A stretch of 64,000 nt of DNA from Debaryomyces hansenii CBS767 (lineage: Eukaryota > Ascomycota > Pichiomycetes > Serinales > Debaryomycetaceae): positions 310,001 to 374,000 of the forward strand of contig NC_006045.2 in the NCBI RefSeq assembly GCF_000006445.2, read 5' to 3'. Below are positions 1 to 64,000 of the stretch, piece after piece. The notes under the pieces are model-generated. The model ran no database searches. It was not told where the DNA came from and saw nothing but the letters and a program-made list of their open reading frames with translations. Numbering within the stretch: position 1 is the first letter of the stretch; each line of letters opens with the position of its first letter. The position numbers were made by a program, and so were the translations under genes.

Positions 1-1471
1 CACCAAATTCTTTTGCGCTGATACCAAAAGCATTCACCGCATCGTATAAGACATTAGATTTTATTCTCTCAAAAATAGCATATTTAGAATGTTTCTTGGT
101 TATATTAGCGTCAATTCCTTCGGTTTCTTTGTCGTCGTATAATTTTCGTATTTCAGTGGAATAAGTAAAATTAATATAGTCTTGTAAATCTTGAATTGCA
201 ACCATCGTTTCCAATGATTTGACATCTTTAACTAGGTCATCGTCCAAATTCAAAGATTCTATCAATTTTTCTATATTTACTCTTTTTTCGTAAAGCGAGT
301 GATATTCAATATCCAATTGGAAAATACGCCATAAGTCATCTTCAAATAACAATTTATGAACTGAATTAGTGACGCTTCCGTCCTCATTTTTTATTTCTTC
401 TGAATACAATAAGAAATCACGACGGTGAGTCCATATAAATGGAACTTCATAAACATCTTTTGAAATGAATTCGACTACCTTAGAAACTGCTTCTTTAAAG
501 GGTTCTTCCAAAAATCCACTAAATGAGCCCTGCTTCTCCATGAACAATATATTGGCCACCCAGCCTTGCTCACTTTTTAACTCTTCTCCTTCCAAATCAA
601 TATAGTTTAAATTGGCACGGTACTTTTGGAATCTTTCAGGAATATCCACAATACGAATCAAGTTGTCTTCTTCTGTTAACATACGTTCTTTTAATTCTGC
701 GTGTTCGAAAACTTCGTCCAATGAAGTAGGTTCTAAGTTTTCACCATTACCCTCATCTTCCATTTCTTGTGCCTCTAATGCCCATTCATACTCTGCACCA
801 TTACCGAAAACTTCAAACAACTGTTGTAAACTTTCTCTGTCAACATTGGATAATTTGGAAGTATCAAGTCTTGGACCTTTCTTTTGAGCACGTTCACGTT
901 GCTGAGTTAACTTACGTTGACGTTCTTCGTCCTCATCAGAATATTCATCTTCTTCGATAAAATCTTCGAATTCATCTAATATATTACGATCATCGTCAAC
1001 ACGAGTCTCACCTAAATCTGCTCGTTCTTCTTCATTGTTATCTTCATCTGAGAAAATATCGGTCAATCCACCCCTTCCAGATTTGGCTCCTATCTCTTCT
1101 TCCTCCGCACCTTCTGTATCTTCGGTATACGCTCTCTTAAGACGCTTAAGTTTATTGGAACTAGGTTGAGGTCTCGCACCTGAATTTTCCATTAACAACT
1201 CCAAATCATCTTGATCTAAAGCATTATTTTCATCATCATTAGTGCGTTCTTCTCTCTTTCTCTTCTTATGCTTTCTTCTTTTACGCTTTTGGCTTTCATC
1301 TTCATCATCGTCGACAATAAATCCTTCACGAACACGCTTAATGGCCTCTTCATCATCGTCATCGTCATCTTCTTCAGAAGAATCTAAAACATCGTCACCT
1401 TCTTCGTCAGAGCTATTTTCAGAGGCATCATTACGAATCTCTCTCTCTTCTTCAATATCTTCCTTCGCCAT
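1..1471 (-). CDS. SPT6: Transcription elongation factor Spt6, N-terminal part (cut by window edge)
   Basis: The frame is open on the minus strand from an ATG at 1471 to the left edge, about 490 codons, with no stop in the window. The N-terminus is a long acidic, Ser-rich tract with runs of Asp and Glu, then a Lys/Arg cluster near residues 60-75 (KRKRRKHKKRK). This is the known layout of the disordered Spt6 N-terminus, which binds histones and Spn1/Iws1. The last readable part holds an LYDAVNAFGISAKEFG-like segment, typical of the Spt6 core. Spt6 is a nuclear histone chaperone that travels with RNA polymerase II. Family proteins are about 1,400 residues, so roughly a third is present. The start is the first ATG of the acidic frame. 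No break is seen. Confidence 0.9.
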   Translation of the reverse strand, partial: MAKEDIEEEREIRNDASENSSDEEGDDVLDSSEEDDDDDDEEAIKRVREGFIVDDDEDESQKRKRRKHKKRKREERTNDDENNALDQDDLELLMENSGARPQPSSNKLKRLKRAYTEDTEGAEEEEIGAKSGRGGLTDIFSDEDNNEEERADLGETRVDDDRNILDEFEDFIEEDEYSDEDEERQRKLTQQRERAQKKGPRLDTSKLSNVDRESLQQLFEVFGNGAEYEWALEAQEMEDEGNGENLEPTSLDEVFEHAELKERMLTEEDNLIRIVDIPERFQKYRANLNYIDLEGEELKSEQGWVANILFMEKQGSFSGFLEEPFKEAVSKVVEFISKDVYEVPFIWTHRRDFLLYSEEIKNEDGSVTNSVHKLLFEDDLWRIFQLDIEYHSLYEKRVNIEKLIESLNLDDDLVKDVKSLETMVAIQDLQDYINFTYSTEIRKLYDDKETEGIDANITKKHSKYAIFERIKSNVLYDAVNAFGISAKEFG

Positions 1472-2001
1472 CTTAATATAATCGGTACTCTTGTGTAATT
1501 GATGGAATGCGCCGAGTAGAGTTTAATCAATGATAATACTGAGATCCAATTATGATTAATCTTCAATCGAACTTCTCACCAACGTAAATATGGTTCTAAT
1601 TTACGTATACAAGGATGAAATTTGATTATATTATACTTAGTATAAGTACCAATAAAGAGTTCAATATCTAATGTCCGTTGACATATTGAATCTGTTTTTC
1701 AAGTTGAAGAATTCTTTGTTGTTACACAAAACCTAGCAACCTAATTCGGCCGGGTAACTAATTAACATACTATATACTAGCTGTTCTACCATTGATAATA
1801 CCGGGACTTCAACTGATGTCATCCTTATAATCCTTGTAATCGAGTGTAGGTTGACGACTCGTTTTAAAATAATTAAAATTATGTGTACTATTTATCGTAA
1901 GGTTGTATGCCATGAATCAATGGTACTTTTCGCAACCCTTATGCACCATGCAAATGAAGCATTAATTGAATCCCACCCCCTTAGTTGATTGAACCCCTAT
2001 T
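1472..2001. other. Intergenic, SPT6 promoter and SYF2 3' side
   Basis: This is 530 bases of AT-rich sequence between two minus-strand genes. It must hold the SPT6 promoter and the SYF2 3' end. I see no tRNA, long frame or repeat in it. Confidence 0.6.
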
Positions 2002-2697
2002 CTATGATTCATCATATTGTCTGTTCAATTTAAGGTTGAACTGTTTGTTCTTGTCGTTGATGTAGCTGTTCACATCATTTTCGTCGTCTTTGTTCCGTCT
2101 ACGTTTCATTCTACGATTGTTCGCTTCTTCGATATTACGAACCAACCGGTTGGTATCCGCAGCACTCGGTTTACTGGAGACTGGTAGTATTTTCGACATT
2201 TGCAGTTGGTTACCACTCTTATTTTTGTTTATCGCATTCTTTTGTTGGTCGTATGTCTCTTTATCCACTTTTAGGTTCAGAAGCTCCTTGTTATAAGCTT
2301 GTTCGGCCATTTTATTAAAGTTCTGAAACCCAGACTTCTGGTTCCTTCCCTTTTGTTTGGTTTTTTTCTCCCACTTTTCACAATCTTCGATAGTCCAGTC
2401 CCAATTTTGTTTTCTCTCGAAATCTTCACCTTTTTCTATGCTGTCGAGTTTCTCCTGTTCGAGTTCTGCATTAAGCTTCTTCTGCTCTATTTTCTTATAT
2501 TCAATCGATTTTAGTTTCTGTTGTTTGTAGTCCTGGAAAAGTTCTTGCTTATTAAGTTTTTCACTTTCTTGTTTTTTACGTTTCAATCGTTGAAGCTTCG
2601 CAAGTCTATCAGATACCGACACACGTGTACTCCCTGAATCATCATCTTGGTTACCGTTCTTTGGAACTCCTACTTCTCCTGATTCTTCAGATGACAT
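2002..2697 (-). CDS. SYF2: Pre-mRNA splicing factor Syf2
   Basis: The 231-aa protein is highly charged and mostly helical. Residues 30-95 form a Lys/Glu-rich coiled coil. A central conserved block follows (NWDWTIEDCEKWEKK, then FNKMAEQAYNKEL), and a C-terminal part contains NRLVRNIEEANNRRMKRRR. These blocks are the signature of the Syf2/p29 family, part of the Prp19-associated (NTC) complex in the activated spliceosome. The length fits (yeast Syf2 is about 215 aa). The ATG at 2697 opens an acidic Ser-rich leader and is the first in frame. The gene is divergent from the methyltransferase at 3188 with 490 bases between them. No intron is needed. Confidence 0.9.
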   Translation of the reverse strand: MSSEESGEVGVPKNGNQDDDSGSTRVSVSDRLAKLQRLKRKKQESEKLNKQELFQDYKQQKLKSIEYKKIEQKKLNAELEQEKLDSIEKGEDFERKQNWDWTIEDCEKWEKKTKQKGRNQKSGFQNFNKMAEQAYNKELLNLKVDKETYDQQKNAINKNKSGNQLQMSKILPVSSKPSAADTNRLVRNIEEANNRRMKRRRNKDDENDVNSYINDKNKQFNLKLNRQYDES

Positions 2698-3187
2698 CCT
2701 TATCTGACCAAATGTATTTAGACGTATAGAACGATAAGATGTTTAGATGCTCATCTAATGAAGTATGTCGTCATTCTTGCGACATTATTGTAACAATTTT
2801 TGATTGACGGCCATATCCTATCTACAATCCCCTGAATTGAAATCTGCCTCCTGTTATGCACCCATGATACGAGCGCTATTGTTTACTTCGTCTTGCGGAT
2901 AATTTGTGATTTAGAGGAAGTATCTTCCAGAAAGGACAACTAGCTGAACCACAATTGTGTGCGGCATTCTTCGTCAAGAATTAACGTATTTAAACAAACC
3001 CAAGTGGTTCTTGTGGTCATTAATAATGTGTTATTCTCCGTTCGGACATGTATTTAGGCTTTAAAGATTACTGGTATAGAAAGCTTGCTGTACTATAGTT
3101 CAAATTGCAACAAAACTCGGTCCGACTTCGCGCATTCCCTATAAATACTCCGAGTCCTGTCCTTTCCCCCATCAGATTTGAAACGTA
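2698..3187. promoter_or_regulatory. Divergent promoter region SYF2 / COMT-like gene
   Basis: These 490 bases separate divergent start codons. A TATAAATA-like stretch lies near 3140, about 45 bases upstream of the methyltransferase ATG. I see no other recognisable site and no RNA gene. Confidence 0.45.
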
Positions 3188-4018
3188 ATGAATATTATAG
3201 AATTATTATCAGTTGTGATATCAATAGTACTTAGTATGTCATCATCAGGTAATAAATCGTCACAGGCGGGCGGAAAAGAACAAAAGCTTCTCGATCATCT
3301 TCTTTCTTTGCCAGAAGATCAGCTTGCCTCGATAAGAGGTAACCCAGGAAAAGTGTTAGAGGCAATTGACAACTATCCTGCATCATTTATGACTATAGGA
3401 AAGAACAAAGGAAAGATTATTGTCGATAAGATGAAGGAAGTTAAACCTATGGTCATGATTGAACTTGGGTGTTACGTTGGGTATTCCGCAATTTTATTTG
3501 CAAATGAATTGCCAAAGGAGCAAGGGACCAAATATTATAGTTTTGAGGCAAATCCAGATTTCGCCAATATCGCTCTGCAGATCATTGATTTGGCAGGCTT
3601 ATCTCACAAAGTCCAGATTATCGTTGGCAATGCCGCTCATACCTTAGGGGGCTTCAGGGATACGTTCAAGAGACAAGGATTATCGTACTCTTCGCTAGAC
3701 TTCATTTTCATTGACCACGAGAAGAGTCTTTATGTTCCTGATCTCAGGGTTCTTGAATCATTGAATTTAATTGCACCTGGTACCGTTATAGCGGCTGATA
3801 ACATTATCATGCCTGGGGCCCCAGAATACGTAGAATACGTTCAATCGTCGCCAGAAGAGAAGCGTGATTTTAACTACAGAGTCGAAAACGTAAATGGCAA
3901 AGAGTTCCTTGGAAGGTGGAATATAATATACAAGACTGAAACTATTCCAGCCATTACTTCCAAGGGTCATAAGGATGCAGTTGAGATTACAGAATGCGTT
4001 GAGTATCTCAATGGTTAG
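3188..4018 (+). CDS. Catechol O-methyltransferase-like SAM methyltransferase
   Basis: The 276-aa protein has the COMT fold motifs in order. SAM motif I is MIELGCYVGYSA near residue 91. An acidic residue for the ribose lies in YYSFEANPDF. The metal-binding aspartate region is FIFIDHEKSLYVPDL near 178, and the second metal-site block is TVIAADNIIMPGAPEYVEYV near 198. Animal COMT uses Mg2+ and SAM to methylate one hydroxyl of a catechol. The fungal substrate is unknown. The first 17 residues are hydrophobic (MNIIELLSVVISIVLSM) and could be a membrane anchor like that of membrane-bound COMT. A start at the second Met (3236, MSSSGNKSS) would give a soluble form. A GTATGT overlaps that Met, but I see no branch point or acceptor after it, so I do not call an intron. 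Confidence 0.85.
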   Translation: MNIIELLSVVISIVLSMSSSGNKSSQAGGKEQKLLDHLLSLPEDQLASIRGNPGKVLEAIDNYPASFMTIGKNKGKIIVDKMKEVKPMVMIELGCYVGYSAILFANELPKEQGTKYYSFEANPDFANIALQIIDLAGLSHKVQIIVGNAAHTLGGFRDTFKRQGLSYSSLDFIFIDHEKSLYVPDLRVLESLNLIAPGTVIAADNIIMPGAPEYVEYVQSSPEEKRDFNYRVENVNGKEFLGRWNIIYKTETIPAITSKGHKDAVEITECVEYLNG

Positions 4019-4353
4019 TAGTAACTTTGATATGCCTTTTTTTTTTAGCTAGCTATTATACTAGAATATTGCATATATCTAGTCGGTTTTTTGTCCACAA
4101 TATAAGGGGTAAGTTTCCAATAGTGGTATAGAATATTGTAGCTACGCACCATATTTCACGTCAATGAGTTCAAAATCTAAAAATTCATCGTAAAGTGTTC
4201 ATTTATTTCACTCGAAAGCCTGGGTCTATCCTATAGTATAGCTTTAGCCTTCTTTATAACTTATGTACTGCATATTGACTACACCATATATTTTTCTATA
4301 AGCAATACATCGTTGAAGGTTCCATACTTTCTTAGAATACCAGTGACCGAATA
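4019..4353. other. Intergenic, COMT-like 3' end and UFE1 promoter
   Basis: These 335 bases lie between two plus-strand genes. They start with a T-rich tract at 4038-4048, which may belong to the 3' end of the methyltransferase. The rest is ordinary AT-rich sequence. Confidence 0.5.
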
Positions 4354-5388
4354 ATGTCTGATCTAACACCGCTATTCAAACAATGTGTCAGTATAGTGCA
4401 AGATAAATTTGGTGATTCCATTAAAGAAGATTATGATTTAAAGCAGTCTAGAAAGGATAATTCTGAGGATCGTTATATCATTAAAGACACATTTATCAAA
4501 GAATGTATTCAATTTCATAAATTCTTGACGGATTTGAAGACTTTTATAAATGAAATAAAATCTCCTTACTTATCAATTAGTGACGAATCTAGTTATGGAC
4601 AAGCGAATGATTCATTGACTATTGACGATAAGAACAAAATAGATGAAGAATTGCAATATAAAATTCAACAATTGTATGAAAAACTAAAGCTTTTACAAAC
4701 GTACGAACAAAAGAGACAATCTGCATTTCCTAAGTCTTCCACTGGCTGGATCGGAAGTTTATTTGGTAGTGACGAACAGGACGATAGAGATCTCTTTCAG
4801 ACTACCATAAGTTCCCATAGAACACAAATATTGAGATCGCTTAACGACCTAACTAATCATGTTAATAAAAGCTTTGAAGCTTTACAAAGACAAAGATACG
4901 GAAGAGAGAAACAACTTAATTTACTTAATTTTCAAAACTTGGAAGAGGATTTGGATTTAAACTTTTATGAATCTAACAGCGGAATGAATTTCGTGAATGA
5001 TTCTGAACAGCTCGATGACCAATGGGATATAAATCAAGATGAAGAAATACAGGAGCAGCAATTGACACAAGAGCAAATTCAAGAACTAGATTCTGAGAAC
5101 CAAGAGTTTTTAAATTTGAAAACTAACCAATTGAAACAAGTGGAAAACTTACATCATTCTATGGTGGATATTGTAAATCTTCAAGCTGAATTATCGTATC
5201 AATTAGAAACTCAATCTGAGCAAATTGACAACTTAATGGATAGTCAATCACAGGTGGAAATTGACGTTAGGCTGGGAAACAGAAACTTGGACCAGGCTAC
5301 GAATAGAAATAAGAAGGGCTCCAGTATCATAATATCTACATGTATTACATTAGGCGTATTGTTACTATTTCTAGATTATATATCTTGA
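4354..5388 (+). CDS. UFE1: ER t-SNARE Ufe1 (syntaxin 18 family)
   Basis: The 344-aa tail-anchored protein begins MSDLTPLFKQCVSIVQDKFG, close to the start of yeast Ufe1 as I know it. It has a helical N-terminal region containing FIKECIQFHKFLTDL. A Gln-rich coiled coil (EEIQEQQLTQEQIQELDSEN) leads into a SNARE motif at about residues 255-320. A single C-terminal membrane helix (IISTCITLGVLLLFLDYIS) ends almost at the stop. Ufe1 works with Sec20, Use1 and Sec22 in retrograde Golgi-to-ER fusion and in homotypic ER fusion. The length matches yeast (346 aa). The gene converges on HBS1, with 57 bases between the stops. Confidence 0.92.
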   Translation: MSDLTPLFKQCVSIVQDKFGDSIKEDYDLKQSRKDNSEDRYIIKDTFIKECIQFHKFLTDLKTFINEIKSPYLSISDESSYGQANDSLTIDDKNKIDEELQYKIQQLYEKLKLLQTYEQKRQSAFPKSSTGWIGSLFGSDEQDDRDLFQTTISSHRTQILRSLNDLTNHVNKSFEALQRQRYGREKQLNLLNFQNLEEDLDLNFYESNSGMNFVNDSEQLDDQWDINQDEEIQEQQLTQEQIQELDSENQEFLNLKTNQLKQVENLHHSMVDIVNLQAELSYQLETQSEQIDNLMDSQSQVEIDVRLGNRNLDQATNRNKKGSSIIISTCITLGVLLLFLDYIS

Positions 5389-5445
5389 TTACATATATAA
5401 TATAATAAATACATGTCTATATAAGAATTTACATATTAACCAAAC

Positions 5446-8040
5446 TCAAAAATCGCTAATGGTACCTGCTCCTACAGTAACACCTTCCCTTCTAATAACT
5501 ACCCTGCCCAAAATCTTATTGTCACCGAATCTTGTAACAGGTAATAATCTATCACCTTGTACAATTATCTCAACCGTTGCGGATTGTTTGGAAATCAAGT
5601 GCTTTTTCTTCTTCTTCGAACCTTCAATTTCGAGAATTTTCGAAATTCTTGCAGGAATATGCGAATTATTTCTAAATAAAACGAATGGTGTTCCAACTAA
5701 TAGCGGTTTATTCATATTGAATAAATGTATCGAAGCAATAAAAGTCTTGACAGCTGTTATTGGAGAGTCGATTTTCAGAATCAAATCACCAATGTTCAAA
5801 TCATCAGAAGTCTTATTGGTAAGTTGATTAATCTTGAAACTCATCAGAACTATCTCACCGCTTATACCCACGTTTACCGGATTATCATGAATTGATAACG
5901 ATTGAATTTGTAAATATTCCTGATTCGGAGAAATAGAAACTGTCTCCCCGGCTTGAATCATACCAGATGTAATTTTACCACTAACTCCAAATTCAGAGCT
6001 CGAAATGTTATAAATATCATTTATAGACATGTTGAAATCCTCCTTAATCAATTTGGATACCAAATCATCATCAACTATTTGATCGGTCAATCGAATACTC
6101 TCCAAGTAGTTGCTCAATGTTGGACCCTTATACCAATCAAAGGCCTTAATAGTTGTGTCAGTTTTGACAACATTGTTGCCCGTCAAACCTGAAATAGGTA
6201 CGAAATCTATCTGGTCACTTGAAAACCCAATATCCGAGCCAGTCAAAAATTCAGTCATTTGGAACTTAATATCTTCGAATCTTCTTTCAGACCAATTCTC
6301 CTTATCCATTTTATTTACAACCACGCATAGTCTCGCAATACCTAGATTTTTAGCGAGGATCGTATGCTCTTTAGTCTGCCCATCCATTGTAAATCCAGAT
6401 TCGAATTCTCCCGTAATAGAGTCAATCACCAATAAAGCAAAGTCTGCCTGGGAGACACCACTTATCATCTGAGGTACAAAGTCTTTATGACCTGGGGCGT
6501 CAATAGCTGTAAACCTGGACGTCTCAGTCTCGAAGTTAGTGGCACATATGTCAACAGTGACTCCACGGGATCTTTCTTCGCTGGTTTGATCCATAATCCA
6601 AGCAAGTGCAAATGAACCTTTTCCTATTTTCTCTGATTGTCTAACTAAGTTGTTGACAGTTTTTGCATCAATAACCCCTAGATCAAAAAGTAATCTACCC
6701 ATTAATGTGGATTTACCTGCATCAACATGACCTATAACAACAAATGACTTATGGGGTTTTAAATAAGTCGTATGTGTGGATAATTCCTTAGATAGATCAA
6801 TCTTCTTGAAAGGTTGGGTCTTCTTTGGTGGTTGTTTTTCTGTAATAGTATCGACAGTTGATGAACTATTGTTCCTTTCCTCGGAAATTTTTAAACTTCC
6901 CATGTTCTTCTCAAATGCATTTTTTTGGGCATTTATAATCTCATCATCTGGACTAGGTTCATCAAAATTGGATTTTACTTTCTTGGTAGTAGCTATATCA
7001 ATTTCATTGTTAGTAATCGGATGAAATAATTCGTCATTATAATGTCTTCTTTTGATTCTGTTTTCTAACAAATGATTTTCTGCGTCCTCGTCTCGCCTTC
7101 TTTTATTGAATAAAAATAATGAAACGGGAGTATTTGGAAGCTTTAGTAAAATGGAGTCATCATAAACAATATTAGAGCTCACTTCTGGTTCCTGTTGTTT
7201 TTTTAGAGGCTCATCTATATCTCTTTCTTCAACCTCTTTAGGCTTGGCTATTTCTGGTTGTGTTTGTTCTCTATTATGCTGCAATTTATTCAAACGACCA
7301 GAAGAGAAACCTTTGAGACCACTCATTTTAGGTAATGACAACTTTGGCGAAGATTTTTCTTTATCCATAGCTGTCGAAGAACGCAATCTACCCAATATCT
7401 GAAGCGATTTATTAGATGTATTAGCCTGATCATTATTATTTTCTTCCTTCATTTTCTGCCCACTTCTAGCTTTAGCCAAAGCGGTTAATTTGGAACTAGC
7501 AGTGGATTGATTTATAGACGGTGTTGACAGTTTTGCATTCGCTCTAGACTTTGCCAACTGTGCCAATTTTGAACCACTTGCAGCTGATTTATTCCCAATA
7601 CTTGATTGTTGAGCACCTTCATCTACTGAGTCTGAAAATATTGTTTAGGATACTAGAACTCTTTGTTAAAACTTCAATATACCATTTGTTTCAAGAAATA
7701 GAGGCATAGGCGAATAGCATTTGCAAAATGCTATTCAAAGTGACGTGAAACTTGACAAACAAAACAATTGGAAAATATACATACTGTTAGTCTTCTTTTT
7801 AGGATACTTAGACTTCAACTCTTTGACTGCTTCTTCTATTTCATAATAATTGAAGTATAATGCTTCTTTTAAATCTATCTCAAGTATCTCATCATTATAG
7901 TCTTTAATGTCTTCTTTCAATTGAGGAAGACATGCATATAATTTATCGTATTCTTGATCATCTAGATTATCCTCATTGAATTCTTCTTCACCAGAATAGT
8001 TATCGTAGTCTGCTAGATCATCCTCATCGAAGCCTGCCAT
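5446..8040 (-). CDS. HBS1: Ribosome-rescue GTPase Hbs1 (two exons)
   Basis: The coding sequence is exon 1 at 8040-7785 joined to exon 2 at 7631-5446, giving 813 aa. Exon 1 encodes the small Hbs1 N-terminal domain (ALYFNYYEIEEAVKELKSKY). Exon 2 starts with a low-complexity linker containing SKLAQLAKSRA and SKLTALAKARS repeats. An eEF1A-like GTPase follows: G1 GHVDAGKST (about 386-394), switch region RGVTVDI, G3 DAPGH, G4 NKMD and G5 SGLTG, then two beta-barrel domains. Hbs1-GTP brings Dom34 to stalled ribosomes in no-go and non-stop decay. All G motifs look intact, so this is not a decayed Ski7. In species that did not duplicate the gene, one HBS1/SKI7 locus is known to supply both functions by alternative splicing. 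The frame from 7566 has no ATG there: it opens on TTG and is simply a continuation of exon 2. Confidence 0.92.
7632..7784 (-). other. Spliceosomal intron of HBS1
   Basis: The 153-base intron has a perfect GTATGT donor at 7784-7779 and a TTTTCAG acceptor ending at 7632. Splicing after codon 85 plus one base rebuilds an Asn codon and keeps the reading frame (KKKTN-N-SVDEG). No perfect TACTAAC is seen. TCCTAAAC about 20 bases before the acceptor, or TTTTAAC farther upstream, are candidate branch sites. Two more AGs lie 6 and 9 bases into exon 2, both in phase. Confidence 0.88.
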
Positions 8041-8431
8041 TGCAATCTATAATCTTTGAATATTCAAGGTAAAATCCAGCAAGTCTTCAATGGCAATTTA
8101 ATATTCCTTCTCAAAAAATTCGTGCGCCAAAACAATAATTATGGCTACAACTGCTGCAGTCCCTTATTTATATGCTTAGACATTTCTTATAGTAAAGTAT
8201 TATCAATACCGATGGTAAGTCATAAAATAAGCTTGTTCTAATTTAATCTGGTTTTTTTAGGTTTTTTTAGGTTTTTTTAGATTTTTTTTGACATATTTCC
8301 AAAAGTTTGTATATTATTGAAATTTTTGCAATAATTAGAGACATATACAATATTCGATAGAATTAATGACAACTTATAGATTTGCAATTAAACAAGTATA
8401 TAAAATATGAATACAAGCATGAACATATTAA
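8041..8431. other. Intergenic, HBS1 promoter and amidase 3' side
   Basis: These 391 bases hold the HBS1 promoter and the 3' flank of the amidase gene. The only distinct element is the T-rich decamer repeat listed separately. Confidence 0.5.
8251..8290. repeat. Triplicated T-rich decamer
   Basis: The 10-base unit GTTTTTTTAG occurs three times head to tail at 8251-8280, followed by a degenerate fourth unit (ATTTTTTTTG). It lies about 210 bases upstream of the HBS1 start. Poly(dA:dT) tracts of this kind often exclude nucleosomes in yeast promoters; that role here is inference. Confidence 0.85.
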
Positions 8432-10159
8432 TTATAATTCTACATTATATAAGTCGACATCCAAAATTTCAATTATTGTTTTCCCAGCAGCAACAACAGA
8501 TTCGTCAGAATATCTCTTACCGGCTAGTTGCAAACCAATTGGAGCACCTTTGAAAATTTCTGGATCATAATTATTACATTCTAATTTTTCCAAATCACTT
8601 CTATATTTGTAGTTTTGATGATCTGGATCCCAAGTATCAAGCTTTGGATCTTGGAACATTCCAGTTTGGAATGCTAAAGTTGGAAAATCCAATAAATTAA
8701 ACAACGAAGTGTACGACCAATTATACACACATTCTGGCTGTGGTGCCACATTATTATAGGTAGGACATAAAATAAAATCAATTTTGTTTTCCACAAGATA
8801 AGTAGTGTATTCTTGTCTTAAAGAATCTCTGATATCATTTAACTTACGGTTTTCAGGTACAGAATATACTTTATCACCATCACCATAATTCAAGCACCAT
8901 TTTGTTAATTTAGTTAATGGTTCGCCTGAATCTCCTAATAATTTTCTTTGCATGGAGTTTCCGTCACAATTGTACAATTTATTAATAGTTTCATAGGCTT
9001 CTACAGTTCTAATTGGCTTGAATTCCACTATCTTTGCTCCCGCATTTGCAAGCTTCAAAATTACCTGCTTTATGGCTCTTTGAATAGGAGGGGATACTTT
9101 AACTAACCCATCATCATACATAACGGCAATAGTAAGATCTTTTGGTTCTGGCTTTAGTACCTCTTTCCATGGCAATGGGATGCACCAGGCATCAAGTTCC
9201 CAAGGCTTACCCTGATTAATGTAAGTTTTCATATACAAATCAATGTCATCAATTGATCTCGACATAGGTCCAGAAACAGAAGGAACACTTTCTTGACCCA
9301 AGTTACTCGAAACACCACCACGAGTAGAAAGTCTACGAGTAGTAGGTCTTAAACCATGACACCCAGAATATGCAGCAGGTGCTCTAATTGATCCACCGAT
9401 GTCAGTACCCACCCCTAATGGAGATCCACCAAATCCTACAATCGAACCTTCACCTGAAGAAGACCCACCCGAGGATAATCCCAAATTGTATGGGTTCCTA
9501 GAAAGTCCAATGAAATTGTTATTGGAATCTAAATGCATCAATGTTTGCGGTTGGTTTGTTCTAACGTAGAAAACAGCCCCCAATTTTTCTAAAACTTGTG
9601 TGGTAACACTATGTTCTTCCGTGACATTAGTAATTTTCGAAACATAACTACCATGGGTAACTTTCCCCTTATAGCTCATCTGCTCCTTCAAGGATACAGG
9701 CAATCCATGTAATGGGCCAATGGTTTTGCCATTTTTCTTGAAGTAGTCATCCAAATATTTAGCCCTTTCCAACCCTTCCTCGGTGAACAACTCTAACGCA
9801 CAGTTGGTGAATTGGTGGGCTATTACCGCTCTCTTAGCAAACGCATTGAATACATCCACTGAACTGAGTTGTCCCAGAGCTATTTTGCTTACTAATGCAG
9901 ATCCTGTGGAATCGGTGATTTCAAACTCTTTATCACTCAAAAGTTTAGCTTGGTGCAAATACTTTAAGGGATTAAAACCCTGTGACGCCAATGATTCAAT
10001 GGATCCTGGCAACTTAATTTTATATTCGGGCACAATGCCTCCTTCCAAAAGTCTTCTGTAATTTTCAACTTTGGGCTTCCATTCTTTTTCATACTTATCT
10101 AAGTCTTCATAAGTATTGAGTGGATCGTTCGTCAAAAATTGTTCAAACGATGCTGTCAT
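8432..10159 (-). CDS. General amidase, amidase-signature family (acetamidase/AMD2-like)
   Basis: The 575-aa protein carries the amidase-signature core. Catalytic Lys158 lies in GLPVSLKEQ, the cis-Ser at about 233 in SSGGSSSGEGS, and nucleophile Ser257 in GVGTDIGGSIRAP. The Ser-cisSer-Lys triad is complete, so an active hydrolase of short or aromatic amides to acid plus ammonia is expected. The length fits the fungal Amd2/AmdS group (about 545-575 aa). There is no signal peptide, so it is probably cytosolic. Two GATAAG sites upstream suggest nitrogen catabolite control. The exact amide cannot be read from sequence. Confidence 0.9.
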   Translation of the reverse strand: MTASFEQFLTNDPLNTYEDLDKYEKEWKPKVENYRRLLEGGIVPEYKIKLPGSIESLASQGFNPLKYLHQAKLLSDKEFEITDSTGSALVSKIALGQLSSVDVFNAFAKRAVIAHQFTNCALELFTEEGLERAKYLDDYFKKNGKTIGPLHGLPVSLKEQMSYKGKVTHGSYVSKITNVTEEHSVTTQVLEKLGAVFYVRTNQPQTLMHLDSNNNFIGLSRNPYNLGLSSGGSSSGEGSIVGFGGSPLGVGTDIGGSIRAPAAYSGCHGLRPTTRRLSTRGGVSSNLGQESVPSVSGPMSRSIDDIDLYMKTYINQGKPWELDAWCIPLPWKEVLKPEPKDLTIAVMYDDGLVKVSPPIQRAIKQVILKLANAGAKIVEFKPIRTVEAYETINKLYNCDGNSMQRKLLGDSGEPLTKLTKWCLNYGDGDKVYSVPENRKLNDIRDSLRQEYTTYLVENKIDFILCPTYNNVAPQPECVYNWSYTSLFNLLDFPTLAFQTGMFQDPKLDTWDPDHQNYKYRSDLEKLECNNYDPEIFKGAPIGLQLAGKRYSDESVVAAGKTIIEILDVDLYNVEL

Positions 10160-10489
10160 TTTTCCTATAATAAATTATACTCGGTCTTGGTTCTAAGTCT
10201 CGATAAGTCACTATAATCTCTATGAGTGTCTATAGTGGAATTGAAATCTGGTTTCACTTATAAAAAGGGCTGTTCAGTTAGGGATACTGCTTGATATATA
10301 TACTGATAAGTATCCGGGTAGAATTTCCTATTCGAGTTAGCCCCAACTTTTGATAGCGCTTGTATCATATCCTCCAAATTAGGAAAGCCAGAACGCGCTT
10401 GACGTCAGGACGATTGCAAAATTAGCTTACATATATTATAGTACAACAGGTAACTAGAAGAAATAAGGATGAAACATATAAAGTTGAGT
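10160..10489. promoter_or_regulatory. Amidase promoter with GATA-type sites
   Basis: This stretch contains GATAAG at 10202-10207 and 10305-10310, the core bound by Gln3/Gat1-type factors in nitrogen regulation. A TATAAG-like box reads toward the amidase near 10258-10265. Regulation by nitrogen source is inferred from the sites and the gene's role. The right part is the 3' flank of the mannosyltransferase gene. Confidence 0.5.
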
Positions 10490-12865
10490 CTATTCATTGC
10501 CAACCCAAATATCACCATAGTATGAAAACAAATCTATCGACTTTTGATCAAATTCGATAAATTTACCAATCTGCGTATTGTCACCACCGTCCCCAGTACG
10601 ACCACCAATAAGGGAATAACTACACCATAAATAGGAATTGCAGTACCCTTTATCCATGAACCAAGCTTCCTTTGGCTCTCCATCTGTATTTTCACATAAT
10701 GTTTCTAATTTGTTTTTGAAGGGAGGAACAATAGCGTGTTTAAGAATGATTGGATTCTGGAAGAAAATCTTCATTTCCTCTATAGTTTTCAAGAATTTAA
10801 CACGAGTATGGAAGTTGAATTCTTTTTCATAATCTACGTCGGGTGCTTGACCACAGAATTGGAAACCAGAATTGAACCATAATAAGGTCTTACCGTCTTC
10901 TCCGTTGATATGACCAGGGTGAGCAGAGCATATTTCTTTTGATTTCAATGGTTTACCTTCCAAGCCGACTCTATCTTCCATAGGAGTCTCTACACCAATG
11001 GCGGCGGCATGGTATCTATTAAATTCGAAACCTTCGTCCCCATTAATAGCAAATGCTAACCAAAATATTTCCTTGTCACCATAAACTCTTGAAGTGACTG
11101 GATTCATGAAGTTCAATTGCATCATCATTAAAATGGAGTTGAAATGTAAGTTTCTATCGATGACGACCAACCCACTTTCCATGAAGTGTCCCATACCATC
11201 AAAGAAACTCAAGTCTAACGTGTGACTGGTAACAATAGGAATATTAAACATTGCGTGATCAATAATTGATGGAGTCATCTTCTCAAAGAATTTAGTATCA
11301 CCCAGTGGCCTGAATTCGGGAGCTGTCCTATCTTTATAAAAATAAGCTCCTCTCTTCTTATAACCCATGAGGTTGAAGAAATATTCTGGAGTCTGAAGCA
11401 ATACGGTATCAGCATCGAGTAGTATATACTCTTCAAATGAATTGAACAAAGCTGCTAAGAATTTATTGGCAAATTTATCAAACTTTTCTTTGTAATTATC
11501 ATGGATAACGTTTTGAACGTTAACGAACCAAACTTCTTGCTTTGGTAACCCATGATCGGAATCATCAAAGTAATCGTCTGGTAAATGATGAGCGATTTTT
11601 TTAAATGAACTAGGTAAATCAATGAATCTTTGTCTAGCAGCAGTGACAATACGACTCTTAGATGCCTCAGAGATACCACCATTGTACACAATTTCGATTG
11701 GAAACTTGTTATTCAATGCCCTCAATAAATGAATTAATTTAACAGTATCATTGACATGCTTATCTCCTATAGATAACACGATACCTTTTCCGTTCATTTT
11801 GTTCTTAAATCTCTGCAAAAAGCATGCTTTGCTGTTTGTCAACTTAGAGTTGATTTTTCCTGCTTTACCACGAGCATCATGAACTTTTTGATTAGTAGGT
11901 TTAAAAACTTCGGGATGATAAACATATTTGCTTAAATCAGGTGGGGTTAAAACAATTTCACCTGTGAATCTTTCATAAATGGGGAATGAAAATGAAAGCC
12001 ATTTGTATATTCTGGATTCCAAATCTGTGCACGATTCAAAACTATCAGTGTTTAATAACGATTCTTTCGCCGTAGGTTTAAATTTTCTCTTTCCATCTTT
12101 GATCAAATCTTTTTCGCTCAAAGACTTAATCATCTTACTTTGGCCAGCTGCCAATTTCTTTGTTTGTGAAGCTTCGTTTTGATTATCAGATGTTAAGTAA
12201 CATTTGTTGAATATTCTAACATGCGAAATATAGTCGGTCATCATCTGTTCTGTTTGCATGGTCTTTTTCCAGAAAGTGTCATACCTCAACTTAACACGAT
12301 GTTCTACAGCACTGTCCTCAACTAATTTAGCGTCAATGCCATTCTCTTTAGCATATGCTTCTTTCACCTCGTTAAGTTTGTTATTCCTAAACAGGTCGTA
12401 GCTGTATTCATATCTGTTTTCCAACTGAAAATTCTTATTTGGATCTACATACCAATTCATGTCGGTGGTAAATAAGTTCTTGAAGTATAAGTCACATCTC
12501 TCGTTGAATGGCAAGTCCTTCAATATGCTGTTGAGACCATGGTTTCGCAACATTAAATCGTAAGTGGTTGAATGCGCATCGATAGATCTCACATCTTTAA
12601 TATCGTTGGCTTTCATGAAGTATTTAATGGTTTCATCATCCAAGATATTTTCTTTATTGTCGGCATCTAAGTTATTATTGAATGACAAATTATTCACTGT
12701 ATCGTAAATAGACCCTGTAACCGTCTTAAATGCATGTTGGTGTCTATAATTATGTATCCATAAATTGATAATTACAATCCATAACAAAAGGATACTGAAT
12801 ACGATAGCCTTTCTTTTGGACCTTGAAGTCTGTAATAGTGGTGATATAATGCTCTCTAATCCCAT
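10490..12865 (-). CDS. Alpha-1,3-mannosyltransferase, MNN1 type (GT71)
   Basis: The 791-aa type II Golgi membrane protein has a short basic cytosolic tail (TSRSKRK), one signal anchor at about residues 18-37, a stem region, then a large lumenal domain. The metal/GDP-mannose DxD motif is ILLDADTVLL (Asp484-Ala-Asp486). A second family block, FNIPIVTSHTLDLSFFDGMG, and the long C-terminal region also fit Mnn1. Mnn1-type enzymes cap N- and O-linked glycans with alpha-1,3-mannose. The length is close to yeast Mnn1 (762 aa). CUG-clade yeasts carry several MNN1 paralogues, so no specific symbol is assigned. Confidence 0.88.
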   Translation of the reverse strand: MGLESIISPLLQTSRSKRKAIVFSILLLWIVIINLWIHNYRHQHAFKTVTGSIYDTVNNLSFNNNLDADNKENILDDETIKYFMKANDIKDVRSIDAHSTTYDLMLRNHGLNSILKDLPFNERCDLYFKNLFTTDMNWYVDPNKNFQLENRYEYSYDLFRNNKLNEVKEAYAKENGIDAKLVEDSAVEHRVKLRYDTFWKKTMQTEQMMTDYISHVRIFNKCYLTSDNQNEASQTKKLAAGQSKMIKSLSEKDLIKDGKRKFKPTAKESLLNTDSFESCTDLESRIYKWLSFSFPIYERFTGEIVLTPPDLSKYVYHPEVFKPTNQKVHDARGKAGKINSKLTNSKACFLQRFKNKMNGKGIVLSIGDKHVNDTVKLIHLLRALNNKFPIEIVYNGGISEASKSRIVTAARQRFIDLPSSFKKIAHHLPDDYFDDSDHGLPKQEVWFVNVQNVIHDNYKEKFDKFANKFLAALFNSFEEYILLDADTVLLQTPEYFFNLMGYKKRGAYFYKDRTAPEFRPLGDTKFFEKMTPSIIDHAMFNIPIVTSHTLDLSFFDGMGHFMESGLVVIDRNLHFNSILMMMQLNFMNPVTSRVYGDKEIFWLAFAINGDEGFEFNRYHAAAIGVETPMEDRVGLEGKPLKSKEICSAHPGHINGEDGKTLLWFNSGFQFCGQAPDVDYEKEFNFHTRVKFLKTIEEMKIFFQNPIILKHAIVPPFKNKLETLCENTDGEPKEAWFMDKGYCNSYLWCSYSLIGGRTGDGGDNTQIGKFIEFDQKSIDLFSYYGDIWVGNE

Positions 12866-13866
12866 ATTATAATCTTAACTGTACTAATTAAAGCACACGA
12901 CCTTTAAAAACGAACGAAATAAAGTTGAATAGTAACCAGCCTGAATAGATATCTAACTTGAGAATTGATGCTAATCTCAAGAATTATAATCTTAATTACC
13001 TCAAAATCAACTAAGGAAAGGGAAAGGAATATGTAGCCTACTTAATTTTCGAATTAAGATGCTGGCGATGGCTAATATTTAAATAAGTTATGAGACTAAG
13101 AGAACAAGGTACAATGTAATTCTAAACACTATTATAGCTGGCCACGTTACTCAATAAATATAGACAATAGTCGTTCAGCAATCGTACTACGATCGATACT
13201 ATTTGTTTATAGGTCAATATTGCAGCCAACGTGGGCATCATTTACTCGATTAAGTAAGCAGAATTCATTAGTTTATCCGTAAACCATGCGACCATCGCCC
13301 GATATCTAAGCCCTATCATTTTGGTCTTCAGGAGCAATATACAGTATAGACAATGATTAATAAAGGATAGGCCCAATTAGGACTTTTATGTAGGGTTTGA
13401 TAAGAACTTCATAGCTGAATAGTACATATGACAGGCTGGAGTACAATAAAAAGAGAGATGATGTACGAGAATGTTGCACCCATACTCACAGCACGAGAAT
13501 AATAATTCACGACGATTTATTTGTAGGCTAAGTCTGAAAGAACGTAACGAGATATATTACTCACACGGCACACAACGAAGAACTTGCGGGTGCTACGTAT
13601 ACGAAAAAAGAGTATTTTTGTACCTAAATTTAGACAAATTCCTAAATTTAGATAAAGTAGAAGTAGGGTGTAGTTAAAGCCGTAGTTTATGCAGAACGGT
13701 GTGAGATGATGAAATTAATTTTTCGATAAAACTTAAAGATCCTTATTTATTTTTGTTGACAAGTTATGGTGACTATCGGAGTATGGAGTATTGGTTGACC
13801 GTATAAAAAAAAAGCACTACATAAGACGTGCGCCAGTGCTATATTGTGTCAAAAAAAGAATAGAAA
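12866..13866. other. Gene-poor stretch left of tRNA-Asn
   Basis: About 1 kb between the MNN1-like gene start and the tRNA. Only short, unconvincing frames occur. I see no transposon remnant or further tRNA. The left part must hold the MNN1-like promoter. Confidence 0.5.
13851..13857 (-). terminator. Pol III terminator of tRNA-Asn
   Basis: A run of seven A on the plus strand reads as TTTTTTT on the tRNA strand, starting 10 bases after the tRNA 3' end. Confidence 0.8.
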
Positions 13867-13940
13867 CGACCTCGGTGAGGGTCGAACTCACGATCTTGAG
13901 ATTAACAGTCTCACGCCTTAGCCAACTTGGCCACGAAGTC
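13867..13940 (-). tRNA. tRNA-Asn(GUU)
   Basis: The 74-base cloverleaf on the minus strand has no intron. The acceptor is GACTTCG pairing with CGAGGTC (one G-U). The D arm is GCC...GGC and the anticodon stem is TGAGA/TCTCA. The loop CTGTTAA has anticodon GTT. The T arm is GTGAG-TTCGACC-CTCAC and the discriminator is G. A T7 terminator follows. Confidence 0.95.
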
Positions 13941-14844
13941 ATATTTCTGGGCGACAAAATTGACTCGAACATGTCATGTTTTGTTGCGATTTTGGATATT
14001 AATCTTAAACCACTACAAACCCAATTCGCAACTAAGACTAAGGCTAAGACTTACATTTCTTGTCTATTTGAAATAGACCTCAATACTAGCTCCTGGTGGG
14101 ACTTGGAACTACTATCATATGATGACGCGTCTTGCGAGTGCTACGAGAATATACGTCGGCCGCCTCATGAAATGAGATTGAGCGGTTTTGGGGGAGGTGG
14201 AGCAGATGCGGCACGCCTGATCTAGTAACAATAGGGTCTTTTCAAGACCTCACAACAATCACTTTGTATAAATAATTCGCTTCGCCTTTTGTTCGCCTAA
14301 CCCCCAACGTTGTTTCGAAACGTATAGCTTACCTGTTGCGCGTGTTCATTCAAACCTTCTAATAAGTAACACCTATTGGTAAGGTGGGCTTCCTCGGGTT
14401 GTTTCGACTCTGTCACGGCCTGTTATCGGGTTTATTCTCCCATCAGCTGATTTTCTGCTCTAAAGAAGTCTTATTGTCTTCTTTACATGAAAATATTTCT
14501 ACATTCAGAATAAGTTGTGAAAGGGCTCAGATAAAGTTTTACACAATTTGCATCGCGCGCATATATACGGGAAGAAGATCAAACTACTACAGTGGCCGTT
14601 TTCACCCGGTACTACACTTATTGAACTGTACTAAATGAGTGTTTGATTAAAAACCAAGAATTAAATCCAATGGTACTTGGAATAAATAAATAATAAATAG
14701 GTAAAATAAATAATAAATAACAGTATACTCAGTATACCTCTATCAAGTGTACTAATAAAAAAGTAGTACTAGTAAATATGTGAAGATAGAACATCAATTC
14801 ACCGACCTGCGACATAGAACTAAAAGAACGTAGCATTCCTGTGC
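13941..14844. other. Gene-poor stretch right of tRNA-Asn
   Basis: About 900 bases. The middle part (13960-14640) is somewhat more GC-rich than the flanks but holds no frame I would call a gene. At 14681-14720 there is an A/T-rich AATAAATA-type simple repeat. Just after it, at 14720-14737, is a direct repeat of CAGTATAC. Nothing else is recognised. Confidence 0.5.
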
Positions 14845-15270
14845 TCAATCCTCTTTCCGCACCTTGACTAATCTTGAAATGAACATTTGATGGAAGTTTC
14901 TGGTCATATCCAAGTGCTTATCTTCAAAAAATTTGATCGACCAGTGGATAGACTTGATCTTGAATTCCTTCAAAGCCTTGAAATATTTATCATTTTCTAA
15001 TAACAACAGTTTCGATCTGTTACCACTTGCGGCACTCTTCAATGTGTAGTTTAAGCTGACACTTACTATGTAAGTCATCGCGTCCATTATACCCACTAAT
15101 AAAAGTGGGACAACGATGATAAGTAAGAGAGAATTACTCACTAGAGTAACCTTGCTTTCTATGAGTTCCAAATACTGAATCATGTTTCCCAGCTTACAGG
15201 CAATAATATAGGGTTCATTATCAGAATTTGAAATTATGGACATCATGCAGTTATTTATATTAGCTTGCAT
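14845..15270 (-). CDS. Orphan small membrane protein
   Basis: This is a 141-aa frame starting at the ATG at 15270 (MQANINNCMMSIIS); the three codons before it open on TTG. I do not recognise it. It has one strong hydrophobic stretch at about residues 49-75 (SLLLIIVVPLLLVGIMDAM and on). A soluble, basic, helical tail then ends VKVRKED. It sits alone in a 4-kb gene-poor interval flanked by two tRNA genes. The upstream side holds several CCGG-containing words (15300-15375). The hydrophobic segment with a charged tail looks protein-like, but with no homology support it could be a lineage-specific gene or a chance frame. Confidence 0.45.
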   Translation of the reverse strand: MQANINNCMMSIISNSDNEPYIIACKLGNMIQYLELIESKVTLVSNSLLLIIVVPLLLVGIMDAMTYIVSVSLNYTLKSAASGNRSKLLLLENDKYFKALKEFKIKSIHWSIKFFEDKHLDMTRNFHQMFISRLVKVRKED

Positions 15271-16678
15271 CCCTTCCAATAACCCGATTGTGCGGTAGTG
15301 TTTACCCGGACATGTGTTTTTTTAATTTCTTGCTCGGTTTTCCGGCAAAAAAAAGTTAACCCGGCGTGGTAAAAAGTTTTCTTGTGTGGTTAAGATGTTT
15401 TAGAGTATAAAGTTACAAGATGTACATCGGGTTACATATAATGTTCTTATTCTAGACTTTCAGATATATATATATATTTGAGTAGTCTCTTTTTATTAGT
15501 ATTCATGAGTGGTTTAGTACGAACATGTGTGGATAATCTATCTGTATGTATATTATATGATGAGCTAAATGAATCAACCTTATCTACATTATCTGAGTTA
15601 AAGAAGATACAATTCATATTATTCTGATAGTCATACTAACAAGTCGGAGCAATCGGGCTATATTCTGCATGATAATAGATCTATGTATCGAAGCACCTGT
15701 AGAAGGGGAATGTTCACCACAACTACCATAGCCACCAGTGTGTTATTATGTGGCACGTAGTATTGATAACACGGGGTGCACTTTGGTGATTGCTGGTGAT
15801 TTTACCACCGGGTGTATATTCTAGTTAGCAAGGAGCCCCGTGCAATTCCCTAGTTTTTCGCCTTATTACGGTTTCCTTGAAATACGGGATCAACATAGAA
15901 GGCTTATGGATTAGCAACGATGGTGCTAGTGACGTAAATTGTAATTACGCTGTAGGTAAGTATACAATCAGCTTATCTAAACCTATGTATGAAGATGCGC
16001 AGGTACATACTGTTGTTTCACATATGGATAGTTTTGCACTACCAGCACGACCCTTGATTACAGATGAGCGGTACTCGTTGCAGCGCCTTAGATAAAGGCG
16101 TTGTTGTTGTTTGTGATACCTTATTATATACTTGCTTTGGCTAGGAGCTGGATTGTTATAAGACATCATAAACAACGCGGGAATTGCTTTTTCATAAGGG
16201 CAATAATAGCAAGACATTGGATACAAGCTCGAAAAATGTTTCATGCGTTGCTAGTTACCAACACCTATGGCTACTTTGGGGTAGAATATACCTTGAGTCA
16301 GATCCTGATGATGCAATCTAAAAGACTGCTTAAGAGGCTTTAAAGATCTTGGCTATTATGGGATCTGCAGGTTTTGTGTGATTCTTAGTTTGGTATTTTC
16401 GTAATTTAAGGTTTTGTAGTTCGATCAAGCTACATCGGGATACCACGAATTCCTATTATTGACACTTTTTGAGTATTCTAGTCACATATTTTTCAGAAAT
16501 AGCATTATAACCTTTAACCCAATAACCGAACAACGGATATGTAATGCAACAATCAAATAATAATTTGTATTACATATCTAGTTGAATGTGGATTTAAGCT
16601 TTAAATGGGCTTGAAAGTAGTAATTTAGTGAATGAAAAATTTATATTGAACTCACAATAATACCTTTCAAGATTATTA
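15271..16678. other. Gene-poor stretch upstream of tRNA-Lys
   Basis: About 1.4 kb. Its left end should hold the promoter of the orphan membrane gene. A TATATATATATA run lies near 15465. Frames of 70-100 codons at 15877-16244 overlap on both strands and have no protein-like character. No LTR or transposon fragment is recognised. Confidence 0.5.
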
Positions 16679-16764
16679 GCCTGGCTAGCTCAATCGGTAG
16701 AGCGTTTGACTCTTATACAAGAGTAGCTATCAAAAGGTTGCGGGTTCGATCCCCGCGTCGGGTT
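16679..16764 (+). tRNA. tRNA-Lys(CUU) with a 13-base intron
   Basis: The 86-base gene folds as a cloverleaf. The acceptor GCCTGGC pairs with GTCGGGT through several G-U pairs. The D arm is GCTC...GAGC, the anticodon stem TTTGA/TCAAA, and the T arm GCGGG-TTCGATC-CCCGC. The loop is CT-CTT-A, then a 13-base intron at 16716-16728, then A38. That is the standard position, one base 3' of the anticodon. Anticodon CTT reads the Lys AAG codon. The discriminator is T, and a T8 terminator follows at 16771-16778. Confidence 0.92.
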
Positions 16765-17064
16765 CTTTAATTTTTTTTCTAATTTTTAATGTCAGAAGTA
16801 TACGAGTCAGTTGAAGCAGGTTTACCGTAAGAGATTGTAAATCCAAATTTCAAGATTAACTACAACAGATATGATGGAAGGATATACAATAGGTCTTCAT
16901 CCATACTCTGAACTTCAACATTGATACAGATTTTATGTATTTTTTGTACTATATTAGAGCTATATCTGAGTCATTAGGATTCAGCCGCAGAGCTGTTCGA
17001 AAAATGTTCTGGGAACGAGTCAATGCTTTAGATTTTATAGTTTTTTTTATACTAGATATCCATA
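16765..17064. other. Intergenic, tRNA-Lys terminator and permease promoter
   Basis: Begins with the T8 Pol III terminator (16771-16778). The rest is AT-rich with a T9 run just before the permease start at 17065. No further element is recognised. Confidence 0.5.
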
Positions 17065-18735
17065 ATGACGACGAAATATATGGAAAGGGACTCAGAAAAG
17101 ATACAGGTTTCTAGCCTGAAGCAAGACGTTGCTTTGGAAACAATTCCGACTGAGGAATCAGAAAATTCGTCGTCATCAATTTGGAATTTTATCCAAAGAT
17201 TATCTAAGAAATTAGATTCGTTAGGAGTAGAGACGAGAGGTATAGAAAGAATCGAGCCATATGAAAGATCCACAAACAAAGTCAAACAATTGATATCTGT
17301 TATTGGATTATGGTTGTCGGCCTGTGGTGGTTTAAGTTCTATGTCTACGTTTTTATTGGGACCATTAATTTTTGAATTAGGATTAAAAAAATCATTAGTG
17401 TCAAGTTTAGTTGGTCAAGCAATCGGATGCGGTATCGCTGCTTACTGTTCCTTAATGGGGCCAAGATCAGGTTGTCGTCAAATGGTAAGTGCTAGATTTT
17501 TATTTGGTTGGTGGTTTGTGAAACTAGTCAGTCTTGTTAGCATTATTGGGGTTATGGGTTGGTCTGTAGTCAATAGTGTTGTTGGAGGCCAAATTTTACA
17601 AAGTGTAAGTGACGGGAAGATACCTCTTGTTGTCGGTATTATTATTGTGGCCATTATATCCTTATCTGTTGCAATCGGTGGTATTAAACACTTATTGAGA
17701 GTTGAAACGTTTTTGAGTATTCCCGTAAACGTAGCGTTTTTATTGTTGTACGTTGCTGCTTCTCAAAAATTTCACCTTTTATCGAATCTCGACGGTGAAG
17801 AAATCAGAGGCATGTCTGATGCGGTTAAAGGCAACTGGTTATCATTTTTCTCATTAGCATATTCAACTACCGCAACATGGGGATCTATTGCTTCCGATTA
17901 CTATATATTATTCCCAGAAAATACCCCTGATGTACAAATTTATTTCCTTACGTTCTTCGGTATCTTACTTCCAACAAGTCTTGTTGGTGTTCTTGGGTTA
18001 CTCATTGGTAATGTTGCATTATCATACAAGCCATGGGGAGATGTGTATGAAGTGTACGGAATGGGAGGTCTATTGAATGAAGCCTTTAAACCTTGGGGAG
18101 CAGGTGGGAAATTTTTGCTCATGGTAATATTCTTATCCTTGGTCTCAAATAATATTATAAATACTTATTCGGCAGCATTTGGCGTCCAATTAGCAGGTAT
18201 TGGATTCTCCAAAGTTCCAAGATGGATATGGGCTATTGTATTAACAGCAATATACCTTCTTTGTGCGTTAGTCGGAAGAAATAAGTTGGCTACTGTTTTA
18301 GGGAATTTCTTACCAATGGTTGGTTACTGGATATCTATGTATTTCGTCATGTTGCTTGAAGAGAACTTGATTTTCAGGTCAAAGAGGTTTATTCATTTAT
18401 ATACAAAGGAGTTTGCCGACGATGATCTGCAGCAATCTTTAACTTCCGGTGCTAGCTTAATTACATCTAAGGAAACGAGACATGACCAATACTACAACTT
18501 CAAGATCTGGAATGATTATGAGAAATTGAGCAGAGGTCTAGCATCCACTGCAGCATTCATCATTGGTGCTGCAGGTGCTGCTATTGGCATGGCCCAAGTT
18601 TATTGGGTGGGTCCATTAGCAAGATTAAGTGGAGGTGAGTTCGGAGGTGATATTGCAATGTGGTTATGTATGGGCCTTAGTGGAATTTTTTTTCCATGGT
18701 TAAGATACTGGGAATTGAAGAAATTCGGTCGTTAG
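17065..18735 (+). CDS. Purine-cytosine permease (NCS1 family, FCY2-like)
   Basis: The 556-aa polytopic protein has an N-terminal cytosolic tail of about 75 residues containing GVETRGIERIEPYERS. About twelve membrane helices follow. Family marks include the STFLLGP and LMGPRSGCRQMVSARF-like blocks and the GWSVVNSVVGG helix. Fcy2-type permeases are proton symporters for cytosine, adenine, guanine and hypoxanthine at the plasma membrane, and import the drug 5-fluorocytosine. The length fits Fcy2 (533 aa). The two genes just downstream encode BUL-like adaptors, a class that directs permeases to endocytosis; a functional link is inference. Which FCY paralogue this is cannot be told. Confidence 0.9.
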   Translation: MTTKYMERDSEKIQVSSLKQDVALETIPTEESENSSSSIWNFIQRLSKKLDSLGVETRGIERIEPYERSTNKVKQLISVIGLWLSACGGLSSMSTFLLGPLIFELGLKKSLVSSLVGQAIGCGIAAYCSLMGPRSGCRQMVSARFLFGWWFVKLVSLVSIIGVMGWSVVNSVVGGQILQSVSDGKIPLVVGIIIVAIISLSVAIGGIKHLLRVETFLSIPVNVAFLLLYVAASQKFHLLSNLDGEEIRGMSDAVKGNWLSFFSLAYSTTATWGSIASDYYILFPENTPDVQIYFLTFFGILLPTSLVGVLGLLIGNVALSYKPWGDVYEVYGMGGLLNEAFKPWGAGGKFLLMVIFLSLVSNNIINTYSAAFGVQLAGIGFSKVPRWIWAIVLTAIYLLCALVGRNKLATVLGNFLPMVGYWISMYFVMLLEENLIFRSKRFIHLYTKEFADDDLQQSLTSGASLITSKETRHDQYYNFKIWNDYEKLSRGLASTAAFIIGAAGAAIGMAQVYWVGPLARLSGGEFGGDIAMWLCMGLSGIFFPWLRYWELKKFGR

Positions 18736-18935
18736 ACGATGTAATATAAATAGATATATATAAATGTATTAGAAGTCTTTGAATTTATGAAGTTATTGAT
18801 TTTAAATCAGTAGTATCAACCCCGCGAAATTATTTTTGGCTCTTATCATCAAAAGATATTGGAAATCTCGAGTACGGTAAGCGATACTAAAGTATTAATT
18901 ATAATTCTAGAGTCTTCTAGTTAAATCAAACAATC

Positions 18936-20606
18936 ATGTTCTCAAAGGGAACTGAAAGGGAAGATATAATCTCGAGATGTCGACAGGATAATTCAAATTA
19001 TAATATCTTGCCTTCTTATCATATGGATAAAGGTATAGTTAAAAAAAAATTAAATCCTGGAGACGAAGTATACCAATTTCATCACGAGCCACCGGCTTAT
19101 AATTCATCAGCATGCCTTGATCCGACTATATCCGTTCAATCTTTTAATTCATGTTCAGAGAATACGATCACGGTGCTTGATAATTTGGATTCCCTAGCTT
19201 CTTTGCAAGATATGGTAAAGCAAGATATTTTCTTCACCAACGATGACATAGAAGCAACTGAAAAACCAGTACTAATAAACAATGAAACATTAGAGTATAA
19301 ACAAGGAGATACGATAAGAGGGTATATCACTATTGAAAATTTAACTTCCAAGGCTATACCATTAAATGTTTATTATGTTCTTTTTGAGGGAATTTACTGC
19401 AAAGATCGCAAATGTGATAAATTTCTTCAGATGATAGATTTCAAAGCTTCGTTGAACTACGATAGTACGGAGACGCTCATCGATCGGGATGATGGAACTT
19501 ACTTAACCATGGGAACTACATTATTGCCTAAGATCAAGTACAAGAGATTTTTTACTTTTAGGGTACCTTCGAGCTTGCTTGAGTGTGCCTGCGGAAACCA
19601 TTTGGGAAATCATCTAAAAACTCCACCAAGCTGTGGGGACGATATCAATGATTTAATGCCTGCATCAATAAGATATAACATTAGAAGCGCGTTGATATGC
19701 AATAAGAACAACGAATATTATATATTAGCAGACATTACCAGGCCTGTAAGGATAATACCTAGGGCGGATCGTCCTGTGAAGGACAGTAATAATGCACTAA
19801 ATTCTATGTGTAAATCTTTGCTTGATGAAGTTGATCTGGAACTTTCCTCGTCCAGTGGTCGATATTTAAAATCAAGATACAAGATCGGTTCCTATGTAGA
19901 TCAGCTTCAATTCACTCATACGGAGAGTCACGAATTTTCTGCTATACTGAAGAATCGGAGAATAACAACCAATGTACACAACAGAGAGTACAAATTCAAG
20001 TACTACCCTCCACATCTATGCCATATTCCACAATCACTAGAGATTCCAGTTGATTTGGTTTACGACTCGACCACTGAACCTTTACCTGTAATTAAACGGG
20101 TTTCTTGTGAGCTAGTAGTTGTATCAATTAATTCCACCGACTATTCAATCCCACAAGAAATAGATCACAATCTATTGTTCTTAAAACAGACCAACCTTAC
20201 CTTCGATGATTTGGTCATAAGACCAGCTCTTATGTTGCTTAAAGAGATAAATAAGCTCAGAAAACAGATCCCCAGTTTTACGCCAGATCCTCAATCAATG
20301 TCCAACTTAAAATGCTTAAGCTATCTATCAACGTCATATGTTACTACATCGATAGATACCAACGTTACTATGGATGTTTCTCGCCTGCTAAAAAGCCAAC
20401 ATACAAGAACTATGCAGCTACACCTTAACCTAAACTCGATGTATATTAAAGATCTGGATAAAGCTATCAAATCCAACAGATTTGGGAGCTTTTGTTTACT
20501 TCCCAGCTTTCAATCGTGTAAATTGGTTAGGATGTATTACATGCGAGTCATACTTCATTTACATAATGAGGATATGACTATTCATGTGCCAATTACGGTA
20601 GAATAA
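18936..20606 (+). CDS. BUL1/BUL2-like Rsp5 ubiquitin-ligase adaptor, copy 1
   Basis: The 556-aa protein has the marks of the Bul family of arrestin-like adaptors. An N-terminal YNILPSYHM block is at about 22-30, followed by a PPAY motif (52-55), the PY type bound by Rsp5 WW domains. Next comes an arrestin-like beta region starting near residue 103 (EYKQGDTIRGYITIEN). A conserved C-terminal block reads LLPSFQSCKLVRMYYMRVIL. Bul proteins recruit Rsp5 to nutrient permeases for ubiquitination and endocytosis. It is shorter than yeast Bul1 (976 aa). It shares order and motifs with the next gene, so the two are old tandem paralogues, now strongly diverged. A single CTTATC (GATA-type) site lies upstream at 18842. 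Confidence 0.78.
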   Translation: MFSKGTEREDIISRCRQDNSNYNILPSYHMDKGIVKKKLNPGDEVYQFHHEPPAYNSSACLDPTISVQSFNSCSENTITVLDNLDSLASLQDMVKQDIFFTNDDIEATEKPVLINNETLEYKQGDTIRGYITIENLTSKAIPLNVYYVLFEGIYCKDRKCDKFLQMIDFKASLNYDSTETLIDRDDGTYLTMGTTLLPKIKYKRFFTFRVPSSLLECACGNHLGNHLKTPPSCGDDINDLMPASIRYNIRSALICNKNNEYYILADITRPVRIIPRADRPVKDSNNALNSMCKSLLDEVDLELSSSSGRYLKSRYKIGSYVDQLQFTHTESHEFSAILKNRRITTNVHNREYKFKYYPPHLCHIPQSLEIPVDLVYDSTTEPLPVIKRVSCELVVVSINSTDYSIPQEIDHNLLFLKQTNLTFDDLVIRPALMLLKEINKLRKQIPSFTPDPQSMSNLKCLSYLSTSYVTTSIDTNVTMDVSRLLKSQHTRTMQLHLNLNSMYIKDLDKAIKSNRFGSFCLLPSFQSCKLVRMYYMRVILHLHNEDMTIHVPITVE

Positions 20607-20861
20607 TGAAGAAGCGATTGGAATATCATACAGTACATTTATTTAGATTTCGCAGTCAAATTTCTAAGTGACTCATGATTACAAATCTAATCAATTACGA
20701 TAACTAAATACGATAGTATAAGTCATAACGTACCTGCTTATTATAAATATATCCAAATATCTTCGTATAATATACTCTTGTTGTAATAAATGGTTTCTCA
20801 TTTCCTATAAGTCCAAATATATATATATAAATATTCAAGATAACCAAAATATAAATATTCA

Positions 20862-23228
20862 ATGGTATCGAGATCCAGAGAAGACTTATCGCCTAACGAA
20901 TCTCATATTATAGATGTTGATAGTTCATCACCAGCAGGTGATAGTCAGAATTATTTTAGTCAAAAAGATATAGAATTGACCAAAACTACTAATGAAGCAC
21001 CAGTGTGGAATATACTACCTTCGTATCATATGTATACTACCACAATATACAAGGGTTTCAATGTTTCCGATGAAAGTTTGACAGAGCCTCCATCGTACGA
21101 AACTTCTTCAATTCATTCTGCTGGGCGGTTATCAAGTGTTTCTACGGCGCGTTCGAATAGCGTGGTTGCGCAAGCGTCTTCTGTCGCATCAACGAGAGAA
21201 ACAGAAGACAGTAATGATAATTCTCAGAGATTAATAATTGCAGATGAGGATACCAATCTGTGGCGGGAGACAATTCTTGATAATGTTCACAAGCTTACTA
21301 ATTTAACGTATTTTAATAAGGAGGTTTCAAATGCTGTGAAAATATCAATTCAATTTACGAAAGAAGTGGGTGAGTTAGGTAAAGAGCCGATTTTGATCGA
21401 TTCGCGGCTTCATGAGTATAAGCAGGGAGATCTCATAAATGGATTTGTGCTCATCACGAATGAATCTAATGAACCTATTCCATTTGATATGTTTTACGTA
21501 TTATTTGAGGGTAATCTTACGGTTGCGAATACGTTAGATGTAAACGATAGGAAGCCATCAAAGGTTGAAAGATTCTTGCAAATGTTTGATTTCAGCGCTT
21601 CGTGGAACCACGCATATATCAATAGGCTAATTACTGAATATGCAAATGCTTACGAATGTCCTTTGATTACAGATTCGTATGATGATACAAAAATGGGATT
21701 TTCAAATCGAAAATTGCTTCCCGGTGTTACATATAAGCGGTTCTTTACTTTCAAAATCCCCGAAAACTTACTAGATTCGGAATGTGGACACAGTCTTCTG
21801 GATCATACTCAAATCCCACCATCCCTTGGAAAATCAAGATCTGAAGATTATGTTAATTTAACTTATAAACCTGACGCTACTAAGACGAAGTCACTTTCGT
21901 TTATCGATACGTCTATAAGTTACGGCGTACAGGCTAGATTTATCGGAAGAGCTTCTAAGTATAATGTTAACCAATCTAAGAAAAACGACCCTGTTCTTAT
22001 CAACTCGAAAGGAGATGAATATGTCATCTTGAAAGAAACTAATAGATTTCTTAGGATTGTACCACAGGTAAGATATTTGACCCCAAACCAAAAGGCAATA
22101 AAAAGAAAAGGAAGTCAAATACTTTACAAAAACTTGATAAATCGATGTAAAGAGAAAATTAAAATTGGTCATGAATTAATACAGTCAATTGAGGCCAATA
22201 AAATGGACAATGCAATTGACTTAATCAATAAATTATCAAGCCAGGCGCCTAGTGATCATGTCAAATTCAATCAATTATATCAACCGACAAGTGGAGCTGA
22301 ATGTAAAAGAGATTTGATAGATCAATTTAGTGAACAAAATTACAATCTTATTTCACCATACACGAAAAGGTCAATTAGAGGATCGATAACTCCTATCGGT
22401 ACGTTGCAGGTTTCAACTCCGAAATTAGAATACATCTTAAAATATATTACACCGGTAGAATATCGGAGGGGAATCGATGTAGATCAATCAGACCTAGATA
22501 CATGGAATTTAAGGGTCCCAATCGAATTGACATTCCGTATTCCTCAATTATTATTTGGAAAGAAGAAAAAACTTCCCACAATAAAAACTATCCAAAGTGA
22601 TTTAGTAGTTCTATCGATCAAATCTGATAAACATCCTATACCAATAGAAATCACTCATGATTTATTATTCAAAAACGAAGTGAATGCAGAAAGTGCGTTG
22701 AAGGACCGTGGTTTACTTGATCTGGATGATTTTTCATCTATTGTCAAGTCACAATTTAATTCTTACCGTAAGGAAATACATAAAATATTTCTGCAATTAC
22801 CACCAGAGGTTTTCAAACTTGAGAACCTGTTAGTAACAGATATTAACTGCCTTTCTTCCCTCAAAGAAAAACATATGAATTTACAGTTGGAACATTTGCA
22901 ATATCAAGTCGCTGGCGAAGACCCAGAAAGTGTTAATTCGAAGAACTTGTTAAACTTGAATTGGACTCATCAAGACAGTGACCCTTCTGCTTACGACGAT
23001 GCTACCCAATTGGTGTATAAATGTAAGTTTGACTTATTGTTGGATATTGTGACGGCCCATCTTAAAGTTTTAGGAACCTTCAAGAATAATAATGCATTCG
23101 ATGCATTTAACTTAGTTCCTAGTTTTCAATCTTGTTATATAGACCGGTTTTACTATTTGAAAATCAGCATCAATCTTTCTAATGGAGATACTGTCCATTT
23201 AAAGGTTCCTGTTGATTTTGAAAAATAG
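20862..23228 (+). CDS. BUL1/BUL2-like Rsp5 ubiquitin-ligase adaptor, copy 2
   Basis: The 788-aa protein is laid out like the gene before it: WNILPSYHMY at 49-58, a PPSY motif at 76-79, a Ser-rich linker, then an arrestin-like domain (EYKQGDLINGFVLITNES) near 184. The C-terminal block is LVPSFQSCYIDRFYYLKISI. Compared with copy 1 it has longer internal linkers, including a Lys-rich stretch near 405-450. PPSY is the Rsp5-binding motif known from Bul1. The 255-base gap and same orientation show tandem duplication. Divergence is high, so the two may now serve different cargos. The target permease is not known from sequence. Confidence 0.8.
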   Translation: MVSRSREDLSPNESHIIDVDSSSPAGDSQNYFSQKDIELTKTTNEAPVWNILPSYHMYTTTIYKGFNVSDESLTEPPSYETSSIHSAGRLSSVSTARSNSVVAQASSVASTRETEDSNDNSQRLIIADEDTNLWRETILDNVHKLTNLTYFNKEVSNAVKISIQFTKEVGELGKEPILIDSRLHEYKQGDLINGFVLITNESNEPIPFDMFYVLFEGNLTVANTLDVNDRKPSKVERFLQMFDFSASWNHAYINRLITEYANAYECPLITDSYDDTKMGFSNRKLLPGVTYKRFFTFKIPENLLDSECGHSLLDHTQIPPSLGKSRSEDYVNLTYKPDATKTKSLSFIDTSISYGVQARFIGRASKYNVNQSKKNDPVLINSKGDEYVILKETNRFLRIVPQVRYLTPNQKAIKRKGSQILYKNLINRCKEKIKIGHELIQSIEANKMDNAIDLINKLSSQAPSDHVKFNQLYQPTSGAECKRDLIDQFSEQNYNLISPYTKRSIRGSITPIGTLQVSTPKLEYILKYITPVEYRRGIDVDQSDLDTWNLRVPIELTFRIPQLLFGKKKKLPTIKTIQSDLVVLSIKSDKHPIPIEITHDLLFKNEVNAESALKDRGLLDLDDFSSIVKSQFNSYRKEIHKIFLQLPPEVFKLENLLVTDINCLSSLKEKHMNLQLEHLQYQVAGEDPESVNSKNLLNLNWTHQDSDPSAYDDATQLVYKCKFDLLLDIVTAHLKVLGTFKNNNAFDAFNLVPSFQSCYIDRFYYLKISINLSNGDTVHLKVPVDFEK

Positions 23229-24505
23229 GTAGTTCATAGTATGATATTTTCTAATGCCAGTGGTCTTGCGAAGTGTAATTCTGACATTAATCCGATTAAC
23301 GTATCTAATGTGTTGAGCTAACCAAAGTACATATTTAATCAATTGACCCCGAATCTAGTTCGAATGAATCTCATCGCCTTCTACATCTTCTCGATAGTAA
23401 CCGAGACCATTCCGACCGAACGTCCGAACAATACGTGTCCTAGCAACAATTCAGCTGGTCCAGCTACACAAATGAAATGCTTTCGGCGCCCCCTTAATCC
23501 ATCACTGTGCAGACGTAGATTTCAGCACTGGACGTTTTGCAAAATGCTTACCTCATTTCACATCACTCAAAACGTTTTTACAAGGATTGACCGAGAATTG
23601 TACTATCTCTCAAGCCTGTGAAGCCCAATTGGTCACTATTGACATCAATTGAGTTCGTATCATACTAATTGGCACCAATTGAGTTGGTCAAAGGCCAATT
23701 GACCTATATGTCACTTTAATTGATACGTGATCGGGACCTAACGCACATCCATTGAACCCGAGTATGTAATTGACTTCAATTAACCCCCACAATACCAATT
23801 GACCTCAATTAAGCCCCTACCACCTCAATTGCTCCCAAATGGCTTTATTTAATACCTACCGATCCATAACGTATCCATTGACCCAATTGACCTCTTCTTG
23901 CTCTTAGCCACGGTGGCCCCATGTTCATCGAAATTCTCCCCTTCGACAGCGTCACTCCTTTTCTACATCCTACAACCCTTTATTGTCTAGTTGGAACGAC
24001 ACATAATAACATGCTATAGACACAGTTTTCACTTGTTCACATACTCGACACTCAATTGATCTTATCTCATGTAGGAGCATTGTAGAACGTTAGATTTATT
24101 CCATGATGTTCTTTCTGCGTCTTGCAACATCAATTGCACGTCTCATCCCCTTGACCTATGACGAAATTCCGACTTAGGATTCTGTGACTACACGTATTCA
24201 TCGGTCCATAGCCACATAATTGGCCACTCTATTTTTAAAAAAGCAAGTGAACGCACGGTGGTGGCTATTGTTCCACATTGTTCGCATCATTATTGCTATG
24301 AGCCCTTATGCATTTCGCAACCATTTATAATTTCACGTTGGAGTCGTAGCAATTAAGATCATACTTTCAGCAATAATGTAGACGAAGACTTGAAGTCTAT
24401 ATAACGACGGAGAATCCATGCTGTCAGAATAAAAAAAGAAAATATCATCATATATATATTATCATTCATTTTTTAATATATTTATTTTAATACAACTCAA
24501 TTAAT
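23229..24505. promoter_or_regulatory. Long promoter of the hydrophilin-like gene, with stress elements
   Basis: These 1.28 kb carry no gene. Four CCCCT words, the complement of the AGGGG stress element bound by Msn2/4-type factors, lie at 23490, 23814, 23938 and 24147. Ten exact CAATTG palindromes occur at 23340, 23626, 23646, 23676, 23696, 23796, 23826, 23884, 24053 and 24131, most of them in the array listed next. An AT-rich stretch (24450-24490) just before the ATG may hold the TATA element. Stress control of the downstream gene is inferred. Confidence 0.6.
23626..23889. repeat. Phased array of (C/T)AATT(G/A) elements
   Basis: Twelve CAATTG, TAATTG or CAATTA hexamers start at 23626, 23646, 23666, 23676, 23696, 23717, 23767, 23777, 23796, 23806, 23826 and 23884. 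Steps are 20, 20, 10, 20, 21, 50, 10, 19, 10, 20 and 58 bases, nearly all multiples of one DNA helical turn. Several copies share the extended context CAATTGACCTC. TAATTG is a homeodomain-type core, and AATT in helical phase can also bend DNA. Both readings are inference. Confidence 0.8.
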
Positions 24506-26179
24506 ATGGGATTCGCAGATAAAATTCAAAATAAGTTCAATAAGAAGGACATTGAAAACTACGACAAGCAAGGTGGTAAGATCATCGGTAAAGACAACCT
24601 TTCCGGTAACTTAGACAAGGACTCAATTGCTGCATACGCTGACCAAGCTGATAAGAAGGGAGGTCAAGTACTTGGCCGTGAAAACTTATCCGGTACCGAA
24701 GGTGGTATTGGAAGCAAATATGCTGGAGGCAAATCTGGCGATGCTGCTGGCTCATCAGGAGCCGCAGGTAGTTCAGGCCACGGTAAGGAAGCAGCAGCAG
24801 GCACAGCAGGAGCAGCCGGTGTAGGAGCAGCAGGTGCTGGTGCTTATGGTGCTTCTCATGGCTCCTCTGGTAAGGATGCATATGGTTCTAGTGGCCAAGG
24901 CTCTTCTGGAGCTCACGGAACTTCAGGAAGTGATGCTTACGGTTCTAGTGGCCATGGTGCTTCAGGAAGAGATGCCTACGGTTCCTCTGGTGCTGGTACC
25001 ACCTCAGGTAGAGATGCTCACGGTTCTTCTGGTGCTGGTACTTCTGGTACTACTTCAGGTAAAGATGCTTACGGCTCGTCTGGTGCTGGTACTTCTGGTA
25101 ATACTTCTGGCAGAGATGCTTACGGCTCGTCTGGCGCTGGTACTTCAGGTACTACTTCAGGTAAAGATGCTTATGGCTCCTCTGGTGCTGGTACTTCCGG
25201 TACTACTTCAGGTAGGGATGCTCACGGCTCTTCTGGTAACGATGCCTATGGTTCTTCTAATACTCACGGTTCTAGTGGCCACGGATCTTCTGGTAGAGAT
25301 GCTTATGGTTCTTCCGCTCAAGGTTCAGGATCTGGATCTCATATCAAGGAAGCTGCTGCTGGCGCTGCTGGTGCTGCCGGTCTCGGTGGTGCCGCATATG
25401 GTGCTTCTAAGCACGGTTCTTCTAACACCGATACCTACGGCTCCAGTGGCCAAGGTTCTTCTGGCAGAGATGCTTACGGTTCCTCTGGTTCTCACGGTGC
25501 ATCTGGTACCACCTCAGGTAGGGATGCTTACGGTTCTTCTGGTGCTGGTACTTCTGGTACTACTTCCGGCAGAGATGCTTACGGCTCGTCTGCTGCTGGT
25601 ACCTCTGGTACTACTTCAGGTAGAGATGCTTACGGATCCTCTGGTTCCCACGGTGCATCTGGTACAACCTCAGGTAGAGATGCTTACGGTTCTTCTGGTG
25701 CTGGTACTTCTGGTACTACTTCCGGTAGAGACGCTTACGGTTCTTCTGGTGCTGGTACTTCTGGTACTACTTCCGGTAGAGACGCTTATGGCACTTCAGG
25801 AACTCACAGTTCATCCGCTAGAGATACTTACGGATCTTCAGGCAGCGATGCTTATGGATCTAACACCCACAGCTCAGGCTCCCACGGTAAGGAAGTTGGT
25901 GCTGGTGCCGCCGGTGCTGGTCTTGGTGGTGCTGCAGGATATGGTGCTTCTAAGCACGGATCTTCCAACACTGACTCCTACGGTCAATCAGGAAGCTCTG
26001 GTTACGATCAACAAGGTAAGAGCGCTGGATCTGGTTCCGGATCTGGTCTCGGTGGTTTCAGCACTGGTAATGACAAGCTTGATTCCAAGATTGCTTCTTT
26101 AGATGAACCAGTTCAAGAACAAGCTAAGGAAGCTTTCCACAAGGGTTACAAGGATGCTCAAAGCGCCTTCCGTGGTTAA
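24506..26179 (+). CDS. Repetitive Gly/Ser-rich hydrophilin-like protein
   Basis: The 557-aa, very hydrophilic protein has no signal peptide or membrane helix. Residues 1-65 hold two diverged copies of a DKxGGxxxGxxNLSG motif. Residues 119-455 are built from about twenty units with the core (R/K)DAYGSSG, many as a 17-residue unit SGRDAYGSSGAGTSGTT. Three Ala/Gly modules (around 94, 280 and 460) each start with a Lys-Glu pair and give a higher-order repeat. The C-terminal 35 residues form a charged amphipathic helix. Preferred codons (GGT, GCT, TCT, AAG) match those of RPL1 here, implying strong expression. Composition and upstream stress elements suggest a desiccation or osmostress protectant, but I recognise no named family. 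Confidence 0.75.
   Translation: MGFADKIQNKFNKKDIENYDKQGGKIIGKDNLSGNLDKDSIAAYADQADKKGGQVLGRENLSGTEGGIGSKYAGGKSGDAAGSSGAAGSSGHGKEAAAGTAGAAGVGAAGAGAYGASHGSSGKDAYGSSGQGSSGAHGTSGSDAYGSSGHGASGRDAYGSSGAGTTSGRDAHGSSGAGTSGTTSGKDAYGSSGAGTSGNTSGRDAYGSSGAGTSGTTSGKDAYGSSGAGTSGTTSGRDAHGSSGNDAYGSSNTHGSSGHGSSGRDAYGSSAQGSGSGSHIKEAAAGAAGAAGLGGAAYGASKHGSSNTDTYGSSGQGSSGRDAYGSSGSHGASGTTSGRDAYGSSGAGTSGTTSGRDAYGSSAAGTSGTTSGRDAYGSSGSHGASGTTSGRDAYGSSGAGTSGTTSGRDAYGSSGAGTSGTTSGRDAYGTSGTHSSSARDTYGSSGSDAYGSNTHSSGSHGKEVGAGAAGAGLGGAAGYGASKHGSSNTDSYGQSGSSGYDQQGKSAGSGSGSGLGGFSTGNDKLDSKIASLDEPVQEQAKEAFHKGYKDAQSAFRG
24860..25870 (+). repeat. Coding tandem repeat, mainly 51-base units
   Basis: This part of the gene encodes the DAYGSS-type repeats. 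The commonest period is 51 bases (17 codons), with shorter and longer variants. All units keep the frame. Such an array is prone to length change by slippage or unequal crossing-over. Confidence 0.85.
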
Positions 26180-26337
26180 GCTGAATAAAATGATATGCAT
26201 TTACGTGTTAAGTTCTATATAAAGTATTAGTTCTAATTTTTAGTATTAAAATATAAGTATTGTGAAATTATAAATCGCTTTTATTAAAACTTTTGTTGTA
26301 ATAATTTCGTTCATTAACATATATAGTAAAACTAGTT

Positions 26338-28245
26338 CTAACTAGAACAGCTACATTGTAGCATAGAGTAATCGGCACCTATATCACTTTGTAATAACCA
26401 TTCTTGCTCTAGTTCTTTCAATTCATTTCCCCATTTTGATTTATCATATGGATTGAAGCACATCTTTTCAAGCTTTTTCAAATACGATAAGTCTTCGGCA
26501 TTATGCTCTTCTGTAAATTCAATGACTTGATTCAAAATCCAATTACGTGGTAAAAAAAGTGGGTTATAGTATTTGCTAATCGATTTCCGTTTGGCATTTC
26601 CTGATTTTGATAAATAGCCATCGTAAATCTTTAACCAATTACAAATCTCATCAATCAATTCTTGGGTTGAATATTTACTTTCCAAGGCATTATGGCCCGG
26701 TAAAAGGATAGTTTCGGCAATTTGTTTTGGATCATAACCGCTTTCTAAGTTAGAGCTTTGTAATATAAGGAAAAACTTGTTAAAATCACATTGCACCTTA
26801 TACAACATGTCTAACATAGGATCTATTAACTCTTTATGATTGACTTCTGGATCTTTGGCGTTAATCAAAGACGATTCTAATCCTAACCTGTTAAAAATAG
26901 TTTCAACATACTTTTTAGTGAATGCATACTGATAAAGTTCACCGCCAGCTTCAATCAATTTTGTGGCTCTAGTAATAATTCTATCTTCCCATTCCTTTTT
27001 GATACCGTTTTCCTTAAAAAATTGGTCATTTAATATTTCAGATCCAGCTCCAATTAACTCTGCAAGATTTTCACCCATTCTAGTTAAATTCCACCAAATC
27101 GCCGTAGGAGTGTTACGATAACTATACCTAAGTTCATGATCTTCAGAATTTGGGGTGAAGTTTGGATCGTATTTATCCATTATTGAAAAAGGACCAAAGT
27201 CAATAGAGAGACCAAGGACAGATGTATTATCAGTATTCAAAACACCGTTCAAAAAGCCGTACGATTGCCATATAGCAGTGGTGGATGCATTTCTAACAAT
27301 AGTTTCCAAATACATCTTATCATAATCTGTAAGTTCTCCTATAGTTTCTTTACTACTGTCAAAAAAATCATTTCTTTCCGATAAAACCTTATTCAAGAAG
27401 CCAAACTTTTCTCCATCGATTGTAAATAATTCGTTTATAACGTAATCGGATAATTCCTTAATACCATCTCTATCACTTCTCCATCTATAGAGGTCAAATG
27501 TGCCTAATCTCACCCACAGTTCTGCAAATCTTGAAACAATTGCACATTTTTCAGCTCTATGACGTTGTGCAAAGGTCTCAGGAAGATACGATAAGGAAAG
27601 GGCTCTTGTAGTCGGAATACCCACAGCATTTAAATGCTCCGATATAATATATTCCCGGATAGACGATCTTATAACCGCTTTGCCATCGGCGAACCTAGAG
27701 TACGGAGTCATGCCAGCCCCTTTCAATTGCAATTCATATTTATGTCTGTTGTTCTTATCTGGCACATTCTTGGGAACTTCAAACAAATTCACAACTCTTC
27801 CATCTCCTAATTGACCGGCAAATTGGCCAAATTGCCATCCAGCATATGCTTGCGAATAAGGAAATGGATATCCTTTTTTCTGGAAATCTTCTTTGTTAAG
27901 GTAAAACTCACCAGTAACCAATTTTTGGTACTCGGGGTTTTCAACCTCCTTAGAATCTATCCCTAAATCATTCAATGCTTTGTCACTCGATGTCAAATAC
28001 CTATATTTCGCCCTTTTCTCTGGGAGTGACCATGAAAATCCTCCCTTTTGTAACACTCTTGGCACATGTATGATATTATCCTTATTTGCCATAGCATCTT
28101 CGGGTTTTGGGATTCTGCCATCAGGACTGATATATTTAGTAAAGCTAGTCGTCTTAGGAAGCTCAGCTAATTTCTTTGTATGCATCAGTCTTTTCGTCAT
28201 AATACTTGAATGTTCCAATGGTAGGTTGCACTTATACTTGAACAT
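26338..28245 (-). CDS. FMP40: Mitochondrial SelO-type protein adenylyltransferase
   Basis: The 635-aa protein starts at the ATG at 28245; the three codons before it open on GTG. A basic N-terminus (MFKYKCNLPLEHSSIMTKRLMHTKK) looks like a mitochondrial presequence. The SelO/UPF0061 core is clear: YAGWQFGQFAGQLGDGRV, GMTPYSRFADGKAVIRSS, REYIISEHLNAVGIPTTRAL and LGLSIDFGPFSIMDKYDP, with the metal-binding Asp. SelO has a kinase fold but transfers AMP to Ser/Thr/Tyr of partner proteins in redox control. The C-terminus ends LQCSCSS, placing Cys where animal SelO carries selenocysteine. The length is close to yeast Fmp40 (688 aa). Confidence 0.9.
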   Translation of the reverse strand: MFKYKCNLPLEHSSIMTKRLMHTKKLAELPKTTSFTKYISPDGRIPKPEDAMANKDNIIHVPRVLQKGGFSWSLPEKRAKYRYLTSSDKALNDLGIDSKEVENPEYQKLVTGEFYLNKEDFQKKGYPFPYSQAYAGWQFGQFAGQLGDGRVVNLFEVPKNVPDKNNRHKYELQLKGAGMTPYSRFADGKAVIRSSIREYIISEHLNAVGIPTTRALSLSYLPETFAQRHRAEKCAIVSRFAELWVRLGTFDLYRWRSDRDGIKELSDYVINELFTIDGEKFGFLNKVLSERNDFFDSSKETIGELTDYDKMYLETIVRNASTTAIWQSYGFLNGVLNTDNTSVLGLSIDFGPFSIMDKYDPNFTPNSEDHELRYSYRNTPTAIWWNLTRMGENLAELIGAGSEILNDQFFKENGIKKEWEDRIITRATKLIEAGGELYQYAFTKKYVETIFNRLGLESSLINAKDPEVNHKELIDPMLDMLYKVQCDFNKFFLILQSSNLESGYDPKQIAETILLPGHNALESKYSTQELIDEICNWLKIYDGYLSKSGNAKRKSISKYYNPLFLPRNWILNQVIEFTEEHNAEDLSYLKKLEKMCFNPYDKSKWGNELKELEQEWLLQSDIGADYSMLQCSCSS

Positions 28246-28589
28246 AATAATCACTCGTTGAATAAAACCTTACGATAGTAAAATTTCTAAATTTATTTTC
28301 TGTGAGCAACTACTAATTCGATTAGTCGATCGTTAATGATTAGGTTATTGAAGTGTTATAAAAAATATTGCATCTAAGTCCGATTACTAATATATATAGT
28401 CTGAAATTCTAATAAAGCAAGTTTAAATAGCGTGATTCAGGCTAAACGTTAATCACTACCTGAATGGGAACACTGGTGCAACAGTTATGCGGGATTTGAA
28501 AGAAAAGCATTTCCTACTATAATAGTATAGAAAGTAATAGTTTTACTATTAAATATGGTATATATATATATATATATATATCTATATAT
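28246..28589. other. Intergenic, SelO promoter, with a TA microsatellite
   Basis: These 344 bases lie between two minus-strand genes and hold the SelO promoter. A TATATA microsatellite of about 24 bases at 28557-28581 sits just after the stop of the dehydrogenase gene. Confidence 0.6.
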
Positions 28590-29543
28590 TTAGTTATTTG
28601 CATTCTTATAAACATACTCAATGACGTCTTTGACAGGCATTTCGTCCAAGCTATAACCAGTCCATAAGGATTGTTGTGCGAAGCCTTGATAAATCATAGC
28701 TTCCATACCACCAATAACCTGCCAATTGGACGCCTTGAATTCATTATATAATCTAGTGAGTGGTTTAGGGTGGTAGCACATTTCCAAAACAGCTCCTCTC
28801 TCTTGGGAACCAATGAATACTTCCAAGGTGGCTCTGGCCGTTTTCTCTTCCTCAGTCAGAGGTGCAAAATCAGGTACAGTGCAGACGATCATGCTTGGTT
28901 TCTCTAAAGAAACAGCTTGTTCAGGGCTGGAAACGTGGATGATTTCTCCTTTGAAGCCCCCTTTGACCATTCCTTCTCTCACCGCTTCCACCTCCTCAGC
29001 AAATCTGTTTATCACATACACCTTCGAACAGCCCAAGAATTCGTTTAACGCATACACCGCTGAACGGCAGGCTCCACCTCCTCCGTATACCAAACCCGGA
29101 TTATTGCTGTCTCTCGATTTCTTCACCACTTCTGGTGCATTGTATAAAAACGAATCACGGATTCCATATGTGTCAGTATTGGTACCGATATACAACGTCT
29201 TACCGGTGTCCTTTTCCTTTCTTGTGTAAATAGTATTTATAGCCCCAACTGCCTTGGCATCGTTGTCAACGAAATCAACGTGTTCCGCCATCACCACCTT
29301 GTTAGGCATAGTCACAGCTGACCCAATGCAGTCTTCGCCTTGCAACACCTTCTTGAAAGCGTCGATATCTGAGCTCTCATACAACTCATACCTCCAGCTT
29401 AATCCTAATTTTTCAAACAAGTAGTTTTGCAATAATGGCGATTTAGAGTGGCCAATATGAAGCCCAAAGAGTCTGAATGTAAATTTTTTGGTCCTTAATT
29501 CTTCAAAATTCGACTTTTCTAAAATTGGTGAGTTGCTAGCCAT
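28590..29543 (-). CDS. Stand-alone shikimate/quinate dehydrogenase-like protein
   Basis: The 317-aa protein has the AroE fold. The substrate loop is GHSKSPLLQ (Ser33/Ser35) and the catalytic lysine is in VTMPNKV (Lys82). AINT and GTNTDTYG complete the quinate/shikimate pocket. The nucleotide loop is YGGGGACRSAVYAL (about 153-166), followed by VINR. The enzyme interconverts shikimate or quinate with the dehydro acids using NAD(P). In fungi shikimate synthesis is done by the pentafunctional AROM protein, so a separate single-domain copy more likely serves quinate/shikimate use or another hydroxy acid. The gene is divergent from an MNN2-type gene. Cofactor choice cannot be read safely. Confidence 0.85.
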   Translation of the reverse strand: MASNSPILEKSNFEELRTKKFTFRLFGLHIGHSKSPLLQNYLFEKLGLSWRYELYESSDIDAFKKVLQGEDCIGSAVTMPNKVVMAEHVDFVDNDAKAVGAINTIYTRKEKDTGKTLYIGTNTDTYGIRDSFLYNAPEVVKKSRDSNNPGLVYGGGGACRSAVYALNEFLGCSKVYVINRFAEEVEAVREGMVKGGFKGEIIHVSSPEQAVSLEKPSMIVCTVPDFAPLTEEEKTARATLEVFIGSQERGAVLEMCYHPKPLTRLYNEFKASNWQVIGGMEAMIYQGFAQQSLWTGYSLDEMPVKDVIEYVYKNANN

Positions 29544-29864
29544 TTTATCTGATTTGTATTCTTCTATATTATATCCTATTAGATTCCTATCTTTCCGTCC
29601 TATTTATACCGTCAACTATGGTTCTTGTGGAGTAAATTTTTTTGTATACTTAGGAAAAAGAATTAGCCGTAACGGAATATTCTGAGGTATGGAGTTTATA
29701 AAAATGTATGGATTTACCCCCGGATTTGTCGACGAGTGAAAAATGTCACAAAGAGGTCAATATTGAAAGCAGCAACTAAGACAGTATCGCGTAAAAGAAG
29801 ATCGAAAACCGCTTAAAGCGCTTAGAAACATATATCTGGAGTTAGGTATATTGATTATAATACA
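29544..29864. promoter_or_regulatory. Divergent promoter, dehydrogenase / MNN2-like gene
   Basis: These 321 bases lie between divergent ATGs. There is AT-rich sequence with TATTTATA near 29600 toward the dehydrogenase. No specific operator is recognised. Confidence 0.4.
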
Positions 29865-31616
29865 ATGATACCTAAAAGATTGCTTGGACGCCAAGCGACG
29901 CGTCTTTTGGTAGGTATGATATTTTGCTTGCTTATATTTCACTTTGTTTATCGGTCATCGCCAAAGCCATTAGTGAATGGAGATGCTAGTTCTAGGGTTG
30001 TAACAGCTGCAGACCCACCTGAAGTTAAGGGAGAAGCTGGAGTGGAGAAAGCGAACTTGAAATCTATCAGAGATTACAGAGCCTTCTTTGACGGATTGGA
30101 AGCATACATGCCAAAATCACCATCGATTAAAGGCATGTATAAGACAAAACAGGCACCGGAAATAAAGTCAGAGAATGACGACTTTCTTTTGTCGAAGTCG
30201 TTATTGGAGAACGTGTTGGATATTCCAGATTCCACGTATCAGGAATTAAAGGATTCGCATTCGAGATATGTGGACATTCATATGAACAAGCTTATAGAGA
30301 ACTATGGGATCTCCACCTTTGGTAATATATTGAAGTCCGACCCTGAATGGGGGACATACGAGGGATCTTCGGGATATGTGATGGTTGGTGGTGGTAGATT
30401 TAATTGGTTGTCGTACCTTGTTATAAAGCAGATCAGAGCCACAGGATCTAAAATGCCGATTGAGTTGTTCATTGCTGCTGAGGAGGAGTATGAAAAAGAA
30501 TTCTGTGAAGAACTATTACCACGTTACAATGCACACTGTAATCTCTTTGATTCATCATTATCTGCCAACTTGAAGGAGAGATTCGATCTTGGTGGGTACC
30601 AACTCAAAATGTTGGCTATATTGAGTTCCAGATTTGAAAATGTCATGTACGTGGACTCCGATAATTTCCCGGCTAAAAATGTCGATTATATATTTGAAAG
30701 CGACTTATATAAAGAAAAGAATTTGATTTTATGGCCGGATGCATGGGGCCGTACCACCAACCCAAAATTCTACGAGATTGCTGGGGTCAAGGTCAAAGAA
30801 AATAAAGTTAGATATTCGGAATATGACAAGAAACAGGCAGAACGCGATGGCTTATCTGGTGTCAAGCCCTTGTCTGAGTATAACTTTGAGAATTCTGCGT
30901 TCCACGATTTTGAAGGTACCATACCTAATCCGACTTCTGAAACTGGTATGTTTGTGATTAACAAGACTTCTCATATGAAAACATTGCTTCTTTGCTTGTA
31001 CTATAATGTATTTGGGCCAAACTACTACTATCCATTATTAACCCAAGGGTCCGCTGGAGAAGGCGATAAAGAAACGTTTATCGCTGCTGCTCACGTTATG
31101 AATGAACCCTGGTTCCAAACGTTGAAGCAGTTCCAATTTACGGGGTATTTTTCCAAAGCGGATAATAACAATTTCGCGTCCAAAGCCTTAAGCCACTACG
31201 ATCCAGTCGGTTCGGCCGTAACGAAAGATAATCTCGATGTTGTATTTAATCATTTATCTTATCCTAAATACTATCCTAACTGGTTAGTTGATAATCATGA
31301 CTTGATCTATGAACAGCTGGGAGAACATATCCGTATGTATAGTGCCATTAACGATAATGTTGGGTACGATTTCGATTTAAGAGTATTGCAGTTCTTCACG
31401 CAAGGAATGTGCCCAAATTATTATGACCCAAAGACAGGAAAGGCCATTGATGGCGAAAATATTTACAAAAATAAAGAGTACATGGGGAAATACTTGCACT
31501 ATGTTTCGTCCGAAGAAGAGCTCGAAAGACAAAGATGCGACCAAGTTTTCCTTCCTCATTTGAAGTGGTTAAAGGAGACGACAAAGTTCCCAGAAAACCT
31601 GGTAGTAAATGTATAA
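29865..31616 (+). CDS. Alpha-1,2-mannosyltransferase, MNN2/MNN5 type (GT71)
   Basis: The 583-aa type II Golgi protein has a short basic tail, a signal anchor at about 13-30, a stem, then the catalytic domain. Typical blocks are GRFNWLSYLVIKQIRATGSK, the DxD motif in MYVDSDNFPA (Asp264-Ser-Asp266), and NLILWPDAWGRTTNPKFYEI. The Mnn2 family starts the alpha-1,2 branches on the long alpha-1,6 mannan backbone of N-glycans. The length agrees with Mnn2/Mnn5 (about 590 aa). With the MNN1-like gene at 10.5 kb it is the second GT71 gene of the window. Candida species have several MNN2 paralogues, so the exact member is open. Confidence 0.9.
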   Translation: MIPKRLLGRQATRLLVGMIFCLLIFHFVYRSSPKPLVNGDASSRVVTAADPPEVKGEAGVEKANLKSIRDYRAFFDGLEAYMPKSPSIKGMYKTKQAPEIKSENDDFLLSKSLLENVLDIPDSTYQELKDSHSRYVDIHMNKLIENYGISTFGNILKSDPEWGTYEGSSGYVMVGGGRFNWLSYLVIKQIRATGSKMPIELFIAAEEEYEKEFCEELLPRYNAHCNLFDSSLSANLKERFDLGGYQLKMLAILSSRFENVMYVDSDNFPAKNVDYIFESDLYKEKNLILWPDAWGRTTNPKFYEIAGVKVKENKVRYSEYDKKQAERDGLSGVKPLSEYNFENSAFHDFEGTIPNPTSETGMFVINKTSHMKTLLLCLYYNVFGPNYYYPLLTQGSAGEGDKETFIAAAHVMNEPWFQTLKQFQFTGYFSKADNNNFASKALSHYDPVGSAVTKDNLDVVFNHLSYPKYYPNWLVDNHDLIYEQLGEHIRMYSAINDNVGYDFDLRVLQFFTQGMCPNYYDPKTGKAIDGENIYKNKEYMGKYLHYVSSEEELERQRCDQVFLPHLKWLKETTKFPENLVVNV

Positions 31617-31944
31617 CATGGACACAGAAAATTCCATTTCAGTTATGTCTGGCGTTGTTACATAGGATCATGGTTTATTTACTTGAATATAGAATAATAG
31701 ATTTTGACAAATTTACTTTCAAATGATAGAAGTTACTTTTCCGTTATTGCGTTTCGGTGGGGGGAGGTAAGGCTGAAAAACGTAAGTTTCTTATTTCCGG
31801 GATATTCTTGCTCTTAATAAATTATCCATTCTCGGAAATATGTAGAAAACTCGATCCGATATACTGATATCTTTTTAATCAATTTTAATATATATAAGTC
31901 CAATACTTTATATTTTAAAATGCGTTGAATAGACCATAGGCATT
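31617..31944. other. Intergenic, MNN2-like 3' end and ATR1-like promoter
   Basis: These 328 bases include a G-rich word near 31757 (GGTGGGGGGAGG) and AT-rich sequence with TATATATAAG at 31889 before the transporter start. Nothing else is seen. Confidence 0.45.
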
Positions 31945-33552
31945 ATGGAAAGTTCATGTAGAGACAACATAGATTTAAATAGAGATGTTTCACAAGACTC
32001 AAATTATATTGAAGAGGATGAAATCCTGGAAATAAAGTCATCAATAAGTACTCTTAAACCAACCCCACCACCAGAAGAGATATCAGTGGGACGAGAAATA
32101 CTATTCTTGCTTTGTATGGCACTACAACAAATGTTAACCCAAGCAGGGGTAGCGCAGACAACTAACCCATCTACACCTATTGCAGAACAATTTGGGGTTG
32201 AAGATCTGAATGGAGAAAAATCATGGTTCACAGCATCTTATTCGCTTACGGTCGGTACATTTATCTTGATTGCAGGAAGATTGGGAGATATGTATGGGTA
32301 CAAGAAGATGTATTTGATAGGGTTTGCTTGGTTTGCATTATGGTCTTTAGTAGTCGGATTTTCCGGGTTTACAAAGTCTCAGATTTTTTTCGATGTTGCT
32401 AGAGCATTGCAAGGGATGGGCCCTGCATTATCTACGCCAAATGCCATGGCATTAGTCGGGCATTATTACCCAAAGGGTTTCAGAAAGGACCTCTGCATGT
32501 GTTTGTATGGAAGTGTGGCACCCACAGGGTTTATGTTAGGTGCACTTTTCAGCGGAATAGTTGCTCAGTTGGTAGATAGTATGGCTCTTCCTGGTGTGTT
32601 TCTAGGCTACTTTTTGATGGCAATAGTATGTGTTATATTTCTAGTAGTTGGGTACTTTGCAATTCCCGAAAATATTGGTAACGTTGATCCTGAGAAGGAG
32701 GAAGGTTCGTTCGATTGGCTAGGATCTTTCTTTGGTGTATCTGGACTCGTTTTAATAAATTTTGCGTGGAACCAGGGACCTAATGTTGGGTGGGATAAGC
32801 CATATGTGTACGTCTTATTGATAGTCGGATTTATACTGATAGGCTTATTTTTTGTGGCAGAAGGTAAAGTTAAAGACCCATTGGTACCATCTGCTGCATT
32901 AAAAGGTGAAACTGGCTTCGTCTTAGGTTGTATAGCTGCAGGATGGTCGTGTTTTGGGGTTTGGCTATATTATACTTTTCAATGGAACGAGTTCGTCGAT
33001 GGTCAGACAGCAATAATAGGAGGTGTCCATTTTGTTCCCGCAGCTATTGTTGGATATGTCGCTGCTGCTTTGACTGCAGTTCTATTACAAAAACTTCCTC
33101 TGTCAATCGTTATGCATTTTGCTATGTTGTTCTTCTTTGTGGGAATAGTTTTAATGGGTACAAGACCGGTAGGACAAATATATTGGACTCAGAAATTCTT
33201 CTCTTTGATAATTCAGAGTTTTGGTATGGATATGAGTTTTCCGGCTGCAACTGTTATCTTGTCAAATAGTCTTCCAAAAGCTCAACAAGGTATAGCCGCA
33301 TCATTAGTCGCAACATTTCAGAATTATGCAATTTCCATTGGTTTAGGAATCGCTGGAACCGTCGAGTATTACCAAACCAGGAACCTTCCAGATTCATTAG
33401 AGACGGATATTCATGGTTTTAGAGTAGCATTCTACATGGGAATGGGTTTAGCAGGTTGTGGAGTTGTCCTTTCTTTAATTTTTATTTTAAAGCAAGCTAA
33501 GGATAATGCACAACGCCGGAAGTTAGAAAAATCCGAAAAACCTGCAGTATAG
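31945..33552 (+). CDS. MFS drug/boron exporter, DHA2 family (ATR1-like)
   Basis: The 535-aa membrane protein has a cytosolic N-terminal tail of about 48 residues and an estimated fourteen helices. The MFS motif A is present as AGRLGDMYGYKK after helix 2, and a motif-C-like GSVAPTGFMLGALFSG lies in helix 5. The order and block NAMALVGHYYPKG point to the group of yeast Atr1, YMR279C and YOR378W. Those members export aminotriazole and borate at the plasma membrane. The substrate here is not shown by sequence. Confidence 0.85.
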   Translation: MESSCRDNIDLNRDVSQDSNYIEEDEILEIKSSISTLKPTPPPEEISVGREILFLLCMALQQMLTQAGVAQTTNPSTPIAEQFGVEDLNGEKSWFTASYSLTVGTFILIAGRLGDMYGYKKMYLIGFAWFALWSLVVGFSGFTKSQIFFDVARALQGMGPALSTPNAMALVGHYYPKGFRKDLCMCLYGSVAPTGFMLGALFSGIVAQLVDSMALPGVFLGYFLMAIVCVIFLVVGYFAIPENIGNVDPEKEEGSFDWLGSFFGVSGLVLINFAWNQGPNVGWDKPYVYVLLIVGFILIGLFFVAEGKVKDPLVPSAALKGETGFVLGCIAAGWSCFGVWLYYTFQWNEFVDGQTAIIGGVHFVPAAIVGYVAAALTAVLLQKLPLSIVMHFAMLFFFVGIVLMGTRPVGQIYWTQKFFSLIIQSFGMDMSFPAATVILSNSLPKAQQGIAASLVATFQNYAISIGLGIAGTVEYYQTRNLPDSLETDIHGFRVAFYMGMGLAGCGVVLSLIFILKQAKDNAQRRKLEKSEKPAV

Positions 33553-33727
33553 TAGGTAACTTTGATCTTAGTAACTGTTATATTGTGTATATAGAGATCT
33601 ATGTTTAACTTAATCTAATTCACTATTGTGCAACAAGTATCGCGACTTTTAAAAGAAAGTGTGCTACAAAAGGGGTTGACTTTCAAGATCAATATGAACT
33701 AACAGATCCTTCAATTGTCACCATAAT

Positions 33728-34642
33728 ATGAGTAATTCTGTATTAAGATCACCATTAACCCATTCATTGAATATAGCCCTTATCCAATTGAAGGCAGGAG
33801 CTGACAAAGCAGCAAATTTGTCAAAGGTAACCAAATTTATTGACTCAGCAGTTAAGACCAGTAATGTTGGAAAATTACATTTAGTAGTCTTACCAGAATG
33901 TTTTAACTCACCATACGCTGTTGATCAGTTTCGCAATTATGCTGAATTGATACCATCCGGTGAAACCACTAATTTATTGTCGTCATTGGCAAAGAAGCAT
34001 GGTATTTTTATTGTTGGAGGATCTATTCCAGAGTTGGATCAAGAGAATGATAAGATTTTTAATACATCATTGACGTTTTCACCAGAGGGAAAAATTATTG
34101 CTAAGCACCGTAAAGTTCACTTATTTGATATTGATATCCCTGGAGGAATTACTTTTAAAGAACTGGTAACTTTAAGTGCTGGAGATAAGGCCACAGTTTT
34201 CAAATTAGGTGAATTTGGAAACGTTGGTTTAGGAATTTGCTATGATATTAGATTCCCCGAGTTAGCCATGATTGCATCTCGTAATCCTTATAATTCCTTT
34301 GCTATGTTCTACCCAGGTGCATTCAATACAACCACAGGGCCTTTGCACTGGCATTTATTGGCAAAGGCTAGAGCAGTAGACAATGAAATGTTCACTATTT
34401 TATGTAGTCCTGCCAGAGATGTTGGTGGCGGTGGATATCAAGCATATGGACATTCATTAGTGGTAGATCCATACGGTGCAATTATAGCTGAAGCAGGAGA
34501 AGAAGAAGAGATTTTATTCGCTACTTTAGATAAAGAATTGTTGCCTAAAGCTCGAGAAGGGATACCGGTACATTATCAAAGAAAATTTGACGTTTACGAC
34601 GATTTTGTTGGTAATGGAGGTGTAAAAGTCAGTGATTTATAG
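33728..34642 (+). CDS. NIT3: Omega-amidase / deaminated glutathione amidase, Nit family
   Basis: The 304-aa protein has the complete nitrilase triad: Glu57 in VLPECFNSPY, Lys129 in KHRKVHLFD and Cys171 in GLGICYDIRFPE. The pattern and length (yeast Nit3 is 291 aa) fit the Nit2/Nit3 branch, which removes the amide from alpha-ketoglutaramate or from deaminated glutathione as metabolite repair. The long loop DIPGGITFKE is typical. There is no clear targeting peptide. It converges on the hydrolase gene, with only 16 bases between the stops, so the transcripts probably overlap. Confidence 0.9.
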   Translation: MSNSVLRSPLTHSLNIALIQLKAGADKAANLSKVTKFIDSAVKTSNVGKLHLVVLPECFNSPYAVDQFRNYAELIPSGETTNLLSSLAKKHGIFIVGGSIPELDQENDKIFNTSLTFSPEGKIIAKHRKVHLFDIDIPGGITFKELVTLSAGDKATVFKLGEFGNVGLGICYDIRFPELAMIASRNPYNSFAMFYPGAFNTTTGPLHWHLLAKARAVDNEMFTILCSPARDVGGGGYQAYGHSLVVDPYGAIIAEAGEEEEILFATLDKELLPKAREGIPVHYQRKFDVYDDFVGNGGVKVSDL

Positions 34643-34658
34643 ATACATAACGTACATA

Positions 34659-35702
34659 TCAGAACTCTCCGTCTTCGTTCTTTTCAATAAAGTCAACTAA
34701 TATTTCCATAAATTCTGTTGGCTTTTCACTGATAACCCAGTGACCAGAATCAACGTCTCTAACATCGAAATTAGGGAAATATTTTCCAATATCAGGGATG
34801 ATCTCGTCAGGAACATAGGATGATTGAGTTCCTCTTACAACCAACAATGGCCCTTTTGACCATCTAGAGATATTCAGGTCGTAAGGCCAGCCAGAAATAT
34901 ACCCTTCTGTAATGGCCTTATTTATAGTCTCTAACGGAACTCTTGATGTAATAACATCATTAGCTTTACCTCTATGAAGATTGGTAATTAAAAATTGACG
35001 GATTTCTTTAGAAGGTTCAACCTTTGCTAATTGTGCATCCACATCCTTTATGTTGGTATATTTATATTGTTCTAATGCAATTCTTAATTGTCTAATGTAT
35101 TTAGTGAACGATGAAACTGAAGTCATAGTTAAATCAACAGGAGCATTATCTACCGAGACAACCATCTTTGGTAAGTCTGGACGACGTAAGGCCAATGCCA
35201 TGACCGTTTTAGCTCCCATAGAATGTCCGATTATAATAGGTTTAGCATTTTCTGGAAACTTGGCTTGTTCAATGAAATTCTCAACATCAGCAGATAAAGA
35301 AGGATAATCCAACCTATTTATATGGGGAGATTGTCCGAAGTTACGCAAGTCCAAACAATAAACGTCTCTTTCAAGTCTTGTGGCCAATTTCTTTGCTACT
35401 GTTCTATTGTTAATTTTGGATCCGAATAATCCATGCAATATGATTAATGGGGATCTAGTAACTGATGGTTCCTCCTGAGGGGAGTGTTTGTCATAAGCAA
35501 GATCAACTGTCTCAATAGATCCATCGGTAGCTAATGCATCCCCCAAATAAGAAGCAGAGTTGCTTGCATATGAAGATTGAGTTCCATCGTAATGAATATT
35601 TGATTTTGTTGAATAATTCTTAAAACCGAGCGAGCTACTAGGTTTACTCACACGAGGGAAACTTTTCAAACTGGCGAATAGAGATGTAGGCCTAAGTAAC
35701 AT
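34659..35702 (-). CDS. Mitochondrial alpha/beta hydrolase, ABHD11 family (IMO32/EAT1 type)
   Basis: The 347-aa protein begins with a Ser/Arg/Lys-rich presequence (MLLRPTSLFASLKSFPRVSK) suggesting mitochondrial import. The hydrolase core starts with LIILHGLFGSK (oxyanion HG). The nucleophile Ser161 is in IIGHSMGAKT and the catalytic His, about 321, in DSGHWV. This matches the ABHD11 family, which in yeasts includes Imo32 and the ethanol acetyltransferase Eat1 that makes ethyl acetate. Sequence alone does not separate these two. The length fits both. Confidence 0.85.
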   Translation of the reverse strand: MLLRPTSLFASLKSFPRVSKPSSSLGFKNYSTKSNIHYDGTQSSYASNSASYLGDALATDGSIETVDLAYDKHSPQEEPSVTRSPLIILHGLFGSKINNRTVAKKLATRLERDVYCLDLRNFGQSPHINRLDYPSLSADVENFIEQAKFPENAKPIIIGHSMGAKTVMALALRRPDLPKMVVSVDNAPVDLTMTSVSSFTKYIRQLRIALEQYKYTNIKDVDAQLAKVEPSKEIRQFLITNLHRGKANDVITSRVPLETINKAITEGYISGWPYDLNISRWSKGPLLVVRGTQSSYVPDEIIPDIGKYFPNFDVRDVDSGHWVISEKPTEFMEILVDFIEKNEDGEF

Positions 35703-36079
35703 GTTTATGAATTAGAATATTCTATTATCTGATCAAAGAAACCTAGTTTCCATAGATTTGAGAACAGAGAAACGTGAGAAACGTTAAACCGTTAGCGAGT
35801 CTCAAGCGAGAAGGTTCTACAATTTACACATAAAATTGATAATATAAGGATTTAAATCATAGTATAGTACAATACAATAATTCTATACCATGGTCAGTTG
35901 ATACAAATAGATCGAATTGATAAAAGCAAACCAATAGAGTCTTTCTGTGACCGTAGGCTTACTCCGATGACCTAGCTTTTGAAAATATCTTACGGCCGTA
36001 AGAAATGATATATATTTGATGCATAAGTTTGAAGATCTAAAAATTTGCAACAAACTAGATATCATCATACAGGTAAATC
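35703..36079. promoter_or_regulatory. Divergent promoter, hydrolase / ABC transporter
   Basis: These 377 bases lie between divergent ATGs. TTACGGCCGTAA, a 12-base perfect palindrome, is at 35991-36002, about 80 bases before the ABC gene. It has the CGG/CCG core favoured by zinc-cluster regulators. No factor is assigned. Confidence 0.5.
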
Positions 36080-37960
36080 ATGATATCTATAAGTAACCCA
36101 ATGAAGGTCAATTCTTTTGAATGGTCAGAAATTTCGTTGTATCTTCCTTCAAAAAGGAATGAAGAAGAAGTATGCTTGTTGGATAATGTGAGCGGACTGA
36201 TGAAACCTGGGGAAATCATGGCTCTTATGGGCCCATCAGGTTCGGGTAAGACTACGTTATTAAATAGATTATCGAATAGAAGCAATCCTAAGTCTTCAAA
36301 ACAAACAGGAGAGATCTTAATCAACAAAGAGGTGGCTACACTGGCAGAACTTAAGGAAGTTTCGAACTATGTGGAGCAAGAAGATTCGCTAATAGGCTCA
36401 TTAACAGTTAAAGAGACGGTAGAATTCAGTGCTAAGTTTGCAAATATTCCGAAGCGGTTCAGAGGTGATTTAGTGGACGGTATCATTCGTCTTTTAGGTT
36501 TAGAGAATCAAAAAAATTTGAAAATTGGAACACCCTTACTGAAAGGGATTTCGGGTGGTCAAAAGAGAAGAACAAGCATTGCATCTCAAGTATTAAGCAA
36601 ACCACAAATATTATTTTTGGATGAGCCTACATCAGGCTTAGATTCAGTAGCTTCAAGAGAGGTTATTAACACTTTGAAGAAGATTGCAATCAGCGAAAAG
36701 ATAATTGTAATTGCATCAATTCATCAACCTTCAACATCAACGTTTCAATTGTTTGACAAAGTTTTGTTTTTGTCTAAAGGGAAACCTATATATAACAGCA
36801 AAGTTTCAGAAATTCCAGCATATTTTGAATCCATTCATTATGGAATCCCTCAATATCATAATCCTTCGGAATATATTCTAGATCTTATTAACACGGATTT
36901 TTCAAATAATCTCGCTAGTGATGAAGAGTCAACTATAGGTGATAAAGAGATGATTGTTCAAGATTTAGTTAACAAATGGCGTAAAGTAGAAGAACGTCAG
37001 AAGGCATCGCAAGTGGATGAAGACTACACCAACCTTCAATCTGAAAAATCGTCTCAGATGTATGAAAATGAATATTTATTACCGTGCATTCGATTCAAAA
37101 ATATTCTTGTTAGAGAAAGTATCCGTACTGGTATTTTATTACAAAGATTGCTAATAAAATCGAGACGGGATGTTTTGGCGTACTATGTAAGAATTATTAT
37201 GTACCTAGGTCTAGCCATCTTAATGGGGACAGTTTGGCTAAGACTAGATAATAATCAAGACAATATTCAGCCTTTTACTAATGCAATTTTCTTCTCAGGT
37301 GCCTTTATGTCATTTATGTCGGTTGCATACATTCCCTCTTTTATTGAAGATTATTCTAGTTATAAGAAAGAAAAGATGAATGGTGATTATGGTCCGTTTG
37401 CGTTTGTTTTTTCAAATTTCATTATTGGTATACCATTTTTATTTGTAATTAGTTTGCTATTCAGTATTGTGACCTACTTTATGTGCCATTTCCATGATAG
37501 TTCACAAGGCTTTGGGTATTATGTTATGTGGTTATTCCTTGATTTACTTGCAGCTGAATCGATGACAGTGTTCATTGCCTCTGTTTTCCCCAATTTTGTT
37601 GTATCTTTGGCCTTGACAGCATTTGCAAATGGGTTATGGATGTCTGTTGGCGGCTTCTTGGTTAGCAGTAAGATCTTGAATGACTTTTGGTATTACACGT
37701 TCTATTGGATTAATTACCAAAGATATGTTTTTCAAGGAATGATGTTTAACGAGTTTGAACAACGTATATTTGACTGCGATTCAAATTGTCACTGCTTATA
37801 TGAATCAAGTTTATCTGATCAATGTAAGATCGCAGGCACAGCAGTGTTAGAGAATCTAGGATATTCCCACAGCGACAAAGGCCTTTGGATTGGAATATTA
37901 ATTGTATTAATATTTGTATTTAGGTTGGGGAGTTACGTTGGTTTAAAGTTGAGAAAGTGA
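36080..37960 (+). CDS. ABCG-type half transporter
   Basis: The 626-aa protein has the reverse order of the ABCG/White group, with the nucleotide domain first and membrane domain last. Walker A is GPSGSGKT (51-58), the signature GISGGQKRR (156-164), Walker B ILFLDEPTSG and the H-loop IASIHQPS. About six helices follow from residue 370, and the loop between the last two carries a cysteine cluster (FDCDSNCHCLYE). Half transporters act as dimers, moving sterols, lipids or drugs. It is shorter than full PDR pumps (about 1,500 aa). A later Met at 36101 (MKVNSFEW) is also a plausible start. Substrate unknown. Confidence 0.88.
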   Translation: MISISNPMKVNSFEWSEISLYLPSKRNEEEVCLLDNVSGLMKPGEIMALMGPSGSGKTTLLNRLSNRSNPKSSKQTGEILINKEVATLAELKEVSNYVEQEDSLIGSLTVKETVEFSAKFANIPKRFRGDLVDGIIRLLGLENQKNLKIGTPLLKGISGGQKRRTSIASQVLSKPQILFLDEPTSGLDSVASREVINTLKKIAISEKIIVIASIHQPSTSTFQLFDKVLFLSKGKPIYNSKVSEIPAYFESIHYGIPQYHNPSEYILDLINTDFSNNLASDEESTIGDKEMIVQDLVNKWRKVEERQKASQVDEDYTNLQSEKSSQMYENEYLLPCIRFKNILVRESIRTGILLQRLLIKSRRDVLAYYVRIIMYLGLAILMGTVWLRLDNNQDNIQPFTNAIFFSGAFMSFMSVAYIPSFIEDYSSYKKEKMNGDYGPFAFVFSNFIIGIPFLFVISLLFSIVTYFMCHFHDSSQGFGYYVMWLFLDLLAAESMTVFIASVFPNFVVSLALTAFANGLWMSVGGFLVSSKILNDFWYYTFYWINYQRYVFQGMMFNEFEQRIFDCDSNCHCLYESSLSDQCKIAGTAVLENLGYSHSDKGLWIGILIVLIFVFRLGSYVGLKLRK

Positions 37961-38149
37961 CTATTATACAATTGAATATATTTTTATGCGCTTTTGTAGA
38001 AAACATTCGTCAACCAAAAGAAAGAATTGCAACCATGACTAACTGAGTACATATCGAAAACTACAGCTCTAATCTTTTATATATTTATTAATTTAAAAAT
38101 ACACTAGAATAAACCATAAAATTTGAGAAAAAGCGACGTAAAAAAAAAC

Positions 38150-39064
38150 CTAATCCATTAACTTCACATAATTTGATGGACAAATACCAACTTGTCCATT
38201 TGATCTTTTTGCTTGCCACCATTTACCATCAATATCATCCACTTCCAAAAGTTCATCTTTGGCAAAGGAAATTTCATTAATATCTTCTGGATTGGCGTCA
38301 TAGCTATATAAGGCCTTGGCTTTATACCTGAATACATTGCCGGTATCGTTGACAGAATTGGTATCGTTATAAACAGTCTGTCTTTTGTTACTGGTCAAGT
38401 CCCTGCTTTGATGCACGTCAGACGACGAAAAGTTTTCCAAGCCATTTAATTGTGACGAGGACATGTATGGGGTATTGACGGACTTGTTGTTCGTAGTGAG
38501 TTGAGATTGTCTCAAATTGTTGTCCTGGAACTGAGTGTTTCCTTGGGACGACGAATATCTCTTGTATTCCACCTCGTCGTCGATGTCTCCATCGGCAGCC
38601 TTGTTATCGGCCGAGGGTAAGTGGCCATGATTGTGCGAATGTGTCTTCAACGAGAACGAATCAATGAACTGGTTTGTAGGAGACTCTGGATGGCCCCCGA
38701 AGTATAAGATCCAGATCAAGTTCAACATCGACAACAAAATACATCCCGCAGCGCAACACAACATTCCCGAGTCTCCTGTCTTGTAGATCAAGTGGTTGGT
38801 CGAGTTGGTGGAATATACAAACGCAATCGATAACAACCCCACCAAAGTGAACTTGTACAACTCGATCGTGTTGTACAAGTACAACACCGTGATCACCACC
38901 ATTATTACCAACTGATACATTATGCCCCACCAACTGAAATGGGGGAATTTGTCCTGATTCGATGCTCCGGCCCCTGCAATAGATATAATCCATGCTATCA
39001 ACCCAAACGACAACGTGGATATAGCAAATGGGTCTCCGATAAAGTTCGATATGCTGAACGACAT
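38150..39064 (-). CDS. SHO1: Osmosensor adaptor Sho1
   Basis: The 304-aa protein has four close-packed membrane helices (about 13-33, 45-64, 70-88 and 101-122) with very short loops. A long Ser/Asn-rich cytosolic linker follows, then a C-terminal SH3 domain (about 244-304: KAKALYSYDANPEDINEISF, then GKWWQAKRSNGQVGICPSNY). This is exactly the Sho1 plan. Sho1 senses osmotic change at the plasma membrane and docks Pbs2 and Ste11 to activate the Hog1 MAP kinase pathway. The length is a little under yeast Sho1 (367 aa) because the linker is shorter. Confidence 0.95.
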   Translation of the reverse strand: MSFSISNFIGDPFAISTLSFGLIAWIISIAGAGASNQDKFPHFSWWGIMYQLVIMVVITVLYLYNTIELYKFTLVGLLSIAFVYSTNSTNHLIYKTGDSGMLCCAAGCILLSMLNLIWILYFGGHPESPTNQFIDSFSLKTHSHNHGHLPSADNKAADGDIDDEVEYKRYSSSQGNTQFQDNNLRQSQLTTNNKSVNTPYMSSSQLNGLENFSSSDVHQSRDLTSNKRQTVYNDTNSVNDTGNVFRYKAKALYSYDANPEDINEISFAKDELLEVDDIDGKWWQAKRSNGQVGICPSNYVKLMD

Positions 39065-39787
39065 TATATTCGTGTTTTCAACCTTCGAGTGTTTCTTAGA
39101 ATGCGTTTTTGAGCGTTTTTCGATCTACTGTTTTAAAGCGAATGTTTAGCAAATATAAGTTTCTCAAGCAAAATGTACAATAATCACTAATCTTAGTTTA
39201 TCAATATACCAATGACCTGCTGTAACCTGCTGCTAGAATAACCCCAAAAAATGTATAAAAACCAATCTTTAAATCCAAATCTAAACAACAATACTCAAAT
39301 CAATATTAGATCTACTAAATTTTTTATGTACCATAATAATTACACAATTATAGGTCGGTTAAAAAAGCGTGTATTTTTATCATACGCGATTTTTAAGCGG
39401 TCCAAGTCTAGACTTGGTTTTTGAGACACGGCAGAATGGCAGTCTAGGCCGATTATGCGGTACGGATGCTGGTGTAGAGATCGGAGGATAACGGCCTGGA
39501 AGGACTTGGAAAGCAGTTAGGAGAATAACGTGCTTGAAGTGCGCTGGGGGATAATTAATTTGCTCACGGAAAATTTAATAGCGCGGTACTTCATCTCCAG
39601 CCAATGCAAACGAAGCAAAAGGGGAATAGGTCACTAATGTTGTCTTAAGGAAGTATGCGATGAGAATATGTGAGACTCATATAGGTGTCTTCCGGAACAA
39701 CTCAAGGGCGTTTGGTACTACTGTGTCTATACGAGGATCATGATCCGCCGAAACGACCTAATGGCTGTATCAGTTGAAGTATGGGGT

Positions 39788-39874
39788 TTAGGGTTTAGGA
39801 ATAAGAATTACAGATTGTACAGAGATAGAGTACTGTTAGGGGAATTCAAGCGCCATAAGTTAGCGGAGTTAGGG
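39788..39874 (+). promoter_or_regulatory. Cluster of TTAGGG (Tbf1-type) sites
   Basis: TTAGGG occurs at 39788, 39836 and 39869, all in the same direction. A near copy TTAGGA at 39795 makes the first a GGGTTTAGGGTTTAGG double site. TTAGGG is the core bound by Tbf1 in yeasts. The cluster lies about 370-450 bases upstream of the alternative oxidase ATG. Confidence 0.5.
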
Positions 39875-40068
39875 AGACTAAACTTAAAGCGAATGGCTAA
39901 TGTACGAGGACGATTAATTAGAAAGTACGGCCGTGCGGCTTCGTCACGCAGAAGGCTGCAACAGGAAAGGATGCGGAGATACCTTTTACTGTGATAGTCA
40001 TACACACAGACTGGACTAACGGACTTTAACGGCTGGGTGGAAACGGTTAAAATAACACACTTGTGAAC

Positions 40069-40076
40069 TATATAAA
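40069..40076 (+). promoter_or_regulatory. TATA box of the alternative oxidase gene
   Basis: TATATAAA, a consensus TATA element, lies 167 bases upstream of the ATG at 40243, a normal distance in yeast. Confidence 0.55.
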
Positions 40077-40242
40077 GCTCAGTGAAAAAGGGAGGTATTG
40101 ACAATTGGTTAGAGAAACATCAAAAGCACAAAACACACAATCTCAAAAGCTGAGAAGGGTACATAAAGCGCAACCTAATAAATATTCTACTATATAATTG
40201 CTATAAACTGTTTTTAGTAGAAAACAAAATTGTCAGTGAAAA

Positions 40243-41259
40243 ATGTTGACATTACAGAGAACTTTTGTACGTAGTACAATTCCGTATTCGATTGGATCGA
40301 TGAGGTTCAATTCGTCGATTCCAGGCACATCGGCGAAGCAGAGTCCATTTAAGATTTCTACCACCTTGATCAAGGATTCCGACAGGGAAAAGCACGATGA
40401 TAAACAGTTCATTACTCATCCATTGTTCCCACATCCAGAGTTTAATGGAGAAGAATGCGAGAGGGTACGGGTGGAGCATAGAGAACCACAATCTCGCGGG
40501 GACAGGATTGCATTTAAAGGAATCCAGCTTGTTAGAGGATCATTTGACTTTGTGACAGGATACAAAAAGCCTGCCAACGAACAGGATATACAGGATGGAT
40601 TCAAGGGTACTAGGTACGAGATGACGGAACCTAAGTGGTTGACCAGATGCATATTCTTGGAAAGTATTGCTGGGGTTCCAGGAATGGTTGCAGCATTCAT
40701 TAGACACTTGCACTCGCTCCGTCTTTTGAGAAGAGACAAAGCATGGATTGAAACGTTGTTGGATGAGGCCTACAATGAAAGAATGCATTTGTTGACATTT
40801 ATCAAGCTTGGTAGACCATCGTGGTTTACCAGACTGATCATCTATATCGGCCAGGGGGTATTTTGCAATTTATTCTTCATGTGCTACTTGATCAACCCAA
40901 AATACTGCCATAGGTTCGTTGGTTACTTGGAAGAAGAAGCAGTTAGTACGTATACCCATTTGTTAGAAGAATTAAAGATGGGTAAGTTGAAGGAGTTTGA
41001 CAATATTCAGATCCCAGCCATTAGTTGGCAATACTGGCCTGAATTGGATGAAAAGTCTTCTTTTACTGACTTAATTTTGAGAATTAGGGCCGACGAAGCC
41101 AAACACAGGGAAGTCAACCATACCTTAGCCAACTTAAACCAGAAGAGCGACAGAAACCCATTTGCATTAGAAATTAAGGGTACCGATAAGAAGCAACCAA
41201 CCAATGGCTTAGAAACTCACAAAGGTACTGGCTGGGACCGTGATGATTTAATACTTTAA
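40243..41259 (+). CDS. Mitochondrial alternative oxidase
   Basis: The 338-aa protein has an Arg/Ser-rich presequence (MLTLQRTFVRSTIPYSIGSM). All diiron ligands of alternative oxidase can be placed: Glu140 in CIFLESIAG, Glu179 and His182 in NERMH, Glu231 in LEEEA, and Glu285 and His288 in DEAKH. The enzyme sits on the matrix side of the inner membrane and passes electrons from ubiquinol straight to oxygen, bypassing complexes III and IV. It gives cyanide-resistant respiration and limits oxidative stress. Saccharomyces lacks it; CUG-clade yeasts commonly have one or two copies. Codon 198 is CTG in a conserved helix and may be read as Ser. Confidence 0.95.
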   Translation: MLTLQRTFVRSTIPYSIGSMRFNSSIPGTSAKQSPFKISTTLIKDSDREKHDDKQFITHPLFPHPEFNGEECERVRVEHREPQSRGDRIAFKGIQLVRGSFDFVTGYKKPANEQDIQDGFKGTRYEMTEPKWLTRCIFLESIAGVPGMVAAFIRHLHSLRLLRRDKAWIETLLDEAYNERMHLLTFIKLGRPSWFTRLIIYIGQGVFCNLFFMCYLINPKYCHRFVGYLEEEAVSTYTHLLEELKMGKLKEFDNIQIPAISWQYWPELDEKSSFTDLILRIRADEAKHREVNHTLANLNQKSDRNPFALEIKGTDKKQPTNGLETHKGTGWDRDDLIL

Positions 41260-41361
41260 ATGAAATGTACATAGCTAGATACCATATATGTTTTATGATT
41301 TATTTATATGTTTACGAAAATAACGATTATAGTTAATTTGATTACTACTTATCTATAAGGT

Positions 41362-42783
41362 CTATTCTGTGGCACCTAAAAATATTGTTGCACTTAAGCA
41401 TACAATCATGACTGTTACACCCCAGATGGCTAATGCTAATCCTCCGAATTTGCAGATACGCTCAACTCTATCCAATTCGGTGGCTCCATTGATTGGCTTA
41501 ATTAACAAGTATCCAAATAATCCTGGTAATATAAATGAAATCGAAGTTGATCCTGTCGATCCAACAAACGCTAACACATGCTCTAATGAAGTAACGGTGA
41601 TTGCCACAAGGTATGATAAGACGAGAATCGCCGTGGTGATTATGTAGAACATTTTCGTTGATAATTTAACAACGATTGGATAGTGACCATCTGAATCTTG
41701 TGCACCTTCGACTGGGGTGGTGGAAATAAAAGTTTCGTCAGCAAGCGTTTCAAGCTGGGAATCAGTCTGAGATTCCGCATCCGATGCTAAAGATGTATAC
41801 TCTGGAGCATTTGCTGAACGCTTTGCTTTCAGGTGTGCCTTAAACCCATTCTTGATAAAAAAAATTACATGGTTAATCGATCCTCTACATGGATGGCACT
41901 GCAAAGGATATGATAAACTGACCATAATAACAATGCACAATCTTCCGATTAACGACAGGATCGAATCCTTAGGGTACATGCTGATAATGTTACCCCCCAC
42001 AGAATTACCGAAGGTCAAGTAACCAGAAACCCCAACAATCAAATACGAAATGCATGCTGTGGAAATAGCGTTTCTAATAATTACATTCGATTGTCTTGTT
42101 TGTGACCCCTGTTTCTCGTTGGGCTTTAATTCATTGATAATGGCAAACATGTTTTGGTGGCACGTATATGCGAACACAAATATAGGGAACGATGCTAACG
42201 TAGACTTCACAGACACTGGGCCCACCCAATCCACCTGAATGCTCTCCACTGGAATGTCTCTAGCCACAAAATGTGATATAACAAGACATATCAAATACAC
42301 CACCGAAAACAAGGCCACGATCGACGTGTATTTTAACGAATCCAATTTCTTCAAGTACGAGAACGGAATAACGATGCAGACCATAAACACACTGATCCAC
42401 AAGTTTCTGGCCATCAACACACTGTCAGGGCTAACGTGCAAACTCTCCATGATTTTCGGCATCAAATCACCGATAACCACCAAATAACTAACCCCGACCC
42501 CAAAGCATTTAATCGCGATTGCGCTATCAAAGATTATCGACAATTGCGGATACGTTAATTGTGCCAAACTGAAATATGAAACCGCTTCTTGCTGCTGCGT
42601 ATACTTGGCCACCTTATTCTGCAAATACAACCCAAACGAAGACGTAAGCGACGACCAAACAATCAAGAGACACCCAAACAATAACCCATTACTCTTCAAC
42701 CCAAATGGCATGGCAAGAATACCTGCTCCCACGATTGTGTTAAGCAAGTTAATGGTACCAGACTTAATACTCGCTGTACCCAT
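41362..42783 (-). CDS. Vacuolar amino-acid transporter, AVT5/6/7 type
   Basis: The 473-aa membrane protein of the amino acid/auxin permease family opens with the conserved first helix SGTINLLNTIVGAGILAMPFGL right after a very short N-terminus. About eleven helices are present. A hydrophilic, Ser/Thr-rich loop lies near 330-365 before the last three helices. The short N-tail and length fit yeast Avt5/Avt6/Avt7 (448-509 aa) rather than Avt1-4. Avt6 exports acidic amino acids, and Avt7 neutral ones, from the vacuole. The exact orthologue is not resolved. The gene converges on alternative oxidase with about 100 bases between. Confidence 0.85.
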   Translation of the reverse strand: MGTASIKSGTINLLNTIVGAGILAMPFGLKSNGLLFGCLLIVWSSLTSSFGLYLQNKVAKYTQQQEAVSYFSLAQLTYPQLSIIFDSAIAIKCFGVGVSYLVVIGDLMPKIMESLHVSPDSVLMARNLWISVFMVCIVIPFSYLKKLDSLKYTSIVALFSVVYLICLVISHFVARDIPVESIQVDWVGPVSVKSTLASFPIFVFAYTCHQNMFAIINELKPNEKQGSQTRQSNVIIRNAISTACISYLIVGVSGYLTFGNSVGGNIISMYPKDSILSLIGRLCIVIMVSLSYPLQCHPCRGSINHVIFFIKNGFKAHLKAKRSANAPEYTSLASDAESQTDSQLETLADETFISTTPVEGAQDSDGHYPIVVKLSTKMFYIITTAILVLSYLVAITVTSLEHVLAFVGSTGSTSISFILPGLFGYLLIKPINGATELDRVERICKFGGLALAIWGVTVMIVCLSATIFLGATE

Positions 42784-43159
42784 AGTGACTTATATCGAAC
42801 TATTCTAGTATTTTGACTCTCTGTATAAGCATACAATGGTTATCTACTACGTAACTATATGGTCAGTCTGTGCAATTGGTGATTATATTTAGTTCGAATA
42901 AACACTGTCACGTGTACATTATCATCAACTAGTTAGCTCCATACATACAAAGACTAAAAGATATAAGTTTATTGAAATAGAAATAAAACAAAGCTAGCAA
43001 AGGGGAAGAGAATAAGCGTACGACCAAGGGAATACAACAATAAATACAAGGATAGTAATGTTAATTCACTAAAAAAGTATTGGCGTAGAGAAATGAACCC
43101 CACTCATGATTGAAATCTTTTAATTAACAAAACGTCACCATACATCGCCTATGAATAAC
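42784..43159. promoter_or_regulatory. AVT-type promoter with a CACGTG site
   Basis: These 376 bases lie between two minus-strand genes. GTCACGTG, ending in the Cbf1/bHLH core CACGTG at 42909-42914, is about 125 bases upstream of the transporter ATG. The right side is the 3' flank of SCS2. Confidence 0.5.
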
Positions 43160-44234
43160 TTAGAAAACCAAAACACCGATAAGGAAAGCGATCAACATCA
43201 AGAGCACGGCCAAAGGCAAAGAAATACCGCTGGAAGGTTCTTCGGTGGCTTGGGATTGGGCTTGGGAGGTGTAACCGGAGGAACCTTGGGCTCTCTTTTC
43301 GTTGGAGTCGAATTTTTCGGACATGTTGTTGATTTGAGCGTTGGAGTCTTCTAAGTCTCTTTGGACATCGGATGGGGGTTGGGATTTATCGACTCTAGAG
43401 GCGGCGGCGATGCCAGCAGCCGCAGAAGAGTCGTTGTAGTTAGCACCAGAGGTGTAGCCGTTGGAGGAAGCATTTGGTGCAAACGAGTCGGTTACGGATC
43501 TGTTCACGTTAGCAGCAACATCTTCTGGGGCATCACCACCGAAGTTGTCGCCACGGGAGCCGGCGTAAGCAGCACCGGCACCAATAGCACCACCACCGAG
43601 GGCACCGGCACCAGCAGCACCAGCAGCACCAAAATCGGATCCACCTACATCAGATCCAGCAGCACCGGCTCCAAATCCACTGTCGCCATGTTGTTGGGGT
43701 TGGAATTCACGTTGCGAGTCAACACCGTGGTCACCAGCTGCGTCGTCTTCCACGTCTTCGCCAATAACATAATTCACTCTCAATTTCTTTTGGACCAACT
43801 GTTGCTTGTACTGAGCCTCTAAGTTAGGCCAGTAGTCGCTCAATTTGGAAGCGTCGTCGAGATCTGGACATGGCAACGAAACTAACAAAAACTTATCCTT
43901 ACACTTGTAATCTTCCGGCAATGGCTGGGAAAACCCCTGCAAAATAATCGAAATCTTGATGCTATTACCTGGCTCAATAATACTGGCATTTGGTCTGACA
44001 CAGTATAACTTTGGAGCCGTCGTCTTGACCTTAAACGCTAACGGCGTATCAGAAGTATTAGTCAATGATAAATATTCCGAAGTAGGTTTGGTAAAACTAC
44101 CTATTTTTGTCTGGTTAGTAATTTGGCCTGTGATGGTCTTAATGTTCCAAGTAGCAATTACGCTGTCTTTAAACACATCTTGACGAATAATAAGACATAC
44201 CCTTAAATTCTAAAGCACTAGGTGAAACTTCCAT
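43160..44234 (-). CDS. SCS2: ER VAP-family protein Scs2 (two exons)
   Basis: Exon 1 (44234-44201) joined to exon 2 (44100-43160) gives 324 aa. The splice rebuilds the MSP domain start MEVSPSALEFKGSFTKP, as expected for VAP proteins. Without it the frame would begin with an unrelated 25-residue leader. The MSP core has FKVKTTAPKLYCVRPN, the FFAT-motif binding face. A Gly/Ala-rich low-complexity linker (about 155-205) and a C-terminal membrane anchor (GISLPLAVLLMLIAFLIGVL) follow. Scs2 tethers ER to plasma membrane and recruits Opi1 and lipid-transfer proteins. The Gly/Ala linker is longer than in yeast Scs2 (244 aa). Confidence 0.93.
44101..44200 (-). other. Spliceosomal intron of SCS2
   Basis: The 100-base intron has a GTATGT donor (44200-44195), a perfect TACTAAC branch site, and an AAAATAG acceptor ending at 44101. 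The branch site is only about 12 bases from the acceptor. The intron falls after codon 11 plus one base. Joining restores the conserved N-terminal strand of the MSP domain. Confidence 0.95.
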
Positions 44235-44768
44235 AATGTACAATCGCAATAATAATAACACGAGTCAATAAATTGATTGATTATTGAATTGTTGTTGTAT
44301 TAACAGCACGTATTATTTATCTGTATTAAAGGATGGTGGATAAAATATCATTTTGATAAATTGCACGACTCTGTCAATTTCGATATTAGGTGAAATTTCA
44401 GCGGGGACAAAGAGTAGAGAAAGATGAATAATGGCTACAAGACGTGTCGAAGCAGACAAATTCACATGGCGATAACGGGAGCGGGTGCAGCGAATACGAA
44501 ATAATATTACAGTAGAGTATAAAGGGGAGTGTGCGACAATAGAAGACGGTAGGGGGAATCGTAGATGTAGACGTAGACTAGCATGAGACACGAATAGGCG
44601 AAGACAGAAGAAGGTCAGGTTTTGTTGGAAGACGTTGAGATAAATTTAAGCCGAGTTCAAGGGAAGTTGGCAAAAACAGTGGGAAAGAGCTACTGAGTAT
44701 AATGAGAGGTTCTACGACGAATTGAACGGTCATTTGTATATTGAGTCGATGAAAGATGCGAATTGACG
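44235..44768. other. Intergenic, SCS2 promoter and MAP2 3' side
   Basis: These 534 bases lie between two minus-strand genes. They contain no convincing frame or RNA gene. The left part should hold the SCS2 promoter. The rest is purine-rich on the plus strand (44400-44700). Confidence 0.45.
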
Positions 44769-46677
<1,909 letters not shown>

Positions 46678-48600
46678 TCACTCAAAACCACCCTTGTTAT
46701 TCCTAAAAATAAATTCCAATTCTGACAAATCTGTTTTCTTATTCATGTAATCTGTGGACTCATTTTCTAAAACGGAATTTGCAAAATCAATGATGAATAT
46801 TTTGCCGTTCTTAGTGTATAGGATATTAGCATCCCGTATGTCTCCATGAACGATTCCATTACGATGTATGATTTCCAATTGCTTTTTAGCCTTCATGTAC
46901 GTTTCGTTATCTCGTGGCATAGGAACGGTATCGATAAATTTGAACAAATTAAATCTTCCCTGGGCTAGATAATATTTGTCAACGGTGACTTTGAGGTATC
47001 CTCTTCTATGGGGCACGTAACAACTATTGAATTCTGGATCGTTGGCTAATACCTCGCAAAAACTCCTCTCAGAATTATAGTTTTCGAGGCATTGTTCCAT
47101 CACTTCTTCACGGCTGGATATGTATTTATCATGGACTCTGTTCGCCATTATAGGATCATATATTTTTGCGACCAATTTCTGCTTATCGTCCATTGGACAA
47201 AGCAAATACTTTTTCACGTAATAAGAATCAAACTTCACTATCTGTGAACTATAAACATCCCCTTTTTGCATGTATACATCCTCGGTCTCATCAAGATCTA
47301 CTTGTTGTTCTTCTCCTATTTCTTCTTCTACGACAGAAGCCAAAGGTTCAGATATATTTGTTTCTCTTGTGCTCGGGCGACTGCCGAATGAGCTTTCAGT
47401 TGGGTCACTACTATACCCCACGGACAGGAGTTCCTCTTCATATTCTTTAGGCGTATTACGCAAATATTTTTTAAAAACTAGCATTCTTTCCTGCTTAAGT
47501 TTTAAAGCATCGTCATCAACAATAGCCTTGAAGAAAAAGTGCATTAGTCCTTCTCGTAACGTAGGTGCAGAAGATAGACAATTTAACACTCTGTACCTGA
47601 GTGGTATAACTTTGTCTCCTTTAGAAGGCACAAATTTTTGCCTATACTTATCAAAATAATCAAGATCTATCTCCACTAAAATAGCATCATATGCATCTGT
47701 GAGAACTCCCATATTTGTCTTATAATATACCATCTGAACAATTAGTTGCCTCATAAAGTCAGGAATTTTATTTTGGCTCAAAATATCTGCTGTTATTCCA
47801 GTACTTTCGCTGTCGTAATTCGATAGTATAGGGAAATTCTTAACCTCTATTGCACAAAAGACATCAAAGCCCCTTACAATCAATATATCAGACCAAACAT
47901 GATATTTTACATTACCTGGAGAACCAATAACATATTTGACTTCTGCATCCAATGTAAATGTTATATCCAATAACGTGCATATTGGTTCCACTAAATAATC
48001 CTTAAATTCCAGTCTGTAGGTAAGTTCTCTGTCGTTTCTTTGACTAAGCAACTTATAATCGTGAAACGCAAAACCCTGAAGGCCGTCAACTAGATTCTCG
48101 ATAGTTGACGATGTTATTATAGTATTAATTGTATTCAATATCTCGTCGTCACCAATTTTGGAAAAACAATCACCATTATATTTGAATTTAGAAAGACTCT
48201 TGTCAAACATATTGCATGATGGGGAACCACTGCTAGTAGACTGACGGGTTTTTTGGATTTCATATTCAAGCATGGGAAGCGCTAGAATGAAGCGTAAAAA
48301 TTTCTTTGCAGAGTTATTTTCCATCAAGATTTCTTGAGAACAAACCAACCTATTGTATTTCAACCTATATTTTCTCCTCAGAATGAATGCTTTTAGTTCA
48401 TTTTCATCAACTTTGAATAATTCCCGGATGATTGTTTCATAATCTAATATGGACAGATTCCATGTGGAGTAGAAATCTAGATACTTATAAGTGTCAGTAA
48501 TTTCTCTATCAATGCATTTTTCTGTTGCTTGATATAAGGGGTGTTGCAATAAGAGAGAACCAATACTAATTGAAGAATTCATGATTAAAAATTCATTCAT
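46678..48600 (-). CDS. SPOK-like nuclease-kinase protein, copy 1
   Basis: The 640-aa protein is in one exon from the ATG at 48600. Residues 1-220 are a helical region of unknown fold. Residues 221-310 look like a PD-(D/E)xK nuclease core: HVWSDILIVRG (Asp238), then FCAIEVKNF (Glu252-Val-Lys254), then a Gln-containing helix. Residues 405-450 are an acidic linker. Residues 455-640 are kinase-like, with beta-3 Lys479 (VAKIYDP), catalytic HGD (585-587) plus Asn592 in HGDIRDANILY, and DFA (605-607) where kinases have DFG. Only 33 residues follow DFA, so most of the usual C-lobe is absent. Nuclease followed by kinase is the order of Podospora SPOK spore killers and of REase-kinase Crinkler-type effectors. 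Function is inferred, not shown. No break is seen. Confidence 0.75.
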   Translation of the reverse strand: MNEFLIMNSSISIGSLLLQHPLYQATEKCIDREITDTYKYLDFYSTWNLSILDYETIIRELFKVDENELKAFILRRKYRLKYNRLVCSQEILMENNSAKKFLRFILALPMLEYEIQKTRQSTSSGSPSCNMFDKSLSKFKYNGDCFSKIGDDEILNTINTIITSSTIENLVDGLQGFAFHDYKLLSQRNDRELTYRLEFKDYLVEPICTLLDITFTLDAEVKYVIGSPGNVKYHVWSDILIVRGFDVFCAIEVKNFPILSNYDSESTGITADILSQNKIPDFMRQLIVQMVYYKTNMGVLTDAYDAILVEIDLDYFDKYRQKFVPSKGDKVIPLRYRVLNCLSSAPTLREGLMHFFFKAIVDDDALKLKQERMLVFKKYLRNTPKEYEEELLSVGYSSDPTESSFGSRPSTRETNISEPLASVVEEEIGEEQQVDLDETEDVYMQKGDVYSSQIVKFDSYYVKKYLLCPMDDKQKLVAKIYDPIMANRVHDKYISSREEVMEQCLENYNSERSFCEVLANDPEFNSCYVPHRRGYLKVTVDKYYLAQGRFNLFKFIDTVPMPRDNETYMKAKKQLEIIHRNGIVHGDIRDANILYTKNGKIFIIDFANSVLENESTDYMNKKTDLSELEFIFRNNKGGFE

Positions 48601-49618
48601 GAAAAATGAATAGACCTGGCATTTATTGTTTAATTGAATTTGAAGGATATTTATACTTATTTTTATTCTGCAACATCAGAAATGTGATATGCTTCTCGTA
48701 TCATATATGTTTCGCTGGCACGGTCGTAAAGATATCATTAAATCCTGTTACAATTATATAATATTGGAAGATAATATTACCAAACAAGTCGCATATGCCA
48801 TTATATCTTATTTTATAGAGGCATATGAAACACCATCAAATTAGCTATTTGTTGCTCTTTGTAACCGGAAACTTGAAACACTTCAAACAACATAATCTTA
48901 GTACTCGTAAATAAATAAAGTGCCGATTTTCATCTTTGCCATCGACAGCATAGCTAAAGAAATTCCGGCCGGGCTAGAATGAATTCATGATAACCAATAT
49001 GTGTTTACGATTAGCGTACCAGTTTTGGGTGGTATGATGGGTTTGTGTCACTATCAAAAAGTAACCAGAGAATACATTCTTAATACGTATAGTAACTTAC
49101 ATTACTTGTATATTATCATATTAACTCAATAGCTACTATTATGTTAAGCCCTTTTATAAGTTGTATAATAAGCATCGCCATTTTTCATATACAAATTTAT
49201 GTTACCAGACTCTACTTTGTCATTTACCCCACCTTGTTAGCTTTCACTGTTGTTAACATTTCTGCAACTACTTGCCTGATGAATTTATTCATCTTACAAC
49301 TGTAATCTCTGTCATTTTTTTAAAGATCAAAACGGGGTAAATTTTTGAATTCAAGTAAAGCAAAACTCTGATAGTATACTTTCCAGCATGCTACCATATC
49401 TGGATAAGAGTTAAATAAATCTTTAGATTGCGGCTATACCTTTGTATACATCGATCAAAAACTAATAAGTTAGCGATATTGATATTGGAAAAAATCTTTG
49501 CAAGTGAGACAAGAGGATGATGATAATAATGTCGAATCTTCAAGGACGAAGGACATATATCCTTTTCAAGACCATGCCAATGATCTCGCCTATTCGTCAT
49601 TACGATCTATAGGCATAC
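48601..49618. other. Between the two nuclease-kinase genes
   Basis: This 1.02 kb has three parts. From 48601 to about 49065 it is the upstream flank of copy 1, homologous to that of copy 2 but with about 140 extra bases near 48720-48860. About 49080-49380 is single-copy spacer. From about 49380 it is the downstream flank of copy 2. A 20-base word at 49042-49061 recurs at 63484. No other gene is seen. Confidence 0.6.
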
Positions 49619-51541
49619 TCACTCAAAACCACCCTTGTTATTCCTAAAAATAAATTCCAATTCTGACAAATCTGTTTTCTTCTTCATGTAATCTGTGGAC
49701 TCATTTTGTAAAACGGAATTTGCAAAATCAATGATGAATATTTTGCCGTCCTTAGTGTATAGGATATTAGCATCTCGTATGTCTCCATGAACGATTCCAT
49801 TACGATGTATGATTTCCAATTGCTTCTTAGCCTTCATGTACGTTTTTGTATCTCGTGGCATAGGAACGGTATCGATAAATTTGAACAAATTAAATCTTCC
49901 CTGGGCTAGATAATATTTGTCAACGGTGACTTTGAGGTATCCTCTTCTATGGGGCACGTAACAACTATTGAATTCTGGATCGTTGGCTAATACCTCGCAA
50001 AAACTCCTCTCAGAATTATAGTTTTCGAGGCATTGTTCCATCACTTCTTCACGGCTGGATATGTATTTATCATGGACTCTGTTCGCCATTATAGGATCAT
50101 ATATTTTTGCGACCAATTTCTGCTTATCGTCCATTGGACAAAGCAAATACTTTTTCACGTAATAAGAATCAAACTTCACTATCTGTGAACTATAAACATC
50201 CCCTTTTTGCATGTATACATCCTCGGTCTCATCAAGATCTACTTGTTGTTCTTCTCCTATTTCTTCTTCTACGACAGAAGCCAAAGGTTCAGACATATTT
50301 GTTTCTCTTGTGCTTGGGCGACTGCCGAATGAGCTTTCAGTTGGGTCACTACTATACCCCACGGACAGGAGTTCCTCTTCATATTCTTTAGGCGTATTAC
50401 GCAAATATTTTTTAAAAACTAGCATTCTTTCCTGCTTAAGTTTTAAAGCATCGTCATCAACAATAGCCTTGAAGAAAAAGTGCATTAGCCCTTCTCGTAA
50501 CGTAGGTGCAGAAGATAGACAATTTAACACTCTGTACCTGAGTGGTATAACCTTGGCTCCTTTAGAAGGCACAAAATTTTGCCTATACTTATCAAAATAA
50601 TCAAGATCTATTTCCACTAAAATAGCATCATATGCATCTGTGAGAACTCCCATATTTGTCTTATAATATACCATCTGAACAATTAGTTGCCTCATAAAGT
50701 CAGGAATTTTATTCTGGCTCAAAATATCTGCTGTTATTCCAGTACTTTCGCTGTCGTAATTCGATAGTATAGGGAAATTCTTAACCTCTATTGCACAAAA
50801 GACATCAAAGCCCCTTACAATCAATATATCAGACCAAACATGATATTTTACATTACCTGGAGAACCAATAACATATTTGACTTCTGCATCTAATGCAAAT
50901 GTTTTAACCAATAACATGCATATTGGTTCCACTAAATACTCTTTAAATTCCAGTTTGTAGGTAAGTTCTCTGTCGTTTCTTTGACTAAGCAACTTATAAT
51001 CGTGAAACGCAAAGCGCTGAAGGCCCTTAACTAACTTTTCGACCGTGGATGATGTTATTATAGTTTGAATTGTATTCAATATCTCGTCGTCACCAATTTT
51101 GGAAAAACAATCACCATTATATTTGAATTTAGAAAGACTTTTGTCAAACATATTGCATGATGGGGAACCACTGCTAGTAGACTGACGGGTTTTTTGGATT
51201 TCATATTCAAGCATGGGAAGCGCTAGAATGAAGCGTAAAAATTTCTTTGCAGAATTATTTTCCATCAAGATTTCTTGAGAACAAACCAACTTATTGTATT
51301 TCATCCCATGATCACCTTCTAGAATGAATGCTTTTAGTTCATTTTCATCTACTTTGAATAGCTCCCGGATGATTGTTTCATAATCTAATATGGACAGATT
51401 CCATGTAGAGTAGAAATCTAGATACTTATAAGTATCAGTAATTTCTCTATCAATGCATTTTTCTGTTGCTTGATATAAGGGGTGTTGCAATAAGAGAGAA
51501 CCAATACTGATTGAAGAATTCATGATTAAAAATTCATTCAT
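49619..51541 (-). CDS. SPOK-like nuclease-kinase protein, copy 2
   Basis: The 640-aa protein starts at the ATG at 51541; the reading frame upstream continues only from a TTG. It differs from copy 1 at about 26 residues (96% identity). Eighteen of these fall in residues 75-220, before the nuclease core. There are no differences from 221 to 320, so Asp238, Glu252 and Lys254 are kept. Kinase motifs Lys479, HGD 585-587, Asn592 and DFA 605-607 are also unchanged. Both copies are full-length and open, so neither is decaying. The gene is in the same orientation as copy 1 with similar flanks. What was said of the family applies equally here. Confidence 0.75.
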   Translation of the reverse strand: MNEFLIMNSSISIGSLLLQHPLYQATEKCIDREITDTYKYLDFYSTWNLSILDYETIIRELFKVDENELKAFILEGDHGMKYNKLVCSQEILMENNSAKKFLRFILALPMLEYEIQKTRQSTSSGSPSCNMFDKSLSKFKYNGDCFSKIGDDEILNTIQTIITSSTVEKLVKGLQRFAFHDYKLLSQRNDRELTYKLEFKEYLVEPICMLLVKTFALDAEVKYVIGSPGNVKYHVWSDILIVRGFDVFCAIEVKNFPILSNYDSESTGITADILSQNKIPDFMRQLIVQMVYYKTNMGVLTDAYDAILVEIDLDYFDKYRQNFVPSKGAKVIPLRYRVLNCLSSAPTLREGLMHFFFKAIVDDDALKLKQERMLVFKKYLRNTPKEYEEELLSVGYSSDPTESSFGSRPSTRETNMSEPLASVVEEEIGEEQQVDLDETEDVYMQKGDVYSSQIVKFDSYYVKKYLLCPMDDKQKLVAKIYDPIMANRVHDKYISSREEVMEQCLENYNSERSFCEVLANDPEFNSCYVPHRRGYLKVTVDKYYLAQGRFNLFKFIDTVPMPRDTKTYMKAKKQLEIIHRNGIVHGDIRDANILYTKDGKIFIIDFANSVLQNESTDYMKKKTDLSELEFIFRNNKGGFE

Positions 51542-52384
51542 GAAAAATGAATAGACCTGGCGTTTATTGTTCAATTGAATTTGAAGGATATTTATATTTA
51601 TTTTTATTCTGCAGCATCAGAAATGTGATATGCTACTCGTATCATATTTGTTTCGCTGGCAAGGGTCATTGTAAACTGGAGACTTGAATCAATTCAAGCA
51701 AGATAATCTCAGTTCTTGTAAATTAATGAATACCAATTTTATATCTGCCATTGACAACGAAGCTAAAGATATTCCAGCTGGTCTAACTTTGAATTAATGT
51801 ATGATAACCAATATGTGTATATGGTTATTGTACTCGACTTGGGCTTTTATCACCAGTTTTGTGTCACTATGGAAAATGATACTTATTACTACTAGTAATG
51901 GTGAATGGAGAATGATCTGAGGTATATGAACCAGTCGAGCATATTAATAAGGCTCGTATGCTTAAATACGAAATGAGCTTGTATCATGTCGTTACCAGTA
52001 AATAAAATATGGACTATCGCAATTATTGATAAGAAAATTCACTCATAATATGCTTGATTGATGTATCAGCTAGTATGACTTATCGTGGGTGGTAGATTAA
52101 GAATTATTTCCTCTGTTTTTTGGCCGCACTCACAGTCCTCGTCCCAATAATACAGTTCTTTATCGACATCTCAGAATCTACATCATAGGGTCATATTAGA
52201 CTAGTACTAAATTATGTATTAGATAGAAATGAATGGAGTAATATACATAGAAAAATAAAACATTATACGAACTCAATTTAGTACAGTTTAAACTCTAAAG
52301 AGTTGTAATAGCATAGGAAATTCCAAAGTAGGTTATTGTGTCCAAAACAGAATTTGAAAATAAATCTATGAGTAGTGGAAACAA
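51542..52384. other. Upstream flank of copy 2 and WHI5/NRM1-like 3' side
   Basis: These 843 bases match the flank of copy 1 to about 51870, including GTGTCACTAT at 51861. Beyond that the sequence is single-copy and AT-rich, with no gene recognised. Confidence 0.5.
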
Positions 52385-53635
52385 TCACTCTTTTGTAGTA
52401 TCATTATTATTTCCTCCAAATAGACCCACCTTGTCGAAATTGATCATCTTACCGTCTACTCTTTGTTTATTGGAGGTGACGATTGTATTGAAATCGGGGG
52501 TTTTCAAAAATGCTTTGCTCAAGTTATTGCTGTTTGAGTTCATGTTTGCACTTCCTGGTGATGGAGTGAAGAAATTGACGTAATCATTCATGTTGAATCC
52601 TGCAGGAGTCAACGTTAACCCAGAGGACGGCAAGCCCCCATTATTAACAGATAGATTGTTGAAAAGGTTTACGGATGGGGTCAACCTGCTCTGAGGGGTC
52701 TTTGCAGACGCGGTAATATGACGTTTTGGGGTGAGTGGTGGTGGTGGAACAATGAATGACGATGGGGCCTTATGTGATACGCTTGAGCTTGGTGCCGATG
52801 CAGGTGGATGAATATCGTGGTGGTGGCTAGCCAGATGGAAATCGGCCTTGGAACGTGGTGTATTGGAAAGATATGGTTTTGCTGGCGATGGTGACGATGC
52901 CAAATACATCAAGAGATCGGCACCTTCTTCGTCTTGGCCTTCTCCATTGGTGCTAGGCCTCGTCTGGGTAGGTGTGCGCAAAAGCACGTTTGGAGTGCCC
53001 ACACTCGAGCGTCTTTTCTGCAAAATCGGCGTCATTTGCTGTTTGGACGTCGTCAACGACGGTGATGGCTTCAACGTGGTCATATTCCTCGGTGGAGTCA
53101 GCGGCGTCTCATCCACCGCCTGCAAAATCATCTGTGGTTGACGTTCATCCTTATCATCACTATCTCTGGGTCCCTTCTTCTTCGTGGGCGAATCTGCAAG
53201 CTCGCTCGTCTCACTGGCCCTTCTCTTTAACGGCGACGACGACAAATACACCGCTGCCAGACTCTTCATCTGCGTAGGAGATTTTCCGTTCGGCGAGTAC
53301 AAGTGTGTCGGTGACGATGATAATATTCCTCCGTGTGGTGACGACTCAAAATTCTTATTATAATTTTTCAATGGACTCGATTTGGGCATCGCTCCCACCC
53401 GAACATTGGCTGGTGACAATGACTGTTTCGCCGCTATTGTCGCCTTCGAAAGCTTCTTTTTCAACTGCTTAGCAATTTTTTCCAATTCTTCCTTCTTTAG
53501 CGGAGTTTTAGGCTTCACCCCTGTACCAGCATTTGAATTCATCGAATTGTCGACATCTGCCGGTGAAGACGAATCGTTGGGTGACGAAGCTGCAAATGTA
53601 TTTCCCGTGTTATTATTTTCCCTAAGCATATGCAT
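52385..53635 (-). CDS. WHI5/NRM1-type G1/S transcriptional repressor
   Basis: The 416-aa disordered protein is rich in Ser-Pro and Thr-Pro sites (more than twenty), as expected for a cyclin-CDK target. A basic helix at about 50-72 (LEKIAKQLKKKLSKATIAAK) sits where the Whi5 family domain lies. Residues 238-254 (GADLLMYLASSPSPAKP) match the GTB motif that binds SBF/MBF in Whi5 and Nrm1. Whi5 holds SBF inactive until Start; Nrm1 shuts MBF off after G1. CUG-clade yeasts appear to have one member, so it may do both. An MBF-type ACGCGT lies 109 bases upstream, as in NRM1 feedback control. The start is the ATG at 53635; a second Met is at codon 3. Confidence 0.8.
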   Translation of the reverse strand: MHMLRENNNTGNTFAASSPNDSSSPADVDNSMNSNAGTGVKPKTPLKKEELEKIAKQLKKKLSKATIAAKQSLSPANVRVGAMPKSSPLKNYNKNFESSPHGGILSSSPTHLYSPNGKSPTQMKSLAAVYLSSSPLKRRASETSELADSPTKKKGPRDSDDKDERQPQMILQAVDETPLTPPRNMTTLKPSPSLTTSKQQMTPILQKRRSSVGTPNVLLRTPTQTRPSTNGEGQDEEGADLLMYLASSPSPAKPYLSNTPRSKADFHLASHHHDIHPPASAPSSSVSHKAPSSFIVPPPPLTPKRHITASAKTPQSRLTPSVNLFNNLSVNNGGLPSSGLTLTPAGFNMNDYVNFFTPSPGSANMNSNSNNLSKAFLKTPDFNTIVTSNKQRVDGKMINFDKVGLFGGNNNDTTKE

Positions 53636-54051
53636 ATCTCTTCCCTCAATCGTCTTTCAATATCTCTGCTTATTCTAACTATTTGCACTAGAATGAACCC
53701 TTTTTCTATACATAATACCCTTTCACGTCTTCTTCTCTTCCATACGCGTAGAGAAGGGATGGTACGGGACTGTATATAATGACCATTTATCCGTTTTGGG
53801 AAGTCTAAGTAAATCGACCGATTGAGCAATCTCTGCGGCTGGCAGTTGGCCATGGTCCCAAGTCAGGGCGATTGGGGTATGGATGCAAATATGATGTAAG
53901 GATGTTTGGCTGGGAGGGGTGGGGAATTATTTTCAGGCCGCTCTGTCTACACCTTCTTTGCTTATCTCTTGATGGCTTTCTAGTGGTGTACTAGGTGTAA
54001 AACAGACCAGATTCGCTACAAATATATATATAAGGATACTGAGTAGACGAG
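53636..54051. promoter_or_regulatory. Divergent promoter WHI5/NRM1-like / ALG11
   Basis: These 416 bases lie between divergent starts. The MCB element ACGCGT (53744-53749) is close to the repressor gene. A TATATATATAAG stretch lies near 54021, about 30 bases before ALG11. The middle is T/C-rich. Confidence 0.55.
53744..53749. promoter_or_regulatory. MCB element (ACGCGT)
   Basis: This is the exact MluI cell-cycle box bound by MBF, 109 bases upstream of the WHI5/NRM1-like start. Palindromic, so orientation is not informative. MBF control is inferred. Confidence 0.6.
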
Positions 54052-55902
54052 ATGGGATATTTGGTGGTCATTGGAGTTATAGCATGTGTTGCATACGGAA
54101 TATTGCAGGTGGTCTCGACGGTATTACCACGGTTGTTGTTGGTTCCATCGCAGAATTGGCAGGATAAAATAAAGAAGGAAATAGAACAGCCAATGGTGAG
54201 ATATTTGAAGGTTGGGAATAAGAGGTCGAGTTACAGGCGGCGGCTTGTGCTTGCAAGCAAGCAGCCGTCATTTTACACTAATTTTGTGAATAACAAGATC
54301 AAGGTGGCGCTGGTGGACCTGCAAAACGACGAGGGAGAGTTTCTAGCCGAGATGAAGAAGCGCGATGTCCGGGACCCTCAGCGGAAGATTATCTATGGGT
54401 TTTTCCATCCGTATGCCAACAACGGCGGTGGGGGCGAGAGGGTGTTATGGCAGGCGGTGCAGGCTACATTGGCGACTAGCGACCGGAATATTGTGGCCAT
54501 ATATACCACTAATTACGAAAGCGACCCCACGCTGATCTTGGATAAAGTGGAGGCCAAGTTCCAGATTTCTCGTTTGGACGAAGACCGTATTGTGTTTGTT
54601 TATTTGCGGAAATACGCCCGGTTGATCGATGGGGATTACTGGAAACGGTTCACGTTGATCGGGCAGCTATTTGGGTCCATGGTGTTGTCATGGGAGGCGA
54701 TGTTCGAATTATCTCCTGACGTGTGGATTGATACCATTGGGTTACCTGGAAGCTATTTGTTGGTGAGCTTGGTGTTGAAGATTCCAATCATGAGCTACGT
54801 GCATTACCCTATCATCCAGCCAGAAATGTTCAATAAGTTGAAATTCCAGGGCTTATCGCAAATACGGGTGCCCAAATTGAGTGAGATCAAGACCGATGTA
54901 TTTTCTATTGGGAAATTGATTTACTGGTCTGGCGTATTTTACTTCTATAAATATTTGGGGTCTTTGGTCAATATCACGTTGGCAAATGGCTCTTGGACAT
55001 TCAACCACATTTCCAACATCTGGACAATAAATAAGGATGAAGCAGGCTACGAGATGGACATTTTATATCCTCCGTGTGGAACTGAAACGCTAACGAAGAA
55101 CGTAGAAACATTGGGATCCAGAGAAAATAAATTACTATTTATCGCCCAATTCAGGCCTGAAAAGCGTCATTCGTTAATATTGCGTCAGTACTCAAAGTTT
55201 TTAGTCAATGCAACTAGCATAGGCACTCCATTAAAGAACATACCCACATTGGTTTTCCTTGGCTCCTGCCGTACTCCAGATGATACTAAAACGCTCCATG
55301 ACTTGAAACAAGAAGTTGACGATTTGGAACTAAATGGATATGTCGAATTTGTGGTAGACTGTTCTTACGAAGATATAATGGTATGGCTTTCAAAGGTGAA
55401 ATTTGGACTCAATGCGATGTGGAATGAACATTTTGGTATCGGAGTAGTCGAATATATGAGTCGTGGCGTTATTCCATTATGTCACGCCTCTGCGGGACCA
55501 TTATTAGATATAGTAACTAACTGGGACAATGAACCAACATCTGTTTCGTGGTACAACAATACAGGATTTTTCTTCAAAGACAAGTCTGATCCCGACTTCG
55601 ATTTGAGCTTGCAATCAGATACCGCACTGGAATTCCTACAATTTTCCAGCCGCGATAACAAGGACTCTACCAGCACATACCCAACACTTGCGAGGTTACT
55701 TGACGAGTTATTCATAACAAACCCGGACTTGATTTCAGAAACTAGGTTGCAATCAATGAGAGAGAATGGCGTAAAATCGGTTTTAGAGAAATTTTCTAAC
55801 GGTGTTTTTACCTTAAAGTGGATGCAATACTCTAATCAGTTAGGTGATTTAGAAAAGTCATATCGAGAGGAAAGAAGAAGTGGTATTGAAAAAGTGTATT
55901 AA
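54052..55902 (+). CDS. ALG11: GDP-Man:Man3GlcNAc2-PP-dolichol alpha-1,2-mannosyltransferase
   Basis: The 616-aa ER membrane protein has an N-terminal helix (LVVIGVIACVAYGILQVVST). The GT4 N-domain has GFFHPYANNGGGGERVLWQAV near residue 118 and the Alg11 block SYVHYPIIQPEM near 243. The C-domain holds IAQFRPEKRHSLIL and the E-x7-E motif EHFGIGVVE (Glu459, Glu467). Alg11 adds the fourth and fifth mannoses to the lipid-linked oligosaccharide on the cytosolic face of the ER. It is slightly longer than yeast Alg11 (548 aa), mainly through an N-terminal basic loop at about 55-80. The gene is followed in the same orientation by SEC27. Confidence 0.95.
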   Translation: MGYLVVIGVIACVAYGILQVVSTVLPRLLLVPSQNWQDKIKKEIEQPMVRYLKVGNKRSSYRRRLVLASKQPSFYTNFVNNKIKVALVDLQNDEGEFLAEMKKRDVRDPQRKIIYGFFHPYANNGGGGERVLWQAVQATLATSDRNIVAIYTTNYESDPTLILDKVEAKFQISRLDEDRIVFVYLRKYARLIDGDYWKRFTLIGQLFGSMVLSWEAMFELSPDVWIDTIGLPGSYLLVSLVLKIPIMSYVHYPIIQPEMFNKLKFQGLSQIRVPKLSEIKTDVFSIGKLIYWSGVFYFYKYLGSLVNITLANGSWTFNHISNIWTINKDEAGYEMDILYPPCGTETLTKNVETLGSRENKLLFIAQFRPEKRHSLILRQYSKFLVNATSIGTPLKNIPTLVFLGSCRTPDDTKTLHDLKQEVDDLELNGYVEFVVDCSYEDIMVWLSKVKFGLNAMWNEHFGIGVVEYMSRGVIPLCHASAGPLLDIVTNWDNEPTSVSWYNNTGFFFKDKSDPDFDLSLQSDTALEFLQFSSRDNKDSTSTYPTLARLLDELFITNPDLISETRLQSMRENGVKSVLEKFSNGVFTLKWMQYSNQLGDLEKSYREERRSGIEKVY

Positions 55903-56131
55903 CTTCATCAAAAGCTCTATAGGTATAGGTTAAATAGTTTATCATTATTATACAAATAATGAAAGTAGTGCGATAACCAAAATATAACTTTTGATCTCGT
56001 CAGCGTGTTCACTTTATACAACAACGGCTACCTAAACAAACATTAATCTAATAAATCTAATTCTCTAGAGTTGGAATTGCTCTATATTAAATATAAATTT
56101 GTGAAATACTAGTCCAATCCAGGCCGTGAGA

Positions 56132-58900
56132 ATGAAATTGGACGTTGTAAAACAATTTTCTACTCGTTCCGATAGAGTCAAAGGAATAGATTTCCATCCT
56201 TCAGAGCCATGGATTTTAACTACCTTATATAATGGTAAAATTGAAATTTGGTCATATGCAACACATTCATTGGTTAAATCTATTCAAGTGACCGAGCTTC
56301 CTGTCCGTACTGGTAAGTTCGTGGCACGTAAGAATTGGATTATTGTTGGATCTGATGATTTCCAAATAAGGGTGTACAATTACAACACTGGTGAAAAAGT
56401 GACACAATTCGAAGCACATCCAGACTACATCAGAAGCATCTCTGTGCATCCATCTAAGCCATACGTTTTGACATCTTCGGATGATTTAACTATCAAATTA
56501 TGGAATTGGGAGAATTCATGGAAATTAGAACAAATTTTCGAAGGCCACCAACATTATGTCATGAGTGTTAACTTCAATCCTAAGGATCCTAATACCTTTG
56601 CGTCGGCATGTTTGGATAGAACCGTTAAAATTTGGTCGTTAGGTTCGCCTCAGCCAAATTTCACCTTAATGGCTCATGAATCAAAGGGTGTAAATTATGT
56701 CGATTACTATCCTCAAGCCGATAAGCCATACTTAATAACTACATCTGATGACAAAACGATTAAGATTTGGGACTATCAAACCAAATCTTGTGTTGCTACT
56801 TTAGAGGGACATTTATCAAACGTTTCGTTTGCTATTTTCCACCCTGAATTACCATTGATTGTTTCTGGTTCGGAAGATGGTACTGTTAAGTTTTGGAATT
56901 CAAATACTTTCAAGTTAGAGAAATCGATTAACTATGGCTTAGAAAGAGTATGGTGTATTGGTATCTTATCAAAGTCTAATGTTATAGCTGTAGGTTGTGA
57001 CTCAGGTTATGTCATTATAAAGTTGGGTAATGAAGAACCATTATTTTCTATGGACTCTAATAACAAATTGATATATGCAAAGAACTCAGAAATATACCAA
57101 TCAATTATTAAACCAAATTCAACAGAAGGCTTGAAGGATGGTGAATCATTGCCGTTACAACAAAGAGAATTAGGGTCTATTGAAATTTATCCTCAATCCT
57201 TAACTCATTCACCAAATGGGAGATATGCTACTGTGTGTGGTGATGGTGAATATATCATCTATACTGCTTTAGCGTGGAGATCCAAAACATACGGTAAAGC
57301 ATTAGACTTTTCCTGGAACTCTCATGACTTGTCAAATGCCTGTACATTTGCTATCAGAGAATCACAATTATCTGTTAAAATTTTTAAGAATTTTGATGAA
57401 CATTTACAAATTGATTTGATCTATCAAGCTGATAAAATTTTTGCCGGTGCTTTATTAGGTATCAAGCTGGAAGGCTGTATATCATTCTACGATTGGGAAC
57501 ATGGTAAATTAGTTAGAAGGGTTGACTTAGATGATGATATTCAGGAAGTTGTCTGGTCTGATAACGGTGAACTTTTTGCGATTGTCACTTCGTCAAATGT
57601 TGGCGAGAACAAGGCCGCAATTGGTTCCAAAACTGGTGATGAAACATATTTCTTAAGTTATGATCATGCTCTATTTGAAGAGGCTTTAAGTAACGATGAA
57701 CTTGATCCAGAAGAAGGTGTAGAATCAGCCTTTAATGTGTTATACACATTACCAACATCTGAGTCTATCTTATCGGGTAAGTTTATTGGTGATGTTTTTG
57801 TATATACTACAGCTACAAGTAACAGATTGAATTATTTTGTTGGTGGTGAAGTGATTAACTTAGGTCACTTTGATCATAAGTATTATATTGTTGGATATAG
57901 AGCTAATCAAGAAGGAAAATTATATTTGATTGATAAGTCATTCAATGTTGTTTCTTGGTTTGTAAATTCTGATGTCTTAGAACTTCAAACTTTGGTAATG
58001 CGTGGTGACTTAGAACAATTCGCAACAGAAAATGTTTTAGATGAAGAATCGGGTGAGAATGTACCAGACTTGTCTAGTATTAGCAAAGAAAACTTGTCGG
58101 ACGAATATTCAAATATTTTATCTGGCTTCAGCAAAACTGAATTAAATCAATTGTCAAGATTCTTTGAAAAATTAGGGTACTTAGCATTGTCATATTCCTT
58201 ATCACAAGATTTTGATTCTAAATTCCAAATATCGCTTTCCACCAATAATTTACTGCAAGCTTATGAGTTATTATCAACGTACCAGAAGGAAAATCCATCT
58301 ACAAGCTTGGCCAATGCATCCAAATGGAAGAAATTGGGTGATTCAGCATTATCTAAATGGCAAATAAAGTTAGCCCAGGACTGTTTTTGGCTAGCTAAGG
58401 ACCATGCTTCCTTGTTATTATTATTATCTTCTTCTAATAATCAAAAAGAATTAGTCAAATTGGCGGAAGAATGTGAAACAATGGGTAAATATAATATAGC
58501 TTTGCAAACATGGTGGATAACTGGAAACAAAGAAAAGTGCTTAGAATTATTAATAAAGAGTGAAAGATTAACAGAGGCTACATTCTTTGGAGTAAATTAT
58601 TCTGCCGATAAAGAGAAGGTCAACGAATCGATTAAATTATGGAAGCAAAAGTTAGAATTTAAGAATAAGACGAAAGTAAGTGAAAGGCTAATTGACAATT
58701 TTGAAGGGTTGAGCGTTACTGAGACCACTGCACCTGCACCTGCGCCTGAGCCGGTTGACAGCCTAATTGATCTCGAAGATACTGGTGATAAGAACGAAGA
58801 AGTTGACGCTATTGTTGATACTTCGGAAAAGGAAGTTGAAGAAGAAGCTACTGCTGATGACGTCGAAACTAACGACGAAGAAGTTGAAGAGGATGCTTAA
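56132..58900 (+). CDS. SEC27: Coatomer beta-prime subunit
   Basis: The 922-aa protein starts at the ATG at 56132 (MKLDVVKQFSTRSDRVKGID); the two codons before it open on GTG. The N-terminal seven-blade WD propeller has clear repeats (TIKLWNWEN, TVKIWSLGS, TIKIWDYQT, TVKFWNSNT). It is followed by a second propeller with DGEYIIYTALAWRSK and ISFYDWEHGKLVRRVD, an alpha-solenoid, and an acidic tail starting APAPAPEPVDSLIDLED. Beta-prime binds alpha-COP and dilysine cargo in COPI vesicles (Golgi to ER). Length agrees with yeast Sec27 (889 aa). The CTG codon at 57467 lies at a position that is Ser in yeast as I recall. Confidence 0.96.
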   Translation: MKLDVVKQFSTRSDRVKGIDFHPSEPWILTTLYNGKIEIWSYATHSLVKSIQVTELPVRTGKFVARKNWIIVGSDDFQIRVYNYNTGEKVTQFEAHPDYIRSISVHPSKPYVLTSSDDLTIKLWNWENSWKLEQIFEGHQHYVMSVNFNPKDPNTFASACLDRTVKIWSLGSPQPNFTLMAHESKGVNYVDYYPQADKPYLITTSDDKTIKIWDYQTKSCVATLEGHLSNVSFAIFHPELPLIVSGSEDGTVKFWNSNTFKLEKSINYGLERVWCIGILSKSNVIAVGCDSGYVIIKLGNEEPLFSMDSNNKLIYAKNSEIYQSIIKPNSTEGLKDGESLPLQQRELGSIEIYPQSLTHSPNGRYATVCGDGEYIIYTALAWRSKTYGKALDFSWNSHDLSNACTFAIRESQLSVKIFKNFDEHLQIDLIYQADKIFAGALLGIKLEGCISFYDWEHGKLVRRVDLDDDIQEVVWSDNGELFAIVTSSNVGENKAAIGSKTGDETYFLSYDHALFEEALSNDELDPEEGVESAFNVLYTLPTSESILSGKFIGDVFVYTTATSNRLNYFVGGEVINLGHFDHKYYIVGYRANQEGKLYLIDKSFNVVSWFVNSDVLELQTLVMRGDLEQFATENVLDEESGENVPDLSSISKENLSDEYSNILSGFSKTELNQLSRFFEKLGYLALSYSLSQDFDSKFQISLSTNNLLQAYELLSTYQKENPSTSLANASKWKKLGDSALSKWQIKLAQDCFWLAKDHASLLLLLSSSNNQKELVKLAEECETMGKYNIALQTWWITGNKEKCLELLIKSERLTEATFFGVNYSADKEKVNESIKLWKQKLEFKNKTKVSERLIDNFEGLSVTETTAPAPAPEPVDSLIDLEDTGDKNEEVDAIVDTSEKEVEEEATADDVETNDEEVEEDA

Positions 58901-59080
58901 TTCCAATCACCCGCTCTAAAATTTTTGTTCCATAGTTTTTTATAAATATTTGATTCAACATAAATCTTGCTGTAAGACATTAGATATTATTTCTATATGA
59001 TTACTAGTTATTAGATAACTTGTATTGAAGCTAATGTAATATACTTGTTATACGTATCTATTTAATCTACAATATATTCC

Positions 59081-60241
59081 TTAAATCATAAATACCTGCT
59101 TTTTATCACACACATCATCAATTTTATCTAAACAGACATAGAACTTATCTTGTGGTACATAATTTTGTTCGTCAAATAAGCTACTTCTATTCCATATGTA
59201 GACATGACTAAAAACCTTGTCAAGCCTACTATGCAAAAGAGCAATTTCCGCGTCATCGGGATCAACCTTTGCAAGTCTTAGTACTAGGGTCCCACCTTTC
59301 TTTAACACATCACAGGCTAAAATTAATGCCGCATCAGCTGAGTCTATCGCAGCCTTCGCTTCATCCGTTATGGTCCTGCTTAGTATTGGATTGGCCGCCG
59401 TTCGCAAATAAGGCTTCGAATTCGTGTTATTAAAAAAACCTTTTTCTTGCATGAATGGGGCAGACAAATCGGAAAGAATCAAATCAGGTTTGTAATCGAC
59501 TTCCTTTTCCTTATCGTTCTTTGTGACAGTCAATTTATCAAACTCTTCCGATAAGTCACTTACCTGTTGTTCAATGAATGATTCACTTTGCTCTTTGAAA
59601 TAATACGATTGTTGAAACTCATCCATTCCCTCGTCATTCATATTCTTCGCCTCAACTGCGTTCCTCAACGCAATATCTTTAAAATGCATCGATATAAGAT
59701 CATGGGCCGACTTAGAGAAGATATTTCCTTGCATGGAGGAAACACCTAGTGGCGGGGTACCAAATAGGATATCAAACCCTAGTATATGGCACTTCTCGTG
59801 AAATTTATCCTCGTCAATCCCATGTACCTGACATAGTCTATAACGGGCAAATTCACTCCAGTTTCCCGGTACAAACCCCAAATCTAGCACTTTCGTTACA
59901 CCTGCATTGAAAATCCCAAACTCGTTATCAGCATCCTGAAGCTTGCTCCGATTGCGTATATTCACCCGATCAATGCGCTCCTGTCTCGACGGCTTGGTTT
60001 TCGAATTGGGACCGACTACCTTCGCCTTCCATTGTTCGTGTTCCAACTTAACGTTCCTGGCAAGTGGCTTGATTCCACTCCCACTAATCCGCCGCACTCC
60101 CACAAAAAGCTTCCTATTCAATATCCCTGGTGAGTAGGTACCCAAAAGCAGCAATTTTGGTACCAACATCATCCTACCACTACTCATGGCTAACATAAAC
60201 GTGTAATCAATGATTTTATTTAGCAAATACACCAAATCCAT
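59081..60241 (-). CDS. Mitochondrial FtsJ-type rRNA 2'-O-methyltransferase, MRM2-like
   Basis: The 386-aa protein starts at the ATG at 60241; upstream codons open on TTG. The N-terminus is Leu/Arg-rich, consistent with mitochondrial import. The SAM motif is VLDLGFVPGNWSEFAR (about 118-133), then FDILFGTPPLGVSSMQGNIF and PDLILSDLSAPF (Asp258) with GFF and SKPYL. The block AALILACDVLKKGGTLVLRL ends the core. The blocks and order match Mrm2, which methylates a U of the mitochondrial large rRNA. Two oddities: an acidic insertion of about 60 residues (190-250), and Arg322 where FtsJ enzymes keep the third catalytic Lys. The start region may be shorter in reality. Confidence 0.78.
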   Translation of the reverse strand: MDLVYLLNKIIDYTFMLAMSSGRMMLVPKLLLLGTYSPGILNRKLFVGVRRISGSGIKPLARNVKLEHEQWKAKVVGPNSKTKPSRQERIDRVNIRNRSKLQDADNEFGIFNAGVTKVLDLGFVPGNWSEFARYRLCQVHGIDEDKFHEKCHILGFDILFGTPPLGVSSMQGNIFSKSAHDLISMHFKDIALRNAVEAKNMNDEGMDEFQQSYYFKEQSESFIEQQVSDLSEEFDKLTVTKNDKEKEVDYKPDLILSDLSAPFMQEKGFFNNTNSKPYLRTAANPILSRTITDEAKAAIDSADAALILACDVLKKGGTLVLRLAKVDPDDAEIALLHSRLDKVFSHVYIWNRSSLFDEQNYVPQDKFYVCLDKIDDVCDKKQVFMI

Positions 60242-60528
60242 ATTGCGACATTTCAACTAGAATGTCGTAACTATAACGCGACATCTGATTATATGTCTGG
60301 CCCTACAATGTCAACTCAACCACGTGCTATAGAATACAGCAGTCACTATCCAAAGCCGAGATGGCCCGAGCTTTTGTGTAATCAAATTTTTTCACAATTA
60401 GTACCCAGTACGATGGTATATTTTGTTCGTACATCCTCTTCCATAGTCTTGCGATTTTTAAAACTTTATCCTCGTCGAATCAGTTATATTTACCAATACC
60501 TTTTGGGAGACGAATAATTTAGTTGATA
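60242..60528. promoter_or_regulatory. Divergent promoter MRM2-like / RPL1 with a CACGTG site
   Basis: These 287 bases hold both promoters. CCACGTGC, with a Cbf1-type core CACGTG at 60321-60326, lies about 200 bases upstream of RPL1. CUG-clade ribosomal protein genes are known to use Cbf1 with Tbf1; no TTAGGG is seen here. Confidence 0.5.
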
Positions 60529-61182
60529 ATGTCTAAGATTTCATCTGCTTCTGTTCGTGAACACGTTCAAAAATTGTTGGAATTCTCCAACGAAACTAAG
60601 AAGAGAAACTTCTTAGAAACCGTTGAATTACAAGTTGGTTTAAAGAACTACGATCCTCAAAGAGATAAGCGTTTCTCTGGTACTTTGAAATTACCTCAAG
60701 TTCCAAGACCAAACATGACCATCTGTATTTTTGGTGATGCTTTTGATGTCGACAGAGCTAAGTCTTGTGGTGTTGATGCTATGTCCGTCGATGACTTGAA
60801 GAAATTGAACAAGAACAAGAAGTTAATTAAGAAGTTGACTAAGAAGTACAACTCCTTCATTGCTTCCGAAGTCTTGATTAAGCAAGTTCCAAGATTGTTA
60901 GGTCCTCAATTATCTAAGGCTGGTAAGTTCCCAACTCCAGTTTCCCACAACGATGATTTGTACTCTAAGGTCACTGATGTCAAGTCCACCATCAAGTTCC
61001 AATTGAAGAAGGTTTTATGTTTAGCCGTCGCTATTGGTAACGTCGAAATGGAACAAGATATCTTAGTTAACCAAATTATGATGTCAGCTAACTTCTTAGT
61101 TTCTTTATTAAAGAAGAACTGGCAAAATGTTGGTTCCTTAGTTATCAAGTCTACTATGGGTCCATCTTTCAGAATTTACTAA
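60529..61182 (+). CDS. RPL1: 60S ribosomal protein uL1 (L1/L10a)
   Basis: The 217-aa protein starts at the ATG at 60529 ([14 protein letters not shown]), the same length as yeast Rpl1. Conserved runs include [39 protein letters not shown] and [20 protein letters not shown]. It forms the L1 stalk that guides deacylated tRNA out of the E site. Codon choice is strongly biased (AAG, GGT, TTG/TTA, GTC), as for very highly expressed genes. No intron is present. It converges on LSG1, with 172 bases between the stops. Confidence 0.98.
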
Positions 61183-61354
61183 GCGATTTAGTTTGTTTAG
61201 AGTTCACAAACAAAATTAGTTATGTTTTATGTAAATAATAGAATATTTAATTGATTTAATTATTAATGTAGAGGTTGATGAAGCCTTATGAAACCGACTA
61301 TACGATTACAAATGTAGATATCATGAAAACTGTGCATTAATTGAATAATATATA

Positions 61355-63349
61355 TTAGTATCCTACCACTCTTGTCTTCTTGTCAGCCTTTTTATTCTTT
61401 TTCCCGTGTTTCTTGTTCTTACCATTGCCATTATCGCTAGCGGCGTGGAAAGGCTTGCTAAGCTTTCCTTGAACATTGTTCATCTTGAAGAATTCACGAT
61501 CTAAATCATCACCAGCGCTTTCCAAAGAAGCTTGCTTACCACCATAGAAAATGGTCCTTGCTCCGGAGTTCTTTTTGGTATTCTCTGAATCGATTATATC
61601 TGATGATGACTTGTCACCTATATGCATCGAAAAATTTAAGCCAGCTAATCCTTTTGATAAGTCAAAATCTTCAGGATTGACATTCTTGGAAGACAATGCA
61701 CTTAATATTTGGTGTTGTCTTGATTCTGGTAATGTACGTAAAGAATATAATTCCTTGTTTAACTCTCTAGCTTCTTCGTTGCTTGGTAAATCCCACTCAT
61801 CATCGTTTACCTTTCTTGGTGGTGGACTTACAAACAATAATTTCCCACTAACATAATCTTTCAAGATATATCTACTTGCTCTAGATTCATCCGCACTACC
61901 AAAACCTTGGGTCATAAAACCTCTGGCTCTGGCATACGCATTTAATAACTCTCTTGCACTTGCATATACACCATTACCACCATCTTCAACCTTTTGAATT
62001 GGGATATGAATACCATAAAATGCTTCAAGGTAGAACTTAGGGACTCTGTGACAGACGATAGAAACCGGTGGGATATGTTCCCTTAACTGATCAATTGGCA
62101 AAACACCATTACAAACCAATTCTCCGTTAGTGTAAGCAAAGTTTGGGAAAACTAAACCTGGACAATCACACAACAATACCTCTGGGGATAAATGTATAGT
62201 TTGGAAATGTTTAGTCTTACCTGGAGTAGCCGAAACTGACACTTTTTTAGAACCAACTAATGCATTGATAGTAGATGACTTACCGACGTTTGGATAACCA
62301 ACTAAACCGATTTGAAGTTTACGATCTGGGAATTCTTCTGATTTTTCGAATGATGGAGATGATGTCAAGAAAAGGTTCTCTAATTCATTAATCGTCAAGA
62401 TCCTTATCTTAGAATCAACTTCTTCTGGTTCATCTTCCACCTTTCTTTCAGGGGTATAATTAGGATCTCTTTGTGATTCTTCTAAATTCTCTTGTTCTTC
62501 TTCTAATAACTCATTAGCTTTAGAAGCAGAGAAAAATACGTAATTAATATTCTGTGAAATAAAATAATCAGACCATTGAATTCTTTGTTCTCTTGTTAAT
62601 AAATCCGCTTTGTTGACCAACAATAAGTTCTTTTTGGTTGCATTATCATCAGGTTTACTTAATTCCTGAACGTATTTTTCAAGATCAATAGATCTGAATA
62701 ACAATGGATTTCTGGCATCCACAATCTGAACAATCAAATCACATCTTTCGACAACTCTCCACAATTGTCTCCAAACTTCAATATTTCTTTCAAATGGTGT
62801 TAATAATAAATCATTATTTTCAGTAAGTGATGCCAATTCACGTCTCCATTGCAAGAAAGCTAAGTTTTCTTGTCTTTCAATTTCTAACTTCAGTTGATTC
62901 TTATTCCACTGTGGTCTTCTTGGAACTGTCAACTTATTCTCAAAGATTTTATGCTTTCTACGTAATTCCAATGTTTCTTCCTGGGTCAATAACCCATTTT
63001 GATTAACAATAGAAGTATTTCCTATTTTAATGATTTTGACTTGCTGATTCTTTTCTGCTGTGAAATCTGTGTCAGCTAACTCAGCAGTATTTAAAAATTC
63101 ATCTAAAGCATTTTCTTGTGTCACAGATCTCAACTTCACCCAATCAGCTTCCCTCTTATCAGTTGTGAATCTCATTTCACCATCTGGCAAGAAAGAGATC
63201 TTATTCTCTGCCCTCTTTTGGTTTGCAATTGTCCTACCCAAACCAATAGTGTTCTTATTTTTATGCAGAATTGGCTTTGGACCCTTTGGAATCTTCCATT
63301 TCTTTGGTTCCGGGTGTAACGCACCTTTATTACCTCCAATATCACTCAT
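61355..63349 (-). CDS. LSG1: Ribosome-maturation GTPase Lsg1
   Basis: The 664-aa cytosolic GTPase has circularly permuted motifs: G4 NKAD (246-249), then G1 GYPNVGKSS (351-359), switch TPGKTKHFQT, and G3 DCPG (395-398). The long charged insertion between G4 and G1, the block FYLEAFYGIHIPI, and the Lys-rich tail (KNKKHGKKNKKADKKT) are typical of Lsg1. It acts on late pre-60S particles to release the export adaptor Nmd3. The length is near yeast Lsg1 (640 aa). CACGTG lies about 110 bases upstream. It is convergent with RPL1; both serve the 60S subunit. Confidence 0.96.
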   Translation of the reverse strand: MSDIGGNKGALHPEPKKWKIPKGPKPILHKNKNTIGLGRTIANQKRAENKISFLPDGEMRFTTDKREADWVKLRSVTQENALDEFLNTAELADTDFTAEKNQQVKIIKIGNTSIVNQNGLLTQEETLELRRKHKIFENKLTVPRRPQWNKNQLKLEIERQENLAFLQWRRELASLTENNDLLLTPFERNIEVWRQLWRVVERCDLIVQIVDARNPLLFRSIDLEKYVQELSKPDDNATKKNLLLVNKADLLTREQRIQWSDYFISQNINYVFFSASKANELLEEEQENLEESQRDPNYTPERKVEDEPEEVDSKIRILTINELENLFLTSSPSFEKSEEFPDRKLQIGLVGYPNVGKSSTINALVGSKKVSVSATPGKTKHFQTIHLSPEVLLCDCPGLVFPNFAYTNGELVCNGVLPIDQLREHIPPVSIVCHRVPKFYLEAFYGIHIPIQKVEDGGNGVYASARELLNAYARARGFMTQGFGSADESRASRYILKDYVSGKLLFVSPPPRKVNDDEWDLPSNEEARELNKELYSLRTLPESRQHQILSALSSKNVNPEDFDLSKGLAGLNFSMHIGDKSSSDIIDSENTKKNSGARTIFYGGKQASLESAGDDLDREFFKMNNVQGKLSKPFHAASDNGNGKNKKHGKKNKKADKKTRVVGY

Positions 63350-64000
63350 ATTACTATTATTTGCTATAATAAATCTAAGATATAGAGAGCTATAGCGGTA
63401 GGCAAAAGGGAAGCTCCATCGATTTATAAGGTAAGAAAAAAATCTCGATGGGATTAATCACGTGTGATATTTTTGGTAATGATTTTGTGTCACTATCAAA
63501 AAGGGTGCAAATTTGGTTCAGATTAGAAGGTACGGTTCCCTCGAACCATGATATTCATTAATTAGATGGCATCAGGCTGTCAATGTGGCATATGCTCTTC
63601 ATTATCCCCTTTATGAAGAGATAGATGAATTTGAGTATACTGTAGATTTGTTGAATGAAACTATTTAACGGTAGGAGTATGCCCCGATTTGTATTCATAG
63701 TGCCTGTAGGTTGAGCCAATTATCTATTGGCGAGGACTTACTCAAAGAGAAATATTGCAGCTGGCATGTTACATAATACAGTATCAGAGACAAACAGCAA
63801 ACTAGTACAAGATAAGGACAGCGGTGATGCTAAATGTAATATAATAATGATCATCATGATAGCATAAAGAAATACTTGCTACAGTTAGTAATATGAGTAT
63901 TCATGGACGAATAGAGGTAATATAATCACTCTCATCACCTGTGCTTCTAGTGTAAAGGTTTGGGGATGCAACAAGAGAACCAGATATTGTAATGCAGTTT
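63350..64000. other. LSG1 upstream region to window edge
   Basis: ATCACGTGTGAT (core 63459-63464) is a likely bHLH/Cbf1 site for LSG1. The 20-base word shared with 49042 follows at 63484-63503. From 63510 to the edge the sequence has no convincing frame or RNA gene. Confidence 0.5.
63484..63503. repeat. Dispersed 20-base word shared with the nuclease-kinase flanks
   Basis: TTTGTGTCACTATCAAAAAG is identical here and at 49042-49061. Its first 13 bases recur at 51858-51870 at the same place in the flank of copy 2. To the left, TTTTGG...TGAT is also shared with a small indel. Confidence 0.8.

What the first reader, a model, noticed from the sequence alone, without database searches (positions are those of the whole stretch)
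46678..51541. Tandem pair of SPOK-like nuclease-kinase genes in a budding yeast: candidate killer/resistance locus
Seen: two full-length 640-aa proteins. Each has an Asp238...Glu252-x-Lys254 pattern typical of PD-(D/E)xK nucleases and a C-terminal kinase-like segment (Lys479, HGD...N, DFA). Known: Podospora SPOK meiotic drivers have this order, with the nuclease linked to killing and the kinase-like part to resistance; Crinkler-type REase-kinase effectors share it. Inferred: this accessory duplicated locus between MAP2 and a WHI5/NRM1-like gene may be a single-protein toxin-antidote system in yeast, possibly undescribed in this lineage.
Basis: partly seen in the sequence, partly recalled or inferred. 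Interest (0 to 1): 0.87.

Follow-up and report, generated by a model that had tools for sequence, protein, structure and literature searches.

The report
Candidate yeast nuclease-kinase self-poison gene family
The two neighbouring yeast genes belong to a large, fast-changing family of proteins that join a probable DNA-cutting domain to a kinase-like domain, the same layout as known fungal 'poison plus antidote' genes, but their function has not been tested.

Summary
In detail: two 640-codon genes (46678-48600, 49619-51541, minus strand), 96% identical, with E192...D238...E252-x-K254...Q285 and a C-terminal kinase-like domain (K479, E511, HGD587, N592, D605). The pair is one locus of a family with 19 open, near-full-length frames in this genome (12.18 Mb; size and code fit Debaryomyces hansenii). 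A related kinase tail is fused to a second PD-(D/E)xK-like segment (Pfam DUF3698) in about 20 more genes. 23 of these 39 lie within 65 kb of a contig end. One copy goes the other way (kinase Asp lost, nuclease residues kept). This resembles SPOK-type toxin/antidote genes, but SPOK membership is not shown: the Cys/His cluster needed for SPOK3 resistance is absent from 31 of 31 proteins, and no SPOK sequence or other yeast genome could be compared. The nuclease fold is unproven (AlphaFold pLDDT 34). Killing and drive are untested.

The parts
46678..48600 (-). first nuclease-kinase gene, 640 aa (P0001)
49619..51541 (-). second nuclease-kinase gene, 640 aa (P0002), 96% identical to the first
47671..48027 (-). 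predicted nuclease core of P0001, residues 192-310 (D238 at 47887-47889; E252-x-K254 at 47839-47847)
   Evidence: invariant E192, D238, E252, K254, Q285 in seven divergent paralogs; fold not proven
50612..50968 (-). predicted nuclease core of P0002, residues 192-310 (D238 at 50828-50830; E252-x-K254 at 50780-50788)
   Evidence: as above
46741..47268 (-). kinase-like domain of P0001, residues 445-620 (K479, E511, H585-x-D587, N592, D605)
   Evidence: RIO1 over the Pfam cut-off, Pkinase just below it
49682..50209 (-). kinase-like domain of P0002, residues 445-620
48331..48459 (-). divergence patch 1 of P0001, residues 48-90
47926..48138 (-). divergence patch 2 of P0001, residues 155-225, just before the nuclease Asp
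51272..51400 (-). divergence patch 1 of P0002, residues 48-90
50867..51079 (-). divergence patch 2 of P0002, residues 155-225
46664..48723 (.). homogenised core of the tandem unit, copy 1 (97% identical to copy 2)
   Evidence: blastn, 2061 columns, 97.04%
49605..51664 (.). homogenised core of the tandem unit, copy 2
46289..46519 (.). 3' flank of copy 1, 83% identical to 49377-49603
49377..49603 (.). 3' flank of copy 2, 83% identical to 46289-46519
48856..49060 (.). 5' flank of copy 1, 75% identical to 51666-51876
51666..51876 (.). 5' flank of copy 2, 75% identical to 48856-49060

Best explanation
The two genes are gene-converted tandem copies in a large, rapidly turning-over family of single-protein nuclease-kinase conflict genes that work like SPOK proteins. 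The central domain is a PD-(D/E)xK-type nuclease that damages DNA (or another nucleic acid). The C-terminal Bud32/RIO-like kinase restrains it by phosphorylating the protein itself, a paralog or a shared target, so that cells with a working copy survive and cells without it can be harmed. The N-terminal and pre-nuclease segments would set which copies recognise each other, which would explain why close copies differ mainly there. Shown here: genes, architecture, family size, residue conservation, loss of nuclease residues with kinase residues kept in two copies, gene conversion, patchy divergence. Inferred: nuclease fold and activity, restraint by the kinase, specificity role of the patches, self versus non-self killing. 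Whether the advantage is gained at meiosis, in hybrids or by punishing loss of chromosome ends is open.
For: Nuclease-then-kinase order with E-D-ExK-Q invariant among divergent paralogs. Kinase residues K, E, H, N, D in 19 of 19 and the catalytic Asp in 18 of 19 family-A proteins. A second lineage carries P-D...D-x-K inside DUF3698 before a related kinase tail, so the pairing occurs twice. Two nuclease-dead copies, one in each lineage, keep the kinase residues; in C3:910k the nuclease core has diverged most (45-49% against 71-83% among three relatives) while the kinase (59-62%) is about as similar as theirs (62-70%). Expansion, relics and concentration near contig ends. Gene conversion of coding parts but not flanks. 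Divergence concentrated in the same patches in 12 of 12 other family-A pairs. SPOK3 uses the nuclease for killing and the kinase for resistance (PMC6660238 section 18).
Against: No nuclease fold shown: no Pfam or PDB nuclease match and AlphaFold pLDDT 33.9. The SPOK Cys/His cluster is absent from 31 of 31. C5:584k keeps nuclease residues but lacks the kinase catalytic Asp, which should be toxic unless silent or protected. In C3:910k the linker has also diverged (36-42% against 55-81%), and the N-terminal, pre-nuclease and post-nuclease parts somewhat, as expected for an outgroup. Conserved catalytic sites do not guarantee activity: four of six Fusarium Spok homologs had no effect in yeast (PMC12693581 section 17). 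No meiosis-type promoter-site enrichment. Positive selection in the patches is not shown.
Confidence: 0.5

Rival explanations
1. An ordinary host enzyme family: the nuclease-like and kinase-like domains do some non-conflict nucleic-acid processing or stress task, and the expansion is ordinary subtelomeric and tandem amplification.
For: dN/dS is well below 1 outside the patches (0.16-0.38 over 13 family-A pairs). The species is rich in tandem arrays (4.4% of genes; PMC2822764 passages).
Against: Loss of nuclease residues with kinase residues kept in both lineages, two nuclease-like segments paired with one kinase type, and many broken copies fit conflict genes better.
Confidence: 0.22
2. Defence rather than selfishness: the proteins protect the yeast against linear plasmids, mycoviruses or transposons; the kinase senses or gates the nuclease, which destroys invading nucleic acid or kills the infected cell.
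For: Kinase tails give weak matches to kinases of phage-defence systems (PD-T4-6 best E 1.5e-7, mad6 1e-6 for P0002), but these matches cover only the general kinase core. Two of 19 members match AbiJ N-terminal domain 4 weakly (best E 0.0077). Diversifying families at chromosome ends are common for defence genes (general knowledge).
Against: No defence partner gene sought or seen beside the window pair; the PADLOC matches are what any kinase would give; no sequence-level relative in viral, bacterial or archaeal contigs.
Confidence: 0.18
3. The nuclease-like motif is a coincidence or an inactive relic, and the genes are atypical kinases with an unrelated N-terminal domain.
For: No nuclease family or PDB nuclease match for family A, low-confidence model, and A and B/C nuclease regions do not align by profile (11% probability).
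Against: The triad is kept in 18 of 19 A and 11 of 12 aligned B/C proteins while most other charged residues vary; strand and helix order in the (unreliable) model fits.
Confidence: 0.1

Closest known systems
SPOK proteins (Spok1-4) of Podospora and FuSpoks of Fusarium
   Same: Middle PD-(D/E)XK-type nuclease with a later Gln motif, C-terminal eukaryotic-like (Kdo/Bud32-type) kinase, multi-copy, patchy evolution, pseudogenes, nuclease-mutant alleles that keep resistance (PMC6660238 sections 17-19; FuSpoks PMC12693581)
   Different: No C-x3-C-x13-C-x5-H-x7-H cluster (0 of 31); about 640 aa with the kinase at 445-640, against 539-700 in SPOK3; many more loci here; no sequence comparison with SPOK was possible; no killing shown
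Pfam DUF3698 (PF12479)
   Same: The sister lineage B/C matches it in 12 of 12 aligned proteins; it covers the P-D...D-x-K segment and is followed by a kinase tail related to that of the window genes
   Different: 0 of 19 family-A proteins, the window pair included, match it at E <= 1; the nuclease-like regions do not align by profile
Crinkler-type REase-kinase effectors (Zhang et al. 2016, known from a citation in PMC12693581 and from recall, not read)
   Same: Nuclease domain joined to a kinase domain
   Different: Secreted effectors in the cited cases; no secretion signal was tested here; no sequence comparison made
tdk-like (IPR013902) candidate drivers of D. hansenii
   Same: Multi-copy, often pseudogenised candidate killer genes in the same species, nine proteins (preprint PMC12930445 section 13)
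   Different: Different protein by that paper's description (Z-shaped N-terminal domain plus IPR013902); no nuclease or kinase is mentioned in that section

Membership tests
SPOK family | Nuclease domain before a C-terminal kinase domain in one protein | tested here: met
   Order met by motif conservation and Pfam/NCBIfam kinase matches; the nuclease assignment rests on motifs only
SPOK family | PD-(D/E)XK catalytic residues | tested here: met
   D238, E252, K254 in 18 of 19 family-A proteins; E192 and Q285 in 19 of 19
SPOK family | PD-(D/E)XK fold | tested here: inconclusive
   AlphaFold on window sequence alone, pLDDT 33.9; no Pfam or PDB nuclease match
SPOK family | Cys/His cluster C-x3-C-x13-C-x5-H-x7-H upstream of the kinase, needed for SPOK3 resistance | tested here: not met
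   Exact pattern and a looser C-x2..5-C-x8..20-C pattern: 0 of 31 proteins
SPOK family | Eukaryotic-like (Kdo-type) rather than typical protein kinase | tested here: met
   RIO1 over the Pfam cut-off; Bud32 and Kdo kinase are the best NCBIfam matches, all far below the curated cut-offs
SPOK family | Sequence homology to SPOK proteins | not tested
   No SPOK sequence held; protein database off
SPOK family | Killing of cells without the gene and resistance of carriers | not testable with these tools
   Needs expression and crosses
SPOK family | N-terminal coiled-coil repeat of variable length and an intron in the 5' UTR | not tested
   No coiled-coil predictor was run; the upstream sequence was read but no intron test was made
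Pfam DUF3698 | Match over the Pfam cut-off | tested here: not met
   0 of 19 family-A proteins match at E <= 1; 12 of 12 sister-lineage proteins match
tdk / IPR013902 | IPR013902 domain | not tested
   InterPro was not available; Pfam gave kinase families as the only recurrent matches

The most novel reading that the evidence does not exclude
A budding yeast carries about 39 single-protein nuclease-kinase toxin/antidote genes from two nuclease lineages that share one type of kinase antidote. They are diversified by gene conversion around swappable recognition segments, and antidote-only derivatives have evolved separately in both lineages: a budding-yeast counterpart to the fission yeast wtf genes, and an independent or very ancient relative of SPOK outside filamentous fungi.
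Probability: 0.33. Interest if true: 0.88.

Novelty: new variant of a known kind. Interest (0 to 1): 0.68.

Why it matters
If right, it would extend SPOK-like single-protein poison/antidote genes to budding yeasts, in a species where another candidate killer family (tdk-like) has already been proposed. It offers natural alleles that separate nuclease from kinase, so the open question of how one protein both harms and protects becomes directly testable. It would also suggest a function for the uncharacterised DUF3698 family and could help explain chromosome-end turnover and hybrid problems in Debaryomyces.

Tried and rejected
An isolated accessory pair: rejected, 19 + about 20 open frames in the genome. 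Relatives in viral contigs and in bacterial and archaeal genomes: none confirmed for family A or B/C. Nuclease-region profiles against PDB: no nuclease; only PLK4 kinase chains (E 0.38-0.41) and nitrogenase chains (E 0.45-0.65). Nuclease regions of A and B/C against each other: 11% probability, so common descent of the two nuclease segments is not claimed. Structure prediction with window sequences only: both jobs failed in confidence, so no fold search was run. Meiosis-type promoter site (consensus recalled): 0.51 per kb upstream of 27 family genes against 0.33 per kb upstream of 20 other window genes, from few sites; not taken as enrichment. No tRNA lies near the pair; the two of the window are at 13866-13941 and 16679-16765. 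Literature: DUF3698 in 0 papers; no paper on these genes was recognised in the listings (open PMC papers only; most hits seen only as title and start of abstract).

Papers and what I saw: PMC6660238 sections 17, 18, 19 and passages; PMC9972908 passages; PMC12930445 section 13 and passages; PMC12693581 section 17 and passages; PMC3482391, PMC2822764 and PMC5499181 passages only. Zhang et al. 2016 ('Transposons to toxins') was not read. Coiled coils, signal peptides and 5' UTR introns were not tested.
Full report
What is in the window. Two open frames of 640 codons lie at 46678-48600 and 49619-51541, both on the minus strand. The window is part of a 12,181,948-base genome in 8 contigs. With CTG read as serine, 4 and 3 residues change, none catalytic. 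The proteins are 96% identical.

The locus is a tandem duplication whose coding part has been homogenised. The cores (46664-48723 and 49605-51664) are 97% identical over 2061 columns with 2 gaps, while the duplicated flanks are only 83% (46289-46519) and 75% (48856-49060) identical, with more indels. Silent divergence in the genes (dS 0.072) is well below flank divergence, which points to gene conversion rather than a recent duplication.

It is not an isolated pair. A search of the genome with the first protein gave 70 matches. By my count from that table and, 19 genes have an open frame that covers most of the protein (family A), and about a dozen further places hold fragments or stop-containing pieces. 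A tree of the 19 shows an internal group, to which the window pair belongs (sister to C6:1105k plus C6:1216k), and a group at chromosome ends plus C4:757k. The window pair, C4:1069k/1071k and C3:912k/915k are each other's closest relatives, while C3:910k, next to the last pair, is more distant. The weaker matches, over the kinase only, led to a second lineage, B/C, which carries Pfam DUF3698 (12 of 12 aligned proteins). A DUF3698 search gave 38 matches in the genome, about 20 of them separate genes with open frames of 593-666 codons, and none in 14 control genomes. Within 65 kb of a contig end lie 8 of 19 A and 15 of 20 B/C genes, against about 7.5% of the genome in 14 such ends (positions, lengths; the 65 kb limit was chosen after seeing the data).

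Kinase part. It matches RIO1 over the Pfam cut-off in both window proteins and Pkinase just below it; all 19 members match both at E <= 1. The best NCBIfam matches of P0002 are Bud32 and Kdo kinases, far below their cut-offs. The family profile finds kinase chains in the PDB (best E about 1e-6; the 60 rows shown are kinases). K479, E511, H585, N592, D605 and F606 are present in 19 of 19; D587 in 18 of 19, the exception being C5:584k with Asn. The A and B/C kinase tails are related (hhalign 97.3%, E 1.9e-11).

Nuclease part. No Pfam family or PDB sequence identifies it in family A. The evidence is conservation: in positions 155-310, 21 of 156 residues are invariant in seven divergent paralogs; of the 43 D/E/K/Q/H/R residues there, the seven invariant ones are E192, D238, E252, K254, Q285, D302 and E310. 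The first five match the 'E, D, ExK, Q' signature given for some restriction-endonuclease-fold toxins in PMC3482391 (passages) and the SPOK3 description of a PD-(D/E)XK motif followed by a Gln motif (PMC6660238 section 17); the Tyr of SPOK's QxxxY was not tested. The group at chromosome ends reads P-D at the Asp. In B/C, P189-D190...D213-x-K215 lies within or beside the DUF3698 match and is kept in 11 of 12 aligned proteins; three more B/C copies read but not aligned also keep it. The single-sequence AlphaFold model has strands and helices in the right order (helix 198-214, strands 219-226, 239-244 and 247-253, helix 281-295), but at pLDDT 33.9 it is not evidence of a fold. The kinase model was equally poor.

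Evidence from natural variation. Two copies have lost nuclease residues and kept the listed kinase residues: C3:910k (D, E and K all changed) in family A and C6:1753k (the P-D Asp and the Lys changed) in B/C. C3:910k was compared with three of its five closest relatives. Its nuclease core is 45-49% identical to them, and they are 71-83% identical to each other there; its kinase (59-62%) is about as similar as theirs (62-70%). Other parts are lower too, as expected for an outgroup: N-terminal 58-60 against 63-72, pre-nuclease 46-51 against 58-66, post-nuclease 68-72 against 81-90, linker 36-42 against 55-81. So the kinase has held while the nuclease core and the linker have drifted most. For C6:1753k the trend is weaker (nuclease core 27-37% against 40-52%). 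One copy goes the other way: C5:584k keeps the nuclease residues but has the kinase Asp to Asn change and a shorter tail. In SPOK3 a mutant of that Asp is toxic unless an intact copy is present (section 18); here paralogs could protect, or the gene may be silent. I count this against the simple model.

Patches. Between the window copies, differences pile up at residues 48-90 and 155-225. Using these limits on 12 other family-A pairs, dS and dN are both higher inside than outside in 12 of 12; circular shifts reach the observed count in 7 of 629 to 70 of 588 positions (13 of 640 for the window pair, from which the limits were taken). In B/C, the segment at the same distance before the nuclease Asp is more divergent in 8 of 8 pairs (shifts 14 of 621 to 174 of 642). 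Several pairs share genes and single pairs are often not significant. dN/dS inside is higher than outside in 12 of 13 A pairs and 7 of 8 B/C pairs, but exceeds 1 in only one pair (1.16), so positive selection is not shown. The best reading is gene conversion that spares, or imports, these segments; that they set specificity is an inference.

What it works like, and what it is. Domain order, kinase type, nuclease-dead derivatives, copy number and gene conversion are SPOK-like. Spok3 and two Fusarium relatives are toxic in S. cerevisiae when the kinase Asp is changed, although four of six Fusarium genes tested had no effect (PMC12693581 section 17 and passages), so architecture alone does not guarantee activity. 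SPOK1 acts through DNA damage in E. coli and yeast (PMC9972908 passages). Against membership: the Cys/His cluster, whose mutation makes SPOK3 toxic in a way an intact copy suppresses, is absent from 31 of 31 proteins. I therefore file this as SPOK-like in working, not as a SPOK. For the same species, nine tdk-like proteins have been put forward as possible drivers in a preprint (PMC12930445 section 13), which makes a driver-rich genome plausible but concerns different proteins.

Limits. One genome only, so neither polymorphism nor 'accessory' status could be tested. The protein database was off. A better structure prediction, with paralogs, was not attempted because the tool's list of allowed sources does not name the loci I had. 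Overall: a real, large nuclease-kinase-like family with several marks of genetic conflict; the toxin/antidote mechanism at about even odds; meiotic drive specifically less certain, perhaps 0.3.

Noticed in passing
L040, L042, L041, L043, L044, L036, L034, L032/L033 (chromosome-end loci): Family-A and DUF3698 genes often sit within a few kb of each other at chromosome ends, in both convergent and divergent order, for example C3:6671-14188 with B, A and C in a row.
   Followed up: partly
L031 (C1:81787-84728): Relics: a kinase-tail piece 78% identical in DNA to the window genes, next to a stop-containing copy on the other strand.
   Followed up: no
window 48601-48723 and 51542-51664: About 120 bases upstream of both genes, with a TATAAATA box, are as conserved as the coding part, then similarity drops sharply.
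   Followed up: no
window 24506-26179: A 557-aa open frame with no Pfam match at E <= 0.001, overlapped by a second 418-aa frame on the same strand at 24846-26102.
   Followed up: no
L029:2305-4083 (C5:583804-585582): A family-A copy with intact nuclease residues but Asn in place of the kinase catalytic Asp and a shortened tail.
   Followed up: partly
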